A stretch of 64,000 bases of DNA, taken from NCBI RefSeq assembly GCF_001654455.1, contig NZ_CP015772.1, positions 5,084,001 through 5,148,000 on the forward strand, in the 5' to 3' direction. Source of the stretch: Niabella ginsenosidivorans (GTDB taxonomy: Bacteria > Bacteroidota > Bacteroidia > Chitinophagales > Chitinophagaceae). Position numbers and translations under genes: made by a program. Position 1 is the first letter of the stretch; each line of letters opens with the position of its first letter. This document shows, piece after piece, positions 1-64,000 of this stretch. The notes under the pieces were generated by a model. The model was not told the origin of the DNA and did not search any database. It saw only the letters and a list, made by a program, of their open reading frames with translations.

Positions 1-1
1 T

Positions 2-886
2 TCTTATAAGGACGGTTTAAAACTGATTGAAGAGGGGGCCGCAGATCTGGTATTGGAAATTCCCCCGGGCTTTGAGCGTAACCTGGTGCGTGAAGGCAGT
101 CAGAAGGTCAACCTTTCGGTTGATGCCATCAATGGTACCAAAGCCTCTATTGGCGGAGCTTACCTGGTTGCAGTGCTGTCGGATTTCAACAGCGGCCTTG
201 ATGTAAATATAAAAGCAGCCAATAGCACGGTGATGATGCCTTCTGCTAAAATTACAATTGCGAGCACTAACTGGTATAATCCACGGGCCGAATACAAGTA
301 CTATATGGTACCGGGCATTTTGGTTTTATTGCTTACGCTGATCGGCGGCTTTATTACAGCGCTCAATATTGTGCGGGAAAAAGAGATAGGCACTATTGAA
401 CAGATCAATGTAACGCCAATCAAAAAATGGCAGTTCATTTTGGGCAAGCTCATTCCGTTCTGGATAGTGGGAATGATTGTTTTTACCATCGGGCTGATGG
501 TGATGTATGTTGTCTATGGTATTTTTACTGCAGGAAGTCTATTGGTCCTGTATCTTTTTGCCGGGGTCTACCTGGTGGCTTTATTGGGTTTGGGGTTACT
601 GATTTCCACGTTTGCAGATACACAATTACAGGCCATGTTCATTGCATTTTTCTTTATGATGGTTTTTATGCTGATGAGCGGGTTCTTTACCAGCACTGAT
701 AGTATGCCTGACTGGGCAAAGACCATTTCAGATCTTACGCCGGTAACGCACTTTATTAAAGTGGTGCGCCTTATTGTTTTGAAAGGGAGCGGATTGCCTG
801 AAATAAAAAATGAGTTGGGCTGTTTAGCCGTTTTTGCGGTTGTACTGAACGGGCTGGCAATTTTTAATTACCGGAAAACAAGTTAG
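2..886 (+). CDS. ABC-2 type transporter permease, 5'-truncated by window edge
   Basis: C-terminal part of an ABC-2 family permease (YhhJ/YbhR/DrrB-like), the inner-membrane channel of an exporter whose ATPase should lie upstream of the window. The frame is already open at base 2, so the true start is outside; the TTG at 53 is an internal codon. About 294 residues are visible: a periplasmic segment of about 95 residues, then five hydrophobic segments (the first around YYMVPGILVLLLTLIGGF, the last near the C-terminus). The cytoplasmic signature REKEIGTIEQI between the first two visible helices and the MSGFFTSTDSMPDWA stretch are typical of the family. The substrate cannot be told from the sequence. 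No operon partner follows downstream. Confidence 0.85.
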   Translation, partial: SYKDGLKLIEEGAADLVLEIPPGFERNLVREGSQKVNLSVDAINGTKASIGGAYLVAVLSDFNSGLDVNIKAANSTVMMPSAKITIASTNWYNPRAEYKYYMVPGILVLLLTLIGGFITALNIVREKEIGTIEQINVTPIKKWQFILGKLIPFWIVGMIVFTIGLMVMYVVYGIFTAGSLLVLYLFAGVYLVALLGLGLLISTFADTQLQAMFIAFFFMMVFMLMSGFFTSTDSMPDWAKTISDLTPVTHFIKVVRLIVLKGSGLPEIKNELGCLAVFAVVLNGLAIFNYRKTS

Positions 887-1062
887 ATAATACTGCTGCC
901 TCAGCTTACAAACCTGTATAATATGCACTGTGCCAATACGGTTGAGCCTGACGTTGGTCGACCTTACATGTTGTATGTACGGATTACCCTTCTTTTGTCG
1001 ACAGGCTTTTGTGTTCCCCATTGTTTAAGATAGTTTAGCCCCGGGCATGACCATAAAGACAG

Positions 1063-1095
1063 ACGCTTTTCACATCCGAAAACGATGAAAAGCGT
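1063..1095. other. Perfect 10-bp inverted repeat upstream of cupin gene
   Basis: ACGCTTTTCA and TGAAAAGCGT form perfect arms around a 13-nt loop, ending 28 bases before the cupin start codon. There is no T-run after it, so it is less likely a terminator for the permease gene than an operator or a leader hairpin of the cupin gene. Function is inferred only. Confidence 0.4.
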
Positions 1096-1123
1096 TATCC
1101 GGAAAGTTTAAATTACAACATAT

Positions 1124-1684
1124 ATGGAAAAAACAATTATAAACCCGGTCATTAAAGACCAGGTAACATTTACGCAAACAGCCAGGGCAACAAATGGAAG
1201 AATTACCACATTACAGGTTACATTAATGCCGGGCGGTGGCACTCCGCTTCATTATCACAAAAACTTTTCAGAAACATTTATAGTAGTAACCGGTGAGCTG
1301 ACAATTACTTTAAAAAACAAGGCGCTGCCTCTTTATGCAGGCCAGAAACTTACAGTTGAACCGGGACAATTGCACCGGTTTTCCAATACATCTTCCGGTC
1401 CGGTTGTTTTTACTACGGTCATCCTCCCGGGCTCTGAAGGATTTGAAAATGCTTTACGGATATTATACGGATTGGCAGGCGACCAGAAAACCGACAGGAA
1501 GGGAATTCCTAAAAGCCTGCTGGCATTGGCGGTTGTTTCAAAAATAAGCGATATGCGACCCGCCGGCACCGGAGCGCTGATGATCCCGTTTTTTGGATTG
1601 CTAAACTTTATTGCCGGAATCTCCGGATTCCATAAAAAACTGGTGAACCGGTATTGCAAAATGCCTGAAGTGCAAAAATGCTAA
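1124..1684 (+). CDS. Cupin domain-containing protein
   Basis: A 186-residue protein with a single cupin-2 barrel in the N-terminal two thirds. The metal-site pattern is visible: PLHYHKNFSETFIVVTGEL gives motif 1 (H-x-H-x5-E with G) and PGQLHRFSN gives motif 2 with its His. The C-terminal 70 residues form a mostly hydrophobic extension (MIPFFGLLNFIAGISGFH), unusual for a small soluble cupin, which suggests membrane association or a hydrophobic tail. It has its own upstream region and ends at a strong bidirectional terminator facing a convergent operon. The ATG at 1124 opens the protein with no better start downstream. The substrate is unknown; cupins of this type bind metals and small molecules or sugars. 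Confidence 0.75.
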   Translation: MEKTIINPVIKDQVTFTQTARATNGRITTLQVTLMPGGGTPLHYHKNFSETFIVVTGELTITLKNKALPLYAGQKLTVEPGQLHRFSNTSSGPVVFTTVILPGSEGFENALRILYGLAGDQKTDRKGIPKSLLALAVVSKISDMRPAGTGALMIPFFGLLNFIAGISGFHKKLVNRYCKMPEVQKC

Positions 1685-1708
1685 AGCGGCTCACGTTGGC
1701 CCCATAAA

Positions 1709-1736
1709 AACAACCCCGGGTTAACCCGGGGTTGTT
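1709..1736. terminator. Bidirectional terminator, perfect 28-bp palindrome
   Basis: AACAACCCCGGG and CCCGGGGTTGTT are perfect 12-bp arms with TTAA between them, so the whole unit is one palindrome. It is flanked by A-rich sequence on the left and by TAAAAGATAA on the right. It sits between the convergent cupin (ends 1684) and YceI (ends 1758) genes and can serve both. Confidence 0.8.
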
Positions 1737-1757
1737 AAAAGATAATAATGAAAGTGC

Positions 1758-2366
1758 TTATGAAGCGGAAGGTTTGAAATAAAGCTTCAGGGTGATGTCC
1801 ACATCCGGCAGGATATACAGGTCAGCTTCGGGGTCGTTAAAGCTGCTCATGCCCCATTGCAGCCGGTTCAGCTTAAAGCTGCCTTCCACGGTGATTTTAT
1901 TTTTTTCCGTTTTTATTACCGCCGGTATCTGGATGCTGTGCGTTTGCCCGATCATTGTAAAATCGCCGGTGATCATCGTATTGGCAGAGGAAGCCGGGTT
2001 ATTGTAGGGCGCTGCCTTTGTAATATGGAAACGGGCTTCCGGATGCACTGCCATATTGAAAAAGTCCGGGCTTTTCAGGTGGTTCAGCAGTTGTTCCCGT
2101 TCTGCTGTATTGGTAAGATCGAAATTGCTGATGCTGGCAACCGGGATGGAGAAATCACCGCCGGTTATTTTACCCTTCCCGTCTGTTTGCAGGTTGCCGG
2201 ATACTTTAAAAGCGCCTCTGTGAAAATGAGTGGGCGCACTGCCTTTCCATTCTACGGCGGAGCTGTCTTCATCTGCATTAAAATCAGTTAGGGATATGGT
2301 TCCTTTGTTGGAGCATGCGGTCAGCACAGATAGCGCCATAAATGCACAATAGATTTTTTGTTTCAT
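1758..2366 (-). CDS. YceI-like family lipoprotein
   Basis: A 202-residue lipoprotein: a hydrophobic N-terminus ends in the lipobox LTAC (Cys 18). The rest matches the YceI/LpqF lipocalin-like fold: VEWKG near the start, HLKSPDFFNMAVHPEARFHI in the middle, GDFTMIGQTHSIQIPAVI, and the closing DVDITLKLYF strand. YceI proteins bind long-chain isoprenoids or lipids in the periplasm; here it is anchored, probably in the outer membrane. It is the last gene of a three-gene minus-strand operon (gap of 21 bases to the cupin gene at 2388-2846, itself 9 bases from the frameshifted gene before it). Its precise ligand is unknown. Confidence 0.85.
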   Translation of the reverse strand: MKQKIYCAFMALSVLTACSNKGTISLTDFNADEDSSAVEWKGSAPTHFHRGAFKVSGNLQTDGKGKITGGDFSIPVASISNFDLTNTAEREQLLNHLKSPDFFNMAVHPEARFHITKAAPYNNPASSANTMITGDFTMIGQTHSIQIPAVIKTEKNKITVEGSFKLNRLQWGMSSFNDPEADLYILPDVDITLKLYFKPSAS

Positions 2367-2387
2367 TTTTGTTTGTCTGTTATGGAG

Positions 2388-2846
2388 TTATAAAAATTTT
2401 ACATGGTATATATTGGTGATCACGTCCTGCATTGCTTTCCGTTTTTCTGCTGGAAGCATAGCAGGCGTTGCCACTGTAGCAGGTGGTTCCGGAAGTGGTT
2501 CGCTGAATTCAATAAAATAATTCCAGAGCACTCCGGGCGTGATCAGGTTCATGAGCGTTGCTTTTTCTGTAAGTATTTTAAAGAAATGCGGAATGTTCCG
2601 GGGTGCAAACAGGGCGTCTCCCCGTTTCAGTATCGTTGCCTTATCAGCAACAGTTACGCTTATTTCACCGTCCAGTACATAAAAGGCTTCATCTTCCTGT
2701 GTATGGATATGCGGTGGTGGTTCAGACCCTTTGGGCAGGGTCAGTTCCAGCAATGCCAGGGCGTTGCCGGTTTGTTCCGGTGCAATCAACGTCTGAAAAT
2801 AGCCACCCTGGTAACTCCTGTACCGGGTTGTTGTTAATGGGTTCAT
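2388..2846 (-). CDS. Cupin domain protein, quercetin-dioxygenase-like
   Basis: A 152-residue single-domain cupin. Motif 1 is seen in PPHIHTQEDEAFYVLDGEI (two His, Glu and Gly at the expected spacing) and motif 2 in PRNIPHFFKIL (His). These residues would hold a divalent metal. There is no signal peptide, so the protein is cytoplasmic. It lies in the middle of the minus-strand operon with the YceI lipoprotein, an arrangement often seen for small cupins of unknown substrate in this phylum. The C-terminal part (WNYFIEFSEPLPEP) also fits this cupin group. Enzyme activity is not predictable. Confidence 0.8.
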   Translation of the reverse strand: MNPLTTTRYRSYQGGYFQTLIAPEQTGNALALLELTLPKGSEPPPHIHTQEDEAFYVLDGEISVTVADKATILKRGDALFAPRNIPHFFKILTEKATLMNLITPGVLWNYFIEFSEPLPEPPATVATPAMLPAEKRKAMQDVITNIYHVKFL

Positions 2847-2855
2847 TTGCGGTAT

Positions 2856-3217
2856 TTATTTAATTTTTACAAAGCACGGTTCGGTGATGGTTTTAAAGGA
2901 AGAAATCTGGCAGGTTTTAATGCGCGGCAGCGCCGCAATACTGGCTGCGTCGCCTGCATGAACGGTATTGCCAGGATATTTAATCTTTTTACTATAGCTG
3001 GCTTTTGGGTTTTTAACCGGTAACCGGTCATTGCAATTTCAGGGAACTGTTTATCCTCTTTAGTATACAAGCGGATGACAGTATAGGGATTAGAACGCGG
3101 ACCGGTTTCGGTTACCCGGTAGTTATTATGGTTTTCCGGTGCAACAGGCGTGGCGCTTAAGCCGGCTGTGAACAATAAAAGGGCGCAGGCGATAATGATC
3201 ATTCTTTTCATATGCAT
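2856..3217 (-). pseudogene. Small secreted protein gene with a one-base frameshift
   Basis: The intact frame from 3217 to 2867 reads a signal peptide (MKRMIIIACALLLFTAGLSA) and a plausible middle (PYTVIRLYTKEDKQFPEIAM), but its last 40 residues are rich in Arg, Pro and Leu and unlike a folded protein. One extra A in the A5 run near 3013 would move translation into a frame that reads KNPKASYSKKIKYPG, then HAGDAASIAALPRIKTCQIS and stops at 2856, 9 bases before the cupin start. That frame looks far more protein-like. So the gene probably carries a one-base deletion, or the assembly does. First gene of the cupin-YceI operon; function unknown. The start may be the second ATG (3211). Confidence 0.6.
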
Positions 3218-3580
3218 ATTTTTTGTTTTAAGAAGTGCATTTCATTTTTGCCGGGAAAATGCAAGATTGAAGCTATTTCGGTATCCCGGCAAATAACAGC
3301 GATGTACGTCCGCTTTCATCGTTATAAGACCGATTTTAATGACGAATGTTGTTGCCGAAAAAACATCCCCGGGGTGGGCCGGGAAAAAATGATTCTGATC
3401 CGGTTCCTTTTTTAAGCAATGCCTGTTCCCTGGTTTTTTAACGCGGTCACCATCGTGCCGTTCTTCGCCTGTTATGGCGTTAACCGGGCTTTCTGTCGTT
3501 GTAAACCTTTCCCTGTCGATAGCATTTGCAGGAGCCTTCTGTGATGTTTAGCATTGCATTTTTTAACTTAAAAAGACAAA
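3218..3580. other. Divergent intergenic region
   Basis: 363 bases between the minus-strand operon and the DUF285 gene, so it should carry promoters for both directions. No convincing TAnnTTTG box or structured RNA stands out; a near match (TAGCATTTG) lies about 60 bases before the DUF285 start. Short open frames here have no coding character. Confidence 0.5.
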
Positions 3581-5212
3581 ATGAAACCGTTAAAAGAATG
3601 TTTTACAAACATCCCGATTTTATTATTACTGCTTGTTTTAAGCGTTACAGGCAAAGCCGAATCTCCTTTTATAACCCGCTGGAACCTTACTGCACCTGCT
3701 TTCGTATATCCCGGTATCGGGCAGCAATATACCATTGAGTGGGAGCTGGTAAATGACCCGCAGGTAAAGGGCGTTATTGAAGATGCCGGTTCGCAGCAGG
3801 AAATTCCAATCCCCGCAAATGGCGAATACCGCATCAAAGCGTATAACGGGAATGGCGTGTTATCGGGTTTTTTAATAGCCAGTAATAACTATACCCGGTT
3901 ACTGGCTATTGAGCAATGGGGTACGATACAATGGACGAAGCTGGATCGTGCCTTCACTACCTCCATTAATATGGATGTAACCGCTACAGATGTTCCTGAT
4001 CTTTCACAGGTTACCAGCCTTTCCGGCATATTTATGAATTGCCCTAAACTGGTAGGGAACGCCTCCTTTGCGCGATGGAATACAGCATCGGTAAGGGATA
4101 TGTCATGGATGTTTTCCGGTGCGGTTCTTTTTGACCAGGATATCAGCAGCTGGAATACGGAAAATGTTACTACCATGAGGGGGATGTTCCAGGATGCAAA
4201 ATCATTTAATCAACCCATTGGCGCCTGGAAAACGCAGAACGTAAATTCAATGGAAAATATGTTTTACAACGCAGAGCAGTTTAATAAGCCAATTGGTGAT
4301 TGGAATACAGGAAGAGTGGTGTACATGAGCGCCATGTTTTGCAACGCTTTTTCATTTAACCAACCCATTGGTAGCTGGAATGTGGAAAGTGTCAGAACAA
4401 TTGACAATATATTTTTAAATGCAAAAAAGTTTAACCAGAACATTAATGCCTGGCATACCATCAGCCTGCAAACAATGGCAAGCGCCTTCAAAGGCGACTC
4501 TGCATTTAATCAGCCCATAGGAAACTGGGTGCTTCAAAACCTGTACGATAAGCGCATTCTGAGCGTCTTTAACGGCACATCTATGGATTGTGAGAATTAT
4601 GCGGCCACACTTGCCGGTTGGGCAGATAATCCATTAACCCCGGATGGGATAACCCTTGATGCATCAGGATTAAGTTATAATGCGGCGGCCATTCCCATCC
4701 GGGAAAAACTGGTCAGCGAAAAGGGCTGGACGATCAATAACGACCAGTATACCGAGGTATGCGGTGTGCTGCCGGTAACTTTTGGCCCTGTTACTGCCGT
4801 CCAAACCAACAACAGCATAATCGTTTCCTGGAAAACGTTTAGCGAGGCAGGCTGTGACCGGTTTATTATCCAGGCTTCTGTGGATGGCAAGAAATTTACC
4901 GATATGGGTACGGTAAAATCCAAAAGCAGGGATGGGAACAGCAGCGAAACGCTTTCATACGATTATGAGCTGCCGCTTTTGCCCATGACAGCCGCATTTA
5001 ATATCGCCCTGCTGACGGGTTGCTTCTTTGTGCGCAAAAGAAGGCTATTGCTGGTTTTCTGTTCGCTCATAGCGCTTATATGGCTAAGCTGTGCGCGGAA
5101 CAAAACAGAAATAGCGGCAAATTCAAAGCAGCACAAATTTATACGCATTGCGCAGATAGATAAAGATCGTTCTTACAGGTATTCTAAAGTTGTGAAGGTA
5201 ACAGAGAAATAA
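3581..5212 (+). CDS. DUF285/BspA-type repeat surface protein with Fn3-like tail
   Basis: A 543-residue exported protein. Residues 1-27 are a signal peptide (ILLLLLVLSVTGKA). Residues about 130-340 hold at least six DUF285 repeats of about 25 residues, with the recurrent pattern M-x-x-M-F-x-x-A-x-x-F-N-Q-P-I-G-x-W-N; these are BspA-like leucine-rich-type repeats known from surface proteins. Residues about 396-460 resemble the Fn3-like module common before sorting tails in Bacteroidota (LPVTFGPVTAV, SEAGCDRFIIQ). Unusually, two hydrophobic helices (about 466-483 and 488-503, separated by RKRR) interrupt this module before its last strand, FIRIAQIDKDRSYRYSKVVK. Its role may be surface display or adhesion; this is inferred. 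ATG at 3581 is the natural start. Confidence 0.8.
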   Translation: MKPLKECFTNIPILLLLLVLSVTGKAESPFITRWNLTAPAFVYPGIGQQYTIEWELVNDPQVKGVIEDAGSQQEIPIPANGEYRIKAYNGNGVLSGFLIASNNYTRLLAIEQWGTIQWTKLDRAFTTSINMDVTATDVPDLSQVTSLSGIFMNCPKLVGNASFARWNTASVRDMSWMFSGAVLFDQDISSWNTENVTTMRGMFQDAKSFNQPIGAWKTQNVNSMENMFYNAEQFNKPIGDWNTGRVVYMSAMFCNAFSFNQPIGSWNVESVRTIDNIFLNAKKFNQNINAWHTISLQTMASAFKGDSAFNQPIGNWVLQNLYDKRILSVFNGTSMDCENYAATLAGWADNPLTPDGITLDASGLSYNAAAIPIREKLVSEKGWTINNDQYTEVCGVLPVTFGPVTAVQTNNSIIVSWKTFSEAGCDRFIIQASVDGKKFTDMGTVKSKSRDGNSSETLSYDYELPLLPMTAAFNIALLTGCFFVRKRRLLLVFCSLIALIWLSCARNKTEIAANSKQHKFIRIAQIDKDRSYRYSKVVKVTEK

Positions 5213-5677
5213 TTGCCTGGCATTGCGATACAGCGTATGCGGGGCGGACAGGCTTCGCATGCGCTATTTAATACCGGTTAGACTTTTAAATAGCACCAGG
5301 TGAAGGTATATCAGGTTCACCATGACATTTGCTTTTGGTAAAGTCCCGGCTTATTTGTCATTTCATAGAGCATAAATGCAACGCTTTTATAAGCAAGTGT
5401 TGTAAATAATTGAAAATGAGCGTAATATGAATGTCATTTCGTAAGCGAAGCGGAGGGGAGAACCATTTCACCGAAGCGCCATTCAGGGTGACGCTAAAAA
5501 AGTTGATCATTTTAAAGAACTTAATTTCTCTATTATTTGTGCCTCTGGGTAACAGTGTTCTTTTAATGTCGGAACAGTATAATATAGAAGTATGCTCCAG
5601 TTTCTGCAAGCAAGTATTGCCATTCTACCCTGGGGGGCAGGTTATACTGCAAAAATTAATACAATAAGGACGACGGC
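5213..5677. other. Intergenic region with hairpins and one dispersed repeat
   Basis: Holds an imperfect stem (GCGTATGCG/CGCATGCGC) and a second stem GCTATTTA/TAAATAGC soon after the DUF285 stop; neither has a clear T-run. A copy of the dispersed GTCAT...GTGAC element follows (5432-5493). No credible gene is seen. Confidence 0.5.
5432..5493. repeat. Dispersed intergenic repeat, GTCAT-type
   Basis: Starts with GTCATTTCG and ends with CATTCAGGGTGACG, with GAAGCGGAGG inside. It resembles the copies at 32929-33020, 34733-34826 and 55985-56480, which share the GTCATCCCG...GAATGACG ends. Confidence 0.45.
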
Positions 5678-5971
5678 CTAAATTGAGGAGAGGCCGGAAT
5701 GATGAAGATAAAGAAACGGATCTGCAATAAAGACTTCGGTAAGCCGGTATAAAATAGCTATCAGCAGTACAAGGAGAAATGTTTCCATGTATTTTCCCCT
5801 GAAATAATAACGGGCAATGCCCAGTAGCACATATGAACCGGCAGCTGGATCAGGATCACCCGTACTCCTACAATTATAGCTCCCGTATGCCGTACTGTAA
5901 ATAAATACGAGTAAACTAAAGGCGATCAGCCAATAAAACAACTGTTTTAGTATCGGGTATTTTGCTGTCAA
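5678..5971 (-). CDS. Small membrane protein, possibly a gene remnant
   Basis: A 97-codon frame with two clear hydrophobic segments (LFYWLIAFSLLVFIYSTAYG and ETFLLVLLIAILY) and a natural amino-acid mix. It has only a TTG start, with a stop codon just before it, so it may be the surviving part of a longer gene. It lies in a stretch of decaying genes next to tRNA-Phe. I do not recognise the family. Confidence 0.35.
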   Translation of the reverse strand: MTAKYPILKQLFYWLIAFSLLVFIYSTAYGSYNCRSTGDPDPAAGSYVLLGIARYYFRGKYMETFLLVLLIAILYRLTEVFIADPFLYLHHSGLSSI

Positions 5972-6132
5972 TCAGCTCGTTTTTAGTAATTTAAGGATAC
6001 GCCTGAAGACCGGAATTCGGGTTATTGGTAGATAAATGAATTGTTTTTTGTTGATGAACAGCAGGGTAAAACGCTTTTGGGCCTGTCTTTATTTTTTGAA
6101 TTTAACAATTAAGGGCGCCCTGTATGAAAGGC

Positions 6133-6264
6133 CTACCGGTATGCTCGGGTTTCAGGCAGCAGCACAGTATCCAGCATTTTTAGGGTTGCCCGTTGAAGGA
6201 AGTTCCTGTCTGTAAGATGAATTTTCATATAATCGCCCGGCGCCTCGATATATAGTATTGTACT
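6133..6264 (-). pseudogene. LytTR DNA-binding domain remnant
   Basis: Read on the minus strand up to the TAG at 6133-6135, the frame gives ILYIEAPGDYMKIHLTDR followed by FLQRATLKMLDTVLLPETRA. This is the core of a LytTR DNA-binding domain (the usual form is ILYIEA-GDYVKIH-T). Only about 43 codons remain: the response-regulator half is missing, and the left part is fused to a partial copy of the neighbouring GIY-YIG gene. Evidently a truncated remnant created by rearrangement. Confidence 0.6.
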
Positions 6265-6415
6265 GTATTAATCTTTGCTCAGGGCAAACCGATTTATCAC
6301 AGTCAGGGCTGTATATAACAAACACGAAGTGCATAAATATAAAAACCCGGAACATTTGTTGCTGCTCCGGGTCTTTGTGGTGTGGGCCGGCCCCGAAACT
6401 TCGGGGGAACCGGCG
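6257..6415. repeat. Partial tandem copy of tRNA-Phe 3' end and GIY-YIG 5' end
   Basis: This stretch repeats 6634-6795 about 390 bases away in the same orientation: the start of the GIY-YIG gene (HFVFVIYS, then CPEQRLIQYNT with about seven codons lost), the whole tRNA terminator, and the last bases of tRNA-Phe (GGTGTGGGCCGG at 6379). In the tRNA part the short T-loop segment GATCG is replaced by a palindrome (CCCCGAA-AC-TTCGGGG), after which AACCGGCG resumes. The copy ends exactly where the complete GIY-YIG gene ends. Confidence 0.75.
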
Positions 6416-6417
6416 CA

Positions 6418-6726
6418 CTACCTGATTTTAATGGAAAACTTTTCTTCAACAATTTCTTTGAACCGAGATAAAAAGTCCTCGTGAGAAACGAGCTTTTGTA
6501 AAAAAATCTTTGATTTCATTGATTTTATAAATTGTTCAACCTTTATAGCTTCTATACGATTGTTCAATTCTAAAATGAGTTCGATACTCCAGTCTGAGGT
6601 AAAGGCAGTGCTTGCAGCGGCATAAAATCCGGTGTTGTGCTGGATCAATCTTTGCTCAGGGCATAAGGTTTCCCCGATATAAAATTTATCGTAAGCGGTG
6701 CTGTATATAATATACACAAAGTGCAT
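6418..6726 (-). CDS. GIY-YIG nuclease family protein
   Basis: A 102-residue protein of the small URI-type GIY-YIG group. The catalytic motif is seen as VYIIYS...KFYIGET, followed by HNTG and by SDWSIELILEL...IEAIKVEQFIK, which carries the expected Glu. I chose the ATG at 6726 (MHFVYIIYS); a longer frame reaching 6801 would run backwards through the tRNA terminator and the tRNA. The gene lies 44 bases downstream of tRNA-Phe and a broken second copy lies just beyond. Such proteins are common in Bacteroidota, often in several copies, and nick or cleave DNA; the cellular role is mostly unknown. Confidence 0.8.
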   Translation of the reverse strand: MHFVYIIYSTAYDKFYIGETLCPEQRLIQHNTGFYAAASTAFTSDWSIELILELNNRIEAIKVEQFIKSMKSKIFLQKLVSHEDFLSRFKEIVEEKFSIKIR

Positions 6727-6731
6727 AAATA

Positions 6732-6764
6732 TAAAAACCCGGAACATTTGTTGCTGCTCCGGGT
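6732..6764 (-). terminator. Rho-independent terminator of tRNA-Phe
   Basis: On the minus strand ACCCGGAGCA and TGTTCCGGGT pair (one G-U) around an 8-nt loop and are followed by five T. It starts 7 bases after the tRNA 3' end. The same hairpin is present in the partial copy near 6345-6373. Confidence 0.75.
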
Positions 6765-6770
6765 CTTTGT

Positions 6771-6842
6771 GGTGTGGGCCGGGATCGAACCGGCGACACA
6801 AGGATTTTCAGTCCTTTGCTCTACCGACTGAGCTACCGCACC
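6771..6842 (-). tRNA. tRNA-Phe (anticodon GAA)
   Basis: 72 nt folding as a standard cloverleaf: acceptor GGTGCGG/CCACACC, D-arm GCTC...GAGC, anticodon stem AAGGA/TCCTT with loop CTGAAAA (anticodon GAA), 5-nt variable region, T-arm GCCGG-TTCGATC-CCGGC. CCA is not encoded. Acceptor position 5-68 is C-A, a mismatch; the partial copy of the 3' end at 6379 carries the same A. Confidence 0.92.
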
Positions 6843-6926
6843 TTAACATCCGCCAAAGCGGGCTGCAAATATAGCGTATTTGTGAATATTTAAAGCAATT
6901 TACAGAAAAGATATTTTCAGTATCCC

Positions 6927-9194
6927 CTACATACCATATTCACTTAAAAACCGTATTCTCATTATTTTCAGTTGCTCCCAGTTAAAATCATATTCGGCCA
7001 GCTCTTCCTGGGCCAGTTGCAAAGAAGAGGTTTCGCAGCTTTTAAAGTATTCAATGATCTCATCCTGGTCTTCTTCGTCCAGCATTTCGTCAATGGCATA
7101 CCCTAAGTTCAGTTTGGTGCCGCTTGCTGCAATAGTTTCCATTTCTTCCAGCAGCTCATCAATTTTCCAGCCTTTATTTTTTGCAATGGTTTCCAGGGGG
7201 ATTTTTTTGTCGGTTTGCTGGATGATGTAGACCTTATTCCCGCTTTTGTTCACCACGCTCTTCATTACAAAATCATCCGGCTTCTGAATGTTATTGTCTT
7301 CGACATAACGCGCAATCAGGTCAACAAACGGCTTTCCATAGCGGATGGCCTTTCCCTTGCTCACTCCCTGGCATTTTTCCAGCTCTGCAATGGTTGTAGG
7401 ATAAAGCGTGGCCATATCCATCAGCGAATTTTCCAGAAAAATTACAAAAGGAGGCAGGCTTTTTCTCCGGGCTTCCTTTTGCCGCAGTTCCTTCAGCATT
7501 TCAAATAGCTGCTGGTCCGTTGCTGCTCCACCCCCATCCTCAGCGGCTGGTGCTTCATCATCGTCCCAGGCTTCCTCAAATTTATTGTTCAGCACAATCG
7601 TGAAGGCTTTGGGTTTTTTCAAAAACGCGGTTCCTTCCGGCGTCAGCTTCAGTACGCCATATTCTTCAATATCTTTTTTCAGCAGGTTCTCCAGCAGCAT
7701 CTGGCGGATCAAAGAATTCCAGAACAGGGAATCGTGATCTTTGCCTGCCCCAAAGCTGGAAAGGCCTTCATGCCGGAACATTTTTACCTGCGGAGTAAGT
7801 TTCCCTATCAGTATATTAACAGTATAGTCTGTTGCAAAACGCTCATCCAGTTCTTTAATGGTTTTTAAGACCAGCACCGCCTGTTCTTTTGCCTCCAGGC
7901 GTTCTTTGGGGTGCTTGCAGTTATCGCATTGTCCGCAGTTCTCCACATCATATTGTTCCCCAAAATAGCTGAGGATCACTTTACGCCGGCAAACGCCGCT
8001 TTCAGCATAGGCAACGGTTTCATTGATCAGCTGTGCCCCTACCTCCCGCTCGCTTAACGGCTTATCGCGCATCAGGTGCTCCAGCTTGCTCACATCCTTA
8101 TGGGAATAATATAATAAGCATTTTCCTTCCAGCCCATCGCGCCCGGCGCGCCCGGTTTCCTGATAATAATTTTCTATTGATTTGGAGATATTGTAATGGA
8201 TAACAAAACGGATATCCGGCTTATCAATACCCATTCCAAACGCAATGGTAGCCACAATTACCTGTACATCCTCATTCAAAAACTGGTCCTGGCGCTCTGC
8301 ACGGAGCTTGCTGTCGAGGCCGGCATGGTAAGCAACCGCTTTAATGCCGTTGGCCATCAATATATCAGCCAGCTCCTCAGTGGTTTTCCTGTTTAAGGTG
8401 TATATAATGCCGCTTTTGTTTTTCATGCTTTTGATAAAGCGGACAATACTTTCATTGGTCTGCTTCTTACTGATCTTTGGCACGATCTCATAGTAAAGAT
8501 TGTCCCGGTTAAAGGAAGATATGAAAATATTGGCATCCTTTAATCCCAGGTTCTTAATTATATCGCTCTGCACTTTGGGGGTAGCGGTGGCGGTTAAGGC
8601 AATAACGGCCGCGTTCGGGTTGATCTGATTCATCATTTCGCGCAGGCGACGGTATTCCGGCCGGAAATCATGCCCCCATTCTGAAATACAGTGTGCCTCA
8701 TCCACGGCAAAGAAAGAAATATTCAGATCACTGAAAAAAGTCAGGTTTTCCTGTTTGGTCAGTGTTTCCGGTGCAACATATAATAATTTTGTTTTACCTG
8801 ACAGCAGGTCATCATGCACTTCCTTTATTTCTTTTTTTGTTAATGTGGAATTTAAAAAGTGCGCTACCTCATCATTGCTGTTATAGCCCCTTACAAGGTC
8901 TACCTGGTTCTTCATCAACGCAATAAGGGGAGAAACGATGATGGCAACTCCTTCCATAATCACTGCCGGAAGTTGGTAGCAAAGGCTTTTACCACCTCCC
9001 GTAGGCATAATAACAAAAGTGTCTTTTCCTGATAAAAGTGATTCAATAATGGCTTCCTGTTTTCCTTTAAATTTCTGAAACCCAAAGTTTTTAAGCAGCT
9101 CTCCATGTAAATCGATCCCTCCTTTTGTTTTTTTCGTACTCTTTACTGCCGGTTGTTTTGTTTTGGTAGCTTTCTTTTCACTTTTCACTGCCAT
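6927..9194 (-). CDS. recQ: ATP-dependent DNA helicase RecQ
   Basis: A 755-residue RecQ helicase, a 3'-5' DNA helicase used in recombination and fork repair. After a Lys-rich N-terminal tail (about 28 residues) come motif I MPTGGGKS (63-70), motif II DEAH with the RecQ loop CISEWGHDFRPEYRRL (165 on), TATATP (motif III), and motif VI ETGRAGRDG. The zinc cluster is visible as CRRKVILSYFGE...CGQCDNCKHP, followed by the winged-helix RQC part. An HRDC domain with FLENSLMDMATLYPTTIAEL lies around residues 590-670, and a further helical tail reaches the C-terminus. Longer than E. coli RecQ mainly because of the two tails. Stand-alone gene, divergent from the kdsD operon. Confidence 0.95.
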   Translation of the reverse strand: MAVKSEKKATKTKQPAVKSTKKTKGGIDLHGELLKNFGFQKFKGKQEAIIESLLSGKDTFVIMPTGGGKSLCYQLPAVIMEGVAIIVSPLIALMKNQVDLVRGYNSNDEVAHFLNSTLTKKEIKEVHDDLLSGKTKLLYVAPETLTKQENLTFFSDLNISFFAVDEAHCISEWGHDFRPEYRRLREMMNQINPNAAVIALTATATPKVQSDIIKNLGLKDANIFISSFNRDNLYYEIVPKISKKQTNESIVRFIKSMKNKSGIIYTLNRKTTEELADILMANGIKAVAYHAGLDSKLRAERQDQFLNEDVQVIVATIAFGMGIDKPDIRFVIHYNISKSIENYYQETGRAGRDGLEGKCLLYYSHKDVSKLEHLMRDKPLSEREVGAQLINETVAYAESGVCRRKVILSYFGEQYDVENCGQCDNCKHPKERLEAKEQAVLVLKTIKELDERFATDYTVNILIGKLTPQVKMFRHEGLSSFGAGKDHDSLFWNSLIRQMLLENLLKKDIEEYGVLKLTPEGTAFLKKPKAFTIVLNNKFEEAWDDDEAPAAEDGGGAATDQQLFEMLKELRQKEARRKSLPPFVIFLENSLMDMATLYPTTIAELEKCQGVSKGKAIRYGKPFVDLIARYVEDNNIQKPDDFVMKSVVNKSGNKVYIIQQTDKKIPLETIAKNKGWKIDELLEEMETIAASGTKLNLGYAIDEMLDEEDQDEIIEYFKSCETSSLQLAQEELAEYDFNWEQLKIMRIRFLSEYGM

Positions 9195-9360
9195 TTTAAA
9201 ATATATAATTATGATGGAACATCGGTTTAAAAATATCTTTAAAAGTTACGCCGGATATTTTTAATAAAAAAATTAAAAAAAAATTCGGGGACGCGAATTT
9301 AATCAAGCTTTTTGGCGTTTTAAAATAATAATGGTTAAAGTTTTTATGAGGAATATGCAA

Positions 9361-9368
9361 TATTTTTG
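9361..9368 (+). promoter_or_regulatory. Bacteroidota -7 box upstream of the kdsD operon
   Basis: TATTTTTG fits the Bacteroidota -7 consensus TAnnTTTG, 31 bases before the start codon at 9399. A clear -33 TTG is not present at the usual distance, so the promoter may be weak or activated. Confidence 0.5.
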
Positions 9369-9398
9369 CGCTTTATTCATGCAGGCGGATATATATAA

Positions 9399-10361
9399 AT
9401 GAATGACAATATTTTACAACGCGCCAGGAAAACCTTTCAGTTAGAGGCCGATGCGCTTAATAATGTCCGGCAATTATTAAACAACGACTTTCAGCAGGCA
9501 GTTCTGCTGATTAAGGATTGTGCGGGCCGGGTTGTTTTCAGTGGCATCGGAAAAAGCGCGCTGGTAGCTCAAAAGATCGTGGCAACGTTTAACTCAACAG
9601 GAACGCCTTCGATTTTTATGCATGCGGCAGACGCATTGCATGGAGATCTGGGTATGGTGCAGGAATCGGATATTGTGGTCGTTCTCAGCAAAAGCGGTTT
9701 CAGCCCCGAAATAAAAGCGCTGCTGCCGCTGGTGAAGAATTTTGGCAATAAGATCATTGCTATTGTTGGCAATACTGATTCTTACCTGGCGCAGCAGGCA
9801 GATCTTGTTTTAAATACGACGGTTGACCAGGAAGCCTGTCCCAACAACCTGGCTCCTACATCCAGCACTACTGCACAAATGGTAATGGGTGATGCACTGG
9901 CTTCCTGCCTGATGGATCTGAAAGGGTTTAAAGATAATGACTTTGCAAAATTTCATCCGGGGGGAACACTCGGAAAAAAATTGTACCTCAGCGTAAGCGA
10001 TGTGTTCCTGCAGAATGAAAAACCAAAAGTTTTGGAGCACCAGTCATTGAAAGAGGTTATTGTTGAGATCACCAAAAAAAGATTGGGAGTTACTGCTGTT
10101 GTAAATGAACAAAATGAACTGTTAGGCATTATAACAGATGGAGACCTCCGGCGTATGCTGGAAAAGAATACCGATATTGAACACACGGTTGCCGGAGATA
10201 TTATGACAAAAAGACCAAAAACAATTGAACCGCGCGAACTGGCTGTTTCGGCATTAGACATGATGCGGAAAAACTCCATTACGCAGCTGGCTGTGACAGA
10301 AGGAAATGTATACCTTGGAATCATTCATATACACGATTTATTAAAAGAAGGGCTGATTTAA
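9399..10361 (+). CDS. kdsD: KpsF/GutQ family arabinose-5-phosphate isomerase
   Basis: A 320-residue enzyme that interconverts ribulose-5-phosphate and arabinose-5-phosphate, the first step of Kdo synthesis for lipopolysaccharide. An N-terminal SIS domain (about 35-165: FSGIGKSALVAQKI, SKSGFSPEI, the conserved FHPGGTLGKKL) is followed by two CBS domains (about 205-320), the full KdsD architecture and length. First gene of an operon: manC follows after 10 bases, then the exonuclease gene after 2. Pairing with manC suggests a nucleotide-sugar and cell-envelope role. The ATG at 9399 directly follows a promoter-like TATTTTTG. Confidence 0.92.
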   Translation: MNDNILQRARKTFQLEADALNNVRQLLNNDFQQAVLLIKDCAGRVVFSGIGKSALVAQKIVATFNSTGTPSIFMHAADALHGDLGMVQESDIVVVLSKSGFSPEIKALLPLVKNFGNKIIAIVGNTDSYLAQQADLVLNTTVDQEACPNNLAPTSSTTAQMVMGDALASCLMDLKGFKDNDFAKFHPGGTLGKKLYLSVSDVFLQNEKPKVLEHQSLKEVIVEITKKRLGVTAVVNEQNELLGIITDGDLRRMLEKNTDIEHTVAGDIMTKRPKTIEPRELAVSALDMMRKNSITQLAVTEGNVYLGIIHIHDLLKEGLI

Positions 10362-10371
10362 ATAAAAAGAC

Positions 10372-11451
10372 ATGAATAGTAATTATGTTGTAATAATGGC
10401 CGGGGGTATTGGTAGCCGTTTCTGGCCAAAAAGCAGGACCAACTATCCAAAGCAGTTCTTAGATATTCTCAATACCGGCAGAACGCTGATCCAGTCTACG
10501 TTCTCAAGATATAACAAAATTGTACCGGTAGAAAACATATTTGTTGTTACATCAGAAGAATACGAAGAAATTGTAGCGCATCAGCTGCCCGACCTGCCTC
10601 CGGAAAATATCGTTACAGAGCCTTTCCGGAAAAATACGGCACCCTGCATCGCATACGTTGCCTTTAAGATTTTTAAAAAGAATCCTGATGCGGTGATGAT
10701 CGCAGCTCCTTCTGACAATCTTATTTTAGAGGATGACGCGTTTGGAGAAACCGTACAGAACGCATCGCAGTTCGTTGAGTCTGTGAATGCCCTGGTTACC
10801 CTTGGTATTAAACCCCGAAACCCGAATACCGGTTATGGGTATATTCAGCGCGATGATGTGGAAGCGGCTCCGGGAATTTATAAGGTTAGAACATTTACGG
10901 AAAAACCGAACCTTGAACTGGCAAAAGTATTTGTAAAAAGCGGCGACTTTCTATGGAATGCGGGCATCTTTATATGGAAGGTAAAAAATATTATTGCCGC
11001 ATTTGAGAAATTCCTTCCTGAAATACATGAAGTGTTTGCTGCAGAAATTGATAAATTCAATACCCCTTTAGAAAAGAAGATCATTGGTGAAATATATGCC
11101 CAGTGCCCCAGCATTTCCATAGATTTCGGCATTATGGAAAAGGCGCCCAATGTATATGTAATTCCGGCGTCTTTTACCTGGAGCGACCTTGGGACCTGGA
11201 ACAGCGCCTATGAAAACATGGCAAAGGATTATTTTGAAAATGCCGTCGTGGGCGAAGACGTAATGGTATATGATACGCACAATTGCGTGGTGCATGTGCC
11301 GGATAATAAGCTGGTACTGTTACAGGGGCTCGAAGATTTTATTATAGTAGACACCCGGGATGTTTTGCTGATCTGTAAAAAAGATAAAGAACAGGAGATA
11401 AAAGATTATGTGGCAGATGTAAAAAGAAACAAAGATGAAAAATACCTTTAG
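10372..11451 (+). CDS. manC: Mannose-1-phosphate guanylyltransferase
   Basis: A 359-residue GDP-mannose pyrophosphorylase making GDP-mannose from mannose-1-phosphate and GTP. The nucleotide-binding signature is GGIGSRFWPKSRTNYPKQF near the N-terminus, followed by EPFRKNTAPCIAYVA, and the sugar-site EKPNLELA and FLWNAGIF. It is the short form: the C-terminal cupin isomerase domain of bifunctional ManC enzymes is absent. In most family members GTRLWP is found; here GSRFWP keeps the essential Gly, Arg and Pro. Second gene of the kdsD operon; its product feeds glycan and lipopolysaccharide synthesis. Confidence 0.93.
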   Translation: MNSNYVVIMAGGIGSRFWPKSRTNYPKQFLDILNTGRTLIQSTFSRYNKIVPVENIFVVTSEEYEEIVAHQLPDLPPENIVTEPFRKNTAPCIAYVAFKIFKKNPDAVMIAAPSDNLILEDDAFGETVQNASQFVESVNALVTLGIKPRNPNTGYGYIQRDDVEAAPGIYKVRTFTEKPNLELAKVFVKSGDFLWNAGIFIWKVKNIIAAFEKFLPEIHEVFAAEIDKFNTPLEKKIIGEIYAQCPSISIDFGIMEKAPNVYVIPASFTWSDLGTWNSAYENMAKDYFENAVVGEDVMVYDTHNCVVHVPDNKLVLLQGLEDFIIVDTRDVLLICKKDKEQEIKDYVADVKRNKDEKYL

Positions 11452-11453
11452 TT

Positions 11454-12176
11454 ATGCTGGAACAATACCCCGTTAGCTCCATACTCTTTTTAGACATAGA
11501 AACTGTTCCGCAATACGCATCCTTCAGTGAAGTTCCGGAATCATGGAAGCATTTGTGGGAAATAAAAGCCGGCGCCCTGTTAAAGAACCGGGAAGAAGAA
11601 ACGGTTGAAAGCATTTATGAAAGAGCCGGTATTTACGCGGAATTCGGAAAGATCATCTGCATCAGTTGCGGTGTGGTACAGGGTGCGCCGGACCAGAGAA
11701 AGATTATTTTAAAATCGTTTTATGGCGATGATGAAAAAAAACTGCTACAGTCTTTTTCCGAAATGCTGCAGAAGTTTACCGCCAATGAACAACGGTATCT
11801 TTGCGCGCATAACGGAAAGGAGTTTGATTTTCCCTATATATGCCGCCGCCTGCTCATTAACCGGCTTCCGATACCTGTTATTTTAAACACGGCCGGCAGG
11901 AAACCGTGGGAAGTGAGCCACCTGGATACCATGGAGTTCTGGAAATTCGGCGATTTTAAAAGCTATACCACGCTGAACCTTCTGGCTCATTCCCTGGATG
12001 TGCCTACACCAAAAGATGATATTGACGGCAGTATGGTAGCGGGGGTCTTTTATAAAGAAAAGAATATTGAACGGATTGTTACCTATTGCCAGAAAGATGT
12101 GGTAACCGTTGCGCAGGTTTTTTTACGTATGAACGGCGAAGAGTTGATAACAGAAAGTAATATAGAATACAGGTAG
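11454..12176 (+). CDS. DnaQ-fold (DEDD) 3'-5' exonuclease, PolB exonuclease-like
   Basis: A 240-residue protein of the predicted PolB-like exonuclease group. The acidic catalytic residues are seen in FLDIET (residues about 13-18, first Asp and Glu), AHNGKEFDFPYICRR (second Asp) and YCQKDVVTVAQVF (last Asp). There is no polymerase part and no signal peptide, so it should be a cytoplasmic nuclease acting on DNA or RNA 3' ends. Starts 2 bases after manC stop, so it is translated from the same message. Its functional link to sugar-nucleotide synthesis is not evident; co-transcription may be incidental. Confidence 0.82.
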   Translation: MLEQYPVSSILFLDIETVPQYASFSEVPESWKHLWEIKAGALLKNREEETVESIYERAGIYAEFGKIICISCGVVQGAPDQRKIILKSFYGDDEKKLLQSFSEMLQKFTANEQRYLCAHNGKEFDFPYICRRLLINRLPIPVILNTAGRKPWEVSHLDTMEFWKFGDFKSYTTLNLLAHSLDVPTPKDDIDGSMVAGVFYKEKNIERIVTYCQKDVVTVAQVFLRMNGEELITESNIEYR

Positions 12177-12208
12177 GCAGTAGTAATTTATTTTTTTATA
12201 TTAAAGGA

Positions 12209-12604
12209 ATGTTTGAGATGCGGCAGCTTTTTTCATCAGGCGCGGTTTGGGAGCAGGAAGTGGGTTACAGCCGTGCTGTAAAAATAGGCAATACGATTGA
12301 AGTAAGCGGAACCGTGGCAGTGGATGCGCAAAATAATATTGTAGGAGAGGGCGATGCATATGCACAAACCATCTATATCCTGCAAAAGATACAAAAAGTG
12401 CTGGAAGAAGCCGGTGCCGCATTGAATGACGTGGTGCGTACAAGAATGTTTGTTACAGATATAAACCGGTGGCAGGAATACGGAAGAGCTCACGGCACAT
12501 TCTTTGGAAATATAAAGCCCTGTGCTTCTATGGTGGAAGTAAGCCGTCTTATTCACCCGGGGTATCTTATAGAAATAGAAGCAACAGCAATTTTACAACC
12601 ATGA
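12209..12604 (+). CDS. RidA family (YjgF/UK114) protein
   Basis: A 131-residue RidA-like protein. RidA proteins hydrolyse reactive enamine/imine intermediates, though subgroup functions differ. Visible signatures are SGAVWEQEVGYSRAVKIGN, VSGTVAVD, RTRMFVTDINRW and the C-terminal IEIEATA; the Arg of RTRMFVTD corresponds to the substrate carboxylate-binding Arg of active family members. The start could be the ATG at 12209 or the one at 12218 (MRQLFSSG); the second fits the family length better. The stop overlaps the start of the YjbR gene (ATGA), showing translational coupling. Confidence 0.85.
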   Translation: MFEMRQLFSSGAVWEQEVGYSRAVKIGNTIEVSGTVAVDAQNNIVGEGDAYAQTIYILQKIQKVLEEAGAALNDVVRTRMFVTDINRWQEYGRAHGTFFGNIKPCASMVEVSRLIHPGYLIEIEATAILQP

Positions 12605-12927
12605 ACATTGAAGATATAAGGAACTATTGCCTGCAGCACAGCGCGGTTGAAGAGGGATTTCCTTTTGGGCCGGATACGCTTGTTTTTAAAGTAAAGGGGA
12701 AGATTTTTTTGCTGATGGGACTGGAAAATGACCCGCTGCAGTTTAATGTAAAATGTGATCCCGGAAAAGCCATCGAGCTGAGAGAGCAATATAATGCCGT
12801 GCAGCCGGGTTACCACATGAATAAAAAGCACTGGAACACGATCCTGGTAGATGGGTCTGTTTCCAGCAAGCTGTTAAAAGAATGGATCACGGATTCCTAT
12901 AACCTGGTGGCAAAGGTCAGGAAATAA
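12601..12927 (+). CDS. MmcQ/YjbR family DNA-binding-fold protein
   Basis: A 108-residue YjbR-like (DUF419) protein with a double-wing CyaY-like fold. Family signatures are visible: the N-terminal IRNYCLQHSAVEEGFPFG, FKVKGKIFLLM, NVKCDPGKAIELREQY and KKHWNTILVDG. I start it at 12601, where ATGA overlaps the RidA stop; a longer frame from 12469 would overlap RidA extensively. Its 3' end overlaps the convergent GH3 gene by 11 bases. Biochemical function of the family is not settled. Confidence 0.85.
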   Translation: MNIEDIRNYCLQHSAVEEGFPFGPDTLVFKVKGKIFLLMGLENDPLQFNVKCDPGKAIELREQYNAVQPGYHMNKKHWNTILVDGSVSSKLLKEWITDSYNLVAKVRK

Positions 12928-14455
12928 CGCCTTGTTGCTTCTGGTTGTAAAGCAGCAGCAGGTCTTCAAGTATTTTTCTGTCATTGCTCAGCCGCGGCAC
13001 CTTGTGCTGCCCGCCCAGTTTGCCTTTATGATGCAGCCACTCAACAAAAAAACCTTTGGGCAATGCATGTACAACAGGCATGCGCAATGCAATATCCTTA
13101 TGGCGCTTTGCTTCGTAATCGCTATTAATGGATTTCAGGGACGCATCTAAAATGGTTGTAAAAGCTTCCAGGTTATAAGGCGGCTTTTCAAATTCAATCA
13201 GCCACTCGTGGCCGCCGTTCCCTTCATCAGAAAAGTAGATCGGCGCAGCGGTATAATCGTTTACGATCGCGCCGGTATCCATACAGGCCATACTGATGGC
13301 CTTGTCGGTATTATCAATGATCACTTCTTCACCAAAGGCATTGATAAAATGCCGGATCCTTCCGGAAACAATGATTTTAAACGGATCTTTGGAGATGAAC
13401 TGGATAGTATCACCCAGTAAATAGCGCCACAATCCCCCGTTGGTGCTGATAACAGGGGCATAATTTGCATACAGCTCTACGTCTTTTAGCCCGATAGTTC
13501 TGGGATCAGCTTTGCCATATTCACTTACCGGCATAAACTCCATAAAAATGCCGTGGTCTGTAAATAAAAGCATTCCCTCATCGCCTGGTATTTGCTGTGC
13601 ACCGAAAAAGCCTTCGCTGGCATTATAGGTTTCAAGATAATTGATGTGCTTTCCGATAATTTGCTGGAACTGCTCTTTATAAGGAGTAAAGGAAACCCCG
13701 CCATGCATATACAACTCCAGGCCCGGCCATACTTCCGCAATTGTTTTCCTGCCTGTCAGCTCCAGGATGCGTTTTAGTAAAACAAGTGTCCAGGTAGGCA
13801 CCCCGCTGATCGAAGTAACATTTTCACTGATCGTTTGTGCCGCAATCTTTTCAAGTTTGGTCTCCCAATCGTCCATTAAAGCAATGCTTAGCTCCGGTGT
13901 TCTTAACCAGTGGCCCCAAAACGGGCTGTTCTGTAACAGCACTGCGCTTAAATCGCCAAACTGCGCCTCTTCGTTCACCGCATGGATATTATGGCTTCCT
14001 CCGAGCACCAGCCCTTTGCCTGTGAGCATCGTACTGTCCGGGTTGAACAGGTAATACATGGTCAGCACATCCTTTGCGGCTTTATAATGGCAATCTTCCA
14101 GGCTTTCTTCGCTGATGGGGATGAATTTACTCTTGTCGCCGCTGGTACCGCTGCTTTTGGCAAACCAGGCAATGGGCGAATTCCAAAGCAGGTTTTGCTC
14201 GCCATTCATACAACGTTCAATATAGGACTTCAGATCGTTATATTCATGAATGGGAACAGCCTTTTTAAAGTCCCGGATATTATAAAGCCTGTTAAAGCCG
14301 TATTTTCTTCCAAACTCTGTGTACTGGGCGGAGGAAACAAGATTCTGCAACACCTCACGCTGTGTGTCTAAGGGATGGCTGCGCCAGCCATCAATGCGCC
14401 ATTGACGCATGCGGGCCAGGGACGATATTGCGGGGCTTAACAGTGGCATATGCAA
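12917..14455 (-). CDS. GH3 family acyl-adenylate/amidotransferase-like enzyme
   Basis: A 512-residue member of the GH3 superfamily (named for plant auxin-responsive GH3; bacterial members are common in Bacteroidota). These enzymes belong to the acyl-adenylating fold and in plants join amino acids to carboxylic-acid hormones; the bacterial substrate is unknown. The ATP-binding loop is SSGTSGDKSKFIPIS (about residues 99-113), with further signatures MHGGVSFTPY, LETYNASEGFFG and NGGLWRYLLGDTI, all in the right order, so the enzyme looks intact. No signal peptide. It is monocistronic and convergent with the YjbR gene. The start could be ATG at 14455 or at 14449. Confidence 0.88.
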   Translation of the reverse strand: MHMPLLSPAISSLARMRQWRIDGWRSHPLDTQREVLQNLVSSAQYTEFGRKYGFNRLYNIRDFKKAVPIHEYNDLKSYIERCMNGEQNLLWNSPIAWFAKSSGTSGDKSKFIPISEESLEDCHYKAAKDVLTMYYLFNPDSTMLTGKGLVLGGSHNIHAVNEEAQFGDLSAVLLQNSPFWGHWLRTPELSIALMDDWETKLEKIAAQTISENVTSISGVPTWTLVLLKRILELTGRKTIAEVWPGLELYMHGGVSFTPYKEQFQQIIGKHINYLETYNASEGFFGAQQIPGDEGMLLFTDHGIFMEFMPVSEYGKADPRTIGLKDVELYANYAPVISTNGGLWRYLLGDTIQFISKDPFKIIVSGRIRHFINAFGEEVIIDNTDKAISMACMDTGAIVNDYTAAPIYFSDEGNGGHEWLIEFEKPPYNLEAFTTILDASLKSINSDYEAKRHKDIALRMPVVHALPKGFFVEWLHHKGKLGGQHKVPRLSNDRKILEDLLLLYNQKQQGVIS

Positions 14456-14671
14456 TCTGCAATATACTCACAATGTGGGAAAAAAGAACAGCGGGGTTAC
14501 CGGATTTAAAAGAAAAGAAGCGTGCTGCTTTCAAAAGCCCTTCGTTCCGGCGAAAACGCAGTTTCAATGACGCGAAGCGCGGTACAGGCTGCGTGGTGTG
14601 CCCCTTCATACAGATATGCCACGCGTATATTTTATTCCTGCTGTAAATAAAATGCGGCTAAATTTACAGTC

Positions 14672-16960
14672 ATGAAAAAGATATGTGTACTACTCCTTGT
14701 TTTTGTCATAATCCTTATTAAAAGTGGTGCTGCACAGGAAAACTTCCTGCAATATGTAAATCCGCTGATCGGCACAAAAAAAATGGGGCATACTTTTCCG
14801 GGAGCAACGGTCCCGTTTGGTGCTGTGCAATTAAGCCCCGATACAGATACGCTTCCGTATGAAATGGGTGGAAAATACAACCCGGATGTTTACAAATATT
14901 GCGCCGGCTACCAGTATGATGATCCAACCATTGTTGGCTTCAGCCATACCCATTTCAGCGGAACGGGCCATTCTGATCTGGGCGATTTTCTGATCATGCC
15001 AACAACAGGCAGGCTACAATTAAACCCCGGCACGGCCGATAAGCCTGAAACCGGATACAGGAGCCGCTTCCGCCATGCCAGTGAACGGGCAGAACCTGAT
15101 TATTACAGCGTGCTGCTGGATGATGATCATATTCTGGCAGAGCTGACCACCACCACCCGTGTAGGCGTGCATCAGTACACATTTCCAAAATCAGAGGATG
15201 CGCATATTATCCTGGACCTGATGCATGGCATTTATAATTATAAAGATAAAAACGTCTGGACCTTTGTACGGGTAGAAAATGATACCCTGGTTACGGGTTA
15301 CCGGCAAACCAATGGCTGGGCGCGCACCCGCACGGTTTATTTTGCCATGACCTTTTCAAAGCCTGTTACGTCTTACGGATTTGCCAGTTTTAAATCGTAT
15401 CCCTATAAAGGTTTCTGGAGGCGGTTCGACCAGTCAGATAATTTCCCCGAAATGGCCGGGGAGCAGCTCCGGGCACATTTCGATTTTAAAACCGGCGATC
15501 AGGAAAAGATCCTCATCAAGTTTGCTTTATCTCCCGTAAGTACAAAGAACGCGCTGGAAAACCTGCAAACAGAAACTCCCGGCAATGATTTTGAGGCCAT
15601 TAAAAAGCAGGGGCAGCAAAAATGGAACAAAGAGCTGGCAAAGATTAAAATAGAGGCGTTGAATAAAGAGGATATGACCAGTTTTTATACAGCTATGTAC
15701 CATGCCTTTTTAAGCCCAACAGTATATATGGATCAGAATGGGGAATATAAAGGCCTTGATCAGAATGTGCATAAAGCAGAGGGTTTTACCAATTATACAA
15801 CGTTTTCCCTGTGGGATACCTATCGCGCGCTGCACCCGTTCTTTAACCTGATTCAGCCCAAACGGAATAATGATATGATCAGAAGCATGCTGGCGCACCA
15901 GCAGCAGAGCGTGCATAAAATGTTACCTGTATGGAGCCACTATGCCAATGAAAACTGGTGTATGAGCGGGTATCACAGCGTAGCGGTCATTGCTGATGCC
16001 ATTGTAAAAGGGAATGTTTCGTTTGATGCAAACCAGGCGCTGAATGCCTGTATACAAACGGCCAATGTACGTTATTACGATGGCCTGGGAACCTACATCC
16101 GGCGCGGTTATGTGCCGGAGGATGAGCGCCCTAACTCCGTTTCCACGACCCTGGAATATGCTTTTGACGACTGGAGCATTGCCCAGGCGGCCAGAAGGCT
16201 GAACCGCATGGATGTGTATGATACATTTATGAAACGTTCACAGAACTGGAAAAATGTTTATGACCCTTCTACTGGTTTTATGCGCCCGAGGTTAAGTAAT
16301 GGCAGCTTCCGGAAAGATTTTGATGTGCTTTCTACAAACGGCCAGGGCTTTATTGAAGGCAATTCCTGGAACTACAGCCTTTTTGTGCCCCAGGACCCAA
16401 AGGGAATGATTGCGCTGATGGGGGGAGAGAAAAAATTTCTTCCGCACCTGGACTCTTTGTTCACCATGCACTTGCCGGATCATTTTTTTGAAGAGACTGA
16501 AGATATTACGCGTGATGGAATTATTGGCAATTATGTGCATGGGAACGAGCCCTCGCACCATGTGGCGTATTTATACAACTTTACTGCCCAACCCTGGAAA
16601 ACACAGGAGCGCATCCGCATGATCCTGAAAATGCAGTACAAACCGTCTGTTGACGGGCTGGGAGGTAATGATGACTGCGGCCAGATGAGCGCCTGGTATA
16701 TTTTCAGCACACTGGGCTTCTATCCTTTTGCACCGGGCTCAGAGGAATACCAGCTGGGAAGCCCCGCCATAAAAAAAGCAGTATTGCAACTGGAAAATGG
16801 CAAAACGTTTACCATTGATGTACAGAACCAGAGTGATAAAAATGTGTATGTTTCAAAAGTTTTGCTGAACGGGCAACCGGTTAAAGGAACAACGATCAGG
16901 CATAGTGATATTCTGAAGGGGGGCGTGCTGCAGTTTGTAATGGCTGCCAGGCACCGGTAA
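14672..16960 (+). CDS. GH92 family alpha-mannosidase, secreted
   Basis: A 762-residue exported glycoside hydrolase of family 92, calcium-dependent exo-acting alpha-mannosidases that trim alpha-1,2/1,3-mannosides, typically from N-glycans. A signal peptide (ICVLLLVFVIILIKSGAA) precedes the N-terminal beta-sandwich that starts with the classic YVNPLIGTKKMGHTFPGATV; the (alpha/alpha)6 domain carries YHAFLSPTVY, FSLWDTYRALHPFF, GNEPSHHVAYLYN and the closing GNDDCGQMSAWYIFSTLGFY. All family hallmarks are in place. It is followed after 41 bases by a DUF6528 gene, likely co-transcribed, but no SusCD lies next to it, so this is not a full glycan-utilisation locus. Confidence 0.94.
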   Translation: MKKICVLLLVFVIILIKSGAAQENFLQYVNPLIGTKKMGHTFPGATVPFGAVQLSPDTDTLPYEMGGKYNPDVYKYCAGYQYDDPTIVGFSHTHFSGTGHSDLGDFLIMPTTGRLQLNPGTADKPETGYRSRFRHASERAEPDYYSVLLDDDHILAELTTTTRVGVHQYTFPKSEDAHIILDLMHGIYNYKDKNVWTFVRVENDTLVTGYRQTNGWARTRTVYFAMTFSKPVTSYGFASFKSYPYKGFWRRFDQSDNFPEMAGEQLRAHFDFKTGDQEKILIKFALSPVSTKNALENLQTETPGNDFEAIKKQGQQKWNKELAKIKIEALNKEDMTSFYTAMYHAFLSPTVYMDQNGEYKGLDQNVHKAEGFTNYTTFSLWDTYRALHPFFNLIQPKRNNDMIRSMLAHQQQSVHKMLPVWSHYANENWCMSGYHSVAVIADAIVKGNVSFDANQALNACIQTANVRYYDGLGTYIRRGYVPEDERPNSVSTTLEYAFDDWSIAQAARRLNRMDVYDTFMKRSQNWKNVYDPSTGFMRPRLSNGSFRKDFDVLSTNGQGFIEGNSWNYSLFVPQDPKGMIALMGGEKKFLPHLDSLFTMHLPDHFFEETEDITRDGIIGNYVHGNEPSHHVAYLYNFTAQPWKTQERIRMILKMQYKPSVDGLGGNDDCGQMSAWYIFSTLGFYPFAPGSEEYQLGSPAIKKAVLQLENGKTFTIDVQNQSDKNVYVSKVLLNGQPVKGTTIRHSDILKGGVLQFVMAARHR

Positions 16961-17001
16961 CCGGCGTGAGCTGAAAGATCCGTATTATAAACTAAAAACA
17001 T

Positions 17002-17901
17002 ATGAAAGGATTTTTACTGTTTTTTACAGCTTTCCTTTTTCTGCATTGTTCTGCCCAGCAGTTGCAGAAAGTGCCTGAAAAATTTTGGGTGGTTTGCGGC
17101 GATGATAAAGCCATGATCATTGACCCATCTAAAACAGTAAATGGGGCGCCCGGCATCGTATGGCAATGGGAAAACAGCGAAGCAAAAATATTGCCGCCCA
17201 TATATCAGAAGCTGTTAAGACCGCTGGATGACTGTAAGCCGGTGGATGATGGTAAAATGCTGTTGCTGACCTCATCCGGAGGCGCAACCCTGCTGGTGGA
17301 CGTAGCAACAAAAGCGGTGCGTTTCTATGCCCGTACGCCGATGGCTCACTCGGCAGCATTGTTACCGGGGGGGTATATTGCAGTAGCCAATTCCACGCAT
17401 CCAGGAGGAAACAGTATAGAAATATACCATAGGGATCATCCGGAAAAAGTGATCTGTAAAGATTCCCTGTATTCAGGGCATGGTGTTTTGTGGAACAAAA
17501 AGAGAAAGCTGCTTTATGTGCTGGGTTTTGATGAGCTGCGGGCATACAACTTACATATCAGGGGTGAGGATGCCCGTTTGGTAAAAGTAAAGACCTGGAA
17601 GCTTCCGGCTCCGGGCGGGCATGATCTTTCCGGGGTTGATGAAGACCAGCTGCTTGTTTCAGCCCATGGCCATGTATGGGATTTTAGGATCAACGAGGGA
17701 CGGTTTACGCCGTTTCAGCTGCTTGCGGAAATACCTGATGTGAAGTCGGTAAATTATAACAGCACCACAAAACAACTCGTTTATACGAAGGCCGAGGAAA
17801 GCTGGTGGACTTTTAATATCTATTCCAGGAATCCGGATAAAAAACTGCATATTCCGGGCACGAAGCTCTATAAGGTACGGGTAGCGGGCTGGGGCAGGTG
17901 A
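17002..17901 (+). CDS. DUF6528-type secreted beta-propeller protein
   Basis: A 299-residue protein with a signal peptide ending near FLHCSAQ. The mature part has repeated short strands with the patterns VWQWENSEA, LLTSSGGATLLVDVATK, HSAALLPGGYIAVANST and HGVLWNKKRKLLYVLG, consistent with the propeller fold of DUF6528 proteins that often accompany glycan-degrading genes. GH92 lies immediately upstream in the same direction, so it may bind or process the mannoside products; this is inferred from context. No catalytic motif is recognised. Confidence 0.7.
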   Translation: MKGFLLFFTAFLFLHCSAQQLQKVPEKFWVVCGDDKAMIIDPSKTVNGAPGIVWQWENSEAKILPPIYQKLLRPLDDCKPVDDGKMLLLTSSGGATLLVDVATKAVRFYARTPMAHSAALLPGGYIAVANSTHPGGNSIEIYHRDHPEKVICKDSLYSGHGVLWNKKRKLLYVLGFDELRAYNLHIRGEDARLVKVKTWKLPAPGGHDLSGVDEDQLLVSAHGHVWDFRINEGRFTPFQLLAEIPDVKSVNYNSTTKQLVYTKAEESWWTFNIYSRNPDKKLHIPGTKLYKVRVAGWGR

Positions 17902-18331
17902 TCCGGATCTGGTATTTTGACGTTAGGGAGAAGTAATGCCTTTCAGATATTAAACCCCCGTTCAATAAGTAATGTCATAGTGAAGCAGCTATTAAAGCGT
18001 TTGCATTTAAGTTCATTTAAATAACAGATTCTTTCAACCCGTCATTCCGGGTTTTCCATTTACAAAAACAAAATCATCCGAAAGTTCGGATGAGGCGATG
18101 ACAATCCTTCTTAGGGGTTACCCTGAAGATGTCATCCTGTACCTGTTCCGGAATCTGTTTTTGTTTCAGGGCCTGTTGAGCGATACTATAGATGCTGAAA
18201 TACCCGTCCGACGGAGGGCATCCGGGCGGGCATGATTCATTTAAAAAATATTCCAATAGTTATCGGGACCGCCGGGACAGGGCGACAATACGTTTTTAAA
18301 GTCTAACCTGGTATAAAATAAACACGTTTAC
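17902..18331. other. Intergenic region filled by dispersed repeats
   Basis: 430 bases with no gene. From 18041 it is made of repeat units (see 18041-18201). The last 100 bases before the membrane-protein gene hold no obvious TAnnTTTG box. Confidence 0.5.
18041..18201. repeat. Dispersed intergenic repeat, second copy inverted at 44834-44943
   Basis: Begins GTCATTCCGGG, contains ATCATCCGAAA-GTTCGGATGA (small palindrome around TCATCCGAA/TTCGGATGA) and continues with GTTACCCTGAAGATGTCATCC, TGTTTCAGGGCCTGTTG and GATGCTGAAAT. From 18096 on, the same order of motifs is found on the opposite strand at 44834-44943, with frequent substitutions. Confidence 0.7.
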
Positions 18332-18733
18332 ATGCAACAGTTAACAGAGAAGATTGGAATTAAGCAATTCTTAAAAAAAAGAATAACCGGTTTGTTGGCT
18401 GGAACAATTACAGGCCTGATGTGGTTTTTGTATGGCCTGTCGTTTCTTTCGGCACCTCTTAATTTCATGTTGCTTATTCCTGGCATAGGCATTGGGATCT
18501 TTTATTTTTCCAGGATATTGGTCGTCCGGAAAATGAGCAGAGCACTTCCTGATCCGGATAATTCACAAAAAGCATCTGCCCGAAAGAATAGATTGTTATT
18601 TCTGCTAAACCTGATTGTAGAAATTCTTCTCTTAAATCTTGTATATTTTTATCTGATTCAGTTATACGATAGTGAAATTCATTACAGGCCAATAAAAAAG
18701 GGTTGCATTTTTGCGGGAAACTTTTTGGTCTGA
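18332..18733 (+). CDS. Membrane protein of unknown function, 3' end formed by a repeat
   Basis: A 133-residue frame with three hydrophobic segments: ITGLLAGTITGLMWFLYGLS, LNFMLLIPGIGIGIFYFS, and LLFLLNLIVEILLLNLVYFY. The last 20 or so residues (after YLIQL) are encoded by the left part of a repeat that recurs at 38187-38281, so the natural C-terminus was probably replaced when the repeat arrived. A second membrane frame (18738-18986) picks up after the repeat; the two may be halves of one original gene. No family recognised. Confidence 0.45.
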   Translation: MQQLTEKIGIKQFLKKRITGLLAGTITGLMWFLYGLSFLSAPLNFMLLIPGIGIGIFYFSRILVVRKMSRALPDPDNSQKASARKNRLLFLLNLIVEILLLNLVYFYLIQLYDSEIHYRPIKKGCIFAGNFLV

Positions 18734-18757
18734 TTAAAATGTCATTTCCGTATTACA
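18662..18757. repeat. 96-bp repeat, copy A
   Basis: Nearly identical to 38187-38281 (a few substitutions and one-base gaps). It starts TTATACGATAGTGAAAT and ends ATGTCATTTCCGTATTACA; the ends are an imperfect inverted repeat (about 11 of 16 positions), suggesting a small non-autonomous mobile element. It occupies the 3' end of the membrane-protein frame. Confidence 0.8.
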
Positions 18758-18986
18758 GCATAAAGGGCTCCTGCAATCAGCACTGTTGGCTCTTTTTATG
18801 CGTGTTAAGCAGTTTTATATGTGTGCCGTCATAATGATTCTGTCCGGGATCGTGTTTTTGCTGGTTAAAGAAAATGCGGAAAGATCAGCCGTGTTCCAAT
18901 CGGTTATAAACGCCTGTGCACTGTGGCTGACAGTTGGTTGGTTCATTAAAGAGCTTTTTGAAAATAAGTTTTTTATTCACCCATAA
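18738..18986 (+). pseudogene. Membrane protein 3' fragment after repeat insertion
   Basis: The frame is open from 18738 (inside the repeat) to the TAA at 18984-18986 and reads LLQSALLALFMRVKQFYMC, VIMILSGIVFLLVKE and CALWLTVGWFIKELFE: two or three more hydrophobic segments. It has no proper start before ATG 18798 (MRVKQF), so it is either a short 62-residue membrane protein or the severed end of the gene at 18332. I favour the second reading because both pieces are hydrophobic, on the same strand, and separated only by the repeat. Confidence 0.4.
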
Positions 18987-19035
18987 GAGGCAGGTTTGTT
19001 TTGTACTACATATAATTTTTTACCTTCCAGGGAGC

Positions 19036-19806
19036 TTACACTGACAGCACCGTTACTTCAAGTCCCTTTGCTTCTAATTCTGTAACAATATGCGGTGATA
19101 CGCCGCTATCTGTAATGATCTGTTCTATGCCATCCAGGTCACAGATTTTTCCGAAAGCTCTTTTCCCAAATTTGCTGGAGTCTGCCAGGATGATGGTTTT
19201 ACGGGCCGCTGCAATCATCTTGCGGTTAAGCTGCGCCTCCTGGATATTGGAAGTGGTCAGCCCAAATTCAAGATCAATGCCATCCACGCCCAAAAACAAT
19301 TTGCTACAGGAGAAATCTTCCAGTATTTTTTCCGCATAAACCCCTGTTACAGAAGAAGAAGTCTTCCTCATGATACCACCTAACTGGATCACTTCAATAC
19401 CCGGGTGATGGGCTATTTCAATGGCAACGTTTAGCGCGCTCGTTAGTACGGTTACGTTTCCTTTCGGTTGTATATTTTTCGCAAGGTAAAAGACGGTTGT
19501 TCCAGAAGCGATCAGAATACTATCGTTTGGCTCTATTAAACTGGCACCATATTGGCCGATCTTTTCTTTTTCTGCCGATTTTATTCCTACTTTTTCAATA
19601 ACAGAGCGGTCTCCTATATAGGGGTTTGTTAAGGTTGCGCCTCCGTGTGTCCTGAACAGTTGATTTTTATCTTCCAGAAACTGCAGGTCCTTACGAATGG
19701 TTACGGATGAAACGTTTAATTCCTGGCAAAGGTCTACAACCTGTACACTTCCCTTTTTTTTAAGGGCTCCCAGTATATGTTGGTGACGTTCAACAAGCGT
19801 GCTCAT
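19036..19806 (-). CDS. glpR: DeoR/GlpR family transcriptional repressor
   Basis: A 256-residue DeoR-family regulator. The N-terminal winged helix-turn-helix reads ERHQHILGALKKKGSVQVVD, then LCQELNVSSVTIRKDLQFLE with the family TIRKDL recognition helix and FRTHGGA at the end of the domain. The C-terminal sugar-phosphate-binding domain carries IASGTTVFYLAKNI, FLGVDGIDLEFGLTTSN and ILADSSKFGKRAFG. I start at ATG 19806 (MSTLVERHQ); the frame extends to 19848 but the extra 14 residues are not family-like. Divergent from glpD, so most likely it represses the glycerol-phosphate locus in response to a phosphorylated intermediate, as GlpR does with glycerol-3-phosphate. The ligand is inferred from context. 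Confidence 0.85.
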   Translation of the reverse strand: MSTLVERHQHILGALKKKGSVQVVDLCQELNVSSVTIRKDLQFLEDKNQLFRTHGGATLTNPYIGDRSVIEKVGIKSAEKEKIGQYGASLIEPNDSILIASGTTVFYLAKNIQPKGNVTVLTSALNVAIEIAHHPGIEVIQLGGIMRKTSSSVTGVYAEKILEDFSCSKLFLGVDGIDLEFGLTTSNIQEAQLNRKMIAAARKTIILADSSKFGKRAFGKICDLDGIEQIITDSGVSPHIVTELEAKGLEVTVLSV

Positions 19807-19939
19807 GGGATCAAAAATAATCATTATCTGCCCAAAATAAGGAAACAAAAAAAAACTACGATTTCTTATGAAATAATTGTTAATCCTTACGTTTTTAAAT
19901 ATTTTTTATTATTATTGCTTTCAGATTGTTTTGCTTTTG

Positions 19940-19951
19940 ATTGAAATCAAT
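19940..19951. promoter_or_regulatory. Candidate GlpR operator
   Basis: ATTGA-AA-TCAAT is a perfect palindrome in the AT-rich region between the divergent glpR and glpD genes, 84 bases before glpD. Position and symmetry fit a repressor site shared by both genes; the motif itself is not a known GlpR consensus. Confidence 0.3.
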
Positions 19952-20035
19952 AATAAAAGACCTCATACCCAAACAAAAAACAAGGCAGAATCCAAAAAGA
20001 AAAGGGATGGAAGTCGGAAATAAGCGCAGGAACCA

Positions 20036-21598
20036 ATGAGCAACGGAATATTTAACAGGGAGCAGTTATTACAGGCCGCAACGAAGCCGGGAAAATTATG
20101 GGATGTAGTTGTGATCGGTGGTGGTGCTTCGGGTTTGGGTATTGCCCTGGAGGCAGTAACCCGTGGCTACCAGACCTTGCTGGTAGAGCAGGACGACTTT
20201 GCAAAAGGAACCTCCAGCCGCAGCACCAAGCTGGTGCATGGAGGCGTGCGTTACCTGGCCCAGGGAAATATTGCTCTGGTGCGTGAAGCGAGCATTGAAC
20301 GGGGGCTTTTGCAAAAGAATGCACCGCACCTGGTAAAAAACCAGACCTTTATTATCCCCGTTTATTCATTCTGGGACCGGATCAAATATACTATTGGTCT
20401 GAAGCTTTATGACTGGATCGCAGGAAGGCTCTCTTTAGGCCCTTCGGTGTTTATATCCAAAAAGAAAACGATGGAAGCGCTGCCGGATATAAAGCAGGAA
20501 GGTCTGGTAGGAGGCGTACAATATCATGACGGGCAGTTCGATGATTCAAGGCTGGCATTAAACCTTGCACAAACGATCATTGAGCAGGGTGGTGTAGCGC
20601 TGAATTATGTAAAGGTGACCGGTCTGATCAAAAATGAACGGGGACAGCCATCCGGGATCATTGCAGAAGACCAGGAAACGGCTGCTGTTTACAGGATACA
20701 TGCAAAGGCGGTTGTAAATGCCACGGGTGTTTTTGTAGATGATATTTTGAAAATGGACAATCCTTCCGCACCCAAAAGCGTGGTGGCCAGCCAGGGCGTT
20801 CACCTGGTATTGGATAAAGAGTTCTTTTCTTCCCCCCACGCATTAATGATTCCCGAAACCAGTGATGGCCGTGTATTGTTTGCCGTGCCCTGGCATAGTG
20901 AAGTAGTAGTAGGTACCACGGATACCCCGGTTGGCGCACCTTCTGCAGAACCCAGGCCCCTGGAGAAGGAAATCGAATTTATATTAAACACCTCCGGCCA
21001 GTATCTTGTAAAGCAACCCACCCGCAAAGATGTGCTGAGCGTATTTGCAGGGCTGCGGCCGCTGGCAGCACCTAAAGAAGGAACAGAAAAAACAAAAGAA
21101 ATTTCGCGCAGCCATAAGATCATTATTTCCCCTACCCGCCTGTTTACTATTATTGGTGGCAAATGGACCACTTACCGGAAAATGGGACAGGACATGGTGG
21201 ATGCTGTTGAAAAGCGGATGGGATGGGCTGCCACCCAAACACAAACCCGGCATTTGCAGGTTCATGGCTTTGCTAAAGGAATGGACTGGAATGATCCCTT
21301 TTATTTTTATGGAAGTGATGCGGAAAAGATAAAAGCCGCAAGTAACGGGCACTGGCTCAGTGAAAAGCTAAAACTGAACAAAGCGCAATTGCAATGGGCC
21401 GTGCAACAGGAAATGGCACGCACTGTGGAAGATTTCCTGGCGCGCAGAACAAGAGCGTTATTTCTGGATGCAAAGGAAAGCATACGCATTGCAGGGGAAA
21501 CGGCAACGCTTATGGCCGAAGAGCTGCATAAGGACAAAGCCTGGGCAGATGCGGAAACAGAACGATTTACAACACTTGCAAAACAATACATTTTATAA
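20036..21598 (+). CDS. glpD: FAD-dependent glycerol-3-phosphate dehydrogenase
   Basis: A 520-residue aerobic-type glycerol-3-phosphate dehydrogenase, oxidising glycerol-3-phosphate to dihydroxyacetone phosphate and passing electrons to quinones at the inner membrane. The FAD-binding VVIGGGASGLGIALEAVTRG is near residue 25, followed by the GlpD signature GTSSRSTKLVHGGVRYL, HDGQFDDSRLALNLA, and the second FAD contact GGKWTTYRKMGQDMVDA. Length and order are normal. First plus-strand gene of the locus; a small frame and the SusC gene follow. Divergent from glpR with a palindromic site between them. Confidence 0.95.
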   Translation: MSNGIFNREQLLQAATKPGKLWDVVVIGGGASGLGIALEAVTRGYQTLLVEQDDFAKGTSSRSTKLVHGGVRYLAQGNIALVREASIERGLLQKNAPHLVKNQTFIIPVYSFWDRIKYTIGLKLYDWIAGRLSLGPSVFISKKKTMEALPDIKQEGLVGGVQYHDGQFDDSRLALNLAQTIIEQGGVALNYVKVTGLIKNERGQPSGIIAEDQETAAVYRIHAKAVVNATGVFVDDILKMDNPSAPKSVVASQGVHLVLDKEFFSSPHALMIPETSDGRVLFAVPWHSEVVVGTTDTPVGAPSAEPRPLEKEIEFILNTSGQYLVKQPTRKDVLSVFAGLRPLAAPKEGTEKTKEISRSHKIIISPTRLFTIIGGKWTTYRKMGQDMVDAVEKRMGWAATQTQTRHLQVHGFAKGMDWNDPFYFYGSDAEKIKAASNGHWLSEKLKLNKAQLQWAVQQEMARTVEDFLARRTRALFLDAKESIRIAGETATLMAEELHKDKAWADAETERFTTLAKQYIL

Positions 21599-21620
21599 TA
21601 AAAACAAAAGGAGGCGCCAT

Positions 21621-21773
21621 ATGAAACAGTTTCCTGAAAAAAAAGAACACGCGTTAGATTATGTTTTGGTTAACAATCAGGCCGCGTATTATTTACCTTC
21701 TGACGCATGGATATATTTGCGGCCTCATTGCGATCAATCTGTTCGCGATCAATCTGAAAAATTAATTAAGTAA
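21621..21773 (+). CDS. Small hypothetical protein with strong Shine-Dalgarno
   Basis: A 50-codon frame (MKQFPEKKEHALDYVLVNNQ at its start) between glpD and susC. AAAGGAGG sits 9 bases before its ATG; such strong ribosome-binding sites are uncommon in Bacteroidota, which is the main reason to list it. The sequence is soluble and acidic-basic mixed, with SDAWIYLRPHCDQ. A longer frame from 21468 overlapping glpD is not likely. No family recognised. Confidence 0.4.
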   Translation: MKQFPEKKEHALDYVLVNNQAAYYLPSDAWIYLRPHCDQSVRDQSEKLIK

Positions 21774-21852
21774 AGAACCTGTTAGCCAGATTTTAATCGA
21801 TAAAGCTATAGGCTATCTTTTTATTAATTCATTAAATCTGAAAAGAATTAAA

Positions 21853-24800
21853 ATGCAGCAAATGAGAAAAAAGAAATCATTAATAAACGGCTGTCTGCTG
21901 TTTTATTTACTGCTACTGATTCCCGTCCTTGCTCAGGCACAACGTAAAACAGTCAGTGGCATGGTAACCTCCAAAGAAACAACGGAGCCGGTTGCCAATG
22001 TGACCATATTGGTCAAAGGCACTTCCCGGGGAACCACAACCGGTGCAGACGGACATTATGCAATACCCGTAGCAACTGGTGAAACGCTTGTTTTTTCTTC
22101 TATTGGCTATAAAGAGCAGGAACGGAAAGTAGAACAACAAACAACAATTAATATATTGCTTGAGAGCGAAGGAAAACAGGAAAACGAGGTGGTGGTAACG
22201 GCATTGGGAATTAAAAAGCAAGATAAAGCCCTGGGGTATGCCCTTACAAAAATTGACAGCACCCAGCTAACGGACGCAGTGTCCTCTAACTGGACAGATG
22301 CACTTTCCGGAAAGGTTGCCGGGTTGAATTTAATACGCTCCGGCTCCGGGCCGGCGGGTTCTAACAAGATCATCCTTCGTGGTGAGAACAACCTTACCGG
22401 CGACAATGAAGCCCTGATTGTTGTAGACGGTGTTGTTATTAATAACAGTAGCGGCAAGCGTTCTGCAAACGCTTCCGATAATGTATATGCAACGGGCAGT
22501 GATAACCTGCCTGCTGATTATGGAAGCTCAATGAATGATATTAATCCGCAGGATATTGAAAGTGTATCGGTGCTGAAAGGCCCTGCTGCTGCTGCGTTGT
22601 ACGGGCAAAGAGGGGCTAATGGCGCCATTATTATTACAACAAAATCCGCTTCTGCAAAAAGGAAAGGCCGGATTAATGTCCGGTATTCGATAAACGGGTC
22701 TTTGGAATCAATAAACAGGTCGCCTGATTTGCAGTATGAATACGGGCTTGGGCTGGATGGTCAGAGCGACTATGAGTACGGCAAATCAGCAAATAGTTCA
22801 TCCAGCTCGGCATACGGGCCAAAGTTTGACGGGCAGCTGTTTTATCAGTACGATCCGGTTACTCAAACAAGAGCTACTGTAGCAACGCCCTGGGTGCCAT
22901 ATGATAATATTAATGATTTCTGGGATGTGGGCAAAAACCTCACTAATAATTTAAGTTTGGATGGAAAAATAGGAACTACTTCGTTTCGTGTTTCAGGCGG
23001 TATCCAAAGTAATAAATGGATTGTTCCCAATACCGGTTTTCATCGTAACTCTGCAAGTTTGTCGACAAATACAGATATTACCAAAAAGCTGAAGTTCTCA
23101 ACCAAAATTAATTATGGTTACAGAACAAGCGATAATCTTCCTGCAGCCGGTTATGGAAACCAGTCGCTGATGTACTGGTACATTTTCTGGCAGCCTAATG
23201 CAGATTTTAACTGGCTCAGAAACTACTGGAGCGTTACTGACCCCTATAAAAAGATCAGGTATCCTTATAGCAGTTATCCGGAAAACCCCTTTGCTATTGT
23301 AAACGAATTTTTAAATAAAACAAGAAGAAATAATGTAACCGGTTCCGCACAGTTCAACTACCAGCTTACAAAAGAGCTTAGCTTTATGCTGCGTGGCAAC
23401 CTCGACTGGTCGAATGATAAACGGGAACAGGACCGCCCGTATGATGCCGGCGCAAGGCTTCCGTTCGGGTCTGTAAGAAAACAAAATATCTATGCACGGG
23501 AGCTCAGCTATGATTTTCTTGCCAGGTACAATAAGAATCTGTCAAATGATGTAAAGCTGGGGGTTTCTGTAGGGGGCAGCCAGCTGAAAAATATGTACGA
23601 CAAATCGGATATCAGAGCAGACGGCTTAAAATTTCCGGACTCATTGACAGGCTCGCCTTACCCCGGAATATATAGTCTGGATAACAGCCTGTATGGATTG
23701 ATTTATATACCCGATACCAGCCGGTACCAGATAAACAGTATTTACGGAATTATTAATGTTAGTTATAAAGATTATTTATTTGCCGAGCTGACCGGAAGAC
23801 AGGACTGGAACAGCGTTCTGGCTACCGCAGACAGAACAGATAACGTTGGTTTTTTCTATCCGTCCTTAAACACCAGCTTTGTTTTGTCTGATTTTACGAA
23901 GCTTCCTTCTTTTATCAACTACGCCAAATTAAGGGCTTCAATAGCTCAGGTGGGAAGCGGAAGCACCACACCTTACAGAACCGCGTATACGTATATGCTT
24001 GCTAATAACGGTATATTCCCGGACAGTGCTTTAATGAACCCCAAGATTTTGCCCAATGAGAACTTAAAACCCCTGAAGACCACAACCTTTGAGCTGGGAA
24101 CCGAGGTTCAATTATTTAAAAACCGCCTGGGGTTTGATGTGGCTGTTTATTGGGGAAACACAAAAAACCAGATCCTGACAAGAACACTGGACCGTTCTTC
24201 CGGCTATGATGCGGCAGTGATCAATGCAGGACGGGTGAATAACACCGGTGTTGAAGTATCGCTTAACGGAAAACCCGTCGTAAACAAAAATGGTTTTAAC
24301 TGGGAGGTATTTGCAACATTTGCTGCTAATAAAAATAAAATTGTTTCTATGCCCGACAGCACTGTTTTGCTAAGGTCTGGTCAGATTGCAAGCGGCCAGA
24401 TTGTAGCCACTATAGGCGGTAGTATGGGTGATCTATATGGCCTGGGTTATCAGCGCAGCCCTGACGGGCAGGTGATCTTTGACCCGGCAACCGGCTTTCC
24501 GAAGATTACAAGCAATATTATTTATTTAGGGAATACAACGCCTAAATATAAAGTAAGCCTGGGGAATACATTCAGGTATAAGCAACTGAGTTTAAAAGTT
24601 TTGTTTGATGCCCAGGCCGGTGCAGTAGCCTATTCCTTAACCCATTATAAAATGGTGGAGCAGGGAAAGCTTAAGGTAACCCTGCCGGGAAGGTATAACG
24701 GAATTATTGGGAACGGCGTTCTGGAAGTACTGAATGATAAAGGCGAAGTAACCGGGTACCGGAAAAATGATGTGGTAGCCTATGATGTAGATCAATACTA

Positions 24801-25092
24801 TCAGAATAGTATGGGGTCTCTCAATGCAGAAGGAAGCACTTTCAGTACCGACTTTATCAAGTTCCGTGAAGCGTCATTAAATTATGCCTTTAAACCGAGG
24901 CTTTTGAAAAAAATAGGATTGAGCTCCGCGATGATTGGGATTTACGGGCGTGATCTTTTTATATGGTCGCCCTGGCCGATATTCGACCCGGAATTTGGTA
25001 CCTTAAGCGGAACAGATATTGTTACCGGCTTTGAAGTAGGGCAGTTCCCTTCCACACGCACTGTAGGGTTTAATTTATCAATCGGATTTTAA
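21853..25092 (+). CDS. SusC/RagA family TonB-linked outer membrane transporter
   Basis: A 1079-residue SusC-type outer-membrane transporter. A signal peptide (LLFYLLLLIPVLAQAQ) is followed by a CarboxypepD_reg-like domain (about 32-115: GMVTSKETTEPVANVTILVK), a TonB plug (LSGKVAGLNLIRSGSGPAGS, IVVDGVVINN, SVLKGPAAAALYGQRGANGA) and the 22-strand barrel ending in VGFNLSIGF with a terminal Phe. It pairs with the SusD lipoprotein 10 bases downstream; together they form a lidded nutrient importer powered by TonB. Placed between glpD and the glycerophosphodiesterase, so the cargo is probably a glycerophosphodiester or deacylated phospholipid rather than a polysaccharide; inferred from context, as no glycosidase is in the locus. 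Confidence 0.95.
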   Translation: MQQMRKKKSLINGCLLFYLLLLIPVLAQAQRKTVSGMVTSKETTEPVANVTILVKGTSRGTTTGADGHYAIPVATGETLVFSSIGYKEQERKVEQQTTINILLESEGKQENEVVVTALGIKKQDKALGYALTKIDSTQLTDAVSSNWTDALSGKVAGLNLIRSGSGPAGSNKIILRGENNLTGDNEALIVVDGVVINNSSGKRSANASDNVYATGSDNLPADYGSSMNDINPQDIESVSVLKGPAAAALYGQRGANGAIIITTKSASAKRKGRINVRYSINGSLESINRSPDLQYEYGLGLDGQSDYEYGKSANSSSSSAYGPKFDGQLFYQYDPVTQTRATVATPWVPYDNINDFWDVGKNLTNNLSLDGKIGTTSFRVSGGIQSNKWIVPNTGFHRNSASLSTNTDITKKLKFSTKINYGYRTSDNLPAAGYGNQSLMYWYIFWQPNADFNWLRNYWSVTDPYKKIRYPYSSYPENPFAIVNEFLNKTRRNNVTGSAQFNYQLTKELSFMLRGNLDWSNDKREQDRPYDAGARLPFGSVRKQNIYARELSYDFLARYNKNLSNDVKLGVSVGGSQLKNMYDKSDIRADGLKFPDSLTGSPYPGIYSLDNSLYGLIYIPDTSRYQINSIYGIINVSYKDYLFAELTGRQDWNSVLATADRTDNVGFFYPSLNTSFVLSDFTKLPSFINYAKLRASIAQVGSGSTTPYRTAYTYMLANNGIFPDSALMNPKILPNENLKPLKTTTFELGTEVQLFKNRLGFDVAVYWGNTKNQILTRTLDRSSGYDAAVINAGRVNNTGVEVSLNGKPVVNKNGFNWEVFATFAANKNKIVSMPDSTVLLRSGQIASGQIVATIGGSMGDLYGLGYQRSPDGQVIFDPATGFPKITSNIIYLGNTTPKYKVSLGNTFRYKQLSLKVLFDAQAGAVAYSLTHYKMVEQGKLKVTLPGRYNGIIGNGVLEVLNDKGEVTGYRKNDVVAYDVDQYYQNSMGSLNAEGSTFSTDFIKFREASLNYAFKPRLLKKIGLSSAMIGIYGRDLFIWSPWPIFDPEFGTLSGTDIVTGFEVGQFPSTRTVGFNLSIGF

Positions 25093-25102
25093 TTTCTTTA
25101 AA

Positions 25103-26686
25103 ATGAAAAAGCAACTACTTATTGCAGGCATTGTTTTGTTGGTGGTACCAACACTATACTCATGTAAAAAAGGATTCGAGAAGTTGAATGTGGATCCTAT
25201 TAACATACTGCACACCACTTCCGATAAACTACTGGCGCCGGCACTGGTAAACTCGCTTTGGCCCGGCATGAGCCGGAACAGAAGCTTTAACAATGAGCTG
25301 ATGCAGGTTACAGTTAATATAAGTGACGGGGAAAACACGGTATTCCGGTATGCTTTCAGAGCTACCCAATCGGATTATTTATGGAACTCCTGGTTTGTTC
25401 AGCTGACGAATTTCAAGGATGTAGACAGCCTGGCAAGTATCGGCGATAGTATTAACACCTCCTACCAGGGAATTGCAAGGATTTGTAAGGCCTGGCTGTT
25501 TGCGAACCTGACCGACACATATGGGGATATTCCTTACACAGAGGCGCTTAAAGGCTGGACGGGCGGCTCACAGGGAAACGTACAGCCCGTATTTGACCGG
25601 CAAAAGGATATTTACCTGGATTTATTTAAAAAACTGGAAGAGGCAAATGATTTGTTAACCAATAATACGCCGGTTGTTGTATCCAGCGATCCGGTGTACA
25701 GGGGAGATATTTCCAAATGGAGAAAATTTGGAAATTCATTGTATCTGCGCTTATTATTGCGCATTTCCGGAAAAGCTGAAGTACAGGATCAGTGTATTCA
25801 GAAAATAAAAGAAATAGTTGAAAATCCGGATAAATACCCCATAATGCAAAACAACAGCGATTGTGCCAGGGTGCTCTGGACCGGGGAAACCAGCAGTACA
25901 GACCCATATACATCGCCTTACGTAAACGGTATACGTGTGCAGGATTTCAGAGCTCCCGCCATTTGCAGTTATTTTCTGGACAGTTTGGTTACGTGGACGG
26001 ACCCGCGGCTTGTTTCAGCAAAGCCCTACGGGTCCGGCAGTATCGGCCGCCTGGGCATTGCCCAGGCCAGTGGAGGCGGATGGCGTGGAGTGGCAAGCGG
26101 GTACCTGCCTGGCAAGGCTGAGCCCAAAGGATGCTATTTTCAAAGCTATGACAACAAAACAACGGGAGGTGTCTGGTCGCTTCAGCAAAACCCGTGGACA
26201 GGCATCATCATGCAATATGCCGAAGTACAGTTTATCCTGGCAGAAGCAGCCGTAAAAGGCTGGATCAGCGGTGATGCAAAGACCTATTTTTACCAGGGTA
26301 TTGCATCTGCCATCAATTATTGGGTGCCGAATTTTCCCGAAAGCATTACTTCTAAAGAATTTGCGGATCATCTTGGAAATTTGAGCGCCGGCAGTGTAAT
26401 TTGGGATGATGCGCTCCCTGCACGCAGAAAAATGGAAATGATACACCTGCAGAAATACTACGCACTGTTTATGACTGATCTGCAGCAATGGTTTGAGTAC
26501 AGGCGTACCGGATATCCTAATTTACATTTGGATAAACTACCAGGTTTGCAAAACGGGGGCGTAATGCCCGCCCGCCTGGTGTACCCTGTATATGTGCAGT
26601 CGGCCAATCCAACCAATTATAAGGCCGCGGTAGCTGCACAGGGCCCCGATCAGATAAATACCAACGTGTGGTGGCAAAAGCCTTAA
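25103..26686 (+). CDS. SusD/RagB family outer-membrane lipoprotein
   Basis: A 527-residue surface lipoprotein with lipobox LYSC (Cys 21) at VVPTLYSCKKGFEKLN. It has the SusD hallmarks of the SusD-like subgroup that begins LNVDPINIL: TPR-like helices (YQGIARICKAWLFANLTDTYGDIPYTEAL), FLAEAAVKGW in the second half (seen as FILAEAAVKGW), and WQKP at the C-terminus. It should cap the SusC channel and bind cargo at the cell surface. Ten bases separate it from susC, so the two are cotranscribed. Confidence 0.93.
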   Translation: MKKQLLIAGIVLLVVPTLYSCKKGFEKLNVDPINILHTTSDKLLAPALVNSLWPGMSRNRSFNNELMQVTVNISDGENTVFRYAFRATQSDYLWNSWFVQLTNFKDVDSLASIGDSINTSYQGIARICKAWLFANLTDTYGDIPYTEALKGWTGGSQGNVQPVFDRQKDIYLDLFKKLEEANDLLTNNTPVVVSSDPVYRGDISKWRKFGNSLYLRLLLRISGKAEVQDQCIQKIKEIVENPDKYPIMQNNSDCARVLWTGETSSTDPYTSPYVNGIRVQDFRAPAICSYFLDSLVTWTDPRLVSAKPYGSGSIGRLGIAQASGGGWRGVASGYLPGKAEPKGCYFQSYDNKTTGGVWSLQQNPWTGIIMQYAEVQFILAEAAVKGWISGDAKTYFYQGIASAINYWVPNFPESITSKEFADHLGNLSAGSVIWDDALPARRKMEMIHLQKYYALFMTDLQQWFEYRRTGYPNLHLDKLPGLQNGGVMPARLVYPVYVQSANPTNYKAAVAAQGPDQINTNVWWQKP

Positions 26687-26791
26687 TCAGAAAAAATGAT
26701 AAAGATGAAACGCTCCTGTAAAATTTTGGCAGACAAGGGAATGTTTATCAGGCATTCCATCCGACTATTGAAAACAACAAAAAATATACGG

Positions 26792-28426
26792 ATGAAATAT
26801 ATAGCAAATCTTTTTGTAATCATAAGCATAGCGGCCGCCATAAACAGCTGCACTAAAGATACATACAAGTATTATCCGGGAGGAGTGCCCTATGATGTGA
26901 TTTCTGTTTTGGATGTGCGCCCTCTTTATAAAGGGCAGGATGTAACCCTTACCAAAGAGAACCTGTATGGTGCAACCAAACTGGCTGCGGTAGTTGTATC
27001 TGATCATACAGAAGGGAACCTTCCTGAGGGCTTGCTGGTGGTACAGGATAGCCGCCGCCTCAATACCTTAAGAGGTATTTCTGTAGATCTTGGTGCCGCC
27101 GCCGCCAAATACCATCCCGGAGACTCGGTAATGATCGATATTGCGGGCAGTATGCTAACCCGTAAGAACGGTATCTTAACCATTACCGGAGTAACGGAAT
27201 CTAAAGTTAGCACTATGGGCAAAGGAATCCTTTCTGTAAATGCCATAAATGTATCAGAGCTGCTGGCTAATCCTGACAATTATGAAAGCACGCTTTGCAT
27301 CATTAATAAATCCAGTTTCCACCCTTCCCTTGGGCCGGGAGAAGGAATCGGGGGCGCTAAAACGATCAATGATGGTTTTGGTGACCTTACATTATACACA
27401 GATCCGGGGGTAAGTTACGCCGATAATGCACCTTATGCCCTGGCTGCCTATGTGGGAATTCCCTTTACTACTACTGACGGCTCTGTGCAGCTCAGAACCA
27501 GGGATGGAGATGATATAGTGGATATGGGATCATCGGCACAGGACCTTATTATCAGCGGGTTTATGGGTGACCCGAAAGGAGGAGATGGCGGCAATGAATA
27601 CGTACAGATGATAGCTACCAAAGACATCGATTTTGCCGAAACGCCCTACAGCATTGTATTTTGTAATAACGCCGGCGCTTCCACCCCTGAGCTTGATGCC
27701 GGATGGGCTACCGGCGGAATGCGTACCATTAAATGGAATATTACATCAGGCAAAGCACTCAAAGGAGAATTCTTTTACTTTGGCTTCCAGAACAGAAAAA
27801 TCAACGGCAATGCAGGTACCGTTTCTTTCCCTGCTGAAACCAACTGGTATCAAAAAACATACAATACCAAAGATGGTACTACAAACCCCGGCGATGGGGG
27901 GCTTGTCCATGCAAGTGTGTTTGGTACTTCCGGCCCCTGGGCCAACAGCGGGAACGCCTGCGGGGTAGCCCTGTTTAAAGATACGATCGTTACTGAAACA
28001 TCTGTACCGGAAGATGTATTGTTTGTAGCTGCAGGCGGTACCATTTATGACCCGGGCAGAACGCCTGTATTGGGCTACCGGATCTGTAATAACGACTGGT
28101 ATTCCATGTATTCGGTTGCTATAGATCCTGCTACTTATAAGCCTGTTGTAGTGCCTTATTTGTATTATCGTTCTACCGGTAATACGACCAATATGCCGTA
28201 TGCTGTAAATGAGGCGCACCCTACTGCCTCCACAGATGCCGGCTTGTTCAATATGATGGGGGGGGTATATAATATTACCCTGGGCCGGTGGACCACTGCA
28301 AGGAAGCAGGTGGTGGTAGAACTATTTCAGAAAACGGAAGATGGACATACTGCTGCTACCATTGCAGATATAGAAAGTGGCCGTGGCGGCCCTAATGACG
28401 CATCTGTTACAAAGATTGAGGAGTAG
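26792..28426 (+). CDS. DUF5689 domain-containing lipoprotein
   Basis: A 544-residue lipoprotein; starting at ATG 26792 (MKYIANLFVIISIAAA) gives a normal signal with lipobox INSC. A longer frame from 26696 would add 32 residues before the signal peptide and is rejected. The first 250 residues match the DUF5689 nucleic-acid-binding-like OB-type domain that follows SusCD pairs (VVSDHTEGNLPEGLLVVQDS, GDSVMIDIAGSML, LRTRDGDDIVD). The rest is a beta-rich region that may be a cargo-binding surface module. It is the third gene of the SusCD operon and probably a surface-exposed accessory binding lipoprotein. Ligand unknown. Confidence 0.75.
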   Translation: MKYIANLFVIISIAAAINSCTKDTYKYYPGGVPYDVISVLDVRPLYKGQDVTLTKENLYGATKLAAVVVSDHTEGNLPEGLLVVQDSRRLNTLRGISVDLGAAAAKYHPGDSVMIDIAGSMLTRKNGILTITGVTESKVSTMGKGILSVNAINVSELLANPDNYESTLCIINKSSFHPSLGPGEGIGGAKTINDGFGDLTLYTDPGVSYADNAPYALAAYVGIPFTTTDGSVQLRTRDGDDIVDMGSSAQDLIISGFMGDPKGGDGGNEYVQMIATKDIDFAETPYSIVFCNNAGASTPELDAGWATGGMRTIKWNITSGKALKGEFFYFGFQNRKINGNAGTVSFPAETNWYQKTYNTKDGTTNPGDGGLVHASVFGTSGPWANSGNACGVALFKDTIVTETSVPEDVLFVAAGGTIYDPGRTPVLGYRICNNDWYSMYSVAIDPATYKPVVVPYLYYRSTGNTTNMPYAVNEAHPTASTDAGLFNMMGGVYNITLGRWTTARKQVVVELFQKTEDGHTAATIADIESGRGGPNDASVTKIEE

Positions 28427-28478
28427 TGACTACGCGAGGTTTATTAATTGTGTAATTCATCTTTAAACCTGAAAAAAT

Positions 28479-28575
28479 GAAAAAGGAAAAATCTTCGGTA
28501 ACTATAGTTTCACTGATGCTATTGCAGAAAACGGCGGCTGGGGCCTGATCGAGGCCTCTGGTTTTGATATGTAAA
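28479..28575 (+). pseudogene. C-terminal remnant of a lost gene
   Basis: Between the DUF5689 gene and the glycerophosphodiesterase one frame reads GKIFGNYSFTDAIAENGG, WGLIEASGFDM and then stops, with a stop also just upstream. The peptide looks like the end of a secreted protein rather than random sequence. It is probably what remains of a fourth gene of the SusCD operon; the identity cannot be told. Confidence 0.35.
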
Positions 28576-28577
28576 GG

Positions 28578-29507
28578 ATGAAAAATATTTATAAGATGCA
28601 ATTAAAGACAATTGGGGCTGCCTTGCTGATCGTTTCAGCAATGGTAACCCGGGCACAGGGAAAAATCCGGCTTCCTGAAAAGTACAAAAAACTGGATATG
28701 GAGGCCCACCGTGGCGGCAGGGGGCTGATGCCGGAGAATACTATACCGGCAATGCTGCATGCTATTGATATGGGTGTAACCACGCTTGAAATGGATATGC
28801 AGGTAACCAAAGACGGACAGATTGTAGTGTCGCATGATGCCAATTTCAATGCAGGCTTTACCACAACTCCGGAAGGTGATACGCTTACAAAAGCGGAGGC
28901 AAAGAAGCGGCTCCTGTACACCATGCCCTATGATTCCATAAAAAAATATGATGTAGGTAAAAAGTTCTATGCCGACTTTCCCAAACAGGAAAAGATAGCT
29001 GTAGTAAAACCATTGTTAAAAGACCTGCTCACAGCAACAGAGGCTTATGCAAAAAAGAAAGGCGTAGCTGTTCAATACAATATCGAAATCAAATCGAACC
29101 CTAAAGGAGAAGGTGTTTCCTGTCCGCCGGTAGAAACGTTCACTGATCTGGCCATGCAAACGATTTTACCCTTTCATATGGGTAAGCGTCTGATCATTCA
29201 GTGCTTTGATGAGCGGGCATTAAAAATAATGCATCAGAAATACCCGCAGGTGCAAACCTCTCTTTTAATTGGAGATAAGGAAAAGCGGAGCCTGGATGAG
29301 CAGCTGAAAAGCCTGGGTTATACGCCGGAATATTATAGCCCGCATTATGCGCTGGTAACACCGGAGCTGGTTAAAGACTGCCACCGGCGGAATATGAAAA
29401 TAGTGCCGTGGACACCGGATGATTTTACCACGATAAAGCGCCTGGCGGATATGGGTGTAGACGGGATCATTACCGATTATCCAGATTTGTTTTCCCAGTT
29501 AAAATAA
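28578..29507 (+). CDS. glpQ: Secreted glycerophosphodiester phosphodiesterase
   Basis: A 309-residue GDPD-family enzyme that hydrolyses glycerophosphodiesters (glycerophosphocholine, -ethanolamine, -inositol and similar) to glycerol-3-phosphate and an alcohol. After a signal peptide (LLIVSAMVTRAQG) come the family signatures MEAHRGGRGLMPENTIPAML (catalytic His and Glu), TTLEMDMQVTKDGQIVVSHD (metal ligands and second His), NIEIKSNP, and the closing WTPDDFTTIKRLADMGVDGI. All active-site residues seem present. The protein is periplasmic or outer-membrane exposed, directly behind the SusCD set and before glpK, which makes the flow substrate capture, hydrolysis, uptake, phosphorylation readable. 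The start may be ATG 28578 or 28596. Confidence 0.93.
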   Translation: MKNIYKMQLKTIGAALLIVSAMVTRAQGKIRLPEKYKKLDMEAHRGGRGLMPENTIPAMLHAIDMGVTTLEMDMQVTKDGQIVVSHDANFNAGFTTTPEGDTLTKAEAKKRLLYTMPYDSIKKYDVGKKFYADFPKQEKIAVVKPLLKDLLTATEAYAKKKGVAVQYNIEIKSNPKGEGVSCPPVETFTDLAMQTILPFHMGKRLIIQCFDERALKIMHQKYPQVQTSLLIGDKEKRSLDEQLKSLGYTPEYYSPHYALVTPELVKDCHRRNMKIVPWTPDDFTTIKRLADMGVDGIITDYPDLFSQLK

Positions 29508-29815
29508 TTTTTTATTTTCGACACAGGGGCAGATACTATATCTGGCCGGGAGTAGAATATTAAATGCCGCTAATACACGAATAAAAATGAAATTTTCTTT
29601 CAAAATAACACCAATAATGCGCTTTTGGCGCCTGTTCGCGTATCATTTTGAAGTAATTGCTGCTAATGCTGTTGATGGGTGTTGCAAGAGTTATCAGAAT
29701 GGCAGATTTATGCGTTCGCCCTGCGGTAGGCAGGTAACGCAAGACCGGTATTATAATTATTAACGACCTTTCAGAAAACCGCTGTAAGAGGTTTTGAAAG
29801 GAAAAAATTTTTTGC
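29508..29815. other. Intergenic region before glpK
   Basis: 308 bases without a gene. It contains a small inverted repeat GCGC-TTTTG-GCGC around 29619-29631 and a Shine-Dalgarno-like GAAAGGA before glpK. Perhaps a second promoter or operator region for glpK; no TAnnTTTG box is evident. Confidence 0.4.
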
Positions 29816-31312
29816 ATGCCAAAATATGTTTTATCCCTTGACCAGGGAACTACCAGTTCCCGCGCTATTGTGTTTGACAAAGCGGGAAACATTGTTGCTA
29901 CAGCACAAAAAGAATTTACACAGATCTTTCCCAGGCCAGGCTGGGTAGAGCATGACGCCAATGAAATATGGTCGACCCAACTGGGCGTGGCCGCAGAAGC
30001 CGTTGTAAAAGCGGGCCTGAACACGGCCGATCTTGCGTCCATTGGTATTACCAACCAGCGGGAAACCACGGTGGTGTGGGATCGCAACACATCACAGCCC
30101 ATATATAATGCTATTGTATGGCAGGACCGCCGTACCTCAGATTACTGCGATTCATTGAAGCGGGAAGGCCACTCAGAGAAGATAAAAGAAAAAACAGGGC
30201 TGGTAACAGATGCCTATTTTTCCGCAACAAAGATCCGCTGGATCCTTGAAAACGTAGACGGGGCAAAAGCCCGTTCGGAAAAAGGCGAGCTTTGTTTTGG
30301 AACAATAGATTCCTGGCTGCTTTGGAAGCTGACCAACGGGGCAGTGCATGCCACCGATGCAAGCAATGCTTCCCGTACCATGGCGTACAATATTCATACA
30401 CTGGAATGGGACCAGGAATTACTCGATCTCTTTGGTATACCCATAAGCATGATGCCGGAAGTGCGCTCCAGCAGCGAAGTGTACGGTCATACCAACCAGG
30501 TGCTTACCAGCGCTAAAATTCCTGTAAGTGGCATAGCGGGTGATCAGCAATCTGCTTTGTTCGGGCAAATGTGCACCCAATCCGGTATGGTAAAAAACAC
30601 TTACGGAACAGGGTGTTTTATGCTGATGAATACAGGTACAAGCCCTGTGCCCTCAAAAAATAATTTGCTCACTACCATTGCCTGGAAAATAAACGGGGAA
30701 GTGAACTATGCATTGGAAGGCAGTGTGTTTATTGCCGGTGCCGTAGTACAGTGGCTGCGCGATGGCTTAAAGCTGATCCAGAGATCCGGCGATATTGAAG
30801 CCCTGACCCAAACCGAAACAGACAATGGCGGCGTTTACATGGTACCCGCGTTTACGGGGTTGGGAGCTCCATACTGGAACCAGCACGCACGGGGCATTAT
30901 CACCGGGCTTACAAGAGGAAGCTCTGATGGCCATATTGCACGGGCTGCAGTGGAAAGCATCGCCTACCAGACCATGGATGTATTAAAAGCGATGGAGGCA
31001 GATGCCGGGTTAACCATTACGGAAGTGCGGGTAGACGGCGGCGCTACCGTAAATAATTACTTAATGCAGTTCCAGTCCAACCTTTTAAATACAACCGTTA
31101 TCCGACCGAAGATCACAGAAACCACCGCTTTAGGAGCTGCCTACCTCAGCGGGCTGGCGGTGGGCTTCTGGAAAGACATTAACGAGGTAAAACAGTACTG
31201 GCAGGTGGACCAGACTTTTGAACCCTATATGAAGGAAGAGGTGCGTGCCGGATTGCAAAAGGGTTGGAAGCGTGCGGTAAAAGCTGCACAGGCATGGGCA
31301 GAGGAAGATTAA
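29816..31312 (+). CDS. glpK: Glycerol kinase
   Basis: A 498-residue FGGY-family kinase that phosphorylates glycerol with ATP to glycerol-3-phosphate in the cytoplasm. Signatures: [16 protein letters not shown] at the N-terminus, [64 protein letters not shown] and the second FGGY pattern around [20 protein letters not shown]. Full length. It feeds GlpD of the same locus, and glycerol would enter through GlpF downstream. The gene is preceded by a 308-base gap and may have its own promoter. Confidence 0.97.
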
Positions 31313-31314
31313 GG

Positions 31315-31338
31315 GCCGGGCAACAGCAACCCGGCTTT
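31315..31338 (+). terminator. Weak hairpin after glpK
   Basis: GCCGGG and CCCGGC pair around a 9-nt loop, followed by only three T. It may reduce but not stop transcription into the downstream genes. Confidence 0.35.
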
Positions 31339-31441
31339 CATAGGGGCAGCGTTATCTTAAAAACGAAGACAGGAGACCAATCAATTAAAGAAAAATCATG
31401 AATGATAGGAATATTAAAAAAGAGTATTCCTTACTTAAAAT

Positions 31442-31906
31442 ATGAAAACCTTTTTTTTACTGTTAGCATGTATACATTTATGTACCAGTGCCTATTCACA
31501 GAAGAGGAAACTAAGTACAAAACGTCTTATAGGAATATGGAAATATATAGAGATGCGTGATGACAAAGGCAAGAAAATAAAATCATATAGCAACGGTTAC
31601 ATGATGGTGAACGCAGGAGGGCCAACAATTATTTTTAACAGCGATGGAACATATAAAAAAATATTTACACCCCAAAATGCAGATACTGGTTTTTGGCGAT
31701 TTGATAGTCTGAAAATGTATATTCATTATGATTTGTATATTGATTCTACAGATTGGGTGGGTAAAGACCTGATTAAAACGGGCGAAGCGGTAAAATATCC
31801 TAATGGCAACTATTATGAAAAGATTCAGGATAAAATCCTGCGATATGACGATCCGGAGTTAATTTTAGACGAACGGGGAAGTCAAATGGTTTTTAAAAAA
31901 CAATAA
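31442..31906 (+). CDS. Small secreted lipocalin-like protein, unknown function
   Basis: A 154-residue protein with a signal peptide (FFLLLACIHLCTSAYS). The mature part reads LIGIWKYIEMRDDKGKKIKS, TIIFNSDGTYKKIF, GFWRFDSLKMYIHYDLYID and YYEKIQDKILRYDDPELI, the alternating strand pattern and the W-K/R near the start typical of lipocalin-like domains in Bacteroidota. It is inserted between glpK and glpF, on the same strand and without a terminator before glpF (58-base gap). A role in the locus (binding a lipid or its head group) is possible but inferred only. Confidence 0.6.
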   Translation: MKTFFLLLACIHLCTSAYSQKRKLSTKRLIGIWKYIEMRDDKGKKIKSYSNGYMMVNAGGPTIIFNSDGTYKKIFTPQNADTGFWRFDSLKMYIHYDLYIDSTDWVGKDLIKTGEAVKYPNGNYYEKIQDKILRYDDPELILDERGSQMVFKKQ

Positions 31907-31964
31907 ATGCCTGGCTAGCCCTTTACTCTGAAACAAAAAATCTAAAACGATAAACAAGCACTAT

Positions 31965-32672
31965 ATGAATATTTTTACCGGTGAATTGGTAGGCACTTTT
32001 TTGTTGATCCTTTTGGGCAATGGCGTTGTGGCCAATGTATTGCTTAAAAAAACAAACGGAAACAACAGTGGATGGATTGTGATCACCTTTGGTTGGGGAA
32101 TGGCCGTTTTTGTGGGGGTATTTGCGGCTTCAAAGGCAAGCGGAGCGCACCTGAACCCTGCCGTAACCATTGCCCTGGCCTGGTTGAAAAAAATACCGGC
32201 AGCTGCCATACCGCAATATATTGGCGGCCAGGTAGCGGGTGCGGCACTAGGCCAGTTGTTTGTATGGCTGGCGTACCGGCAACATTATCTGGCAACGGAT
32301 GAAACGGATTTGAAAAGAGCCACTTTTTGCACGGCGCCTGCTATCCGCAGCGGGCTTAATAATGTAATTACAGAAGCCATTGGCACCTTTGTGCTCATTT
32401 TTGCCGTATTGTTCATCATTGCGCCTTCTAATAGTCTGGGTGCGCTGGATGCACTGCCGGTAGCCTTTATTGTGCTGGCCATTGGCCTGAGCCTGGGCGG
32501 GCCAACAGGCTACGCCATTAACCCCGTGCGCGATTTTGTGCCCCGGGTTATGCACGCCATCCTGCCCATTGGGAAAAAGGGCTCTAATGATTGGGCCTAT
32601 GCCTGGGTACCCATTATCGGGCCGGTTATAGGGGCTTTGCTGGCTGCTATTATTTATCAGCAATTGAATTAA
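31965..32672 (+). CDS. glpF: MIP-family channel, glycerol facilitator GlpF-type
   Basis: A 235-residue aquaglyceroporin for passive glycerol entry through the inner membrane. Six hydrophobic segments are visible. The first half-helix motif is intact (SGAHLNPAVTIALAW); in the second, the usual NPARD reads NPVRDFVPR, so the Ala that packs at the helix end is Val and a Gly-like position is Val. The Arg that selects glycerol is kept. The Asp after the second motif (RD) is typical of glycerol facilitators as opposed to water channels. Last gene of the glycerol locus. Confidence 0.9.
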   Translation: MNIFTGELVGTFLLILLGNGVVANVLLKKTNGNNSGWIVITFGWGMAVFVGVFAASKASGAHLNPAVTIALAWLKKIPAAAIPQYIGGQVAGAALGQLFVWLAYRQHYLATDETDLKRATFCTAPAIRSGLNNVITEAIGTFVLIFAVLFIIAPSNSLGALDALPVAFIVLAIGLSLGGPTGYAINPVRDFVPRVMHAILPIGKKGSNDWAYAWVPIIGPVIGALLAAIIYQQLN

Positions 32673-32865
32673 CAAAACAGAAGTGAAGGAACCTGCAAAG
32701 CAGGTGGATGCTTAATATAACCCCCCTATGCAAATTGAGCTCCGCCCGTTTATTCACTGTTAAACTCCTTAAGCGTACCATTTATGTGCGCGGTTAATAA
32801 ATGTGCGGTTTCCAATAGGTTTACCAGGTAATACTGTTTTGACATTAAAAGAACACTGTCCCCCG

Positions 32866-33020
32866 GAGGCACTCATAAAAACGTTGATTTTAAGCTTATT
32901 GGGCTGACAATTTTTTCAATCGTCATCCCGGGGCACAGCCCTCGATAGCGGGAGAAGCCGGGGATCTCTGTATTATCAGGGAGACGCCTCCGCTCATTCC
33001 GCTCCATTCGGAATGACGTT
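32866..33020 (+). repeat. Direct repeat flanking the oxidoreductase gene, copy 1
   Basis: About 155 bases, same orientation as 34677-34826. Shared landmarks in order: GAGGCACTCATAAAA, TTATTGGGCTGACAATTT, TTCAATCGTCATCCCGGG, GATAGCGGGA, GATCTCTGTATTA, CGCTC and GAATGACGTT. The outer GTCATCCCG and GGAATGAC are imperfect inverted ends. Confidence 0.8.
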
Positions 33021-33065
33021 CCAACAGGAAGAGCGGATCTTATTGTTTTCTAATAGCCTCTTTTT

Positions 33066-33146
33066 CTAAAACTCAATATCATCCGCAATATTTCCTCCCT
33101 GCTCTGCGGCAAATTTTTGCTGGTGTTCCTTTTGTTTGCTGCTGAT
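33066..33146 (-). pseudogene. Gene tail, 25 codons
   Basis: On the minus strand one frame reads TISSKQKEHQQKFAAEQGG then NIADDIEF and stops at 33066. The helix-like Gln/Glu/Lys-rich peptide and acidic end look like a genuine C-terminus, but a stop lies only 27 codons upstream, so nothing else of the gene remains. Identity unknown. Confidence 0.3.
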
Positions 33147-33229
33147 AGTCCATTATTGCTGAAGCTGCTGATCAGGGTTACGGTTTTTATGTAATACACA
33201 CAAAGCTATTTTTAATAAGAAATGTGTTT

Positions 33230-33237
33230 TATTTTTG
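33230..33237 (+). promoter_or_regulatory. -7 box before the oxidoreductase gene
   Basis: TATTTTTG matches TAnnTTTG, 53 bases before the start at 33290. No clear -33 element. Confidence 0.45.
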
Positions 33238-33289
33238 TAAAGGCTCAGAAGCTGCATTAATCCATAAATCGTTTTAAAACCTGCCTGCC

Positions 33290-34615
33290 ATGTATTCAAG
33301 AAGAAAATTTATTACCAAGACTTCTTTAGCCGCCTTTGGGGGGCTGGCATTACAATCTTTCAACACAAAGAACTTTTCGAGGATGCAAAAGAGCGCTGCG
33401 GATCAGATCAATATCGGCGCCATCGGTATTAACGGGATGGGATGGAGCGATACGCTTTCTATGCTGAAAAATCCCGGGGTAAGCCTGGTAGCGCTTTGTG
33501 ATGTGGACAGAAATGTGCTGGACAAACGCATGGCTGAGCTTTCAAAAATGAATATTGATACAGCTAAAATAAAAACGTACAATGATTACCGTGCTTTGCT
33601 GGACAGGAAGGATATCGATGCGGTGATCATTGGCACCCCCGATCACTGGCACGCCTTAATTATGATCCACGCAGTGCAGGCCGGCAAAGATGTATATGTT
33701 GAAAAACCCGTAGGCAATTCCATTGCCGAGTGCAGGGCCATGGTTGCCGCGCAGGAAAAATACAACAAAGTAGTACAAGCCGGGCAGTGGCAGCGCAGCC
33801 AGCAGCATTTTCGGGACGCGATCGATTTTGTGCATTCCGGCCAGCTGGGCAATATCAGGACCGTAAAGGTTTGCTGCTACCAGGGCTGGATGAAGCCCGG
33901 TCCCAAAGTGCCGGACAGCGCTCCTCCCGCAGGTGTGGATTATAAGCAATGGCTGGGCCCGGCAAAAACAAGGCCCTTTAACAGCAGCCGGTTTCATTTT
34001 AATTTCCGCTGGTTCTGGGATTATGCCGGCGGGCTGATGACCGATTGGGGTGTGCATCTGATTGATTATGCCATTTTTGGAATGAACGCGCCCGTTCCTG
34101 AAACCGTTGCTGCATTAGGCGGCGATTTTGCCTACCCTGATCTTTACCAGGAAACGCCGGATACCCTTACAGCTCTTTATGAATTTGACCACTTTAACCT
34201 GATCTGGGATCATGCCATGGGCATTGATAATGGCAATTTCGGAAGAGATCACAGCATCGCATTCATTGGCAACAACGGAACACTGGAATTAGACCGTGGC
34301 GGATGGGAAGTGACCGAAGAAAAGAAGAGTGATAAAAAGGTAAGCGTGGTGCGCAAAAGCCCTACCGATAATGGTTTGGACAGGCATACCGAAAACTTTA
34401 TCCATGTAGTGCGCTCCCGGAAACCGGAGGACCTGAACTGTCCGATACAAACAGGCGCGCATATAGCCACGGTTTGCCAGATGGGCAATATTGCTTTCCG
34501 CAGCGGACAAAAAGTGGTATGGGATAAAATCAATAAACGATTTACGGATAGCGGCCTGAATGCAAAATATATGATGGCTGCTTATAATAACGGGTATCAA
34601 TTGCCAAAGATTTGA
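33290..34615 (+). CDS. Gfo/Idh/MocA family oxidoreductase, Tat-exported
   Basis: A 441-residue oxidoreductase. The N-terminus SRRKFITKTSLAAFGGLAL is a twin-arginine signal, so the folded, cofactor-loaded protein is exported. The Rossmann part begins INIGAIGINGMGW (slightly degenerate GxGxxG), with CDVDRNVLDKRM and the family EKPVGNSIAECRAMV carrying the catalytic Lys; GGLMTDWGVHLIDYAIFGM is the conserved C-domain segment. Bacteroidota exported members act on sugars or their derivatives with bound NAD(P), including in glycoside cleavage by oxidation; the substrate here is unknown. The gene stands alone between two direct copies of a 150-bp repeat. Confidence 0.9.
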   Translation: MYSRRKFITKTSLAAFGGLALQSFNTKNFSRMQKSAADQINIGAIGINGMGWSDTLSMLKNPGVSLVALCDVDRNVLDKRMAELSKMNIDTAKIKTYNDYRALLDRKDIDAVIIGTPDHWHALIMIHAVQAGKDVYVEKPVGNSIAECRAMVAAQEKYNKVVQAGQWQRSQQHFRDAIDFVHSGQLGNIRTVKVCCYQGWMKPGPKVPDSAPPAGVDYKQWLGPAKTRPFNSSRFHFNFRWFWDYAGGLMTDWGVHLIDYAIFGMNAPVPETVAALGGDFAYPDLYQETPDTLTALYEFDHFNLIWDHAMGIDNGNFGRDHSIAFIGNNGTLELDRGGWEVTEEKKSDKKVSVVRKSPTDNGLDRHTENFIHVVRSRKPEDLNCPIQTGAHIATVCQMGNIAFRSGQKVVWDKINKRFTDSGLNAKYMMAAYNNGYQLPKI

Positions 34616-35073
34616 GGCTGTATAAGTCTTTATACGATAACGAAATTTTGACCAGACTAAAAGTTAATGTCATGCTGAGGCACTCATAAAAGCGTTGCAT
34701 TTATGCTTATTGGGCTGACAATTTCTTCAATCGTCATCCCGGGCGCAGCCCGCGATAGCGGGAAAAGCCGGTGGATCTCTGTATTACCAGAGAGATGCCT
34801 CCGCTCCATCCGGTCAGAATGACGTTCTTTATGTAGAGTCATTTCCAACAACCTGCAACACTTGTTAGTAACGGCTTGACGAACCATGATTCATTTTTAA
34901 AAAACATCCTTCGGCAATACCGATCCGGCAGCTACCGGTCAATACTACTACAGACAATATAATCACAGGATGCTTAATGTAATAAAATACATAAGCAGGC
35001 GGATTTTATTTTTTAGCATGTTCTTGGCCGTTCTGAAAAATAGGCGTTTCTTTATAGTGTATAATGCCGGCTG
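34616..35073. other. Intergenic region with second direct repeat
   Basis: 458 bases. The repeat copy fills 34677-34826. The remaining 247 bases before the next gene show nothing I can name. Confidence 0.5.
34677..34826 (+). repeat. Direct repeat flanking the oxidoreductase gene, copy 2
   Basis: Direct copy of 32866-33020, 1811 bases away, with the same order of landmarks (GAGGCACTCATAAAA to GAATGACGTT) and scattered substitutions. Confidence 0.8.
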
Positions 35074-35556
35074 ATGAATAAACCGATCTGTAGAATACTG
35101 ATTTTTTTCCCGCTGCTTTTTTCTTTATCCCATGCTTCAGCAAGAGGCATCCGTGTGCGCATCGGCACCTATGAAGCAGTAACGCTGGCGGCAGATCTGC
35201 CAAATAAGGACGCATACCTGATCCCAAAGGAACCCGGCTGGACGGAGAACCATTATCTGGACCTTGCTACATTAACCGTTAACTATGGCCTTTGGCAAAC
35301 GCTTCCGCTCTGGATTGAAGAAGAACCCCGGCTGGTAGGCTATGATCAGCAAACAGATCTGTATTATGATCTTCCTGCTGAAGCACTGAAAAGCATCATC
35401 AGCCAAAACAACCTTAACGAGAAAAAATTATTACACATCTCTTTTTTTAAGCGTTATGGCGGCAAAATTATTTTGCTGCTGCTTGCTGCATTGATCATTT
35501 ACGGACTGATCCCCCGCAAAAAATGCAAAAAGCCTGTTACTCCACAACATGTGTAG
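35074..35556 (+). CDS. Exported protein with C-terminal membrane anchor, unknown
   Basis: A 160-residue protein: signal peptide (ILIFFPLLFSLSHASA), a 100-residue periplasmic domain (VRIGTYEAVTLAADLPN, LPLWIEEEPRLVGYDQQT, DLYYDLPAEALKSII), then one transmembrane helix (IILLLLAALIIYGLI) and a short basic cytoplasmic tail. I do not recognise the domain. The next gene, 34 bases downstream, is also membrane-anchored, so the two likely form one transcription unit and may work together at the inner membrane. Confidence 0.65.
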   Translation: MNKPICRILIFFPLLFSLSHASARGIRVRIGTYEAVTLAADLPNKDAYLIPKEPGWTENHYLDLATLTVNYGLWQTLPLWIEEEPRLVGYDQQTDLYYDLPAEALKSIISQNNLNEKKLLHISFFKRYGGKIILLLLAALIIYGLIPRKKCKKPVTPQHV

Positions 35557-35590
35557 TTCATCATTAATCCCTTCAATAAACTAAACCACT

Positions 35591-36304
35591 ATGCCACAGT
35601 ACATCTACATTATCGCTGGTTTTATTATTATTTATGCTGTTATTTTTATCCTTTACAAGAACCGTACAAGGAAAATGCAGGATACTTTTAATAACCTTGA
35701 CCTGCTTGGTGAAGCGCGCAATGCCAGAACCTACCAGCTCAATTATCTCGACGGTGCCTATGCCTTTATTAAAGACCAGATGAAATCCGGGCCCATCGAT
35801 GCTTTTACGGTTGCCAGGGCTCCCCATACAGCCGGAGACGAAGCTAAAGATGTTGTCAAAAACCTGCTGAAAGGTGCGGCAACCCTGGGTACTGTCCGGT
35901 TCAGAACAGTACATACCCCCAAGTACCTTGTATTAAGCGGGGATAACCTGCACCTGCTGGATACCGATAAAGAAGGAGCCATATCTGCTCATTTGATCTT
36001 TGACCGGCAACGCTTATTAAATTCTTCATTAACAGAAGTTGAGAAACCCGGCGCTGTAGTAAGATATCAGAAGTTTGGGAGGTATCCTTTACGTGCCTAC
36101 AAACTGTCATTGAGCACGGATGAAAGGCCCATTGTTCTTGATCTGTATAATGCCTTTATGAATGTTGGAGAGCAGAATACGGCTACAGTTGCCTATAAAG
36201 TGCAGGATATGGTGGCTCAGTTTGTTGTGGGCAGCGATTTTTTAAACAAACTTGGCGACCGGTATCCCAATTTGAAAGTACCCACCGACCTGCCCAAAGT
36301 TTAA
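35591..36304 (+). CDS. Membrane-anchored protein of unknown function
   Basis: A 237-residue protein with an N-terminal membrane helix (IYIIAGFIIIYAVIFILY) followed by a basic KNRTRK and a large cytoplasmic domain. The domain contains LNYLDGAYAFIKDQMKSG, VRFRTVHTPKYLVLSGDNLH, LLDTDKEGAISAHLIFDR and FGRYPLRAYKLSLS; the strand-rich middle resembles a PH-like or bilayer-facing module but I cannot assign it. Follows the previous gene after 34 bases. No conserved catalytic motif is seen. Confidence 0.65.
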   Translation: MPQYIYIIAGFIIIYAVIFILYKNRTRKMQDTFNNLDLLGEARNARTYQLNYLDGAYAFIKDQMKSGPIDAFTVARAPHTAGDEAKDVVKNLLKGAATLGTVRFRTVHTPKYLVLSGDNLHLLDTDKEGAISAHLIFDRQRLLNSSLTEVEKPGAVVRYQKFGRYPLRAYKLSLSTDERPIVLDLYNAFMNVGEQNTATVAYKVQDMVAQFVVGSDFLNKLGDRYPNLKVPTDLPKV

Positions 36305-36423
36305 GGGGTTAAAAACCGATCCTGATAGAGCCCTGTTTCTGCCGGCCCTTACAGTGCGGTCACCGTACCTGAACCGGGGTCCCGGCTGCTTTATACAGAT
36401 GTACAGCATTTTCAGCAGAATAG

Positions 36424-36431
36424 TATCTTTG
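36424..36431 (+). promoter_or_regulatory. -7 box of lysS
   Basis: TATCTTTG is a perfect TAnnTTTG match 26 bases before the lysS start codon, followed by GCGGC as is common at transcription starts in this group. Confidence 0.55.
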
Positions 36432-36457
36432 CGGCTCATAAAAATAAGAAGCAGTTC

Positions 36458-37981
36458 ATGAGCACACAAGCCTTTTCCGAACAGGAAAAAATAAGAAGAG
36501 AGAAGTTACAGAAATTAAGAGATGCAGGTATTGACCCTTATCCGGCCGCATTATTCCCGGTAAGCCATTACTCCGCCGACATAAAAAATAACTTTACTGA
36601 AGAAAAAAAGGACGATTTTGCCCATGTGTCCGTTGCCGGGCGTGTTATGAGCATTAATGACAAAGGCAAGGTCTTTTTTATAAAGATACAGGACAAACAG
36701 GGCCTGATCCAGCTATACATAAAACGCGATGAGCTTTGCCCTGGTGAAGACAAATCTTTTTGGGACAACGTGGTAAAGCACGGGCTGGACTTAGGCGATT
36801 TTATCGGCGTTACCGGTTATGTATTCATCACCAAAACCGGGGAAACCTCCATCCATACCCAAACGCTTACCCTGCTGGCAAAATCGCTGAAGCCGCTTCC
36901 AGTAGTAAAACGGGATGAGGAAGGGAATGTATTTGATGAAGTGACCGACCCGGAATTCAAATACCGCCAGCGTTATGTAGACCTGGTGATCAACCCGTCG
37001 GTAAAAGAAACGTTTATCAAGCGCACCAAACTGATCAATTCCATCCGTGAGTTTTTAAATGCACAGGGAGCATTAGAGGTAGATACCCCCGTTTTACAGG
37101 CTATTCCCGGTGGCGCGGCGGCCCGCCCTTTTGTTACCCACCATAACGCGCTGGATGTGCCTTTTTACCTGCGTATTGCCAATGAGCTGTATTTAAAACG
37201 CCTGATCGTGGGCGGTTTTGACTGGGTGTATGAGTTCAGCCGTAATTTCCGTAATGAAGGTATGGACCGCACTCATAACCCGGAATTTACCGTACTGGAA
37301 TTTTACGTAGCCTACAAGGATTATTTCTGGATGATGGAAACCACGGAACAATTACTGGAAAAAGCCGCCCTGGATGTAAACGGAACTACAGATGCACAAA
37401 TAGGTGATCAGACCATTTCCTTTAAAGCGCCCTATCCCCGCGTTTCCATTTATGATGCCATTAAAGAGCATACGGGTTTTGATGTAAGCGGTTTAACAGA
37501 AGAAGGCCTGCGCGATGTATGCGCCAAACTGGGCATTCATACGGATAAAACCATGGGTAAGGGAAAACTGATTGACGAGATCTTCAGCGAAAAATGTGAG
37601 CATCATTATATACAGCCTACATTCATTACTGACTACCCGGTAGAGATGAGCCCGTTGACCAAAAAGCACCGCGAAAAAGAAGGGCTGGTGGAGCGTTTTG
37701 AATTAATGGTAAACGGCAAAGAAATTGCCAACGCTTATTCAGAGCTGAATGATCCTGTTGAGCAACGTGTCCGCTTTGAAGAGCAGGCCAGGTTGCTGGA
37801 GCGCGGCGATGAGGAAGCCATGTATATCGACTATGATTTTCTGCGTGCGCTGGAGTATGGTATGCCACCTGCTTCCGGTATTGGCTTTGGTATTGACCGT
37901 TTGGTCATGTTACTGACCGGTCAGCCCTCCATACAGGATGTATTGTTCTTCCCACAAATGCGGCCGGAGAAGCAGGATTAA
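36458..37981 (+). CDS. lysS: Lysyl-tRNA synthetase, class II
   Basis: A 507-residue class II LysRS charging tRNA-Lys. An N-terminal OB-fold anticodon-binding domain (about 60-150: VAGRVMSINDKGKVFFIKIQ) precedes the catalytic domain with the conserved KYRQRYVDLVIN, motif 2 in FRNEGMDRTHNPEFT, and motif 3 in GIGFGIDRLVMLLTG followed by FFPQMRPE. Length and motif order are standard. It has a -7 box upstream and a clear terminator downstream, so it is transcribed alone. Confidence 0.98.
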   Translation: MSTQAFSEQEKIRREKLQKLRDAGIDPYPAALFPVSHYSADIKNNFTEEKKDDFAHVSVAGRVMSINDKGKVFFIKIQDKQGLIQLYIKRDELCPGEDKSFWDNVVKHGLDLGDFIGVTGYVFITKTGETSIHTQTLTLLAKSLKPLPVVKRDEEGNVFDEVTDPEFKYRQRYVDLVINPSVKETFIKRTKLINSIREFLNAQGALEVDTPVLQAIPGGAAARPFVTHHNALDVPFYLRIANELYLKRLIVGGFDWVYEFSRNFRNEGMDRTHNPEFTVLEFYVAYKDYFWMMETTEQLLEKAALDVNGTTDAQIGDQTISFKAPYPRVSIYDAIKEHTGFDVSGLTEEGLRDVCAKLGIHTDKTMGKGKLIDEIFSEKCEHHYIQPTFITDYPVEMSPLTKKHREKEGLVERFELMVNGKEIANAYSELNDPVEQRVRFEEQARLLERGDEEAMYIDYDFLRALEYGMPPASGIGFGIDRLVMLLTGQPSIQDVLFFPQMRPEKQD

Positions 37982-38024
37982 ACAAACAAGACCTGTAAGG
38001 TTTTTAAACCTATAGCCTTTCGTC

Positions 38025-38055
38025 TTTTTTAAGCGCCGTTGCAGGCGCTTTTTTA
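38025..38055 (+). terminator. lysS rho-independent terminator
   Basis: AAGCGCC and GGCGCTT form a 7-bp stem with a GTTGCA loop, followed by a T6 run; a T-run before the stem also lets it work on the other strand. Confidence 0.85.
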
Positions 38056-38186
38056 TACCATTCAGACTTTAAAAAGTGTTGCCATCCTGATTTTTTTATT
38101 TGCTGGCCAAACAAAAGAGCCGGTAAACCCCGGTTTAGAGAAATGCCTGTTGCTCCTCCCGGAAGCCGCCCTCTTCTTCCCAGGTA

Positions 38187-38281
38187 TTATACGATAGTGA
38201 AATTTATTACAGGCAATAAAAAAGGGTAGCATTTTTGCGGGAAACTTTTTGGTCTGATTAAAATGTCATTTCCGTATTACA
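38187..38281. repeat. 96-bp repeat, copy B
   Basis: Second copy of 18662-18757 in the same orientation, ending two bases from the stop codon of the minus-strand TonB receptor gene (38284). Copy A also touches a gene end. Confidence 0.8.
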
Positions 38282-38283
38282 AC

Positions 38284-40722
38284 CTAATTGGATACATCAT
38301 TATTGCTGATACCGCGCTTATTTTTCTTTATGTCCCGCTTTAATTTTCCAAACCGGTAATTAATGCTGAATCCGGCTTTTCTGAAATATTCCTGGTTAAG
38401 GGTGGTTTCAGCAAAATCATAGGATGTAATTTCGGTACGGCTGTTTCTGAATTTCGTAAACGGGTTATTGATATATGCAGACAGGGACAATTTGTTTTCT
38501 ATTAAATTTTTGCTCACACTAAAACCGGTTGCTGCATATCCGCTTACAGTTCCCTGTATCTGCGCCGGGGCCAGGTTTTTGCCATACAGATACACTGAAG
38601 CATTAACAATCCAGCCTTTGGTAAATGTATATTTGTTGGAAATGGTGGCCGTATATAACAGTTGCTGTGTTTTTACAATACGGAGATCAACAGCACTTTG
38701 GATCCAGAAATTGGCAATATTGCCGTTAATAACAGTTCGCAGGGCCTTTGTAATGGCCAGATTTAAATTATAATTGAGCATTAGGGCGGCAATTTTCCCG
38801 GAATTATCATAAGTGGTAAAAGTAACTTTTGAGGCTGTGTCGTAACGGGAGGTTTTCAGATCCAGATTGTTTGAAAACGCATAGCTGAGCCCGATGTTTA
38901 TAGATTGTTTTTTATTGCTGCCATAGCCCAGGTCAAAATTGTGGATCAGTGAGGGTTTAAGGTCAGGATTTCCATAAGTGATAAAATTGGGGTCCGATAA
39001 GTTTACAAATGGATTCAGGCGGTTGATGCCCGGCCGTTTGAGGCGTTGGTTATACCCCAGACTGATATAGGTTCCGTTAGTATAGCTTTTGTTGATCACA
39101 ACAGATGGAACCAGGCTAAAATAATTATTATTGACGGTTGTTTGAGTAGATGCGAAATCGATGTCATTGATGGTTTCCTCCAGCCGTGCGCCTGCTTTAA
39201 AGCCCCAGCTTTTTAAGGAAAAGGAGTAGGTATTATAAGCAGAAAGGATTGCCTGGTGGTTGGTAAACGCGTCCTGCTGCGCGGGATCATCCAGAAAGCG
39301 GTCGGTGGCAGAATCATATTCCATCGTATTAAATTGGCTTTTGTTGTCCCGGAAAATTGTTTTTATTCCCGCTTCCATTTTTACTTTTTTTATGTTCTGG
39401 ATGTAATCTACCTGGCCGGTATGTTCCATTGTTGAAGTGTTATTGTATTGGTTAAAGTCGGTAACCGGGTAATTGATAGCCTTCAGAAAATCGTTATAGT
39501 CCGTGCTGCTGGTTTTGTACTGCATATACCGGTAAGAAACAGTTAACAGCCTGGATTTGTCATTCCGGAAACCCAGCTGGTAATTGAGGCCGCCATCAAA
39601 CCCGTTATTACCGGCTATTGTCTTGCCTGCCATCGTAAACTGTTGCAGGGTTGTTGCTTCCTGTTGCAACACTGAAGAACGGTTGCGATTGTCTTTGCTG
39701 TTGAATTCATTCAGGTTGAGTTGTACCGTGAATAGTTGAAGCGAGTCCAGGTCATAGCTGAACTGTGTGCCTATATAGCGCCCGTTGTTACGGCTCTTAT
39801 GATTTCCGGAAACGTTCAGGTGGGTAGGTTCGTCCCCGCTTGTTGTTCTGTTCGTAGTATTCGCTACCCGGGGGTTTGAGGAAAAACTGCCACCGCCATA
39901 TAATTCAACGCCCAGCTTTTTATGTGTGGCTGTAAAAGAAAAGCCGCCGGAAGGGCCGCCGGAAGGAAAGCCTTCGCTGATGTTAGTGCTTCCTTTGTAT
40001 CCTTCCCCAACTCTTTTTGTCGTTATGATATTAATAACCCCGCCCAATCCTTCAGCATCATACTTTGCCGGGGGTATGGTGTATACCTCAATACTTTGGA
40101 TGGTGGATGCCGGTAATGTCTTTAAAAAATTCTTGGGATCATTATCCACTGCACCGGAGGGTTTTCCGTTGATCAGGATCCGGTAGCTGCTGTTGCCTTT
40201 TAACGTAAGGTTTTCCTGCCCGTCAACAGACAGGTAGGGTACTTTTTTCATAATATCCAGAACACTCCTGAATTTGCTTTCAGGGTCAGCCTCTGTATTG
40301 TATACCAGCTTGTCTGTTTCTTTTTTTATCAGCGGCCTTGCAGCTGTAACCGTTACATTTTGCAAATTCTTTCCGCTTTGCTGCAATGTTAACCTGCCGA
40401 GATCAAGCTTTCCGGATACCACCTGCCCCCAATGAATGGGTGTTGTAAAGGGCAGGTAAGCGGCACTGGTAATAGTTAATGACCCGCCCATTCCTCTTTT
40501 TATGGCAAATGAAAAGGCTCCGTGTTCATTAGTGGGGGTGGTAAAGATCACAGAATCGCCTTTTGCAAGTGTTATGGTAGCCCAGGCAACCGGTTGTTGT
40601 AATGAATCAGCGATCTGTCCTTTGATCAAAACCGAGTCTTTTGTTTGGGCAAAAAGAGGTGCTATACAGTGCCCTTGGATATAAAAAATAAAAGCAGTTT
40701 GCAGCAGATTTTTAAGGCTCAT
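38284..40722 (-). CDS. TonB-dependent receptor, outer-membrane beta-barrel family
   Basis: An 812-residue outer-membrane protein: signal peptide (FIFYIQGHCIAPLFAQ), CarboxypepD_reg-like domain (about 31-115: IKGQIADSLQQPVAWATITL), a TonB plug-like part (MKKVPYLSVDGQENLTLKGN, INGKPSGAVDND, YDAEGLGGVINIITTK) and a barrel of the OMP_b-brl type ending in AGFSINYRFG. After the barrel a basic tail KLKRDIKKNKRG follows, which is common for this subgroup in Chitinophagaceae. The substrate is unknown. Stand-alone gene; a 96-bp repeat touches its stop codon, so the extreme C-terminus might have been altered. Confidence 0.88.
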   Translation of the reverse strand: MSLKNLLQTAFIFYIQGHCIAPLFAQTKDSVLIKGQIADSLQQPVAWATITLAKGDSVIFTTPTNEHGAFSFAIKRGMGGSLTITSAAYLPFTTPIHWGQVVSGKLDLGRLTLQQSGKNLQNVTVTAARPLIKKETDKLVYNTEADPESKFRSVLDIMKKVPYLSVDGQENLTLKGNSSYRILINGKPSGAVDNDPKNFLKTLPASTIQSIEVYTIPPAKYDAEGLGGVINIITTKRVGEGYKGSTNISEGFPSGGPSGGFSFTATHKKLGVELYGGGSFSSNPRVANTTNRTTSGDEPTHLNVSGNHKSRNNGRYIGTQFSYDLDSLQLFTVQLNLNEFNSKDNRNRSSVLQQEATTLQQFTMAGKTIAGNNGFDGGLNYQLGFRNDKSRLLTVSYRYMQYKTSSTDYNDFLKAINYPVTDFNQYNNTSTMEHTGQVDYIQNIKKVKMEAGIKTIFRDNKSQFNTMEYDSATDRFLDDPAQQDAFTNHQAILSAYNTYSFSLKSWGFKAGARLEETINDIDFASTQTTVNNNYFSLVPSVVINKSYTNGTYISLGYNQRLKRPGINRLNPFVNLSDPNFITYGNPDLKPSLIHNFDLGYGSNKKQSINIGLSYAFSNNLDLKTSRYDTASKVTFTTYDNSGKIAALMLNYNLNLAITKALRTVINGNIANFWIQSAVDLRIVKTQQLLYTATISNKYTFTKGWIVNASVYLYGKNLAPAQIQGTVSGYAATGFSVSKNLIENKLSLSAYINNPFTKFRNSRTEITSYDFAETTLNQEYFRKAGFSINYRFGKLKRDIKKNKRGISNNDVSN

Positions 40723-40896
40723 GATAAAAAAATTGCATGTAAACGTATTGCCGTATTATGGCTATACTGTGTAAAAAGTGATGAACAAAAAGTATTGTGA
40801 TGTAGCCTCATTATTTTAAGGGATGAAATTTTTTTTAAAAGATATTTTTGTATACCTGCCTGCGATGTGTTGCGCCACAATTTTGGGCAATAAGCA

Positions 40897-40940
40897 CCTT
40901 TTACAGGGTTTGCTGTATTTTTACAGAACCCTGTAAAAGG
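40897..40940. other. Long perfect hairpin downstream of the PspC gene
   Basis: CCTTTTACAGGGTT and AACCCTGTAAAAGG are perfect 14-bp arms around 16 bases; the loop contains a second stem (CTGTA/TACAG). It lies 41 bases after the PspC stop (minus strand). There is no T-run, so it may be a processing or mRNA-stability structure, or a protein-binding palindrome, as well as a terminator. Confidence 0.55.
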
Positions 40941-40980
40941 AATAGTGCAATAAATAAGTGCTGTTGTGCAGGCCGTATTG

Positions 40981-43155
40981 TTACTGCTCAGCTTTTTTCT
41001 TCAGCTCCTCCAGTTCTCTTTGTTTTTGTTCGATCTGCTTTCTGATAGCTTCTTTTGACGGGGATGCTGATTTTGTTGGTTCATTGTTGTAGTGGTAAAT
41101 AACGCCGGGCGCGGCTGTTGCGGTATCTTTTGTGCTGTTATATCGGTAACTATTATTGCTGCTACCCGTAGTGTCGGCTGTTTTATTACTGCCCCCCCAC
41201 CTGTAAGTGCTGTCGCCCTGGTTGGTACTACTTTCATTTACTACCGTTCCTGCGGCGCTTTCCAGGTCTCCGTTGCTGTTCATGGTATATTCTATATCCG
41301 CCTCGTAGTAGTTGTGGCTCCGTTGCCCGCGTATACGGCGGATGCCTTTCCCGTTTGTGTCAAAATCAATATCCAGCGGGTTTAATTTTTCCTGCACACT
41401 TTCATCCAGTTGTATTTTTTTTCCTGCCGGAACATAAACGGTTACCGTTATATGTTGAAAACGGTACTTGGCGCTTTTGTCAATAGCGTACCCGCTGGGC
41501 AGATCCAGTACGCTGTCTTTTGATGAAACGGTATACCGGATCTTATTCATTCTTGCCGCAGCATCTGCGTCAGTGCTGCCAAAGCTTCTTTTGGTAATGG
41601 AAACATGATAAAGCGAATCATCACTTTTCTCAAACTGCAATGCCACATCAGAGATCTTTAAAGTATCTTTCGTTAAGCTAAACCCGTCAATACGGTCGCT
41701 CCGGCTTTGCAGCCAGCTGAAATCTCCAACATATTCCAGCTCCGGTTCGGAAACGGTCAGGATCATCTTGCCGTTTTGGGGCTGGGTAATAGCCACCGGG
41801 GTTTCCGCCGCTTGTGTTCTTTTAAAATCTTTTGAAATGCTTGTTACAAATACCATCAGGAATACCCAGCCAAAAGCCCACAATCCGCCAAACAGGTAGT
41901 TCAGGTATTTGCCCGGTGTGGTTACGTTTAAGATGGTTCTTACCAGCCATACCACGCCCCCTACAATGGGAGCGCCAACAAAAAGCAACAGTGTGGCCCA
42001 GGCCAGGAACTGCTGGTTATCGCTGGTCCATAAGAAATTATTAAAGGGGGCAAAAGCATACCCGCTGAACAATAAAGCCATCAGGGCTACGAACAGGGAA
42101 ATAATAATGGTGCCGAAAATGATCATGAAGATGATCTTTATGACCATTGCAATACCATACCCCAGGCCCCGCGCCCCCCTGCCAGCGGCACTTCCGAACT
42201 CACGTCCAAAGTTGCGCCCGTAAACCTTTCCTGTTTGCCCCAGGCGTGTGGCAGTGTCTGCCACTTCTTTACTCCAGTCCTTTACCCGGTCTTTTACATC
42301 ATGCATAGAGTTCTGAACATTGTTCCGGATGCTGTTCAGGTCTACCGGCTGGCCATGCATTTCCATTTTTTCATAAGGGCTGATGGCCTCCGGCAGCACT
42401 ATCCAAAGGACAATATAAATGGTAATAAAGGTTCCGGTTAATGAGCCGAACATCACGTTCGGGAAAAACCAGTCTCCGTCCTGTTTTAAGATCCCGTTCA
42501 GGATGCTTAGGAGGATCGGTGCGGCAAAGATCAGGCGGATCATGCGGGGCTCCTTGCCAAAATAGGCAGCAATACCGCTGCACACTCCCCCGATCTGTTT
42601 TTCATCAGGGTTACGGAATAACCGTTTTCCTTTGTAGCCTTCCATGTTCCGGGAAGGAAGGAAGATCCACAGTAATATATAAATAAATACCCCCGTGCCA
42701 AAGCCTCCCAAAGCAATAATGGCAAACAGCACCCGTACAATGGAGGGGTCTATATTCAGCCAGTGCGCAATACCGCTGCACACCCCTCCCAGCTTCTTAT
42801 TGTTCTCATCCCTGTACAGCTTGCGGCTGCCATAAGAGGTGTTTGCATAATCATCTCCGGGGTACTGCTGCTGGTTTTCTGCTGTGGCAGCGCCTTCTTC
42901 CAGGTCTTCAGGGCGGCCCATGGTGGCGATCATCTCCTCCACATCAGCTTCGGTTATATGCGGGGCGCCCTTGCGCAGCTTGTCAGACATCAGCTCGGAA
43001 AACCGGCTTTCAATATCAGACAGGATCTCATCCTTTCCCGGCTCCTTTGCAAAATGGGCGCGCAGGCTGTCTAAGTACTGTTGTACTTTAGCTGCGGCCG
43101 TATCTTCAATGGTAATGCTGCGGCCTCCTAATTGTATATTGATGATCTGTTTCAT
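40981..43155 (-). CDS. Double PspC-domain membrane protein
   Basis: A 724-residue inner-membrane protein. An N-terminal cytoplasmic segment (about 1-95, IQLGGRSITIEDTAAAKVQQ, ADVEEMIATMGRPEDLEE) is followed by two PspC domains in tandem (RDENNKKLGGVCSGIAHWLN and RNPDEKQIGGVCSGIAAYFG, each with its membrane helix), then further helices (MVIKIIFMIIFGTIIISLFV, LLLFVGAPIVGGVVWLV, WAFGWVFLMVFVTSI) and a large beta-rich C-terminal domain ending in a Lys/Glu coiled coil. PspC domains sense envelope stress. The start codon overlaps the PadR stop by 4 bases, so PadR and PspC are translationally coupled, a pairing repeatedly seen in Bacteroidota. Confidence 0.9.
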   Translation of the reverse strand: MKQIINIQLGGRSITIEDTAAAKVQQYLDSLRAHFAKEPGKDEILSDIESRFSELMSDKLRKGAPHITEADVEEMIATMGRPEDLEEGAATAENQQQYPGDDYANTSYGSRKLYRDENNKKLGGVCSGIAHWLNIDPSIVRVLFAIIALGGFGTGVFIYILLWIFLPSRNMEGYKGKRLFRNPDEKQIGGVCSGIAAYFGKEPRMIRLIFAAPILLSILNGILKQDGDWFFPNVMFGSLTGTFITIYIVLWIVLPEAISPYEKMEMHGQPVDLNSIRNNVQNSMHDVKDRVKDWSKEVADTATRLGQTGKVYGRNFGREFGSAAGRGARGLGYGIAMVIKIIFMIIFGTIIISLFVALMALLFSGYAFAPFNNFLWTSDNQQFLAWATLLLFVGAPIVGGVVWLVRTILNVTTPGKYLNYLFGGLWAFGWVFLMVFVTSISKDFKRTQAAETPVAITQPQNGKMILTVSEPELEYVGDFSWLQSRSDRIDGFSLTKDTLKISDVALQFEKSDDSLYHVSITKRSFGSTDADAAARMNKIRYTVSSKDSVLDLPSGYAIDKSAKYRFQHITVTVYVPAGKKIQLDESVQEKLNPLDIDFDTNGKGIRRIRGQRSHNYYEADIEYTMNSNGDLESAAGTVVNESSTNQGDSTYRWGGSNKTADTTGSSNNSYRYNSTKDTATAAPGVIYHYNNEPTKSASPSKEAIRKQIEQKQRELEELKKKAEQ

Positions 43156-43499
43156 TGTTTCTGTTTTGTAGTGGTTTTATTGCTTAAGGTATTTACTGCG
43201 TTTGAAAGTTCGTTCCAGGTTTGTTCCAGCTCCCTGTAAAAGCCTTCCCCTTTCTGAGTAAGGGAAAAATATTTCCTGGGCGGCCCGCTGCTGCTTTCTT
43301 CCCAGCGGTAGGTGAGCATTTCTGCGTTTTTTAGCCGGGTGAGCAAAGGGTAAAGCGTGCCTTCCAGGATCTGGAGCCCGGCGCTCCGCATTTCTTCAAT
43401 AATGTCACTGGGGTACACTTCTCCTCTTTTTATAATCGATAAAATACAAAACTCAAGGATCCCTTTTCGCATCTGGCTCTGTGTATTCTCAATATTCAT
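43152..43499 (-). CDS. PadR family transcriptional regulator
   Basis: A 115-residue PadR-type winged-helix repressor: RKGILEFCILSIIKRGEVYP, SDIIEEMRSAGLQILEGTLY, PLLTRLKNAEMLTYRWEESS and GPPRKYFSLTQKGEGF are the classic order of helices, wing and C-terminal dimer helix. It overlaps the PspC gene (ATGA-type overlap), which it probably controls together with itself. A palindrome (GTATT-TGGC-AATAC) covers the -33 region of its own promoter, in keeping with autoregulation. Confidence 0.9.
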   Translation of the reverse strand: MNIENTQSQMRKGILEFCILSIIKRGEVYPSDIIEEMRSAGLQILEGTLYPLLTRLKNAEMLTYRWEESSSGPPRKYFSLTQKGEGFYRELEQTWNELSNAVNTLSNKTTTKQKQ

Positions 43500-43517
43500 T
43501 GCTCATGGATTGTTTCC

Positions 43518-43552
43518 CAAAGATATTCAATGGATATAGTATTTGGCAATAC
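43518..43552 (-). promoter_or_regulatory. padR-pspC promoter with overlapping palindrome
   Basis: On the minus strand TTG (43549-43547) and TATCTTTG (43525-43518) are 21 bases apart, a good Bacteroidota promoter. GTATT-TGGC-AATAC (43539-43552) is a perfect palindrome covering the -33 element: a likely PadR operator. Confidence 0.6.
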
Positions 43553-43689
43553 ATAGTACCTTGTTTGGTGCTTTTTATCGGTAAAGAAAAATAAAATGTC
43601 GGCGAATAGCGGTAGTTTCGTTGCTGATTTTTATTGGGCCGGCGGCAGTGCTGCTATCAGCATCCTTGTGTCACTCACTGGTGCATCGG

Positions 43690-43760
43690 TGCAGCGCCGG
43701 ACAGGTTTGGTTCATGGCTCATGGTTGACCATCAGCGATGGACCATGGACTATCGACCCT
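43690..43760. repeat. Short CCATGG/GACC repeat region
   Basis: A run of short related units (GGTTCATGGCTCATGG, TTGACCATC, GATGGACCATGGACTATCGACC) with internal palindromes, the kind of simple intergenic repeat found in this phylum. It lies just before the dehydrogenase start. Confidence 0.4.
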
Positions 43761-43786
43761 ACTTCACCTTTCAAAAACGACAAAGC

Positions 43787-44758
43787 ATGAACGTATTTGT
43801 TACCAAACAGATCCCGGAAATCGGAATAAAGCTGTTAAAAGAGGCTGGCATAGCTGTAACTGTGGCGGATCAGTCATTAAACCAGGAGGCGCTAATCAGG
43901 GAAGTGCAGGGATATGACGCCTTATTAAGCGCGGGTTTTGTAAAGGCGGATGCGCATTTTTTAGAGGGTTGCAGGCATTTAAAAGTGCTTTCACTTTTTT
44001 CGGTAGGCTATGACAATGTGGATATTGATGCCGCAACGCGCCTGGGCATTCCCGTGGGCAATACACCCGGAGTGCTCAGCCGGGCCACTTCTGATATTGC
44101 TTTTTTATTAATGCTGGCGGTTGCCCGCAAGGCTTTTTATAATTACCGGAAAATTTTAGACAGTAAATGGAAAGAATTTGAGCCCATAGCAGACCTGGGG
44201 ATAGAACTTTATGGAAAAACCCTGGGTGTTTTCGGTTTGGGGAAAATAGGACTGGAAATGGCAAAGAAATGCAGGGCGGCCTTTGATATGAAGGTCATTT
44301 ACCACAACCGCAGGCCGCAGGAGGAGGCAGAAAAAGAGCTGGGCGCTCAATATGTTTCCTTTGATGAGCTGCTGACCCGGAGCGATGTGCTTTCTGTGCA
44401 TGCCAACCTTTCACCGGAAACAAAAAATATTTTTAATAAGACAGCCTTCAGCAAAATGAAACCTAATGCTGTTTTTATAAATACGGCAAGGGGCGGTCTG
44501 CATAATGAAGCAGACCTGAAGGAAGCGCTGGACCATAAAATCATCTGGGGCGCAGGGCTGGATGTAACCAACCCGGAGCCGATGGCACCGGATAACCCGC
44601 TGTTAAAAATGCCTTCCGTTTGTGTGCTGCCGCACATTGGCTCTGCTACTGCAGAAACGCGGGACCAAATGGCCGTACTTGCCGCAAAAAATGTGATCGC
44701 CGGTTTAAATGGGGATCGGTTGCCTACTATTGTAAACCCGGAAGTGTATCAGCGGTAG
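43787..44758 (+). CDS. D-2-hydroxyacid dehydrogenase (glyoxylate/hydroxypyruvate reductase type)
   Basis: A 323-residue NAD(P)-dependent D-2-hydroxyacid dehydrogenase. The catalytic domain halves flank a Rossmann domain with LGVFGLGKIGLEMAKKC. The catalytic residues are seen: Arg in NTARGG, Glu in NPEPMA, and His in LPHIGSAT. NTPGVLSRATSDIAFLLMLA and the DVTNPEP segment point to the glyoxylate/hydroxypyruvate reductase group. I start at ATG 43787 (MNVFVTKQIPE); the frame runs 51 codons further upstream through repeat-like sequence and is rejected. No operon partner. Confidence 0.9.
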   Translation: MNVFVTKQIPEIGIKLLKEAGIAVTVADQSLNQEALIREVQGYDALLSAGFVKADAHFLEGCRHLKVLSLFSVGYDNVDIDAATRLGIPVGNTPGVLSRATSDIAFLLMLAVARKAFYNYRKILDSKWKEFEPIADLGIELYGKTLGVFGLGKIGLEMAKKCRAAFDMKVIYHNRRPQEEAEKELGAQYVSFDELLTRSDVLSVHANLSPETKNIFNKTAFSKMKPNAVFINTARGGLHNEADLKEALDHKIIWGAGLDVTNPEPMAPDNPLLKMPSVCVLPHIGSATAETRDQMAVLAAKNVIAGLNGDRLPTIVNPEVYQR

Positions 44759-44833
44759 AAGGACAATAATAACAGGATGCAACCCTGTCCCGATAGTCCC
44801 AATAAAAAAGCTGAATCTTTCGGGACCGGGATT

Positions 44834-44943
44834 ATTTCAGCATCTATGTATATGATCGCCCAACAGACCCTGAAACAGGAATAGATCCCGGGACAAGCCC
44901 GGGATGACATCTTCAGGGTAACCCGTAAGAATAATTGTCATCC
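44834..44943. repeat. Dispersed repeat, inverted copy of 18096-18201
   Basis: Read on the minus strand it gives GATGACAATTATTCTT, GGGTTACCCTGAAGATGTC, TGTTTCAGGGTCTGTTGG and GATGCTGAAAT, in the same order as the first copy. An internal CCCGGGACAAGCCCGGG is a hairpin not present in the other copy. Confidence 0.7.
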
Positions 44944-45233
44944 CCTCCTCCAAACGTTCGGATGTTTTTGCAGCGCAAATAAAAACTTGGCATGACCAGC
45001 TTTTTTGTCATCCGAATGATCGGATGCAAAGAACTTTGTGCCTTTATTGATACCTCACCACGCCATTTGTGAAAAAAAATTTTCACAGGGCTTTTTGTTC
45101 CGGGTTATATAAGCAGAAGCCTGGTTTCTGAAAATATAACTAACAAAACCGCAATGCTGTTAATGAACATCAAATCCATACAGCATTTATAGCAGACGCT
45201 TCTTTCTCAAAAAAAACTTGCGAACATTTGTTG

Positions 45234-45241
45234 TATGTTTG
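45234..45241 (+). promoter_or_regulatory. -7 box of the S46 peptidase gene
   Basis: TATGTTTG matches TAnnTTTG, 57 bases before the start codon. A TTG lies 13 bases upstream, shorter than the usual spacing. Confidence 0.45.
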
Positions 45242-45298
45242 GGCGCTTGTTTAAAAACGGTAGTTCGTACTATTTTAAATTAAAAACACAAAGATCAA

Positions 45299-47461
45299 AT
45301 GAAGAAAAGTTTTCTGTTGTTGCTGGTGATGATCACAGCAATGTTTCGCTCTTATGCTGATGAAGGCATGTGGCTCCCCCAGTTACTGGGCCGGCAGGTG
45401 TATAATGATATGGTGAAAAAAGGGCTAAAGCTGACCAAAGAACAATTGTATAGTGTGAACAAGAACTCGCTGAAAGATGCCATCATTATTTTTGGTGGCG
45501 GCTGCACCGGGGAAATCGTAAGCCCCGAAGGCCTCATCTTTACCAACCACCATTGCGGGTATGATGCTGTTGCTTCTGCCAGTACGGTGGATCATAACTA
45601 CTTAAGAGATGGTTTTTATGCACGCAATAAAGGTGAAGAAATAAAAACCAACCTGAGTGTGCAGTTCCTGCTGCGCATTGAAGATGTGACCAAAGAGGTA
45701 ATGGATGCCCTGGGTAATCTTAGCGGAACGGAGCGCGCCGATAAGCAATCTGAAGTATTAGCGGCGATCAATAAACGCATGAGCAATCCGGCTAATGCCA
45801 TTGAAACCCGCGTGAGCCCTTTATTTAAAGGAAACCAGTACCTGGCATTTGTATACCAGCGCTATACAGACATCCGTTTAGTAGGCGTTCCGCCGGAAAG
45901 CGTTGGTAAGTTTGGAGGAGATACGGATAACTGGGAATGGCCGCGGCATACCGGCGATTATTCCATCTTTCGTGTATACACCAATAAACAGAACCAGCCG
46001 GCAGATTATGACCCCGCTAATGTTCCGTTGAAACCCAAATGGTTCCTGCCGGTTTCCCTGAAAGGAGTAAAGGAGGGCGACTTTACCATGATCTGGGGCT
46101 ACCCGGGCGGCACCAACCGTTATGAATCTTCCTATGGGGTAAAGATGGCTACAGACATTAATAACCCAACATTGGTAGCATTGCGGGATGTGCGCCTGAA
46201 ATACATGTTTGAGGATATGAAAAAAGATCCGGCTGTAAAATTAAAGCTGGCATCCAGTTACGCGGGCATCGCCAATTACTGGAAGTTTTTTGACGGAGAA
46301 ACAAAACAGCTGCTGAAATATGACATTTACGGGCAGAAGAAAGCCGCAGAAGAAAAATTCAATGCATGGGCAAAAGGCAAACCGGAATATGAAAATATCT
46401 TTGCCGACTGGTCAAAGGCCTATGATGCCTGGAGGCCTTATGCAAAAAGCAGGGTTTACCTGTTAGAAGGCATCCTGGGGTCGCCTTTAGTAGCTTATGC
46501 TTCATCCCTGCTGCAACTGAACAATGCATTACAGAAAGGGGTATCCGGTGAGGAATTGACAAAACTGGTAAAAGCGGCCAGTGCAAAGCGCGATGAATTT
46601 CTGAAGGAGGAAGACAAACCTTCTGATCAAAAGATACTGGCAGCCGTGGCAAAACTATTTTATGAGCAGATCGATCCTGCACAGCATCCCCGGGAATTTT
46701 ATGAAAAGGTGCAGCAAAGATACGGAGCGCTAAATGAAGAAGCTACTTACAAAAAATTTGCAGCAGCTGTATTTGACAGTACCCTGATCTTTGACGATGC
46801 AAAATGGAATGCATTTACTGCAAACCCGCAGGCCGCTGTATTGAGCGCAGACCCGGCCTTTGAGGTGGCCCAATCTTTTATTTCCAATTACCAGAAAAAT
46901 ATCGGTCCTAAATATGCAGAATTTATGGCAAAAAATAACGATTATGGCCGGTTATACATTAAAGGAGTGATGGCGATGGATCCTGTAAAAGCAAAAATGA
47001 TGTACCCGGATGCTACGTTTACCATGCGTGTAAGCTATGGACAGGTAAAACCGTATCATCCCCGCGATGCGGTGTTTTATGATTATGTAACTACAGCAAA
47101 AGGCATTCTGGAAAAATACAAACCGGGCGATTATGAGTTTGATCTGCCAACAAAGCAGATTGAACTGTTAAAGAAAAAGGATTTCGGACAGTATGCGGAT
47201 CCTGTTAGCAAGGACCTGGTGGTTGGGTTCATCTCCACCAATGATATTACAGGGGGTAACTCGGGCTCACCCGTCATTAACGGGAACGGGGAACTGGTTG
47301 GGCTGGCTTTTGACGGTAACTATGAAGCCATCAGCCATAAAATGGCTTACGATAAGGACCTGAACCGGACCATCAATGTGGATATCCGTTATGTGTTGTG
47401 GTGTATTGATAAATTAGGCGGAGCTACCCATATTATTAATGAGCTGAAGCTGGTTCGGTAA
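45299..47461 (+). CDS. S46 family dipeptidyl-peptidase (DPP7-like)
   Basis: A 720-residue secreted serine peptidase of family S46, which releases N-terminal dipeptides in the periplasm and lets asaccharolytic or peptide-using bacteria feed on oligopeptides. Signal peptide FLLLLVMITAMFRSYA; the mature part starts with DEGMWLPQLL. The catalytic triad is visible: His in FTNHHCGYDA, Asp in GGDTDNWEWPRHTGDYS, Ser 655 in DITGGNSGSPV. Residue 673, which I recall as the one separating DPP7 (Gly) from DPP11 (Arg), is Gly (FDGNYEA), so preference for hydrophobic residues before the cut is predicted. Single gene with its own promoter and terminator. Confidence 0.93.
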   Translation: MKKSFLLLLVMITAMFRSYADEGMWLPQLLGRQVYNDMVKKGLKLTKEQLYSVNKNSLKDAIIIFGGGCTGEIVSPEGLIFTNHHCGYDAVASASTVDHNYLRDGFYARNKGEEIKTNLSVQFLLRIEDVTKEVMDALGNLSGTERADKQSEVLAAINKRMSNPANAIETRVSPLFKGNQYLAFVYQRYTDIRLVGVPPESVGKFGGDTDNWEWPRHTGDYSIFRVYTNKQNQPADYDPANVPLKPKWFLPVSLKGVKEGDFTMIWGYPGGTNRYESSYGVKMATDINNPTLVALRDVRLKYMFEDMKKDPAVKLKLASSYAGIANYWKFFDGETKQLLKYDIYGQKKAAEEKFNAWAKGKPEYENIFADWSKAYDAWRPYAKSRVYLLEGILGSPLVAYASSLLQLNNALQKGVSGEELTKLVKAASAKRDEFLKEEDKPSDQKILAAVAKLFYEQIDPAQHPREFYEKVQQRYGALNEEATYKKFAAAVFDSTLIFDDAKWNAFTANPQAAVLSADPAFEVAQSFISNYQKNIGPKYAEFMAKNNDYGRLYIKGVMAMDPVKAKMMYPDATFTMRVSYGQVKPYHPRDAVFYDYVTTAKGILEKYKPGDYEFDLPTKQIELLKKKDFGQYADPVSKDLVVGFISTNDITGGNSGSPVINGNGELVGLAFDGNYEAISHKMAYDKDLNRTINVDIRYVLWCIDKLGGATHIINELKLVR

Positions 47462-47493
47462 AAGAAGCGGCCCGGAATGCTTTGATGAATGAA

Positions 47494-47524
47494 GGGGTTG
47501 CCGGAACAGGGCAGCCCCTTTTTT
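47494..47524 (+). terminator. Terminator of the S46 gene
   Basis: GGGGTTGCC and GGCAGCCCC pair (one G-T) with a short loop, followed by a T6 run; 33 bases after the stop codon. Confidence 0.85.
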
Positions 47525-47639
47525 ATGATGAGTTGCAGAAAAAGATGCCGGTCTGTATAAAATTTCCTGATATCGAAAGTCGATTTCCGGATCTCGTAAA
47601 TAAGGTTATCACTGTCGGTTTAGTTTCGCGCAAATTTTT

Positions 47640-50012
47640 ATGGTGGAGCTAAGAATCAGATACGCAGCTGTGCTTATATTGTTTATTGTGCTATCCCAGC
47701 TCTCTTTTTCACAGGACGCAAGGCTGAAAGGCCGTATTATTACAGAAGATAAATCGGCACTCCCCTTTGCTACGATAGTACTGGACAGCACTGATTACGG
47801 CGCTACAGCAGATGAGAACGGCAATTATGCCATTACGAATATAAAACCGGGACATTACAGAGTCATTGTTACCGCTGTCAACTATCTGATATCAGAAAAA
47901 GAGGTGGATCTTACAAATGGTACACCCGCAACGATTGATTTTATTCTTGCTAAAAAAGGAACAGACCTGGAAGAAGTAAGAGTAACTTCCTACCATACGG
48001 CCCGGCAGGAAATAAAACAACAAACGATCAACACGCTGGCTTTCAAAGAGCAGCCTGCAACATTGGTAGAGTTAATGAACCGGAGCTCCGGTATAAGAAT
48101 AAGACAGACAGGAGGATTAGGAAGCCAGAGCAACTTAATGCTGAATGGATTTCAGAACCGCTCTATAAAATTCTTTAAAGATGGAATTCCCCTGGACTAC
48201 CTGGGTAGCGGATTTGATATTTCGCTGGTACCGGTCAATATGCTGGAAAGGGTGGAAGTTTTTAAAGGAGTGCTGCCTTTTTATTTGGGGGCCGATGCCC
48301 TGGGAGGGGCTGTAAATATGGTGAGCCGGAATAATATGCAGGATTTTTTAAATGCTTCCTATGAAATTGGCTCTTTTAATACGCACCGGGTTTCCTTAAA
48401 CGCATTTCATATAAACAAAGCGGGTAAGCTGTTTGTAGGCGCAAATGCCTTTTACAATTATTCTGATAATGATTATAAGGCTGATGTGCAGACCCTGGAT
48501 TCCGTTACAGGAACAAAGGAGGATTACAGGGCTAAGTTATTTCATAACAGGTTCTCCAATGTGTATGCAGAAGCCTATGCCGGCCTGAGAAATTTATCCT
48601 GGGCAGATGAGCTGAAACTGTCGGTAACCGCGTTTTTGATTAACAAACAACTGCAGTTTGGCAGTACCATGGATCAGCCGTTTGGTGCGGCAAAGGCGCG
48701 GCAAAAGGCCATAATTCCTACTTTAAATTATAAAAAGAATTTGTGGAACGACCGGTTTTCGGTCAATCAGTTCCTGGCATACAGTTCCCTTAATGCTGAA
48801 ACTGTTGATACGGCCCATGGCAGCTATGACTGGACAGGTGCTTACACGTACAATCCATCCAGTGTTGGAGAAATTACATCCAGGGGAACATTGTCCGATA
48901 TTGATTTCCAAAATTACATTTCAAGAACCAACCTGTCGTACAAATTCAATACAAAGCACCAGCTCCATTTTAATGCCGTTTATAATAAATACAGGAGGGT
49001 TGGGGAAGACCCCTATGGCAATAAATTTAAAAACGGGGTGGATGCGCTTGCGCGCCCGGCAAATTATGATAAACTGATTGTTGCCCTGGGCCTTTCTTCC
49101 GGGTTTTTAGACAACAGGCTGCAAAACAGCCTGGCTATAAAATGGTTTACCTATCAGACCCGGGCAACAGATGCCGATTTCCAGGGCAATGAAGTAACCA
49201 CAAAAAATAATAAAGCAGCCTGGGGCATAGCAGAGGGCATCCGTTATACCCTGAGCAGGTATGCGTCACTTTACTTATCAGGAGAATCAGCTCTGAGGTT
49301 GCCGGAACTGGACGAATTGTTTGGAGATGGCAATTTAAAGCTCTCTAATTTTAACCTGAAACCGGAGCGGAGCCTGAACCTCAGCCTGAGCTATAAGGTT
49401 TCAGTGCCTGAAAAATATACAGCAGAGGTCAATACTTTTTACCGCCATACAAAGGATATGATCCTTTTAATGCCGTATAACGTTCTGTTCTCCCAGAGCC
49501 AGAACGTGCAAAACGTTCGTGGATACGGGTTAGATGCAGATGGGAGGTATTTCATCACGCACTGGTTAGATGTAAATGCCAATTTCACTTATCAGAACTT
49601 AAGAGCAGTGAACACCGGCTATGCGCTAACAGAAGGTGCACGCCTGCGGAATACACCTTATTTTTTTGCAAATGCCGGCGTCAATTCAAAATTTCAGGCG
49701 GTTGCATTAAAGGAAGATAAGCTGAATGTGTACTGTTATTATTCATTTGTGCGCGAATACTACCTGGATTATATACCCAAAGATTTTGAGCCGAAAGGCT
49801 TCCTGGGGCTGTTTGGCAGGGCCAGGTTAGATGCGCACAATATCATTCCCAATCAGCATCTGGTAACAGCAGGCGTTACTTATTTCCCTGAAAAAAACCG
49901 CTACTCTATTGGGTTCCAGGTAAAGAACCTGCTTGATGCCCGCATTTACGACAACTTTAAAATACAAAATCCCGGAAGAAGCTTTTCTGTTAAACTCAAT
50001 TATTCATTATAA
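47640..50012 (+). CDS. xusA: TonB-dependent receptor, XusA-like siderophore receptor
   Basis: A 790-residue TonB-dependent transporter: signal peptide (VLILFIVLSQLSFSQ), CarboxypepD_reg domain (about 22-110, LKGRIITEDKSALPFATIVL), plug (QPATLVELMNRSSGIRIRQT, GGLGSQSNLMLNGFQNRSIK, LERVEVFKGVLPFYLGADAL, GGAVNMVSR) and a 22-strand barrel ending in FSVKLNYSL. Two downstream genes, a DUF4374 lipoprotein and a PepSY membrane protein, make this the order of the xusABC xenosiderophore utilisation operon known in Bacteroides. So it likely imports ferric siderophores made by other bacteria. The ligand is inferred from synteny. Confidence 0.85.
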   Translation: MVELRIRYAAVLILFIVLSQLSFSQDARLKGRIITEDKSALPFATIVLDSTDYGATADENGNYAITNIKPGHYRVIVTAVNYLISEKEVDLTNGTPATIDFILAKKGTDLEEVRVTSYHTARQEIKQQTINTLAFKEQPATLVELMNRSSGIRIRQTGGLGSQSNLMLNGFQNRSIKFFKDGIPLDYLGSGFDISLVPVNMLERVEVFKGVLPFYLGADALGGAVNMVSRNNMQDFLNASYEIGSFNTHRVSLNAFHINKAGKLFVGANAFYNYSDNDYKADVQTLDSVTGTKEDYRAKLFHNRFSNVYAEAYAGLRNLSWADELKLSVTAFLINKQLQFGSTMDQPFGAAKARQKAIIPTLNYKKNLWNDRFSVNQFLAYSSLNAETVDTAHGSYDWTGAYTYNPSSVGEITSRGTLSDIDFQNYISRTNLSYKFNTKHQLHFNAVYNKYRRVGEDPYGNKFKNGVDALARPANYDKLIVALGLSSGFLDNRLQNSLAIKWFTYQTRATDADFQGNEVTTKNNKAAWGIAEGIRYTLSRYASLYLSGESALRLPELDELFGDGNLKLSNFNLKPERSLNLSLSYKVSVPEKYTAEVNTFYRHTKDMILLMPYNVLFSQSQNVQNVRGYGLDADGRYFITHWLDVNANFTYQNLRAVNTGYALTEGARLRNTPYFFANAGVNSKFQAVALKEDKLNVYCYYSFVREYYLDYIPKDFEPKGFLGLFGRARLDAHNIIPNQHLVTAGVTYFPEKNRYSIGFQVKNLLDARIYDNFKIQNPGRSFSVKLNYSL

Positions 50013-50031
50013 ATTTTAATCAGTTCTTTTT

Positions 50032-51255
50032 ATGAAAAAAATTATACATTACGGTTTTATTGCATTACTCCTAAGCTGGGTATTTATTTCCTGTAGTAAA
50101 AGTGATAACTCAGGTACTGATAATCCTGAGGACAAAGGAACATACAATTATGTATTGTTTACCAATACGCAGGATTTAGGGTCTCCAGGTTATATGACCG
50201 CCTATAATAAAATGCCGGAAGGAGATTTTAAAAGTACAGTCACTAATTCGCTTCATTTTCAAGTAGCCTTTGGGTTTACAAAATTCGGAAAATGGATCTT
50301 CAATCGCAGCAACACAGATGGTGAAGCCGGCATTCAAAAACTTACAGTAGATGATAAAGGAATAATAACGGATGCCGGGTTTCTTGCCAACGGCCAGATG
50401 TTTCATATAGTAGATGAAACGCACGGATATTACCTGGATCCTAAGAGAAGTAATATGAAGATCCAGATCTTTAACCCCACCTCTATGCAACGCACCGGTG
50501 AAATTGATCTGTCTTCCCTGGCGGTTGACCAGTCAGTTGCACCCTATCAGTCTGTCGGGCAGCACACCATTGCTTCTAAAGAAGGTAAATTGTATGTAGG
50601 CGTATCTTATACAACTGCACAGGGGGCCGGTTATAGCGGGCCTGTATTTAACTATGTTACATTAGCGGTAATAGATCTTGCCACTAATAAGCTGGAAAAA
50701 ACAATCAAATACGATGGACTAAAATCATTGGGCTGGGGATCCAGCGCCAATAAGATGTGGACCCTGGGCGATGACGGGGCGCTTTATTTTTATGCATCGG
50801 GCCTGGCAGAAGGCGCTACCAATTCTGCCATTATAAGGATTAAAAAAGGGGAGACCGATTTTGATAAGAACTGGATATTCCGGGCTTCAACTATACAGGC
50901 AAAGAACTCCCTGGTTATGGCGCTGATAAAAAATGGCAAAATGTACATTCAGTCTCCTTCTGAGCCGATAACAGAGAACCTCAGCAACCTGGCTACCCCC
51001 ATATGGGATTATTATGCAGTGGATATCAATACGCTGAAAGCAACCAGAATAACCGGTATGCCCAAAACAAGATATATTCATTCCAATGAACAGGGAATTG
51101 TAGAAATAGATGGGAAAATATACCTGTGGATGGCGAATGCCAATACCAAAGAAAACGGGTACTATGTGCTGGATGCAGCAACGAATACCGCTACCAGAGC
51201 ATTTAATGTTACAGATGCGGGGCTGGTATCAGGCTTTTTAAAGCTGGACGATTAA
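50032..51255 (+). CDS. xusB: DUF4374 lipoprotein, XusB-like siderophore-binding protein
   Basis: A 407-residue lipoprotein with lipobox FISC (LLSWVFISCSKSDNSG). The mature part is a beta-propeller-like DUF4374 domain: YNYVLFTNTQDLGSPGYMTA, EIDLSSLAVDQSVAPYQSVG, TIKYDGLKSLGWGSSANKMW, and IWDYYAVDINTLKATRITGM. In Bacteroides thetaiotaomicron the family member XusB binds ferric enterobactin-type siderophores on the cell surface. It starts 19 bases after xusA and precedes the PepSY gene by 13, so the three are one operon. Confidence 0.85.
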   Translation: MKKIIHYGFIALLLSWVFISCSKSDNSGTDNPEDKGTYNYVLFTNTQDLGSPGYMTAYNKMPEGDFKSTVTNSLHFQVAFGFTKFGKWIFNRSNTDGEAGIQKLTVDDKGIITDAGFLANGQMFHIVDETHGYYLDPKRSNMKIQIFNPTSMQRTGEIDLSSLAVDQSVAPYQSVGQHTIASKEGKLYVGVSYTTAQGAGYSGPVFNYVTLAVIDLATNKLEKTIKYDGLKSLGWGSSANKMWTLGDDGALYFYASGLAEGATNSAIIRIKKGETDFDKNWIFRASTIQAKNSLVMALIKNGKMYIQSPSEPITENLSNLATPIWDYYAVDINTLKATRITGMPKTRYIHSNEQGIVEIDGKIYLWMANANTKENGYYVLDAATNTATRAFNVTDAGLVSGFLKLDD

Positions 51256-51268
51256 TCCATAAATAACA

Positions 51269-52420
51269 ATGAAAGTAACCACAGCAAAAAAATGGTTTGG
51301 CTGGCATAAGTGGACCAGCCTTATCTGCACCCTGTTCTTATTGATCTGGTGCCTTACAGGGCTGCCGCTTATATTCCATCATGAAATAGACGAATGGCTG
51401 GAGCCGGAGCAGCATTCCTCCATCACTTCCGGAACCCCCCAAAGCCTGGACGCATTATTGCAGAAAGCGCAAAAAGACAATCCGGACAGGATACCGAGGT
51501 ATGTTTTCTGGGATGAGGAGGCTCCGGAAAAACTGATGTTTGATTTTGCACCCAGCATGGATGCAGAATATACAAAAAGTAAATACGTCGCCTTTAATAT
51601 ATACACAGGTGAGTCCATGCCCTCCGTTAACCCGAACAGTATCATGACAAAGATACTGCGTATTCATGCCGACCTGTTCCTGGGAATCGGGGGTAAGCTG
51701 TTTTTGGGCCTGATAGGCCTTGTATTCATCATTGCCATTATAAGCGGCGTGGTGCTGTATGGCCGCATCATGAAAAAATTTGATTTTGGAATGGTGCGCA
51801 AATACAGATCAAAACGGTTGCGGTGGCTGGACACGCATAACCTTATTGGCATTATAACCCTTTGCTGGGCTTCGGTTGTGGGCTTTACGGGTATCATCAA
51901 TTGTTTGTCTGACGTAATGCTGGCTTTATGGCAGCAGGGACAGCTAAAGGAAATGACAGCGCCTTACGCCCATCAAAAGCCCGTTGAAGGTAAACTGGCA
52001 TCGCTTGATAGTGCCGTAGCGGTAGCACAGCGCGCCGCGCCTGATATGGAAACGCGGATCATTGCTTACCCGGGCAGCATCTTCTCAAGCAAACATCATT
52101 ATGCCGTGTTTATGAAAGGAAAAACGCCTCTTACCTCCCGTTTGCTGAAACCGGCACTGATTGATGCCAAAACCGGAAAGCTAACCGATATAAGGGAAAT
52201 GCCCTGGTATGTGAATACACTATTCATTTCAGAGCCGTTACATTTTGGTGATTATGGGGGAATGCCCCTCAAAGTGATCTGGGGTTTATTTGATATCGCC
52301 ACCATTGTAGTGCTGGTAACGGGGCTGTATTTATGGATCAACAGGCGTAAAGCCGCCAGACAGCAGTGGACACTTATTGAAGAACGGGAAAGGATAACAG
52401 AAGAAGATGAAACAATATAA
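51269..52420 (+). CDS. xusC: PepSY-associated TM protein, XusC-like ferrisiderophore reductase
   Basis: A 383-residue inner-membrane protein of the PepSY-TM family. Four transmembrane regions are visible: TSLICTLFLLIWCLTGLPLI near the N-terminus, FLGLIGLVFIIAIISGVVLY, LIGIITLCWASVVGFTGIIN and WGLFDIATIVVLVTGLYLWI, with two periplasmic PepSY segments between. Conserved His residues at the membrane borders (GWHKWTSL, IFHHEIDEW, RIHADLFLGIGG, DTHNLIGII) fit heme-binding ferric reductase activity that frees iron from the siderophore. Third gene of the xus-like operon; its 3' end overlaps the next small gene by 14 bases. Confidence 0.87.
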   Translation: MKVTTAKKWFGWHKWTSLICTLFLLIWCLTGLPLIFHHEIDEWLEPEQHSSITSGTPQSLDALLQKAQKDNPDRIPRYVFWDEEAPEKLMFDFAPSMDAEYTKSKYVAFNIYTGESMPSVNPNSIMTKILRIHADLFLGIGGKLFLGLIGLVFIIAIISGVVLYGRIMKKFDFGMVRKYRSKRLRWLDTHNLIGIITLCWASVVGFTGIINCLSDVMLALWQQGQLKEMTAPYAHQKPVEGKLASLDSAVAVAQRAAPDMETRIIAYPGSIFSSKHHYAVFMKGKTPLTSRLLKPALIDAKTGKLTDIREMPWYVNTLFISEPLHFGDYGGMPLKVIWGLFDIATIVVLVTGLYLWINRRKAARQQWTLIEERERITEEDETI

Positions 52421-52601
52421 AAAAAATGTTTTTGTCAGATTGTGGGGAATGCCCGTAGTATTGTTTATACTCACACTTGCCGGGCTGATCCTTTGTTTGG
52501 TAAAGGAGGGCGTTTGGGACGTGCTTGCCTGGATAGCACTGGCCCTTCCAATGGTTCTTATCCTGAAATACCTGTACTGGCAAAAAAATAAGGAAAAATA
52601 A
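52407..52601 (+). CDS. Small inner-membrane protein at the end of the xus-like operon
   Basis: A 64-residue protein with two membrane helices (MPVVLFILTLAGLILCLVKE and WDVLAWIALALPMVLILKYL) and a basic C-terminus (YWQKNKEK). Its ATG lies inside the end of xusC (14-base overlap, different frame), so it is translationally coupled. Such small partners are often seen behind PepSY-TM proteins; it may stabilise XusC or pass electrons. No named family can be given. Confidence 0.7.
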   Translation: MKQYKKNVFVRLWGMPVVLFILTLAGLILCLVKEGVWDVLAWIALALPMVLILKYLYWQKNKEK

Positions 52602-52835
52602 AGGTTACCGGTGTCGGAAAAGCTATGTGAGGTGTCTTTGCCGCACATGATTATAGTATCGCCTCCGGCGATTTTATGGGTACTCCGCTATCTTTTTCTG
52701 TTTGAGAAAACTATAGTAAACTAGCAGTACAGCCCGCGTAGGAAAATGCCGATTGAAAAACAAAAAATTGCCAAAGACGGTTGCTATGGATTTTCAAGAT
52801 TTGCCTTGCTGTTAACTCAATTAATTTTTTATAAG

Positions 52836-53496
52836 ATGAAAACACTTATAATCAGCGATGAAAGTGTAATGAATAAAATTTATACGTTAAGAGGGCAAAA
52901 GTTATGCTGGACAGGAATTTGGCGGAAATGTATGGAGTGGAAACCAGAAGACTAAATGAGCAGGTAAAACGTAATGCCGGCCGGTTTCCGGAAAGTTTTA
53001 TGTTTAAACTTACAGACGCAGAGGTAGATTGAGGGGCGGCCAAAAAGTCTGTTTATAGTGGATTGTCGTTCTGAACTTGTTTCAGAATCTATTGACAATC
53101 AGACGCTACTTTAGATGCTGAAATAAATTCAGCATGACAAAAGGGACTTTTTGGTCACCCCTCCGGCTGGTTCTGGGGGGTTCATTACCCGGTGTGTTTA
53201 CTGAACATGGAGTATTGATGCTGGCCAATGTTTTAAAAAGCAGTAAAGCTATAGAAGTAAGTATAAAAATTATAGACATTTTTGTCCGGCTGCGCGAAGC
53301 ATTGCTTGGCAACAAAAAGGTATTACTAAAATTAGAGCAATTGGACAAAAAGCTTATTAGTATGGAGCATGATGTAAAAATGCATGATGGAGCAATTAAA
53401 ACTATTTTTGAGTTGATCAAGGAAATTATGGATGAAAAGCTGCGTCCCCGGTCCCGTAACTCCATCGGGTTTAAAACAAAAGCCGCAGGCCAATAA
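52836..53496 (+). pseudogene. ORF6N domain protein gene, broken by a frameshift and a MITE-like insertion
   Basis: The beginning (MKTLIISDESVMNKIYTLRG) and, after a one-base loss near 52900, VMLDRNLAEMYGVETRRLNE and QVKRNAGRFPESFMFKLT are the ORF6N domain of phage-antirepressor-like proteins. Then a 133-bp element (53031-53163) interrupts, and the gene resumes with VFTEHGVLMLANVLKSSKAI, EVSIKIIDIFVRLREALL and a coiled coil ending in RNSIGFK. About 20 residues around the conserved GGR-YLPY segment are damaged. The remaining open frame from 53134 is the 3' part only and starts inside the element. Confidence 0.75.
53031..53163. mobile_element. MITE-like element with 19-bp terminal inverted repeats
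   Basis: Left end GAGGGGCGGCCAAAAAGTC and right end GACTTTTTGGTCACCCCTC are inverted copies matching at 17 of 19 positions (the inner 10 bp are perfect). Inside are two stems, TTCTGA-N7-TCAGAA and GCTGAA-N5-TTCAGC. 133 bp, no coding capacity, and no clear target-site duplication. It sits in the ORF6N gene. Confidence 0.7.
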
Positions 53497-53607
53497 GTTT
53501 TTCCAACAGCCTGTTTTGTCTTCCAGGTCGCCCTTGTGCCACCCCGGGTATTTATACGCCGCTACTCACCGTTTTTTTATAAACCTGAACAATTGTACTT
53601 TTAGTGC

Positions 53608-54705
53608 ATGCAGGAGTTGACTATTACAAAAATTAATTGTTACAAATTATTTATTCCCTTAAAGGAACCCTTTGTTATTTCCCTGGGCCCGTTATACAAT
53701 GCAGAAAGCGTTATTGTAAAAATTGAAACCGATGCGGACATAACAGGTTGGGGGGAGTGCAGCCCTTTTATGAGCATTAACGGGGAATCTGCCGGTACCG
53801 GCCTGGTAGTGGCAAAATATTTGGAAAAAGCACTGCTGGGAAAAAACCCGCTGAACATTGCGGCACGTATTGCAGATATGGATGCGGTCATTTACGCTAA
53901 CAGGAGCATCAAAAGCGCTTTGGATATGGCTTTATATGACATTGCCGCCAAACATGCAGGGTTGCCATTGTACAAATTCCTGGGAGGAGAAAAGAATAAG
54001 GTCATTGCCACAGATTATACCGTTAGTGTGGGCGCGCCTGCTAAAATGGCGGCAGATGCCGTAAAGATAAAAGAACAGGGGTTCCCGGTCATAAAAGTAA
54101 AAATAGGAAAAAGCGGCCCGCAGGATGTGGAACGTATAAAAGCCATCCGTGATGCTGTAGGGTATGCTATTCCCCTGCGGGTAGATGCCAACCAGGGCTG
54201 GGCGGTGGATGAAGCCATTGAAACGTTAAAGGCATTGGAACCGTTCAATATTCAGCATTGTGAAGAGCCCGTTGCCCGCTGGAATTTTATGGAGCTGCCT
54301 AAAATAAAAGCTCAAAGCCCTATTCCCCTGATGTCTGATGAAAGCTGCTGCGATCAGCATGATGCAAAACGGCTGATTGATTTAAAAGCCTGTGACCGCA
54401 TCAATATTAAGCTGGGTAAAAGCGGGGGTATTTATAATGCCCTGCAAATGATACAGCTTGCGGAAGCAGCGGGTATGGGAATACAGATCGGCGCGTTCCT
54501 CGAATCAAGACTGGCCATGACGGCCTTTGCTCACCTGGCGCTTTGCAGCCCTAATATCGTATATTTTGACTTTGATACAGCGCTGATGTTCAGCGAAGAC
54601 CCGGTAGAGGGCGGAATGATCTATAAGGAGCATGGGATTATTGAGGTGCCGGACGCACCCGGGATTGGCGCAGTGGTGAAAGCGGCATTTTTGAAACAGG
54701 AATGA
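53608..54705 (+). CDS. Dipeptide epimerase (enolase superfamily)
   Basis: A 365-residue muconate-lactonising subgroup enzyme of the dipeptide epimerase type, which epimerises the second residue of dipeptides such as L-Ala-D/L-Glu from peptidoglycan. The catalytic residues are in place: Lys-x-Lys in VIKVKIG (163, 165), metal ligands Asp 193 (RVDANQGW), Glu 219 (HCEEP) and Asp 244 (MSDES), and Lys 268 (INIKLGKSGG). The dipeptide-binding DFD near residue 325 is also present. The N-terminal capping domain is complete. Its start codon is 111 bases after the ORF6N pseudogene and a near -7 box (TACTTTTA) lies just upstream. Specificity is inferred from the subgroup. Confidence 0.88.
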   Translation: MQELTITKINCYKLFIPLKEPFVISLGPLYNAESVIVKIETDADITGWGECSPFMSINGESAGTGLVVAKYLEKALLGKNPLNIAARIADMDAVIYANRSIKSALDMALYDIAAKHAGLPLYKFLGGEKNKVIATDYTVSVGAPAKMAADAVKIKEQGFPVIKVKIGKSGPQDVERIKAIRDAVGYAIPLRVDANQGWAVDEAIETLKALEPFNIQHCEEPVARWNFMELPKIKAQSPIPLMSDESCCDQHDAKRLIDLKACDRINIKLGKSGGIYNALQMIQLAEAAGMGIQIGAFLESRLAMTAFAHLALCSPNIVYFDFDTALMFSEDPVEGGMIYKEHGIIEVPDAPGIGAVVKAAFLKQE

Positions 54706-54801
54706 TTTTACGGTTGCCAAAAGTAACAAAAGGATAAAGCAAAGCAACAGGCTTCGCTTAGCCGGGTAAACCGGCCGGCGATCCTTATAAAAACGCAGTG
54801 G

Positions 54802-55290
54802 TTGATGCAGGATACCTACTCCAGTAACAGGATCATTCTTCAAAAGCTTACGGTTGCAGATGCCCTCCCGTTCTATACTCTTTATACCTATAGAAAAGAG
54901 CGCACTGACTTTACGGAAAACCCTTTCCGTAAAGATGAGCGCCCGGCCGCGTTCACGGAAAGGATCATTGCGCTTTGCGAATGTATTTTTACGGTACGGA
55001 TAAAGGAAAAACCGGAACAGATAATAGGCGATTGTGCCCTGCACGATTGGGATCCGGCAACCGGTGAAATTGAGATCGGAGGTTCCCTGTTTCCTGAGTT
55101 TTGGGGACTGGGACTGATGCATGCCGCTTTTGAATTGCTGATCGGAATTGCAAAAAATGAATTTTTGGCAAAGGCCATAATCGGCAAAACAAATGTGGAC
55201 AACAGAAATGCGATCCGGCTGGTACAAAAAATGGGCTTTCAAAAAGACCGTGTTTCCGGGAACGGGATCATCATGCGCAAGCAGTTATGA
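54802..55290 (+). CDS. GNAT family N-acetyltransferase
   Basis: A 162-residue acetyltransferase of the RimJ/RimL-like group, transferring acetyl from acetyl-CoA to an amine. IILQKLTVADALPFY begins the domain; IIGDCALHDWDPATGEIEIG is strand 4, and the acetyl-CoA-binding turn is FPEFWGLGLMHAAFELLIG (Q/RxxGxG replaced by FWGLGLM). TNVDNRNAIRLVQKMGF is the strongly conserved C-terminal motif. The substrate is unknown. Stand-alone gene following the epimerase by 96 bases. Confidence 0.85.
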   Translation: MMQDTYSSNRIILQKLTVADALPFYTLYTYRKERTDFTENPFRKDERPAAFTERIIALCECIFTVRIKEKPEQIIGDCALHDWDPATGEIEIGGSLFPEFWGLGLMHAAFELLIGIAKNEFLAKAIIGKTNVDNRNAIRLVQKMGFQKDRVSGNGIIMRKQL

Positions 55291-55367
55291 TAAATAACTC
55301 TCAATGGATTTATCCGGGATAAATGTATTTCAAAAAAAAGTATTTTTAATCAACAAACAGTTGTGCC

Positions 55368-55895
55368 ATGAAAAAATTTATACTGCTTCCGGTTTTTATC
55401 ACTTTTTTATGTTTGTCTGCTTTTTCTCAGGATATAAAGAATCAACTTACAGATAAACCCCGCCCCATTGATTCGATAGAAGTGGTATATAAAAAAACGA
55501 TTCTGTTTTAGCAAAACCGTCGCCCGCATTTTATGTTAATGGCGTTCATATAATCAGCTTAAGCATATTAAATCCGAAGCGTATAGCATCAATGAGGGTA
55601 GAAAAAGGAATTTTTGAGGAAGAGGGTATAAAACACAATGGCAAAGTTTATATACAAACAAAAGATAGTTGCCTGCCACAGGTTCTTTCACTTTCTGCTC
55701 TGGCAAAAAAATATACAAATGTAGCAGACGCACCGGTGCTGTTCACCATAAAATGGGAACCAGGTTAATGAAAATTACGATAAGGCAATGATCATAGAGC
55801 AGGATGTGCTGAAAATAGTGGTTGATGATTTTATTGTAGAAAAACAAAAAGGGGTTAAGCTGATCAAGAAAATAGCCGGAAATCAAGGCAAATAA
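55368..55895 (+). pseudogene. Secreted protein gene with two frameshifts
   Basis: Starts with a signal peptide (MKKFILLPVFITFLCLSAFS) and DIKNQLTDKPRPIDSIEVVY, then stops early at 55511 because an A-run at 55491-55497 is one base short. In the next frame the protein continues (NDSVLAKPSPAFYVNGVHII, LNPKRIASMRVEKGIFEEEG, LPQVLSLSALAKKYTNVADA, PVLFTIKW); after a second shift near 55763 it goes on (EQDVLKIVVDDFIVEKQKG) to the TAA at 55893. All three pieces are clearly coding. The FYVNGVHI...RIASMRVEKG part resembles a TonB-plug-like motif. Two independent shifts argue for a decayed gene rather than a sequencing error. Confidence 0.7.
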
Positions 55896-55984
55896 TGATC
55901 CGGGGCAGCGAATCGGCCTTTTTGAATAATACCAAAAAGTAATGTCATGCTGAGTTCATTGAAATGACAAATTCTCTTCTCTTC

Positions 55985-56480
55985 AATCGTCATCCCGAGT
56001 AAACTATTGGTGGCCTAAATCAATGAGGCGATGACAAAAAAGTGCCGTCACCTTGGGCGCAGCCTGCCCGAATGGTACAGGCAGGCGTAGCGATCCCGAA
56101 CGTTCGGGACGAAAGGTCTCAGAGTTGAAGAGATGCTTCGGCTACGCTCAGCATAACGAAAGTATAATTGGTTTTCAATGCATAATGCCCTCTGTCATTG
56201 GCAGCGCATCCCGCGTTAGCAGGAGAAGTCGAGAGATCTCTGTAATATCAGAGATTTACCTTCGGTGAATCCGATGACTATCAGATGGCGGAACTATTGT
56301 TGATCTCAAAACAATACAGTATTTGTCATTAACAGGCGCAAATAAAGGGCATTAAGTTCATTCGTATGACAAGTTTTTTTTAATCGTCATCCCGACCAAA
56401 CCCGCTTTCAGCGGGTGCGCAGAGGGATCTCATCTGTTACAGAGATCTCTCCGCTCGTTCTCCGAACTCGGTCAAGACGA
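55985..56480. repeat. Cluster of three GTCATCCCG-type dispersed repeats
   Basis: Units share TTCAATCGTCATCCCG or TTTAATCGTCATCCCG, GAGATCTCTGTAATATCAGAG or GATCTCATCTGTTACAGAG, and an end like CTCGTTCTCCG before GACGA. The pairs GAGATCTCTGTAATATCAGAG and the twin copies at 32866 and 34677 show it is the same family. Confidence 0.6.
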
Positions 56481-56589
56481 CGATCTTGTATATTGTTGGC
56501 TTTCAATACAATAAGATACTTGTCATTAACAGCCCGCCCGGATGACCCAGTCGGACGGGCTTGACGAAAATGAACCCGTCTGTATTTCG

Positions 56590-56673
56590 TCAGGCCGGCT
56601 CAACGATCAGTGTGCCTTTCTGGTCAATAATAAAATAAAGGGGCGAAGCAGCGAGTCCGCCCATACAGCCTCA
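56590..56673 (-). pseudogene. Thioredoxin/TlpA-like protein tail
   Basis: Minus-strand frame reading GGLAASPLYFIIDQKGTLIV then EPA and stop at 56590. SPLYFIIDQKG is the typical late strand of TlpA/AhpC-type thioredoxin folds. Only the last 25 or so codons remain, immediately next to the 3' end of galE. Confidence 0.35.
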
Positions 56674-57702
56674 TTATTGCTGGCTTTCCTTTGCCAGTTG
56701 CTGCTCCCATTTCCAGGCGGTATCCATCATGGCATCCAGTCCGTATTTTATTTCCCAGCCCAGCGTTTTTACGGCGTGGTCGTTATTGGCGTAGATGGCA
56801 ATAACATCACCGGGGCGGCGGGGACCTATTTCATAATTCAGCTTTACGCCGCTCACTTTTTCAAAGGACCTGATGGCCTCTAAAACCGTAACACCGTTTC
56901 CCGTTCCCAGGTTAAAGATCTCGTAGTTGGATTTGTTTTTTACTTCCTCCAGGTATCTGATTGCTAATGTATGCGCGTGCGCAATATCGCTTACATGGAT
57001 AAAATCGCGCACGCAGGATCCGTCGCGCGTATCATAATCATCACCAAAAACCGTCATCCTGGGCAGTTTGCCTATGGCGGTTTGGGTAATAGCCGGTATC
57101 AGGTTTTGCGGCCTGCCAATAGGCACTTCTCCTATTTCAATAGAAGGATGTGCGCCTACCGGGTTAAAATACCGGAGGGCGATCACATTGGTATCAAACA
57201 CTTTTGCAAAATCAGTAAGGATCTGCTCGCCCATTTGCTTGGTAGCGCCATAGGGCGATTCTGCCGGCTTGGTGGGCGTGGTTTCTACAACCGGTATCTT
57301 ATCCGGGTTGCCGTAAACGGTACAGGAAGATGAAAAAACAAAATAAGGCGTATGAAAATCGCGTGCGCACTTTAAAACATTCAGCAAAGAGTTCAGGTTG
57401 TTTTCATAGTACATCAGCGGCTTTTCAACCGACTCGCCTACGGCTTTATAGGCTGCAAAATGAATAATACCGGTAATATCCGGATTTTCCGTAAATATGG
57501 CATGGGTATCATCAAAATCGCACAGGTCTACCTTATAATTTTTTACTTTTTTGCCCGTAATCTTTTCCACCCGTTCTAAAATAAAAGGCTGGGAACGGCT
57601 GTTATTATCAACAGAGATCACCTCGTAACCATTTTCTATTAAATCAACAATGGTATGCGATCCTATATATCCGCTACCACCCGTCACTAAAATCTTACTC
57701 AT
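56674..57702 (-). CDS. galE: UDP-glucose 4-epimerase
   Basis: A 342-residue short-chain dehydrogenase-type epimerase interconverting UDP-glucose and UDP-galactose. NAD-binding GGSGYIGSH is at residues 8-16, with the catalytic Ser/Tyr-x-x-x-Lys set visible as SSSCTVYG and YGATK. HFAAYKAVGESVEKPLMYYE, LRYFNPVGAHPS and GTGNGVTVLEAI are galE signatures; the length is standard. Single gene; a conspicuous nested inverted repeat lies about 250 bases upstream of its start. It supplies UDP-galactose for surface polysaccharide. Confidence 0.95.
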   Translation of the reverse strand: MSKILVTGGSGYIGSHTIVDLIENGYEVISVDNNSRSQPFILERVEKITGKKVKNYKVDLCDFDDTHAIFTENPDITGIIHFAAYKAVGESVEKPLMYYENNLNSLLNVLKCARDFHTPYFVFSSSCTVYGNPDKIPVVETTPTKPAESPYGATKQMGEQILTDFAKVFDTNVIALRYFNPVGAHPSIEIGEVPIGRPQNLIPAITQTAIGKLPRMTVFGDDYDTRDGSCVRDFIHVSDIAHAHTLAIRYLEEVKNKSNYEIFNLGTGNGVTVLEAIRSFEKVSGVKLNYEIGPRRPGDVIAIYANNDHAVKTLGWEIKYGLDAMMDTAWKWEQQLAKESQQ

Positions 57703-57953
57703 ATTTAAATTAATTGAGGAGCGAAGTTCCGAAAAAATCTTACTTTAAACACAATTAATATTGACTGTTGACCATACGTTTTGTTTTTGGGTCATTCTCT
57801 GCATAAATTTTTGAGCAACAGTAAGATTCCTGTGCACCCTGTCTGACTAAATATTGCCATTCAGTTGGTTGCATGCCGAACTCGCCTTATGTTTAAGGGC
57901 TTCCCAAAGGGTGAGGAGCGTCAAAAAACTGCCGGGGAAAAATAACGATTGCC

Positions 57954-58006
57954 TGTAGACAAGAGGATTGTAGACATTTTAAAAGTCTACAGGTACTTTG
58001 TCTACA
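57954..58006. repeat. Nested four-site inverted repeat (TGTAGAC)
   Basis: Four copies of the heptamer TGTAGAC in a symmetric layout: TGTAGACAA-N6-TGTAGAC-N9-GTCTACA-N6-TTGTCTACA. The outer arms (9 bp) and inner arms (7 bp) are perfect, and both spacers are exactly 6. The centre is ATTTTAAAA. Confidence 0.9.
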
Positions 58007-58177
58007 ACCGGTACTGTTATTATTGAGGTTTTCAGCAATGGATAAAGAGCTTAAAGGCAGGCACAGCAGATTATCGGCTGGCCTTTTCCTGTTGCCGGGT
58101 GCTGATAACAGATGCATTGAGCATTGCAAAATATTCCGCGTTTCGGTGCCGGGCGCCGGAAAAAAGAAAATATTCTG

Positions 58178-58201
58178 TAAAAAGTTCCTTTCAACAGGAA
58201 C
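58178..58201 (-). terminator. Terminator of the DUF47-pit operon
   Basis: On the minus strand GTTCC and GGAAC pair around an 8-base loop and are followed by T5; 43 bases downstream of the pit stop codon. Confidence 0.5.
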
Positions 58202-58244
58202 GGGTGCTAACGAAAAGAAGGGTAAAACGCCGGCTTTGGGCTTT

Positions 58245-59273
58245 TTAGACAAACAGCGTTACTATATAATAAATAATGGCTGCAACAACCGCGCTAACAG
58301 GTATGGTCAGGATCCAGGCAATGAGCAGGTTAATAGTAACGCCCCATCTTACAGCAGAGAGCCGCTTGGTGGCCCCAACGCCAATGATGGCGCCGGTTAC
58401 CGTATGGGTGGTACTTACCGGTATGCCCATACCTTCAGTAAGGATCAGCGTGGAGGCGGCGGCTGTTTCAGCAGCCACTCCTTCCAGCGGGGTAACTTTG
58501 GTGATCCTGGTGCCCATTGTCTTTACAATTTTCCAGCCACCGCTCATGGTTCCCAACGCTATGGCGCTGTAACAGGCAATGGGGATCCAGTTATGGGAAA
58601 GCAGAATATCCTTGGGGTCCACATCAGGGCTCATAGTGCCTGCCTGCACCCCATGGTAAAGGATCACTACAGAAATCAGTCCCATTACTTTCTGGGCATC
58701 ATTACCTCCATGCCCCAGGCTAAAGGCGGCCGATGATAACAATTGTAACCGCTTAAACCATTTTTCTGTTACATAAGGGTTCTTTTTCCGGCAGATCCAG
58801 TAAATGGCCAGTGTAATCATAAAAGCCAGCAGCATACCAATTAATGGGGAAAGAAAGATAAACACCACGGTTTTTATAAAATTGGCCATTACTATTACAT
58901 CTATAGTATGTGCTTTTGCAATTGCAGCGCCTATTAAACCGCCTATTAAGGTATGTGAAGAGCTTGAAGGGATACCAAACCACCAGGTAAACAGGTTCCA
59001 TACAATAGCGGCCATTATAGCCGCCAGTATCACTATCAGGTCAAAATCCAGGAATTCCGGCTTTACCGTTTTGGCAATCGTATCGGCCACTTTATGATCT
59101 TTAAAAACAAAATAGGCAACAAAATTCCAGAAGGCGGCCCACAGCACCGCCTGAAACGGCGTTAATACTTTTGTGGAAACGATGGTGGCGATTGAATTGG
59201 CCGCATCATGAAACCCATTGATATAATCAAAAATCAAAGCCAGCCCAACAATTACTATAAGAAGTGTTAACAT
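58245..59273 (-). CDS. pit: Inorganic phosphate transporter, Pit family
   Basis: A 342-residue low-affinity phosphate permease driven by the proton or sodium gradient. The internal two-fold repeat is visible: DYINGFHDAANSIATIVSTK in the first half and STTHTVTGAIIGVGATKRLS in the second; about ten hydrophobic segments. I start at ATG 59273 (MLTLLIVIVGL), because the upstream ATG at 59348 would add a non-hydrophobic 25-residue tail and overlap DUF47. Follows the DUF47 gene after 46 bases in one operon, the usual order. Its length is at the short end of the family, as in many Bacteroidota. Confidence 0.94.
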   Translation of the reverse strand: MLTLLIVIVGLALIFDYINGFHDAANSIATIVSTKVLTPFQAVLWAAFWNFVAYFVFKDHKVADTIAKTVKPEFLDFDLIVILAAIMAAIVWNLFTWWFGIPSSSSHTLIGGLIGAAIAKAHTIDVIVMANFIKTVVFIFLSPLIGMLLAFMITLAIYWICRKKNPYVTEKWFKRLQLLSSAAFSLGHGGNDAQKVMGLISVVILYHGVQAGTMSPDVDPKDILLSHNWIPIACYSAIALGTMSGGWKIVKTMGTRITKVTPLEGVAAETAAASTLILTEGMGIPVSTTHTVTGAIIGVGATKRLSAVRWGVTINLLIAWILTIPVSAVVAAIIYYIVTLFV

Positions 59274-59319
59274 ATATCTGTAATGAGTTTGGAGAAAGAA
59301 GCGATTATAAAATCCATTA

Positions 59320-59967
59320 TTATGCGTACTTGATAATAATGGATTCAATTACATTTCCGGCATCTTCGCATTTATCAGTTACGGTTTCCATTACCTGGTA
59401 AATGTCCCGCTTCTTAATGACTTCTTTGGCGTCCGGTTCCGTATCAAACAGCTTTTCAATGCTCAGGTCAAACACGTCATCTGCCTGGTTCTCTATACTG
59501 TTTATTTTAATTAAACCTTCGGTAATGTCCCTGATCTTCTTCATATCACGCAGTTCCATTACAACCACTTTTATCTGTTCAGTAGCTGCTTCAATCAATT
59601 CCACCATTTTCAGCAGCCCTGTTTCATTGGGATTGACGCGGTAGAGCTTGATCTTTTTCACTGCCGAATAAATATAATCAGCAATATCATCCAGCGATGT
59701 TGCCAGGGAATGAATGTCTTCCCGGTCAAAAGGCGTTATAAAATTTCGTCCCAGCTCAGTAAAAACATTATGGGTCAGCTCATCATTGTCATGTTCCAGG
59801 TCAATGATCTGCTGTACATAGGCGTTTCTTTTGTCCAGGTCAGGCTCGGATGCAAATTTTTTTAATATGGCACCCATCAGGGATACATTGTCGGAGATTT
59901 TTTCAAACAGCTCAAAAAAAATGGTATTCTTCGGAGTAAACAGTTTAATAAATGAATTTAATCCCAT
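59320..59967 (-). CDS. DUF47 family Pit accessory protein (PhoU-like)
   Basis: A 215-residue all-helical PhoU-like protein: FFELFEKISDNVSLMGAILK, DLEHDNDELTHNVFTELGRN, FITPFDREDIHSLATSLDDI and DYIYSAVKKIKL, VMETVTDKCEDAGNVIESII. The E/D-x-x-x-D metal-binding pattern (EHDNDE, DDIADY, KCEDAGN) is intact. DUF47 genes sit directly before pit in many bacteria and control or gate the transporter. First gene of the operon, with a -7 box at 59995-59988. Confidence 0.92.
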   Translation of the reverse strand: MGLNSFIKLFTPKNTIFFELFEKISDNVSLMGAILKKFASEPDLDKRNAYVQQIIDLEHDNDELTHNVFTELGRNFITPFDREDIHSLATSLDDIADYIYSAVKKIKLYRVNPNETGLLKMVELIEAATEQIKVVVMELRDMKKIRDITEGLIKINSIENQADDVFDLSIEKLFDTEPDAKEVIKKRDIYQVMETVTDKCEDAGNVIESIIIKYA

Positions 59968-59987
59968 GGTCGAAATTTAATTGGTGG

Positions 59988-59995
59988 CAAAAATA
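59988..59995 (-). promoter_or_regulatory. -7 box of the DUF47-pit operon
   Basis: TATTTTTG on the minus strand, 20 bases before the DUF47 start codon. No clear -33 TTG. Confidence 0.5.
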
Positions 59996-60149
59996 TTCTG
60001 TTCGGGCCTGTTATACCATAAAATTAAAGGAATTAATAATTCCTTAATATGCAAAAGAAAGCTTTCGTTTCTTTTTTCTTTAAGGATGCACATTTTTCCC
60101 TGCGTCATTCACCGGTTATAAACAAAAGGAACCAGCTGCTGAAAGGGCC

Positions 60150-60226
60150 TTAACATTATAGTAATCTTGCGGTGATGATTTGGTAACAGTGGCGTAACAA
60201 TGAGGTAATACAGCGGTTTGACTTTT
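60150..60226. promoter_or_regulatory. Array of seven 11-bp direct repeats, candidate Pho operator
   Basis: Counting from 60150 every 11 bases, the first six bases of each unit are TTAACA, GTAATC, GTGATG, GTAACA, GTAACA, GTAATA, GTTTGA. The second base is T in all seven. On the other strand the half-site reads TGTTAC-N5. PhoB-family regulators bind tandem half-sites at exactly 11-bp spacing. The array ends 17 bases before the TonB receptor start and lies about 155 bases from the -7 box of the divergent phosphate-transporter operon. Confidence 0.7.
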
Positions 60227-60242
60227 GCAGCAAACAAGAAAC

Positions 60243-63014
60243 ATGTACTTAAGGCTGCTTACAGCATTTATTCTTACTATCTGTTCCCAGATAGTTTATT
60301 CCCAGGTCCGGTTATCCGGAAAAGTGACCGATAATCAAACAGGCTTGCCGATTGCAGGAGCTTCCGTAACACTGTCTGGAGAACAGAAAGGGGTTGTTAC
60401 AGATGTAGATGGAGGGTTTTATATACCCGTAAACAAAAATGCAAAATATAGCATAACGGTTTCCAGTGTAGGCTACCAGGCAAAAGAAGTAACGGATATT
60501 GAGGTTACTGATAAAGAGGTGCCTACTGTGAACGTGACATTGGAAAAAGCCAACCAGCAATTGCAGGAGGTGGTGGTAAAGAGCAGTGCAAAACGGGAAT
60601 CGGTAGCTTCTTTATATAATACACAAAAACTAAGCGCGTCCATTTCTGATGGGATCTCCGCGGATGTAATTAAAAAATCGCCGGACAGGAATACCGGGGA
60701 TGTATTAAAGCGGGTAAGCGGGGCGTCTATTCAGGACGATAAATTTGTGATTATACGGGGGCTTAATGAACGCTACAATACGGCGTTATTAAATAATTCA
60801 ATTTTACCAAGCACAGAGCCTGATAAAAGGGCCTTTGCCTTTAATATTATCCCGGCGGCAGTAATTGATAATGTAGTTATTTTCAAATCTGCAACACCTG
60901 ATTTGCCAGGTGATTTTGCCGGAGGGGCCATAAAAATCACGACCAAGCAATATCCGACAACCCGGTTAAGTGAACTATCGCTTTCTATAGGGTATAATTC
61001 TATAACAACATTTAAAGGATTTAAAACATCTGAACCCAATGGCAAATATGATTTTTTGGGGTTTTTTGATGATTCAAGGGATTTGCCACGTTCCTATTAT
61101 AATTATAGAAGTAATTTTACATCATTACCTGCTGATTACAAGACTGCTGTAACAAAACTTTTACCCAATAATTATGGCTATAGTAATGGTTCAAATGCAT
61201 TGCCAAATCTGAATTTAAATTATATTGGAGGCAATTCAAAACTAATAACCGGAGATAAAAAGTTTGGGTATATATATTCAATAGGATATGGAATATCTCA
61301 ACAATATAAACCCTCAATGCTAACAGAATATGATAACTCTAAAAACGAGCTATACAATTATAATACAGATGCCTATATTCAAAAATATAATTTAAACGCC
61401 ATACTGAACCTCAATTATTCTTATAATAGTAATAATACTATTTCGTGGAAAACCCTTTTTAATAATGATTTGTCAAAAACCACAGGTATTCGGGATGGTA
61501 AAAATATTTCAAACGGGAATGATGTACTATACTATAAAAGTATTTTAAATGAAGCCAGGCAGGACGGCTTATTTAATTCAGTATTTGATGGTAAACATAA
61601 AATAGGCGCGGGCGCTTTGGATTGGAATGCCTCTTATTCCTATACGTACAGGAACGAGCCCGATCAAAGAATCTTAAACTTTCAGTCAACAGATAATCAA
61701 AACTATTTTAGAACAATTAATAATGAATACTCTCCGGTTATTCAGGACGCCGGCAGAATTTGGTCAAAAACAAATGAAAATATTATTGGAGCCAATCTAA
61801 ATTATCAATATCCATTTGACTGGCTGAGTTTTGAGCAAAAACTGAAAATAGGATATTCCGGATATTACAGATTAAAAAATGTAGACGTGAATGCATTGGG
61901 CTATGCATCACTAAATGCCGGAGGCGCAGTGCTCAGTGCCGCTCAGGGAGAGAATATGTTTGCTGTTTTTTCACAGGAAAATATTGACAGGTATGGTTTG
62001 GTAATCGCCAATATAGGGAATAATTCTACCAATTATCAGGGGAAAGGATTTTTGAATGGCGGATATATTATGTTGAATAACCGATTTACCAACAAACTGA
62101 AATTTGATTGGGGTGTTCGGGTTGAAAACTATAACCAACGTCTTATTCCTGTATCTGGCAGCCTCAAAGTTCAACGGCAAAACCTTGATTTTTTGCCTTC
62201 TGGTAATTTAACATACGAATTAACACCTAAAACCAATTTAAGATTAGCAGCTTCGCAATCTGTTAACCGGCCAGAATTTAGAGAAATTGCTTCTTACAGT
62301 TTATATGATTACAACACAGACTTTATTTATAAGGGAGATCCTGATTTAATAAGAAGTAAAAATATAAATACCGATTTAAGGTATGAATTTTTCCCGGCCG
62401 CGGGTGAAATTATATCAGCAACTGTTTTTTATAAAAACTTTAAAAACCCGATCGAACAAATAAATGCAGGGAATAACATATTATCTTATCAGAACGCTAT
62501 TAAATCTGAAGTATACGGTGGTGAGTTAGAAATAAGAAAGAAGCTGGATTTTTTGAGCAGCGATTTTTTTAATAACCTGACCTTCTATACGAACCTTTCT
62601 TATATCCATGGGTCTATTCAACTTCAAAACTCAAATAGCAACAGTGGATTAATGCAGGGCCTGTCTCCATATATTATTAATGGCGGTCTGACATATGATA
62701 ACAGAGATTTTGCAGTAAACGTTTTATTCAACAGGATCGGCCCACGATTGGCTTTTCGGGGACAGAATGACCAGGCACAGGATATTTATGAAAAACCAAG
62801 GAGCGTCTTAGACGCACAGGTTAGCAAGAAATTGATAAAAAATAAGCTGGAAGTCAAATTAACTGTTGGAGATATTTTAGCGCAACCATTTAAAATGTAC
62901 TACCGTTTTGATAAGACATTAAAAAGTCCTGAATATGATGCATCTTCTGATAAGATTACAAGGCAATATAAAATGGGATCAACCGGAATACTTTCTTTAA
63001 AATATAATTTTTAA
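60243..63014 (+). CDS. TonB-dependent receptor, probably phosphate-regulated
   Basis: A 923-residue outer-membrane TonB-dependent transporter. Signal peptide LLTAFILTICSQIVYSQ; CarboxypepD_reg domain (about 25-110: VRLSGKVTDNQTGLPIAGAS); plug with KKSPDRNTGDVLKRVSGASI, QDDKFVIIRGLNERYNTALL and FAGGAIKITTK; a 22-strand barrel to the last GILSLKYNF. I chose the ATG 60243 (MYLRLL) instead of the TTG at 60225. It is followed after 18 bases by a beta-helix lipoprotein and preceded by an 11-bp repeat array near pit, which together suggest uptake of a phosphorus compound; this is inference. Confidence 0.9.
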   Translation: MYLRLLTAFILTICSQIVYSQVRLSGKVTDNQTGLPIAGASVTLSGEQKGVVTDVDGGFYIPVNKNAKYSITVSSVGYQAKEVTDIEVTDKEVPTVNVTLEKANQQLQEVVVKSSAKRESVASLYNTQKLSASISDGISADVIKKSPDRNTGDVLKRVSGASIQDDKFVIIRGLNERYNTALLNNSILPSTEPDKRAFAFNIIPAAVIDNVVIFKSATPDLPGDFAGGAIKITTKQYPTTRLSELSLSIGYNSITTFKGFKTSEPNGKYDFLGFFDDSRDLPRSYYNYRSNFTSLPADYKTAVTKLLPNNYGYSNGSNALPNLNLNYIGGNSKLITGDKKFGYIYSIGYGISQQYKPSMLTEYDNSKNELYNYNTDAYIQKYNLNAILNLNYSYNSNNTISWKTLFNNDLSKTTGIRDGKNISNGNDVLYYKSILNEARQDGLFNSVFDGKHKIGAGALDWNASYSYTYRNEPDQRILNFQSTDNQNYFRTINNEYSPVIQDAGRIWSKTNENIIGANLNYQYPFDWLSFEQKLKIGYSGYYRLKNVDVNALGYASLNAGGAVLSAAQGENMFAVFSQENIDRYGLVIANIGNNSTNYQGKGFLNGGYIMLNNRFTNKLKFDWGVRVENYNQRLIPVSGSLKVQRQNLDFLPSGNLTYELTPKTNLRLAASQSVNRPEFREIASYSLYDYNTDFIYKGDPDLIRSKNINTDLRYEFFPAAGEIISATVFYKNFKNPIEQINAGNNILSYQNAIKSEVYGGELEIRKKLDFLSSDFFNNLTFYTNLSYIHGSIQLQNSNSNSGLMQGLSPYIINGGLTYDNRDFAVNVLFNRIGPRLAFRGQNDQAQDIYEKPRSVLDAQVSKKLIKNKLEVKLTVGDILAQPFKMYYRFDKTLKSPEYDASSDKITRQYKMGSTGILSLKYNF

Positions 63015-63032
63015 TTCAGTAAAAAAACAAGT

Positions 63033-64000
63033 ATGAAACATTTAAAAACAATGACCACAATCATGTTGGCTGCAATTGTGTTCGCCTCCTGCAGCAACAA
63101 AGATAGTGAATTACCACCGCCGGTAACGCCACCCGGAGAAAATGGCACCGTTGACATAAGGGGAAGCATCAGTGCTAACCAAACCTGGACAAAAGATAAA
63201 AAGTATCGTCTAAGGGGATATGTTTATGTAGAAAACGGAACTACATTAACGATAGAACCTGGCACGCAAATAATTTCAAATGCAGATTCTGCAGGAGTAC
63301 TTGTTATTTATAAAGGGGCAAAAATTAATGCTGTCGGAACGGCAACAGATCCTATTGTTTTTACATCGGCTGAAGCCAATCCTGCTCCAGGTCAATTAGG
63401 TGGTGTTATACTGGTCGGAAATGCTACAGGAAATGGAAACCATTCTGTTTTAGAAGGAGGTGTTGATGCTGCGCATCAAAAATTTGGAGGTACAAACGAT
63501 GCTGACAATAGCGGAACAATGCAATATGTGCGCATTGAATACGCTGGTAAAGCTGTAAATCCGAATGATGAAATTAATGGTCTGTCTTTGTATGCTGTAG
63601 GTTCCGGAACAACGATTGATCACATTCAGGTGGTTAATGGTTTGGATGATGCATTTGAATTTTTCGGAGGAGCCGTAAATTGCAAATATTTAATTGCATA
63701 TAACTGTGCGGATGATGATTATGATATGGATGACGGATATCATGGAAAAATTCAATTTGCCGTTTCTGTAAAAGCTCCGGGCTGGACTGACAACAAAACC
63801 GGAGGAGACCTTTCCAACAATTTTGAAGTAGATAATACAAACGGAACTCTTCCATATACTACAACACCGGTTACGCATCCTATTTTGTCCAACTTCACAG
63901 CAATAGGACCTAATAATGCGGCAGGAACTTCTGCAGATTATGGGTATGGCATGCGGTTTAGAAGAGGAAGCAAGCCAGTACTTGCCAATTCGGTTATATT
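63033..64000 (+). CDS. Beta-helix lipoprotein, 3'-truncated by window end
   Basis: Starts at ATG 63033 with a lipoprotein signal (TTIMLAAIVFASCSNKDSEL) and runs open to the window edge, 322 residues visible. After a short Pro-rich linker (PPPVTPPGENG) come short repeated strands typical of right-handed parallel beta-helices: YRLRGYVYVENGTTLTIEPG, GVLVIYKGAKINAVGTATD, MQYVRIEYAGKAVNPNDE and the acidic NCADDDYDMDDGYHG. Such lipoproteins often follow a TonB receptor and may bind its ligand; the acidic cluster could bind metal. The end is missing, so a C-terminal sorting domain cannot be excluded. Confidence 0.82.
   Translation, partial: MKHLKTMTTIMLAAIVFASCSNKDSELPPPVTPPGENGTVDIRGSISANQTWTKDKKYRLRGYVYVENGTTLTIEPGTQIISNADSAGVLVIYKGAKINAVGTATDPIVFTSAEANPAPGQLGGVILVGNATGNGNHSVLEGGVDAAHQKFGGTNDADNSGTMQYVRIEYAGKAVNPNDEINGLSLYAVGSGTTIDHIQVVNGLDDAFEFFGGAVNCKYLIAYNCADDDYDMDDGYHGKIQFAVSVKAPGWTDNKTGGDLSNNFEVDNTNGTLPYTTTPVTHPILSNFTAIGPNNAAGTSADYGYGMRFRRGSKPVLANSVI

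Follow-up and report, generated by a model that had tools for sequence, protein, structure and literature searches.

The intergenic region upstream of a TonB-dependent receptor gene in Niabella ginsenosidivorans was found to contain six direct repeats with a step of 11 bp (table 1). Very probably, they make up a Bacteroidota-type Pho box ([CG][GT]TAA[CT]A, step 11 bp), with room for three PhoB dimers in a row, which would activate the receptor gene and the adjacent lipoprotein gene under phosphate starvation. The window, as used below, is the whole stretch of 64,000 nt that was analyzed (positions 5084001–5148000 of the 5.63-Mb single-contig genome). A Pho box was expected to show at least two direct repeats at 11 bp, a fixed placement directly upstream of the -10/-7 element, phosphate-starvation genes downstream, and a linked PhoB-type regulator encoded in the genome.

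Table 1. Features of the receptor locus and of the divergent operon (positions in the window)
Feature	Position	Strand	Remarks
Putative Pho-box array, six 11-bp direct-repeat half-sites	60150..60215	+	Unit starts 60150 (TTAACA), 60161 (GTAATC), 60172 (GTGATG), 60183 (GTAACA), 60194 (GTAACA), 60205 (GTAATA); profile R1 matches 60149-60191 and 60193-60229
Promoter spacer (start of the seventh unit of the original prediction)	60216..60219	+	GTTTGA at 60216 agrees with 3/6 consensus positions
-7 element GACTTTTG	60220..60227	+	One base off TAnnTTTG; same offset in relatives
TonB-dependent receptor	60243..63014	+	PF13715, PF07715, PF14905/PF00593; ATG inferred from signal-peptide-like N terminus
Lipoprotein, next gene after the receptor	63033..64000	+	464 aa; ends near 64427, beyond the window
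PhoU_div (DUF47) phosphate-transport regulator, divergent	59320..59967	-	PF01865
PiT-family phosphate transporter (PHO4), second gene of the divergent operon	58245..59348	-	PF01384
Own -7 element of phoU_div-pit, TATTTTTG	59988..59995	-	Read on the minus strand
Palindrome around GGAATTAATAATTCC upstream of phoU_div-pit	60024..60047		Kept in Niabella drilacis

Extent and Significance of the Array

The original prediction described seven GTAACA-like units. All seven 11-mers are present where they were placed, and six of them agree with KTAAYA at 33 of 36 positions in sum, the weakest being the unit at 60172. The seventh falls short of the consensus and overlaps the promoter. The array is real and has six units, and the supposed seventh is promoter spacer.

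No dinucleotide shuffle of the intergenic region (n = 5,000) attained a score of 33, and the best scored 28; the top six-unit score in 100 shuffles of the whole window was also 28. The opposite strand of the window gave a six-unit score of 25, and spacings of 9, 10, 12, and 13 in the window gave at most 28. When the segment 60150–60215 was matched against itself, peaks appeared at shifts of 11 (0.55) and 22 (0.50). The window array contains the direct repeats at 11 bp (at least two) expected of a Pho box, and they are specific to this step. It was also recovered independently by a profile (R1) whose training set came from other genomes only and comprised 23 promoters (10 receptor, 12 plcP, and 1 pst).

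Geometry of the Receptor Promoter

The -7 element of Bacteroidota promoters has the consensus TAnnTTTG. In the window, the last unit starts 15 bp before the -7 box GACTTTTG and 19 bp before the TTTG of this box. The same unit-to-TTTG offset of 19 bp was observed in the plcP and SusC promoters of this genome (one of the compared boxes reads TTCG). Among relatives, it is 19 bp in nine of ten promoters and 20 bp in one, the offset in three of the nine being measured from the unit that precedes the box-overlapping unit; since R1 is fixed in length, a 19-bp offset is favored among its own matches. The window array therefore has a fixed placement directly upstream of the -7 element, and it very probably serves the promoter from which the TonB receptor and the lipoprotein are transcribed. 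With the ATG at 60243, the receptor leader would be very short.

Divergent phoU_div-pit Operon

The array is located in the intergenic region common to phoU_div-pit and the receptor, and it had been proposed to control both sides. The receptor side of this proposal stands, as the receptor promoter is phase-locked with the array. A bidirectional operator would have a geometry that fits both promoters, whereas the window array fits the receptor promoter only and faces away from pit; a -7 box of its own, TATTTTTG, serves phoU_div-pit at a distance of about 150 bp, and this operon also has a separate conserved palindrome. We consider it unlikely that the array also governs phoU_div-pit, even though in another genome (locus L273) an R1 match immediately precedes a PhoU_div gene. 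Because this gene sits behind an array, phosphate control of PhoU_div genes is likely in other genomes.

The palindrome at 60024–60047, TTAAAGGAATTAATAATTCCTTAA, is conserved in Niabella drilacis (L105) and, more weakly, in L106 and L108. Judging from its sequence, it is possibly an operator of a second regulator. The phoU_div product shares 76% identity with its N. drilacis counterpart.

Conservation of the Receptor Locus

The nearest named relatives of the receptor were found in Arachidicoccus. We inspected 15 of 16 loci of receptor relatives for arrays (L114 was left out). The array is clear upstream of 10 of the 15 orthologs, which belong to Arachidicoccus, Pedobacter, Niabella, Ferruginibacter, Chitinophaga, a Kapaibacterium MAG, and others; it is partial in two loci (L107 and L111) and was not seen in the remaining three inspected (L104, L109, and L113). 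In all but one of the 15 loci, the receptor is followed by a relative of the lipoprotein. In addition, phoU_div-pit occurs near the receptor locus in Niabella, Ferruginibacter, and Chitinophaga, and in the last of these plcP is found there too. Sequence searches with the lipoprotein found neither a Pfam family nor a relative of solved structure. The predicted model of a homolog is strand-rich, and a fold search matched it weakly to beta-helix proteins (best E 7e-4, low TM scores).

The view that such a long array is uncommon was not supported by this comparison, as array-bearing receptor promoters mostly hold four or six units. Among 13 receptor promoters with a countable array, eight have six units, four have four, and one has three; a stricter counting rule, applied to 16 receptor promoters, gave six units in seven, four in three, one in two, and none in four. 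R1-selected promoters of the family (n = 28) have four units in 20 cases, six in three, an odd number in three, and none in two, counts which are biased to four by the selection with the profile. The plcP promoters are mixed, with three units in four of nine counted. Under the stricter rule, no count was obtained for 4 of 16 receptor promoters, 20 of 29 plcP promoters, 14 of 21 pst promoters, and 2 of 28 family matches. The even numbers suggest that the operators are made of whole dimers, a construction which is not proven by these counts because R1 itself covers four units. In several six-unit arrays, the weakest unit is the fourth counted from the promoter, as is the unit at 60172 in the window.

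Targets in the Same Genome

According to the original prediction, a genome scan would place the motif upstream of phosphate genes. The bare two-unit motif was not enriched: KTAACA-N5-KTAACA with one mismatch occurs genome-wide at 129 places versus 143 for the reversed control, and three units with three mismatches occur at 368 versus 390 places. Enrichment appeared once lattice and promoter were scored jointly. Three units followed by TTTTG at the right offset (up to three mismatches, both strands) were detected at 30 places against 23 for the reversed control, and the window array is the only one of the 30 without any mismatch; with three units alone, it is also the only zero-mismatch place among the matches listed (forward strand). 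The single place with one mismatch to the three units plus TTTTG lies before genes for a PlcP-like metallophosphoesterase and a glycosyltransferase, a pair for phosphate-free lipid remodeling, and one of the three places with two mismatches is between a metallophosphoesterase gene and a SusC/SusD pair. Using R1, whose E-values are rough, we found the top three matches in this genome at plcP-agt (E 0.001), the window promoter (0.009), and SusCD/phosphoesterase (0.011), followed by the next independent match at 0.056. Only the top-scoring places, or the profile, discriminate from the controls.

The matches of this genome below the top three (E ≥ 0.056) were treated as noise, although the geometry is right in L201 (a DUF218 protein) and L202 (a universal stress protein); these two weak matches (E about 0.2) have the right box spacing and could be further targets. 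As a separate observation, one reading frame is present at five places of the genome (L045, L047, L049, L051, and L054), with 436 aa in four of them and 377 aa in L051, and looks transposase-like by eye.

Distribution of the Array in Other Genomes

To examine plcP promoters, we took the best 30 of 149 matching genomes among 295 genomes of the class; one trimmed locus was dropped, and one of the remaining 29 is from the genome of the window. The unit matrix was built from receptor arrays, including that of the window, and contained none from plcP. At step 11, 16 of the 29 plcP promoters were at or above the 99th percentile of shuffles of the same promoter, whereas the control steps of 8, 9, 10, 12, 13, and 14 gave 1, 0, 0, 1, 2, and 1 of 29, respectively, and the reverse strand gave 0. 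No significant array was found in the other 13.

In the 900 bp upstream of pstC (28 loci, after two trimmed ones of 30 were dropped), 5 of 28 were significant at step 11, against 0–3 of 28 at other steps (three at step 9) and three on the reverse strand; the near-upstream regions of the other 23 gave no significant array. As pstC is mostly not the first gene, about 4 kb upstream was taken for 20 of these 23 negative cases. None of their genomes had supplied plcP or pst training sequences, and some of the species may overlap with the ten receptor-training genomes. R1 matched at E ≤ 0.05 in 16 of these 20 Bacteroidia genomes, the best match being always in sense, and 4 of the 20 regions had no R1 match. 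Controls drawn from the same genomes (20 matched regions) had no R1 match at E ≤ 0.3. The sites expected at pst were sought in other genomes, and found there, because Pst genes were not detected in the genome of the window. Of all R1 matches at E ≤ 0.05 in the pst regions, 23 of 24 are in sense, and one region has an additional antisense match (E 0.016). The first genes behind the 16 pst arrays encode PstS in six loci, Porin_O_P in four (one locus has both), and PhoU_div in one; those of six arrays have no Pfam match.

At E ≤ 0.02, R1 had 97 matches in the family, distributed over 22 of 25 genomes, where about 0.5 would be expected; some of these genomes and matches are close relatives of training genomes or sequences. 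The first gene starts at most 60 nt away in 26 of 28 loci (29 loci outside the genome of the window, one of them trimmed). Eighteen of the first-gene products resemble proteins encoded behind arrays in that genome, i.e., the receptor (11), the lipoprotein (2), PlcP (3), and SusC (2), the weaker receptor matches being possibly generic. Of the unmatched products, seven were scanned with Pfam, which assigned them to Porin_O_P (one), the phosphodiesterase/alkaline-phosphatase superfamily (two), Exo_endo_phos (one), and a choice-of-anchor protein (one), with no match for two. For 51 further family matches, a gene start was found within 80 nt in 41. Phosphate-starvation genes, namely plcP-agt, SusCD/phosphoesterase, pst, Porin_O_P, and PhoU_div, are therefore located downstream of such arrays.

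Candidate Regulator and Mechanism

The genome of the window has eight PF00486 matches, seven of which are intact OmpR-family regulators. For one of these (L120, G000:C1:5518253-5518921), PhoB is the best NCBIfam model with 225.7 bits, below the cut-off of 296.2; another regulator of this genome reaches 210.1 bits with the same model. This PhoB candidate adjoins a PhoR/PnpS-like kinase, and its ortholog was detected in 25 of 25 family genomes, including three in which the R1 match is absent. Its recognition helix is DRTIDVHIRKIR, compared with DRTVDVHIRRLR in Escherichia coli PhoB, and is absent from the six other intact regulators. A linked, genome-encoded PhoB-type regulator is indicated by this helix and by the linkage described below, its model score being below the equivalog cut-off.

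With seven intact OmpR-family regulators in one genome, the lattice might be bound by another member, either an ArcA-like one or, as in Riemerella, a global PhoP; the link to phosphate would then be indirect. DAP-seq of Riemerella anatipestifer PhoP gave a motif with a conserved TTTAACA over 583 peaks; it was likened to that of ArcA, and many of the targets are non-phosphate genes (PMC9603813). We regard this explanation as improbable: R1 matches are concentrated on pst, porin, plcP, and receptor genes, and the PhoB-type recognition helix occurs only in the PhoB candidate. Moreover, an R1 match was found no more than 10 kb from the ortholog of the PhoB candidate in 7/25 genomes, more often than for the other OmpR-type regulators listed (3/125; Fisher P-value = 1.4e-4). 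Chance periodicity in A+T-rich DNA, with which the absence of genome-wide enrichment of the bare two-unit motif would agree, is practically negligible in view of the shuffles, the conservation across families, and the recovery of the array by R1. The proposal of a PhoB-like operator for phosphate genes is upheld by the 11-bp lattice and promoter at plcP-agt, SusCD/phosphoesterase, and pst together with the linkage of the PhoB candidate, the probable binder.

No clear array was seen by eye in the phoB promoter of this genome. Sense R1 matches upstream of phoB orthologs occur in only a few of the 25 genomes (L256, E 0.0014; L254, 0.022; L265, 0.075; L257, 0.087), and phoB autoregulation is therefore not claimed.

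We infer that the array is bound by the PhoB candidate, that this binding activates the promoter, and that the signal is low phosphate. In phosphate-starved cells, phosphorylated PhoB would occupy the array head-to-tail, which would put the promoter-proximal dimer at the -35/-33 position, with a constant spacing to the -7 box. This dimer may recruit RNA polymerase, and the receptor and lipoprotein would then be transcribed and might scavenge phosphorus compounds at the cell surface. In E. coli, the phosphate signal is relayed to PhoR by Pst-PhoU. The genome of the window (99.98% complete) has no PstB over the cut-off and no PstC match; as Pst was not found in this host, the signal to PhoR needs another route.

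Comparison with Known Systems

Similar to the window array, the Pho boxes of E. coli pstS and phoB consist of 11-bp direct repeats in the same orientation to the promoter (GTCAC aligns with GTAAC), and several units are present at pstS. If the -10 boxes of K-12 pstS and phoB are where we take them to be, 15 bp separate them from the G of the last GTCAC/GTCAT half-site, which equals the distance in the window. The two systems differ in their cores, GTAAC(A) in the window and GTCAT/GTCAC in E. coli, and in the window the repeats are joined to a -7 element of the Bacteroidota TAnnTTTG type. An E. coli-type Pho box (CTGTCAT core) was rejected for the window, whose core is GTAACA, and R1 had no match to the E. 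coli pstS region.

The PhoP operators of Streptomyces also consist of 11-nt direct repeats in variable number, but they have a GTTCACC core and a different host, a distinction made here by their description in the part of the article available (PMC4415409). The PhoP motif of R. anatipestifer comes from the same phylum, and its TTTAACA agrees with the TTAACA/GTAACA units of the window; it was reported as one ArcA-like motif, and in the accessible part of the article we found no description of an 11-bp array tied to a -7 element or of a pst/plcP regulon (PMC9603813). As stated in the original prediction, a described Pho box of this form is not known for the group; in the open-access literature searched, no Bacteroidota consensus was found, with the exception of the TTTAACA motif, which is published. 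In Bacteroides fragilis, PhoB binds the pstC promoter in EMSA and is required for low-phosphate expression; this is a Bacteroidota PhoB on a pst promoter, but the word "consensus" is absent from the article, and no site sequence was found in the passages available (PMC3547664).

The phoBR-TBDT-FII cluster of Flavobacterium johnsoniae (Fjoh_0543-0546) resembles the window locus in having a receptor with the same domains and a lipoprotein, there assigned to a pectin-lyase-type fold, a likeness that is confined to domains. The pair adjoins phoBR in F. johnsoniae and phoU_div-pit in the genome of the window, and Fjoh_0545/0546 are strongly induced on phosphate depletion, as far as the available part of the article tells (PMC8115612). 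By analogy, the receptor and lipoprotein of the window may respond to phosphate.

The phosphate regulon of Bacteroidota, which are common members of plant, soil, marine, and gut communities, is unusual. With a site model, this regulon becomes readable from genomes, down to surface receptors and lipoproteins that are still unknown and a small RNA candidate, and a testable list of SusCD/TonB systems that take up phosphorus compounds can be drawn up. We lean toward a wider reading, in which the whole phylum shares a Pho-box code ([GT]TAA[CT]A, 11 bp, mostly four or six units, 19 bp from the -7 TTTG); other genera of the family would also have a small RNA (UUUUCUCAUGCAGU plus terminator) as a riboregulatory arm, and in hosts in which no Pst was found the PhoR signal would have another source, for which Pit/PhoU_div is the obvious candidate.

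Small RNA Candidates behind Pho-Type Arrays

Some R1 matches are not followed by a gene. Instead, they are followed by a short segment containing TTTCTCATG and a terminator. The candidate small RNA of Chitinophagaceae is about 60–140 nt long, with a Pho-type array upstream and a core TTTTCTCATGCAGT followed by an intrinsic terminator. It was first found in L311, L312, L315, L318, and L320. One match of a model (R2), a terminator in L237, was a plain false positive and was rejected.

A further model (R3), built from five sequences with the promoter left out, was searched in 195 genomes of the family. It matched at E ≤ 0.01 in 103 of the 195, the weaker matches being probably generic terminators or other transcripts, and gave no match, under stricter filters, in the genome of the window. 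Seventeen of the top 30 R3 loci have a sense R1 array at E ≤ 0.01 just upstream (L370-L376, L381, L384-L387, L390-L392, L397, and L399, each near position 1500), and these 17 include five training genomes and two congeners of one of them. The first core is TTTTCTCATGCAGT or ATTTCTCATGCAGT in 11 of the 17. At the gathering score, Rfam had no match to the RNA in any of the 12 loci tested out of these 17, nor in six earlier loci, and a small RNA of this kind was not found described in the open-access literature.

The core TTCTCATG also precedes the terminators of other transcripts without an array in 8 of the top 30 R3 loci (e.g., L377-L380), and for this reason it may be a shared pairing seed; its complement GCAUGAGAAA could pair with mRNA start regions. 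In L377-L380, L382, L389, and L393 (near position 1500), a sequence similar to CTCCGGGGA...CATCCCTGGA and a TTTTCTCATG core occur before the terminator without a Pho array. At the gathering score, these array-less transcripts had no Rfam match in the five loci tested, where the only match was to a neighboring tRNA in L393. In some genomes, the small RNA candidate is located convergently behind phoBR.
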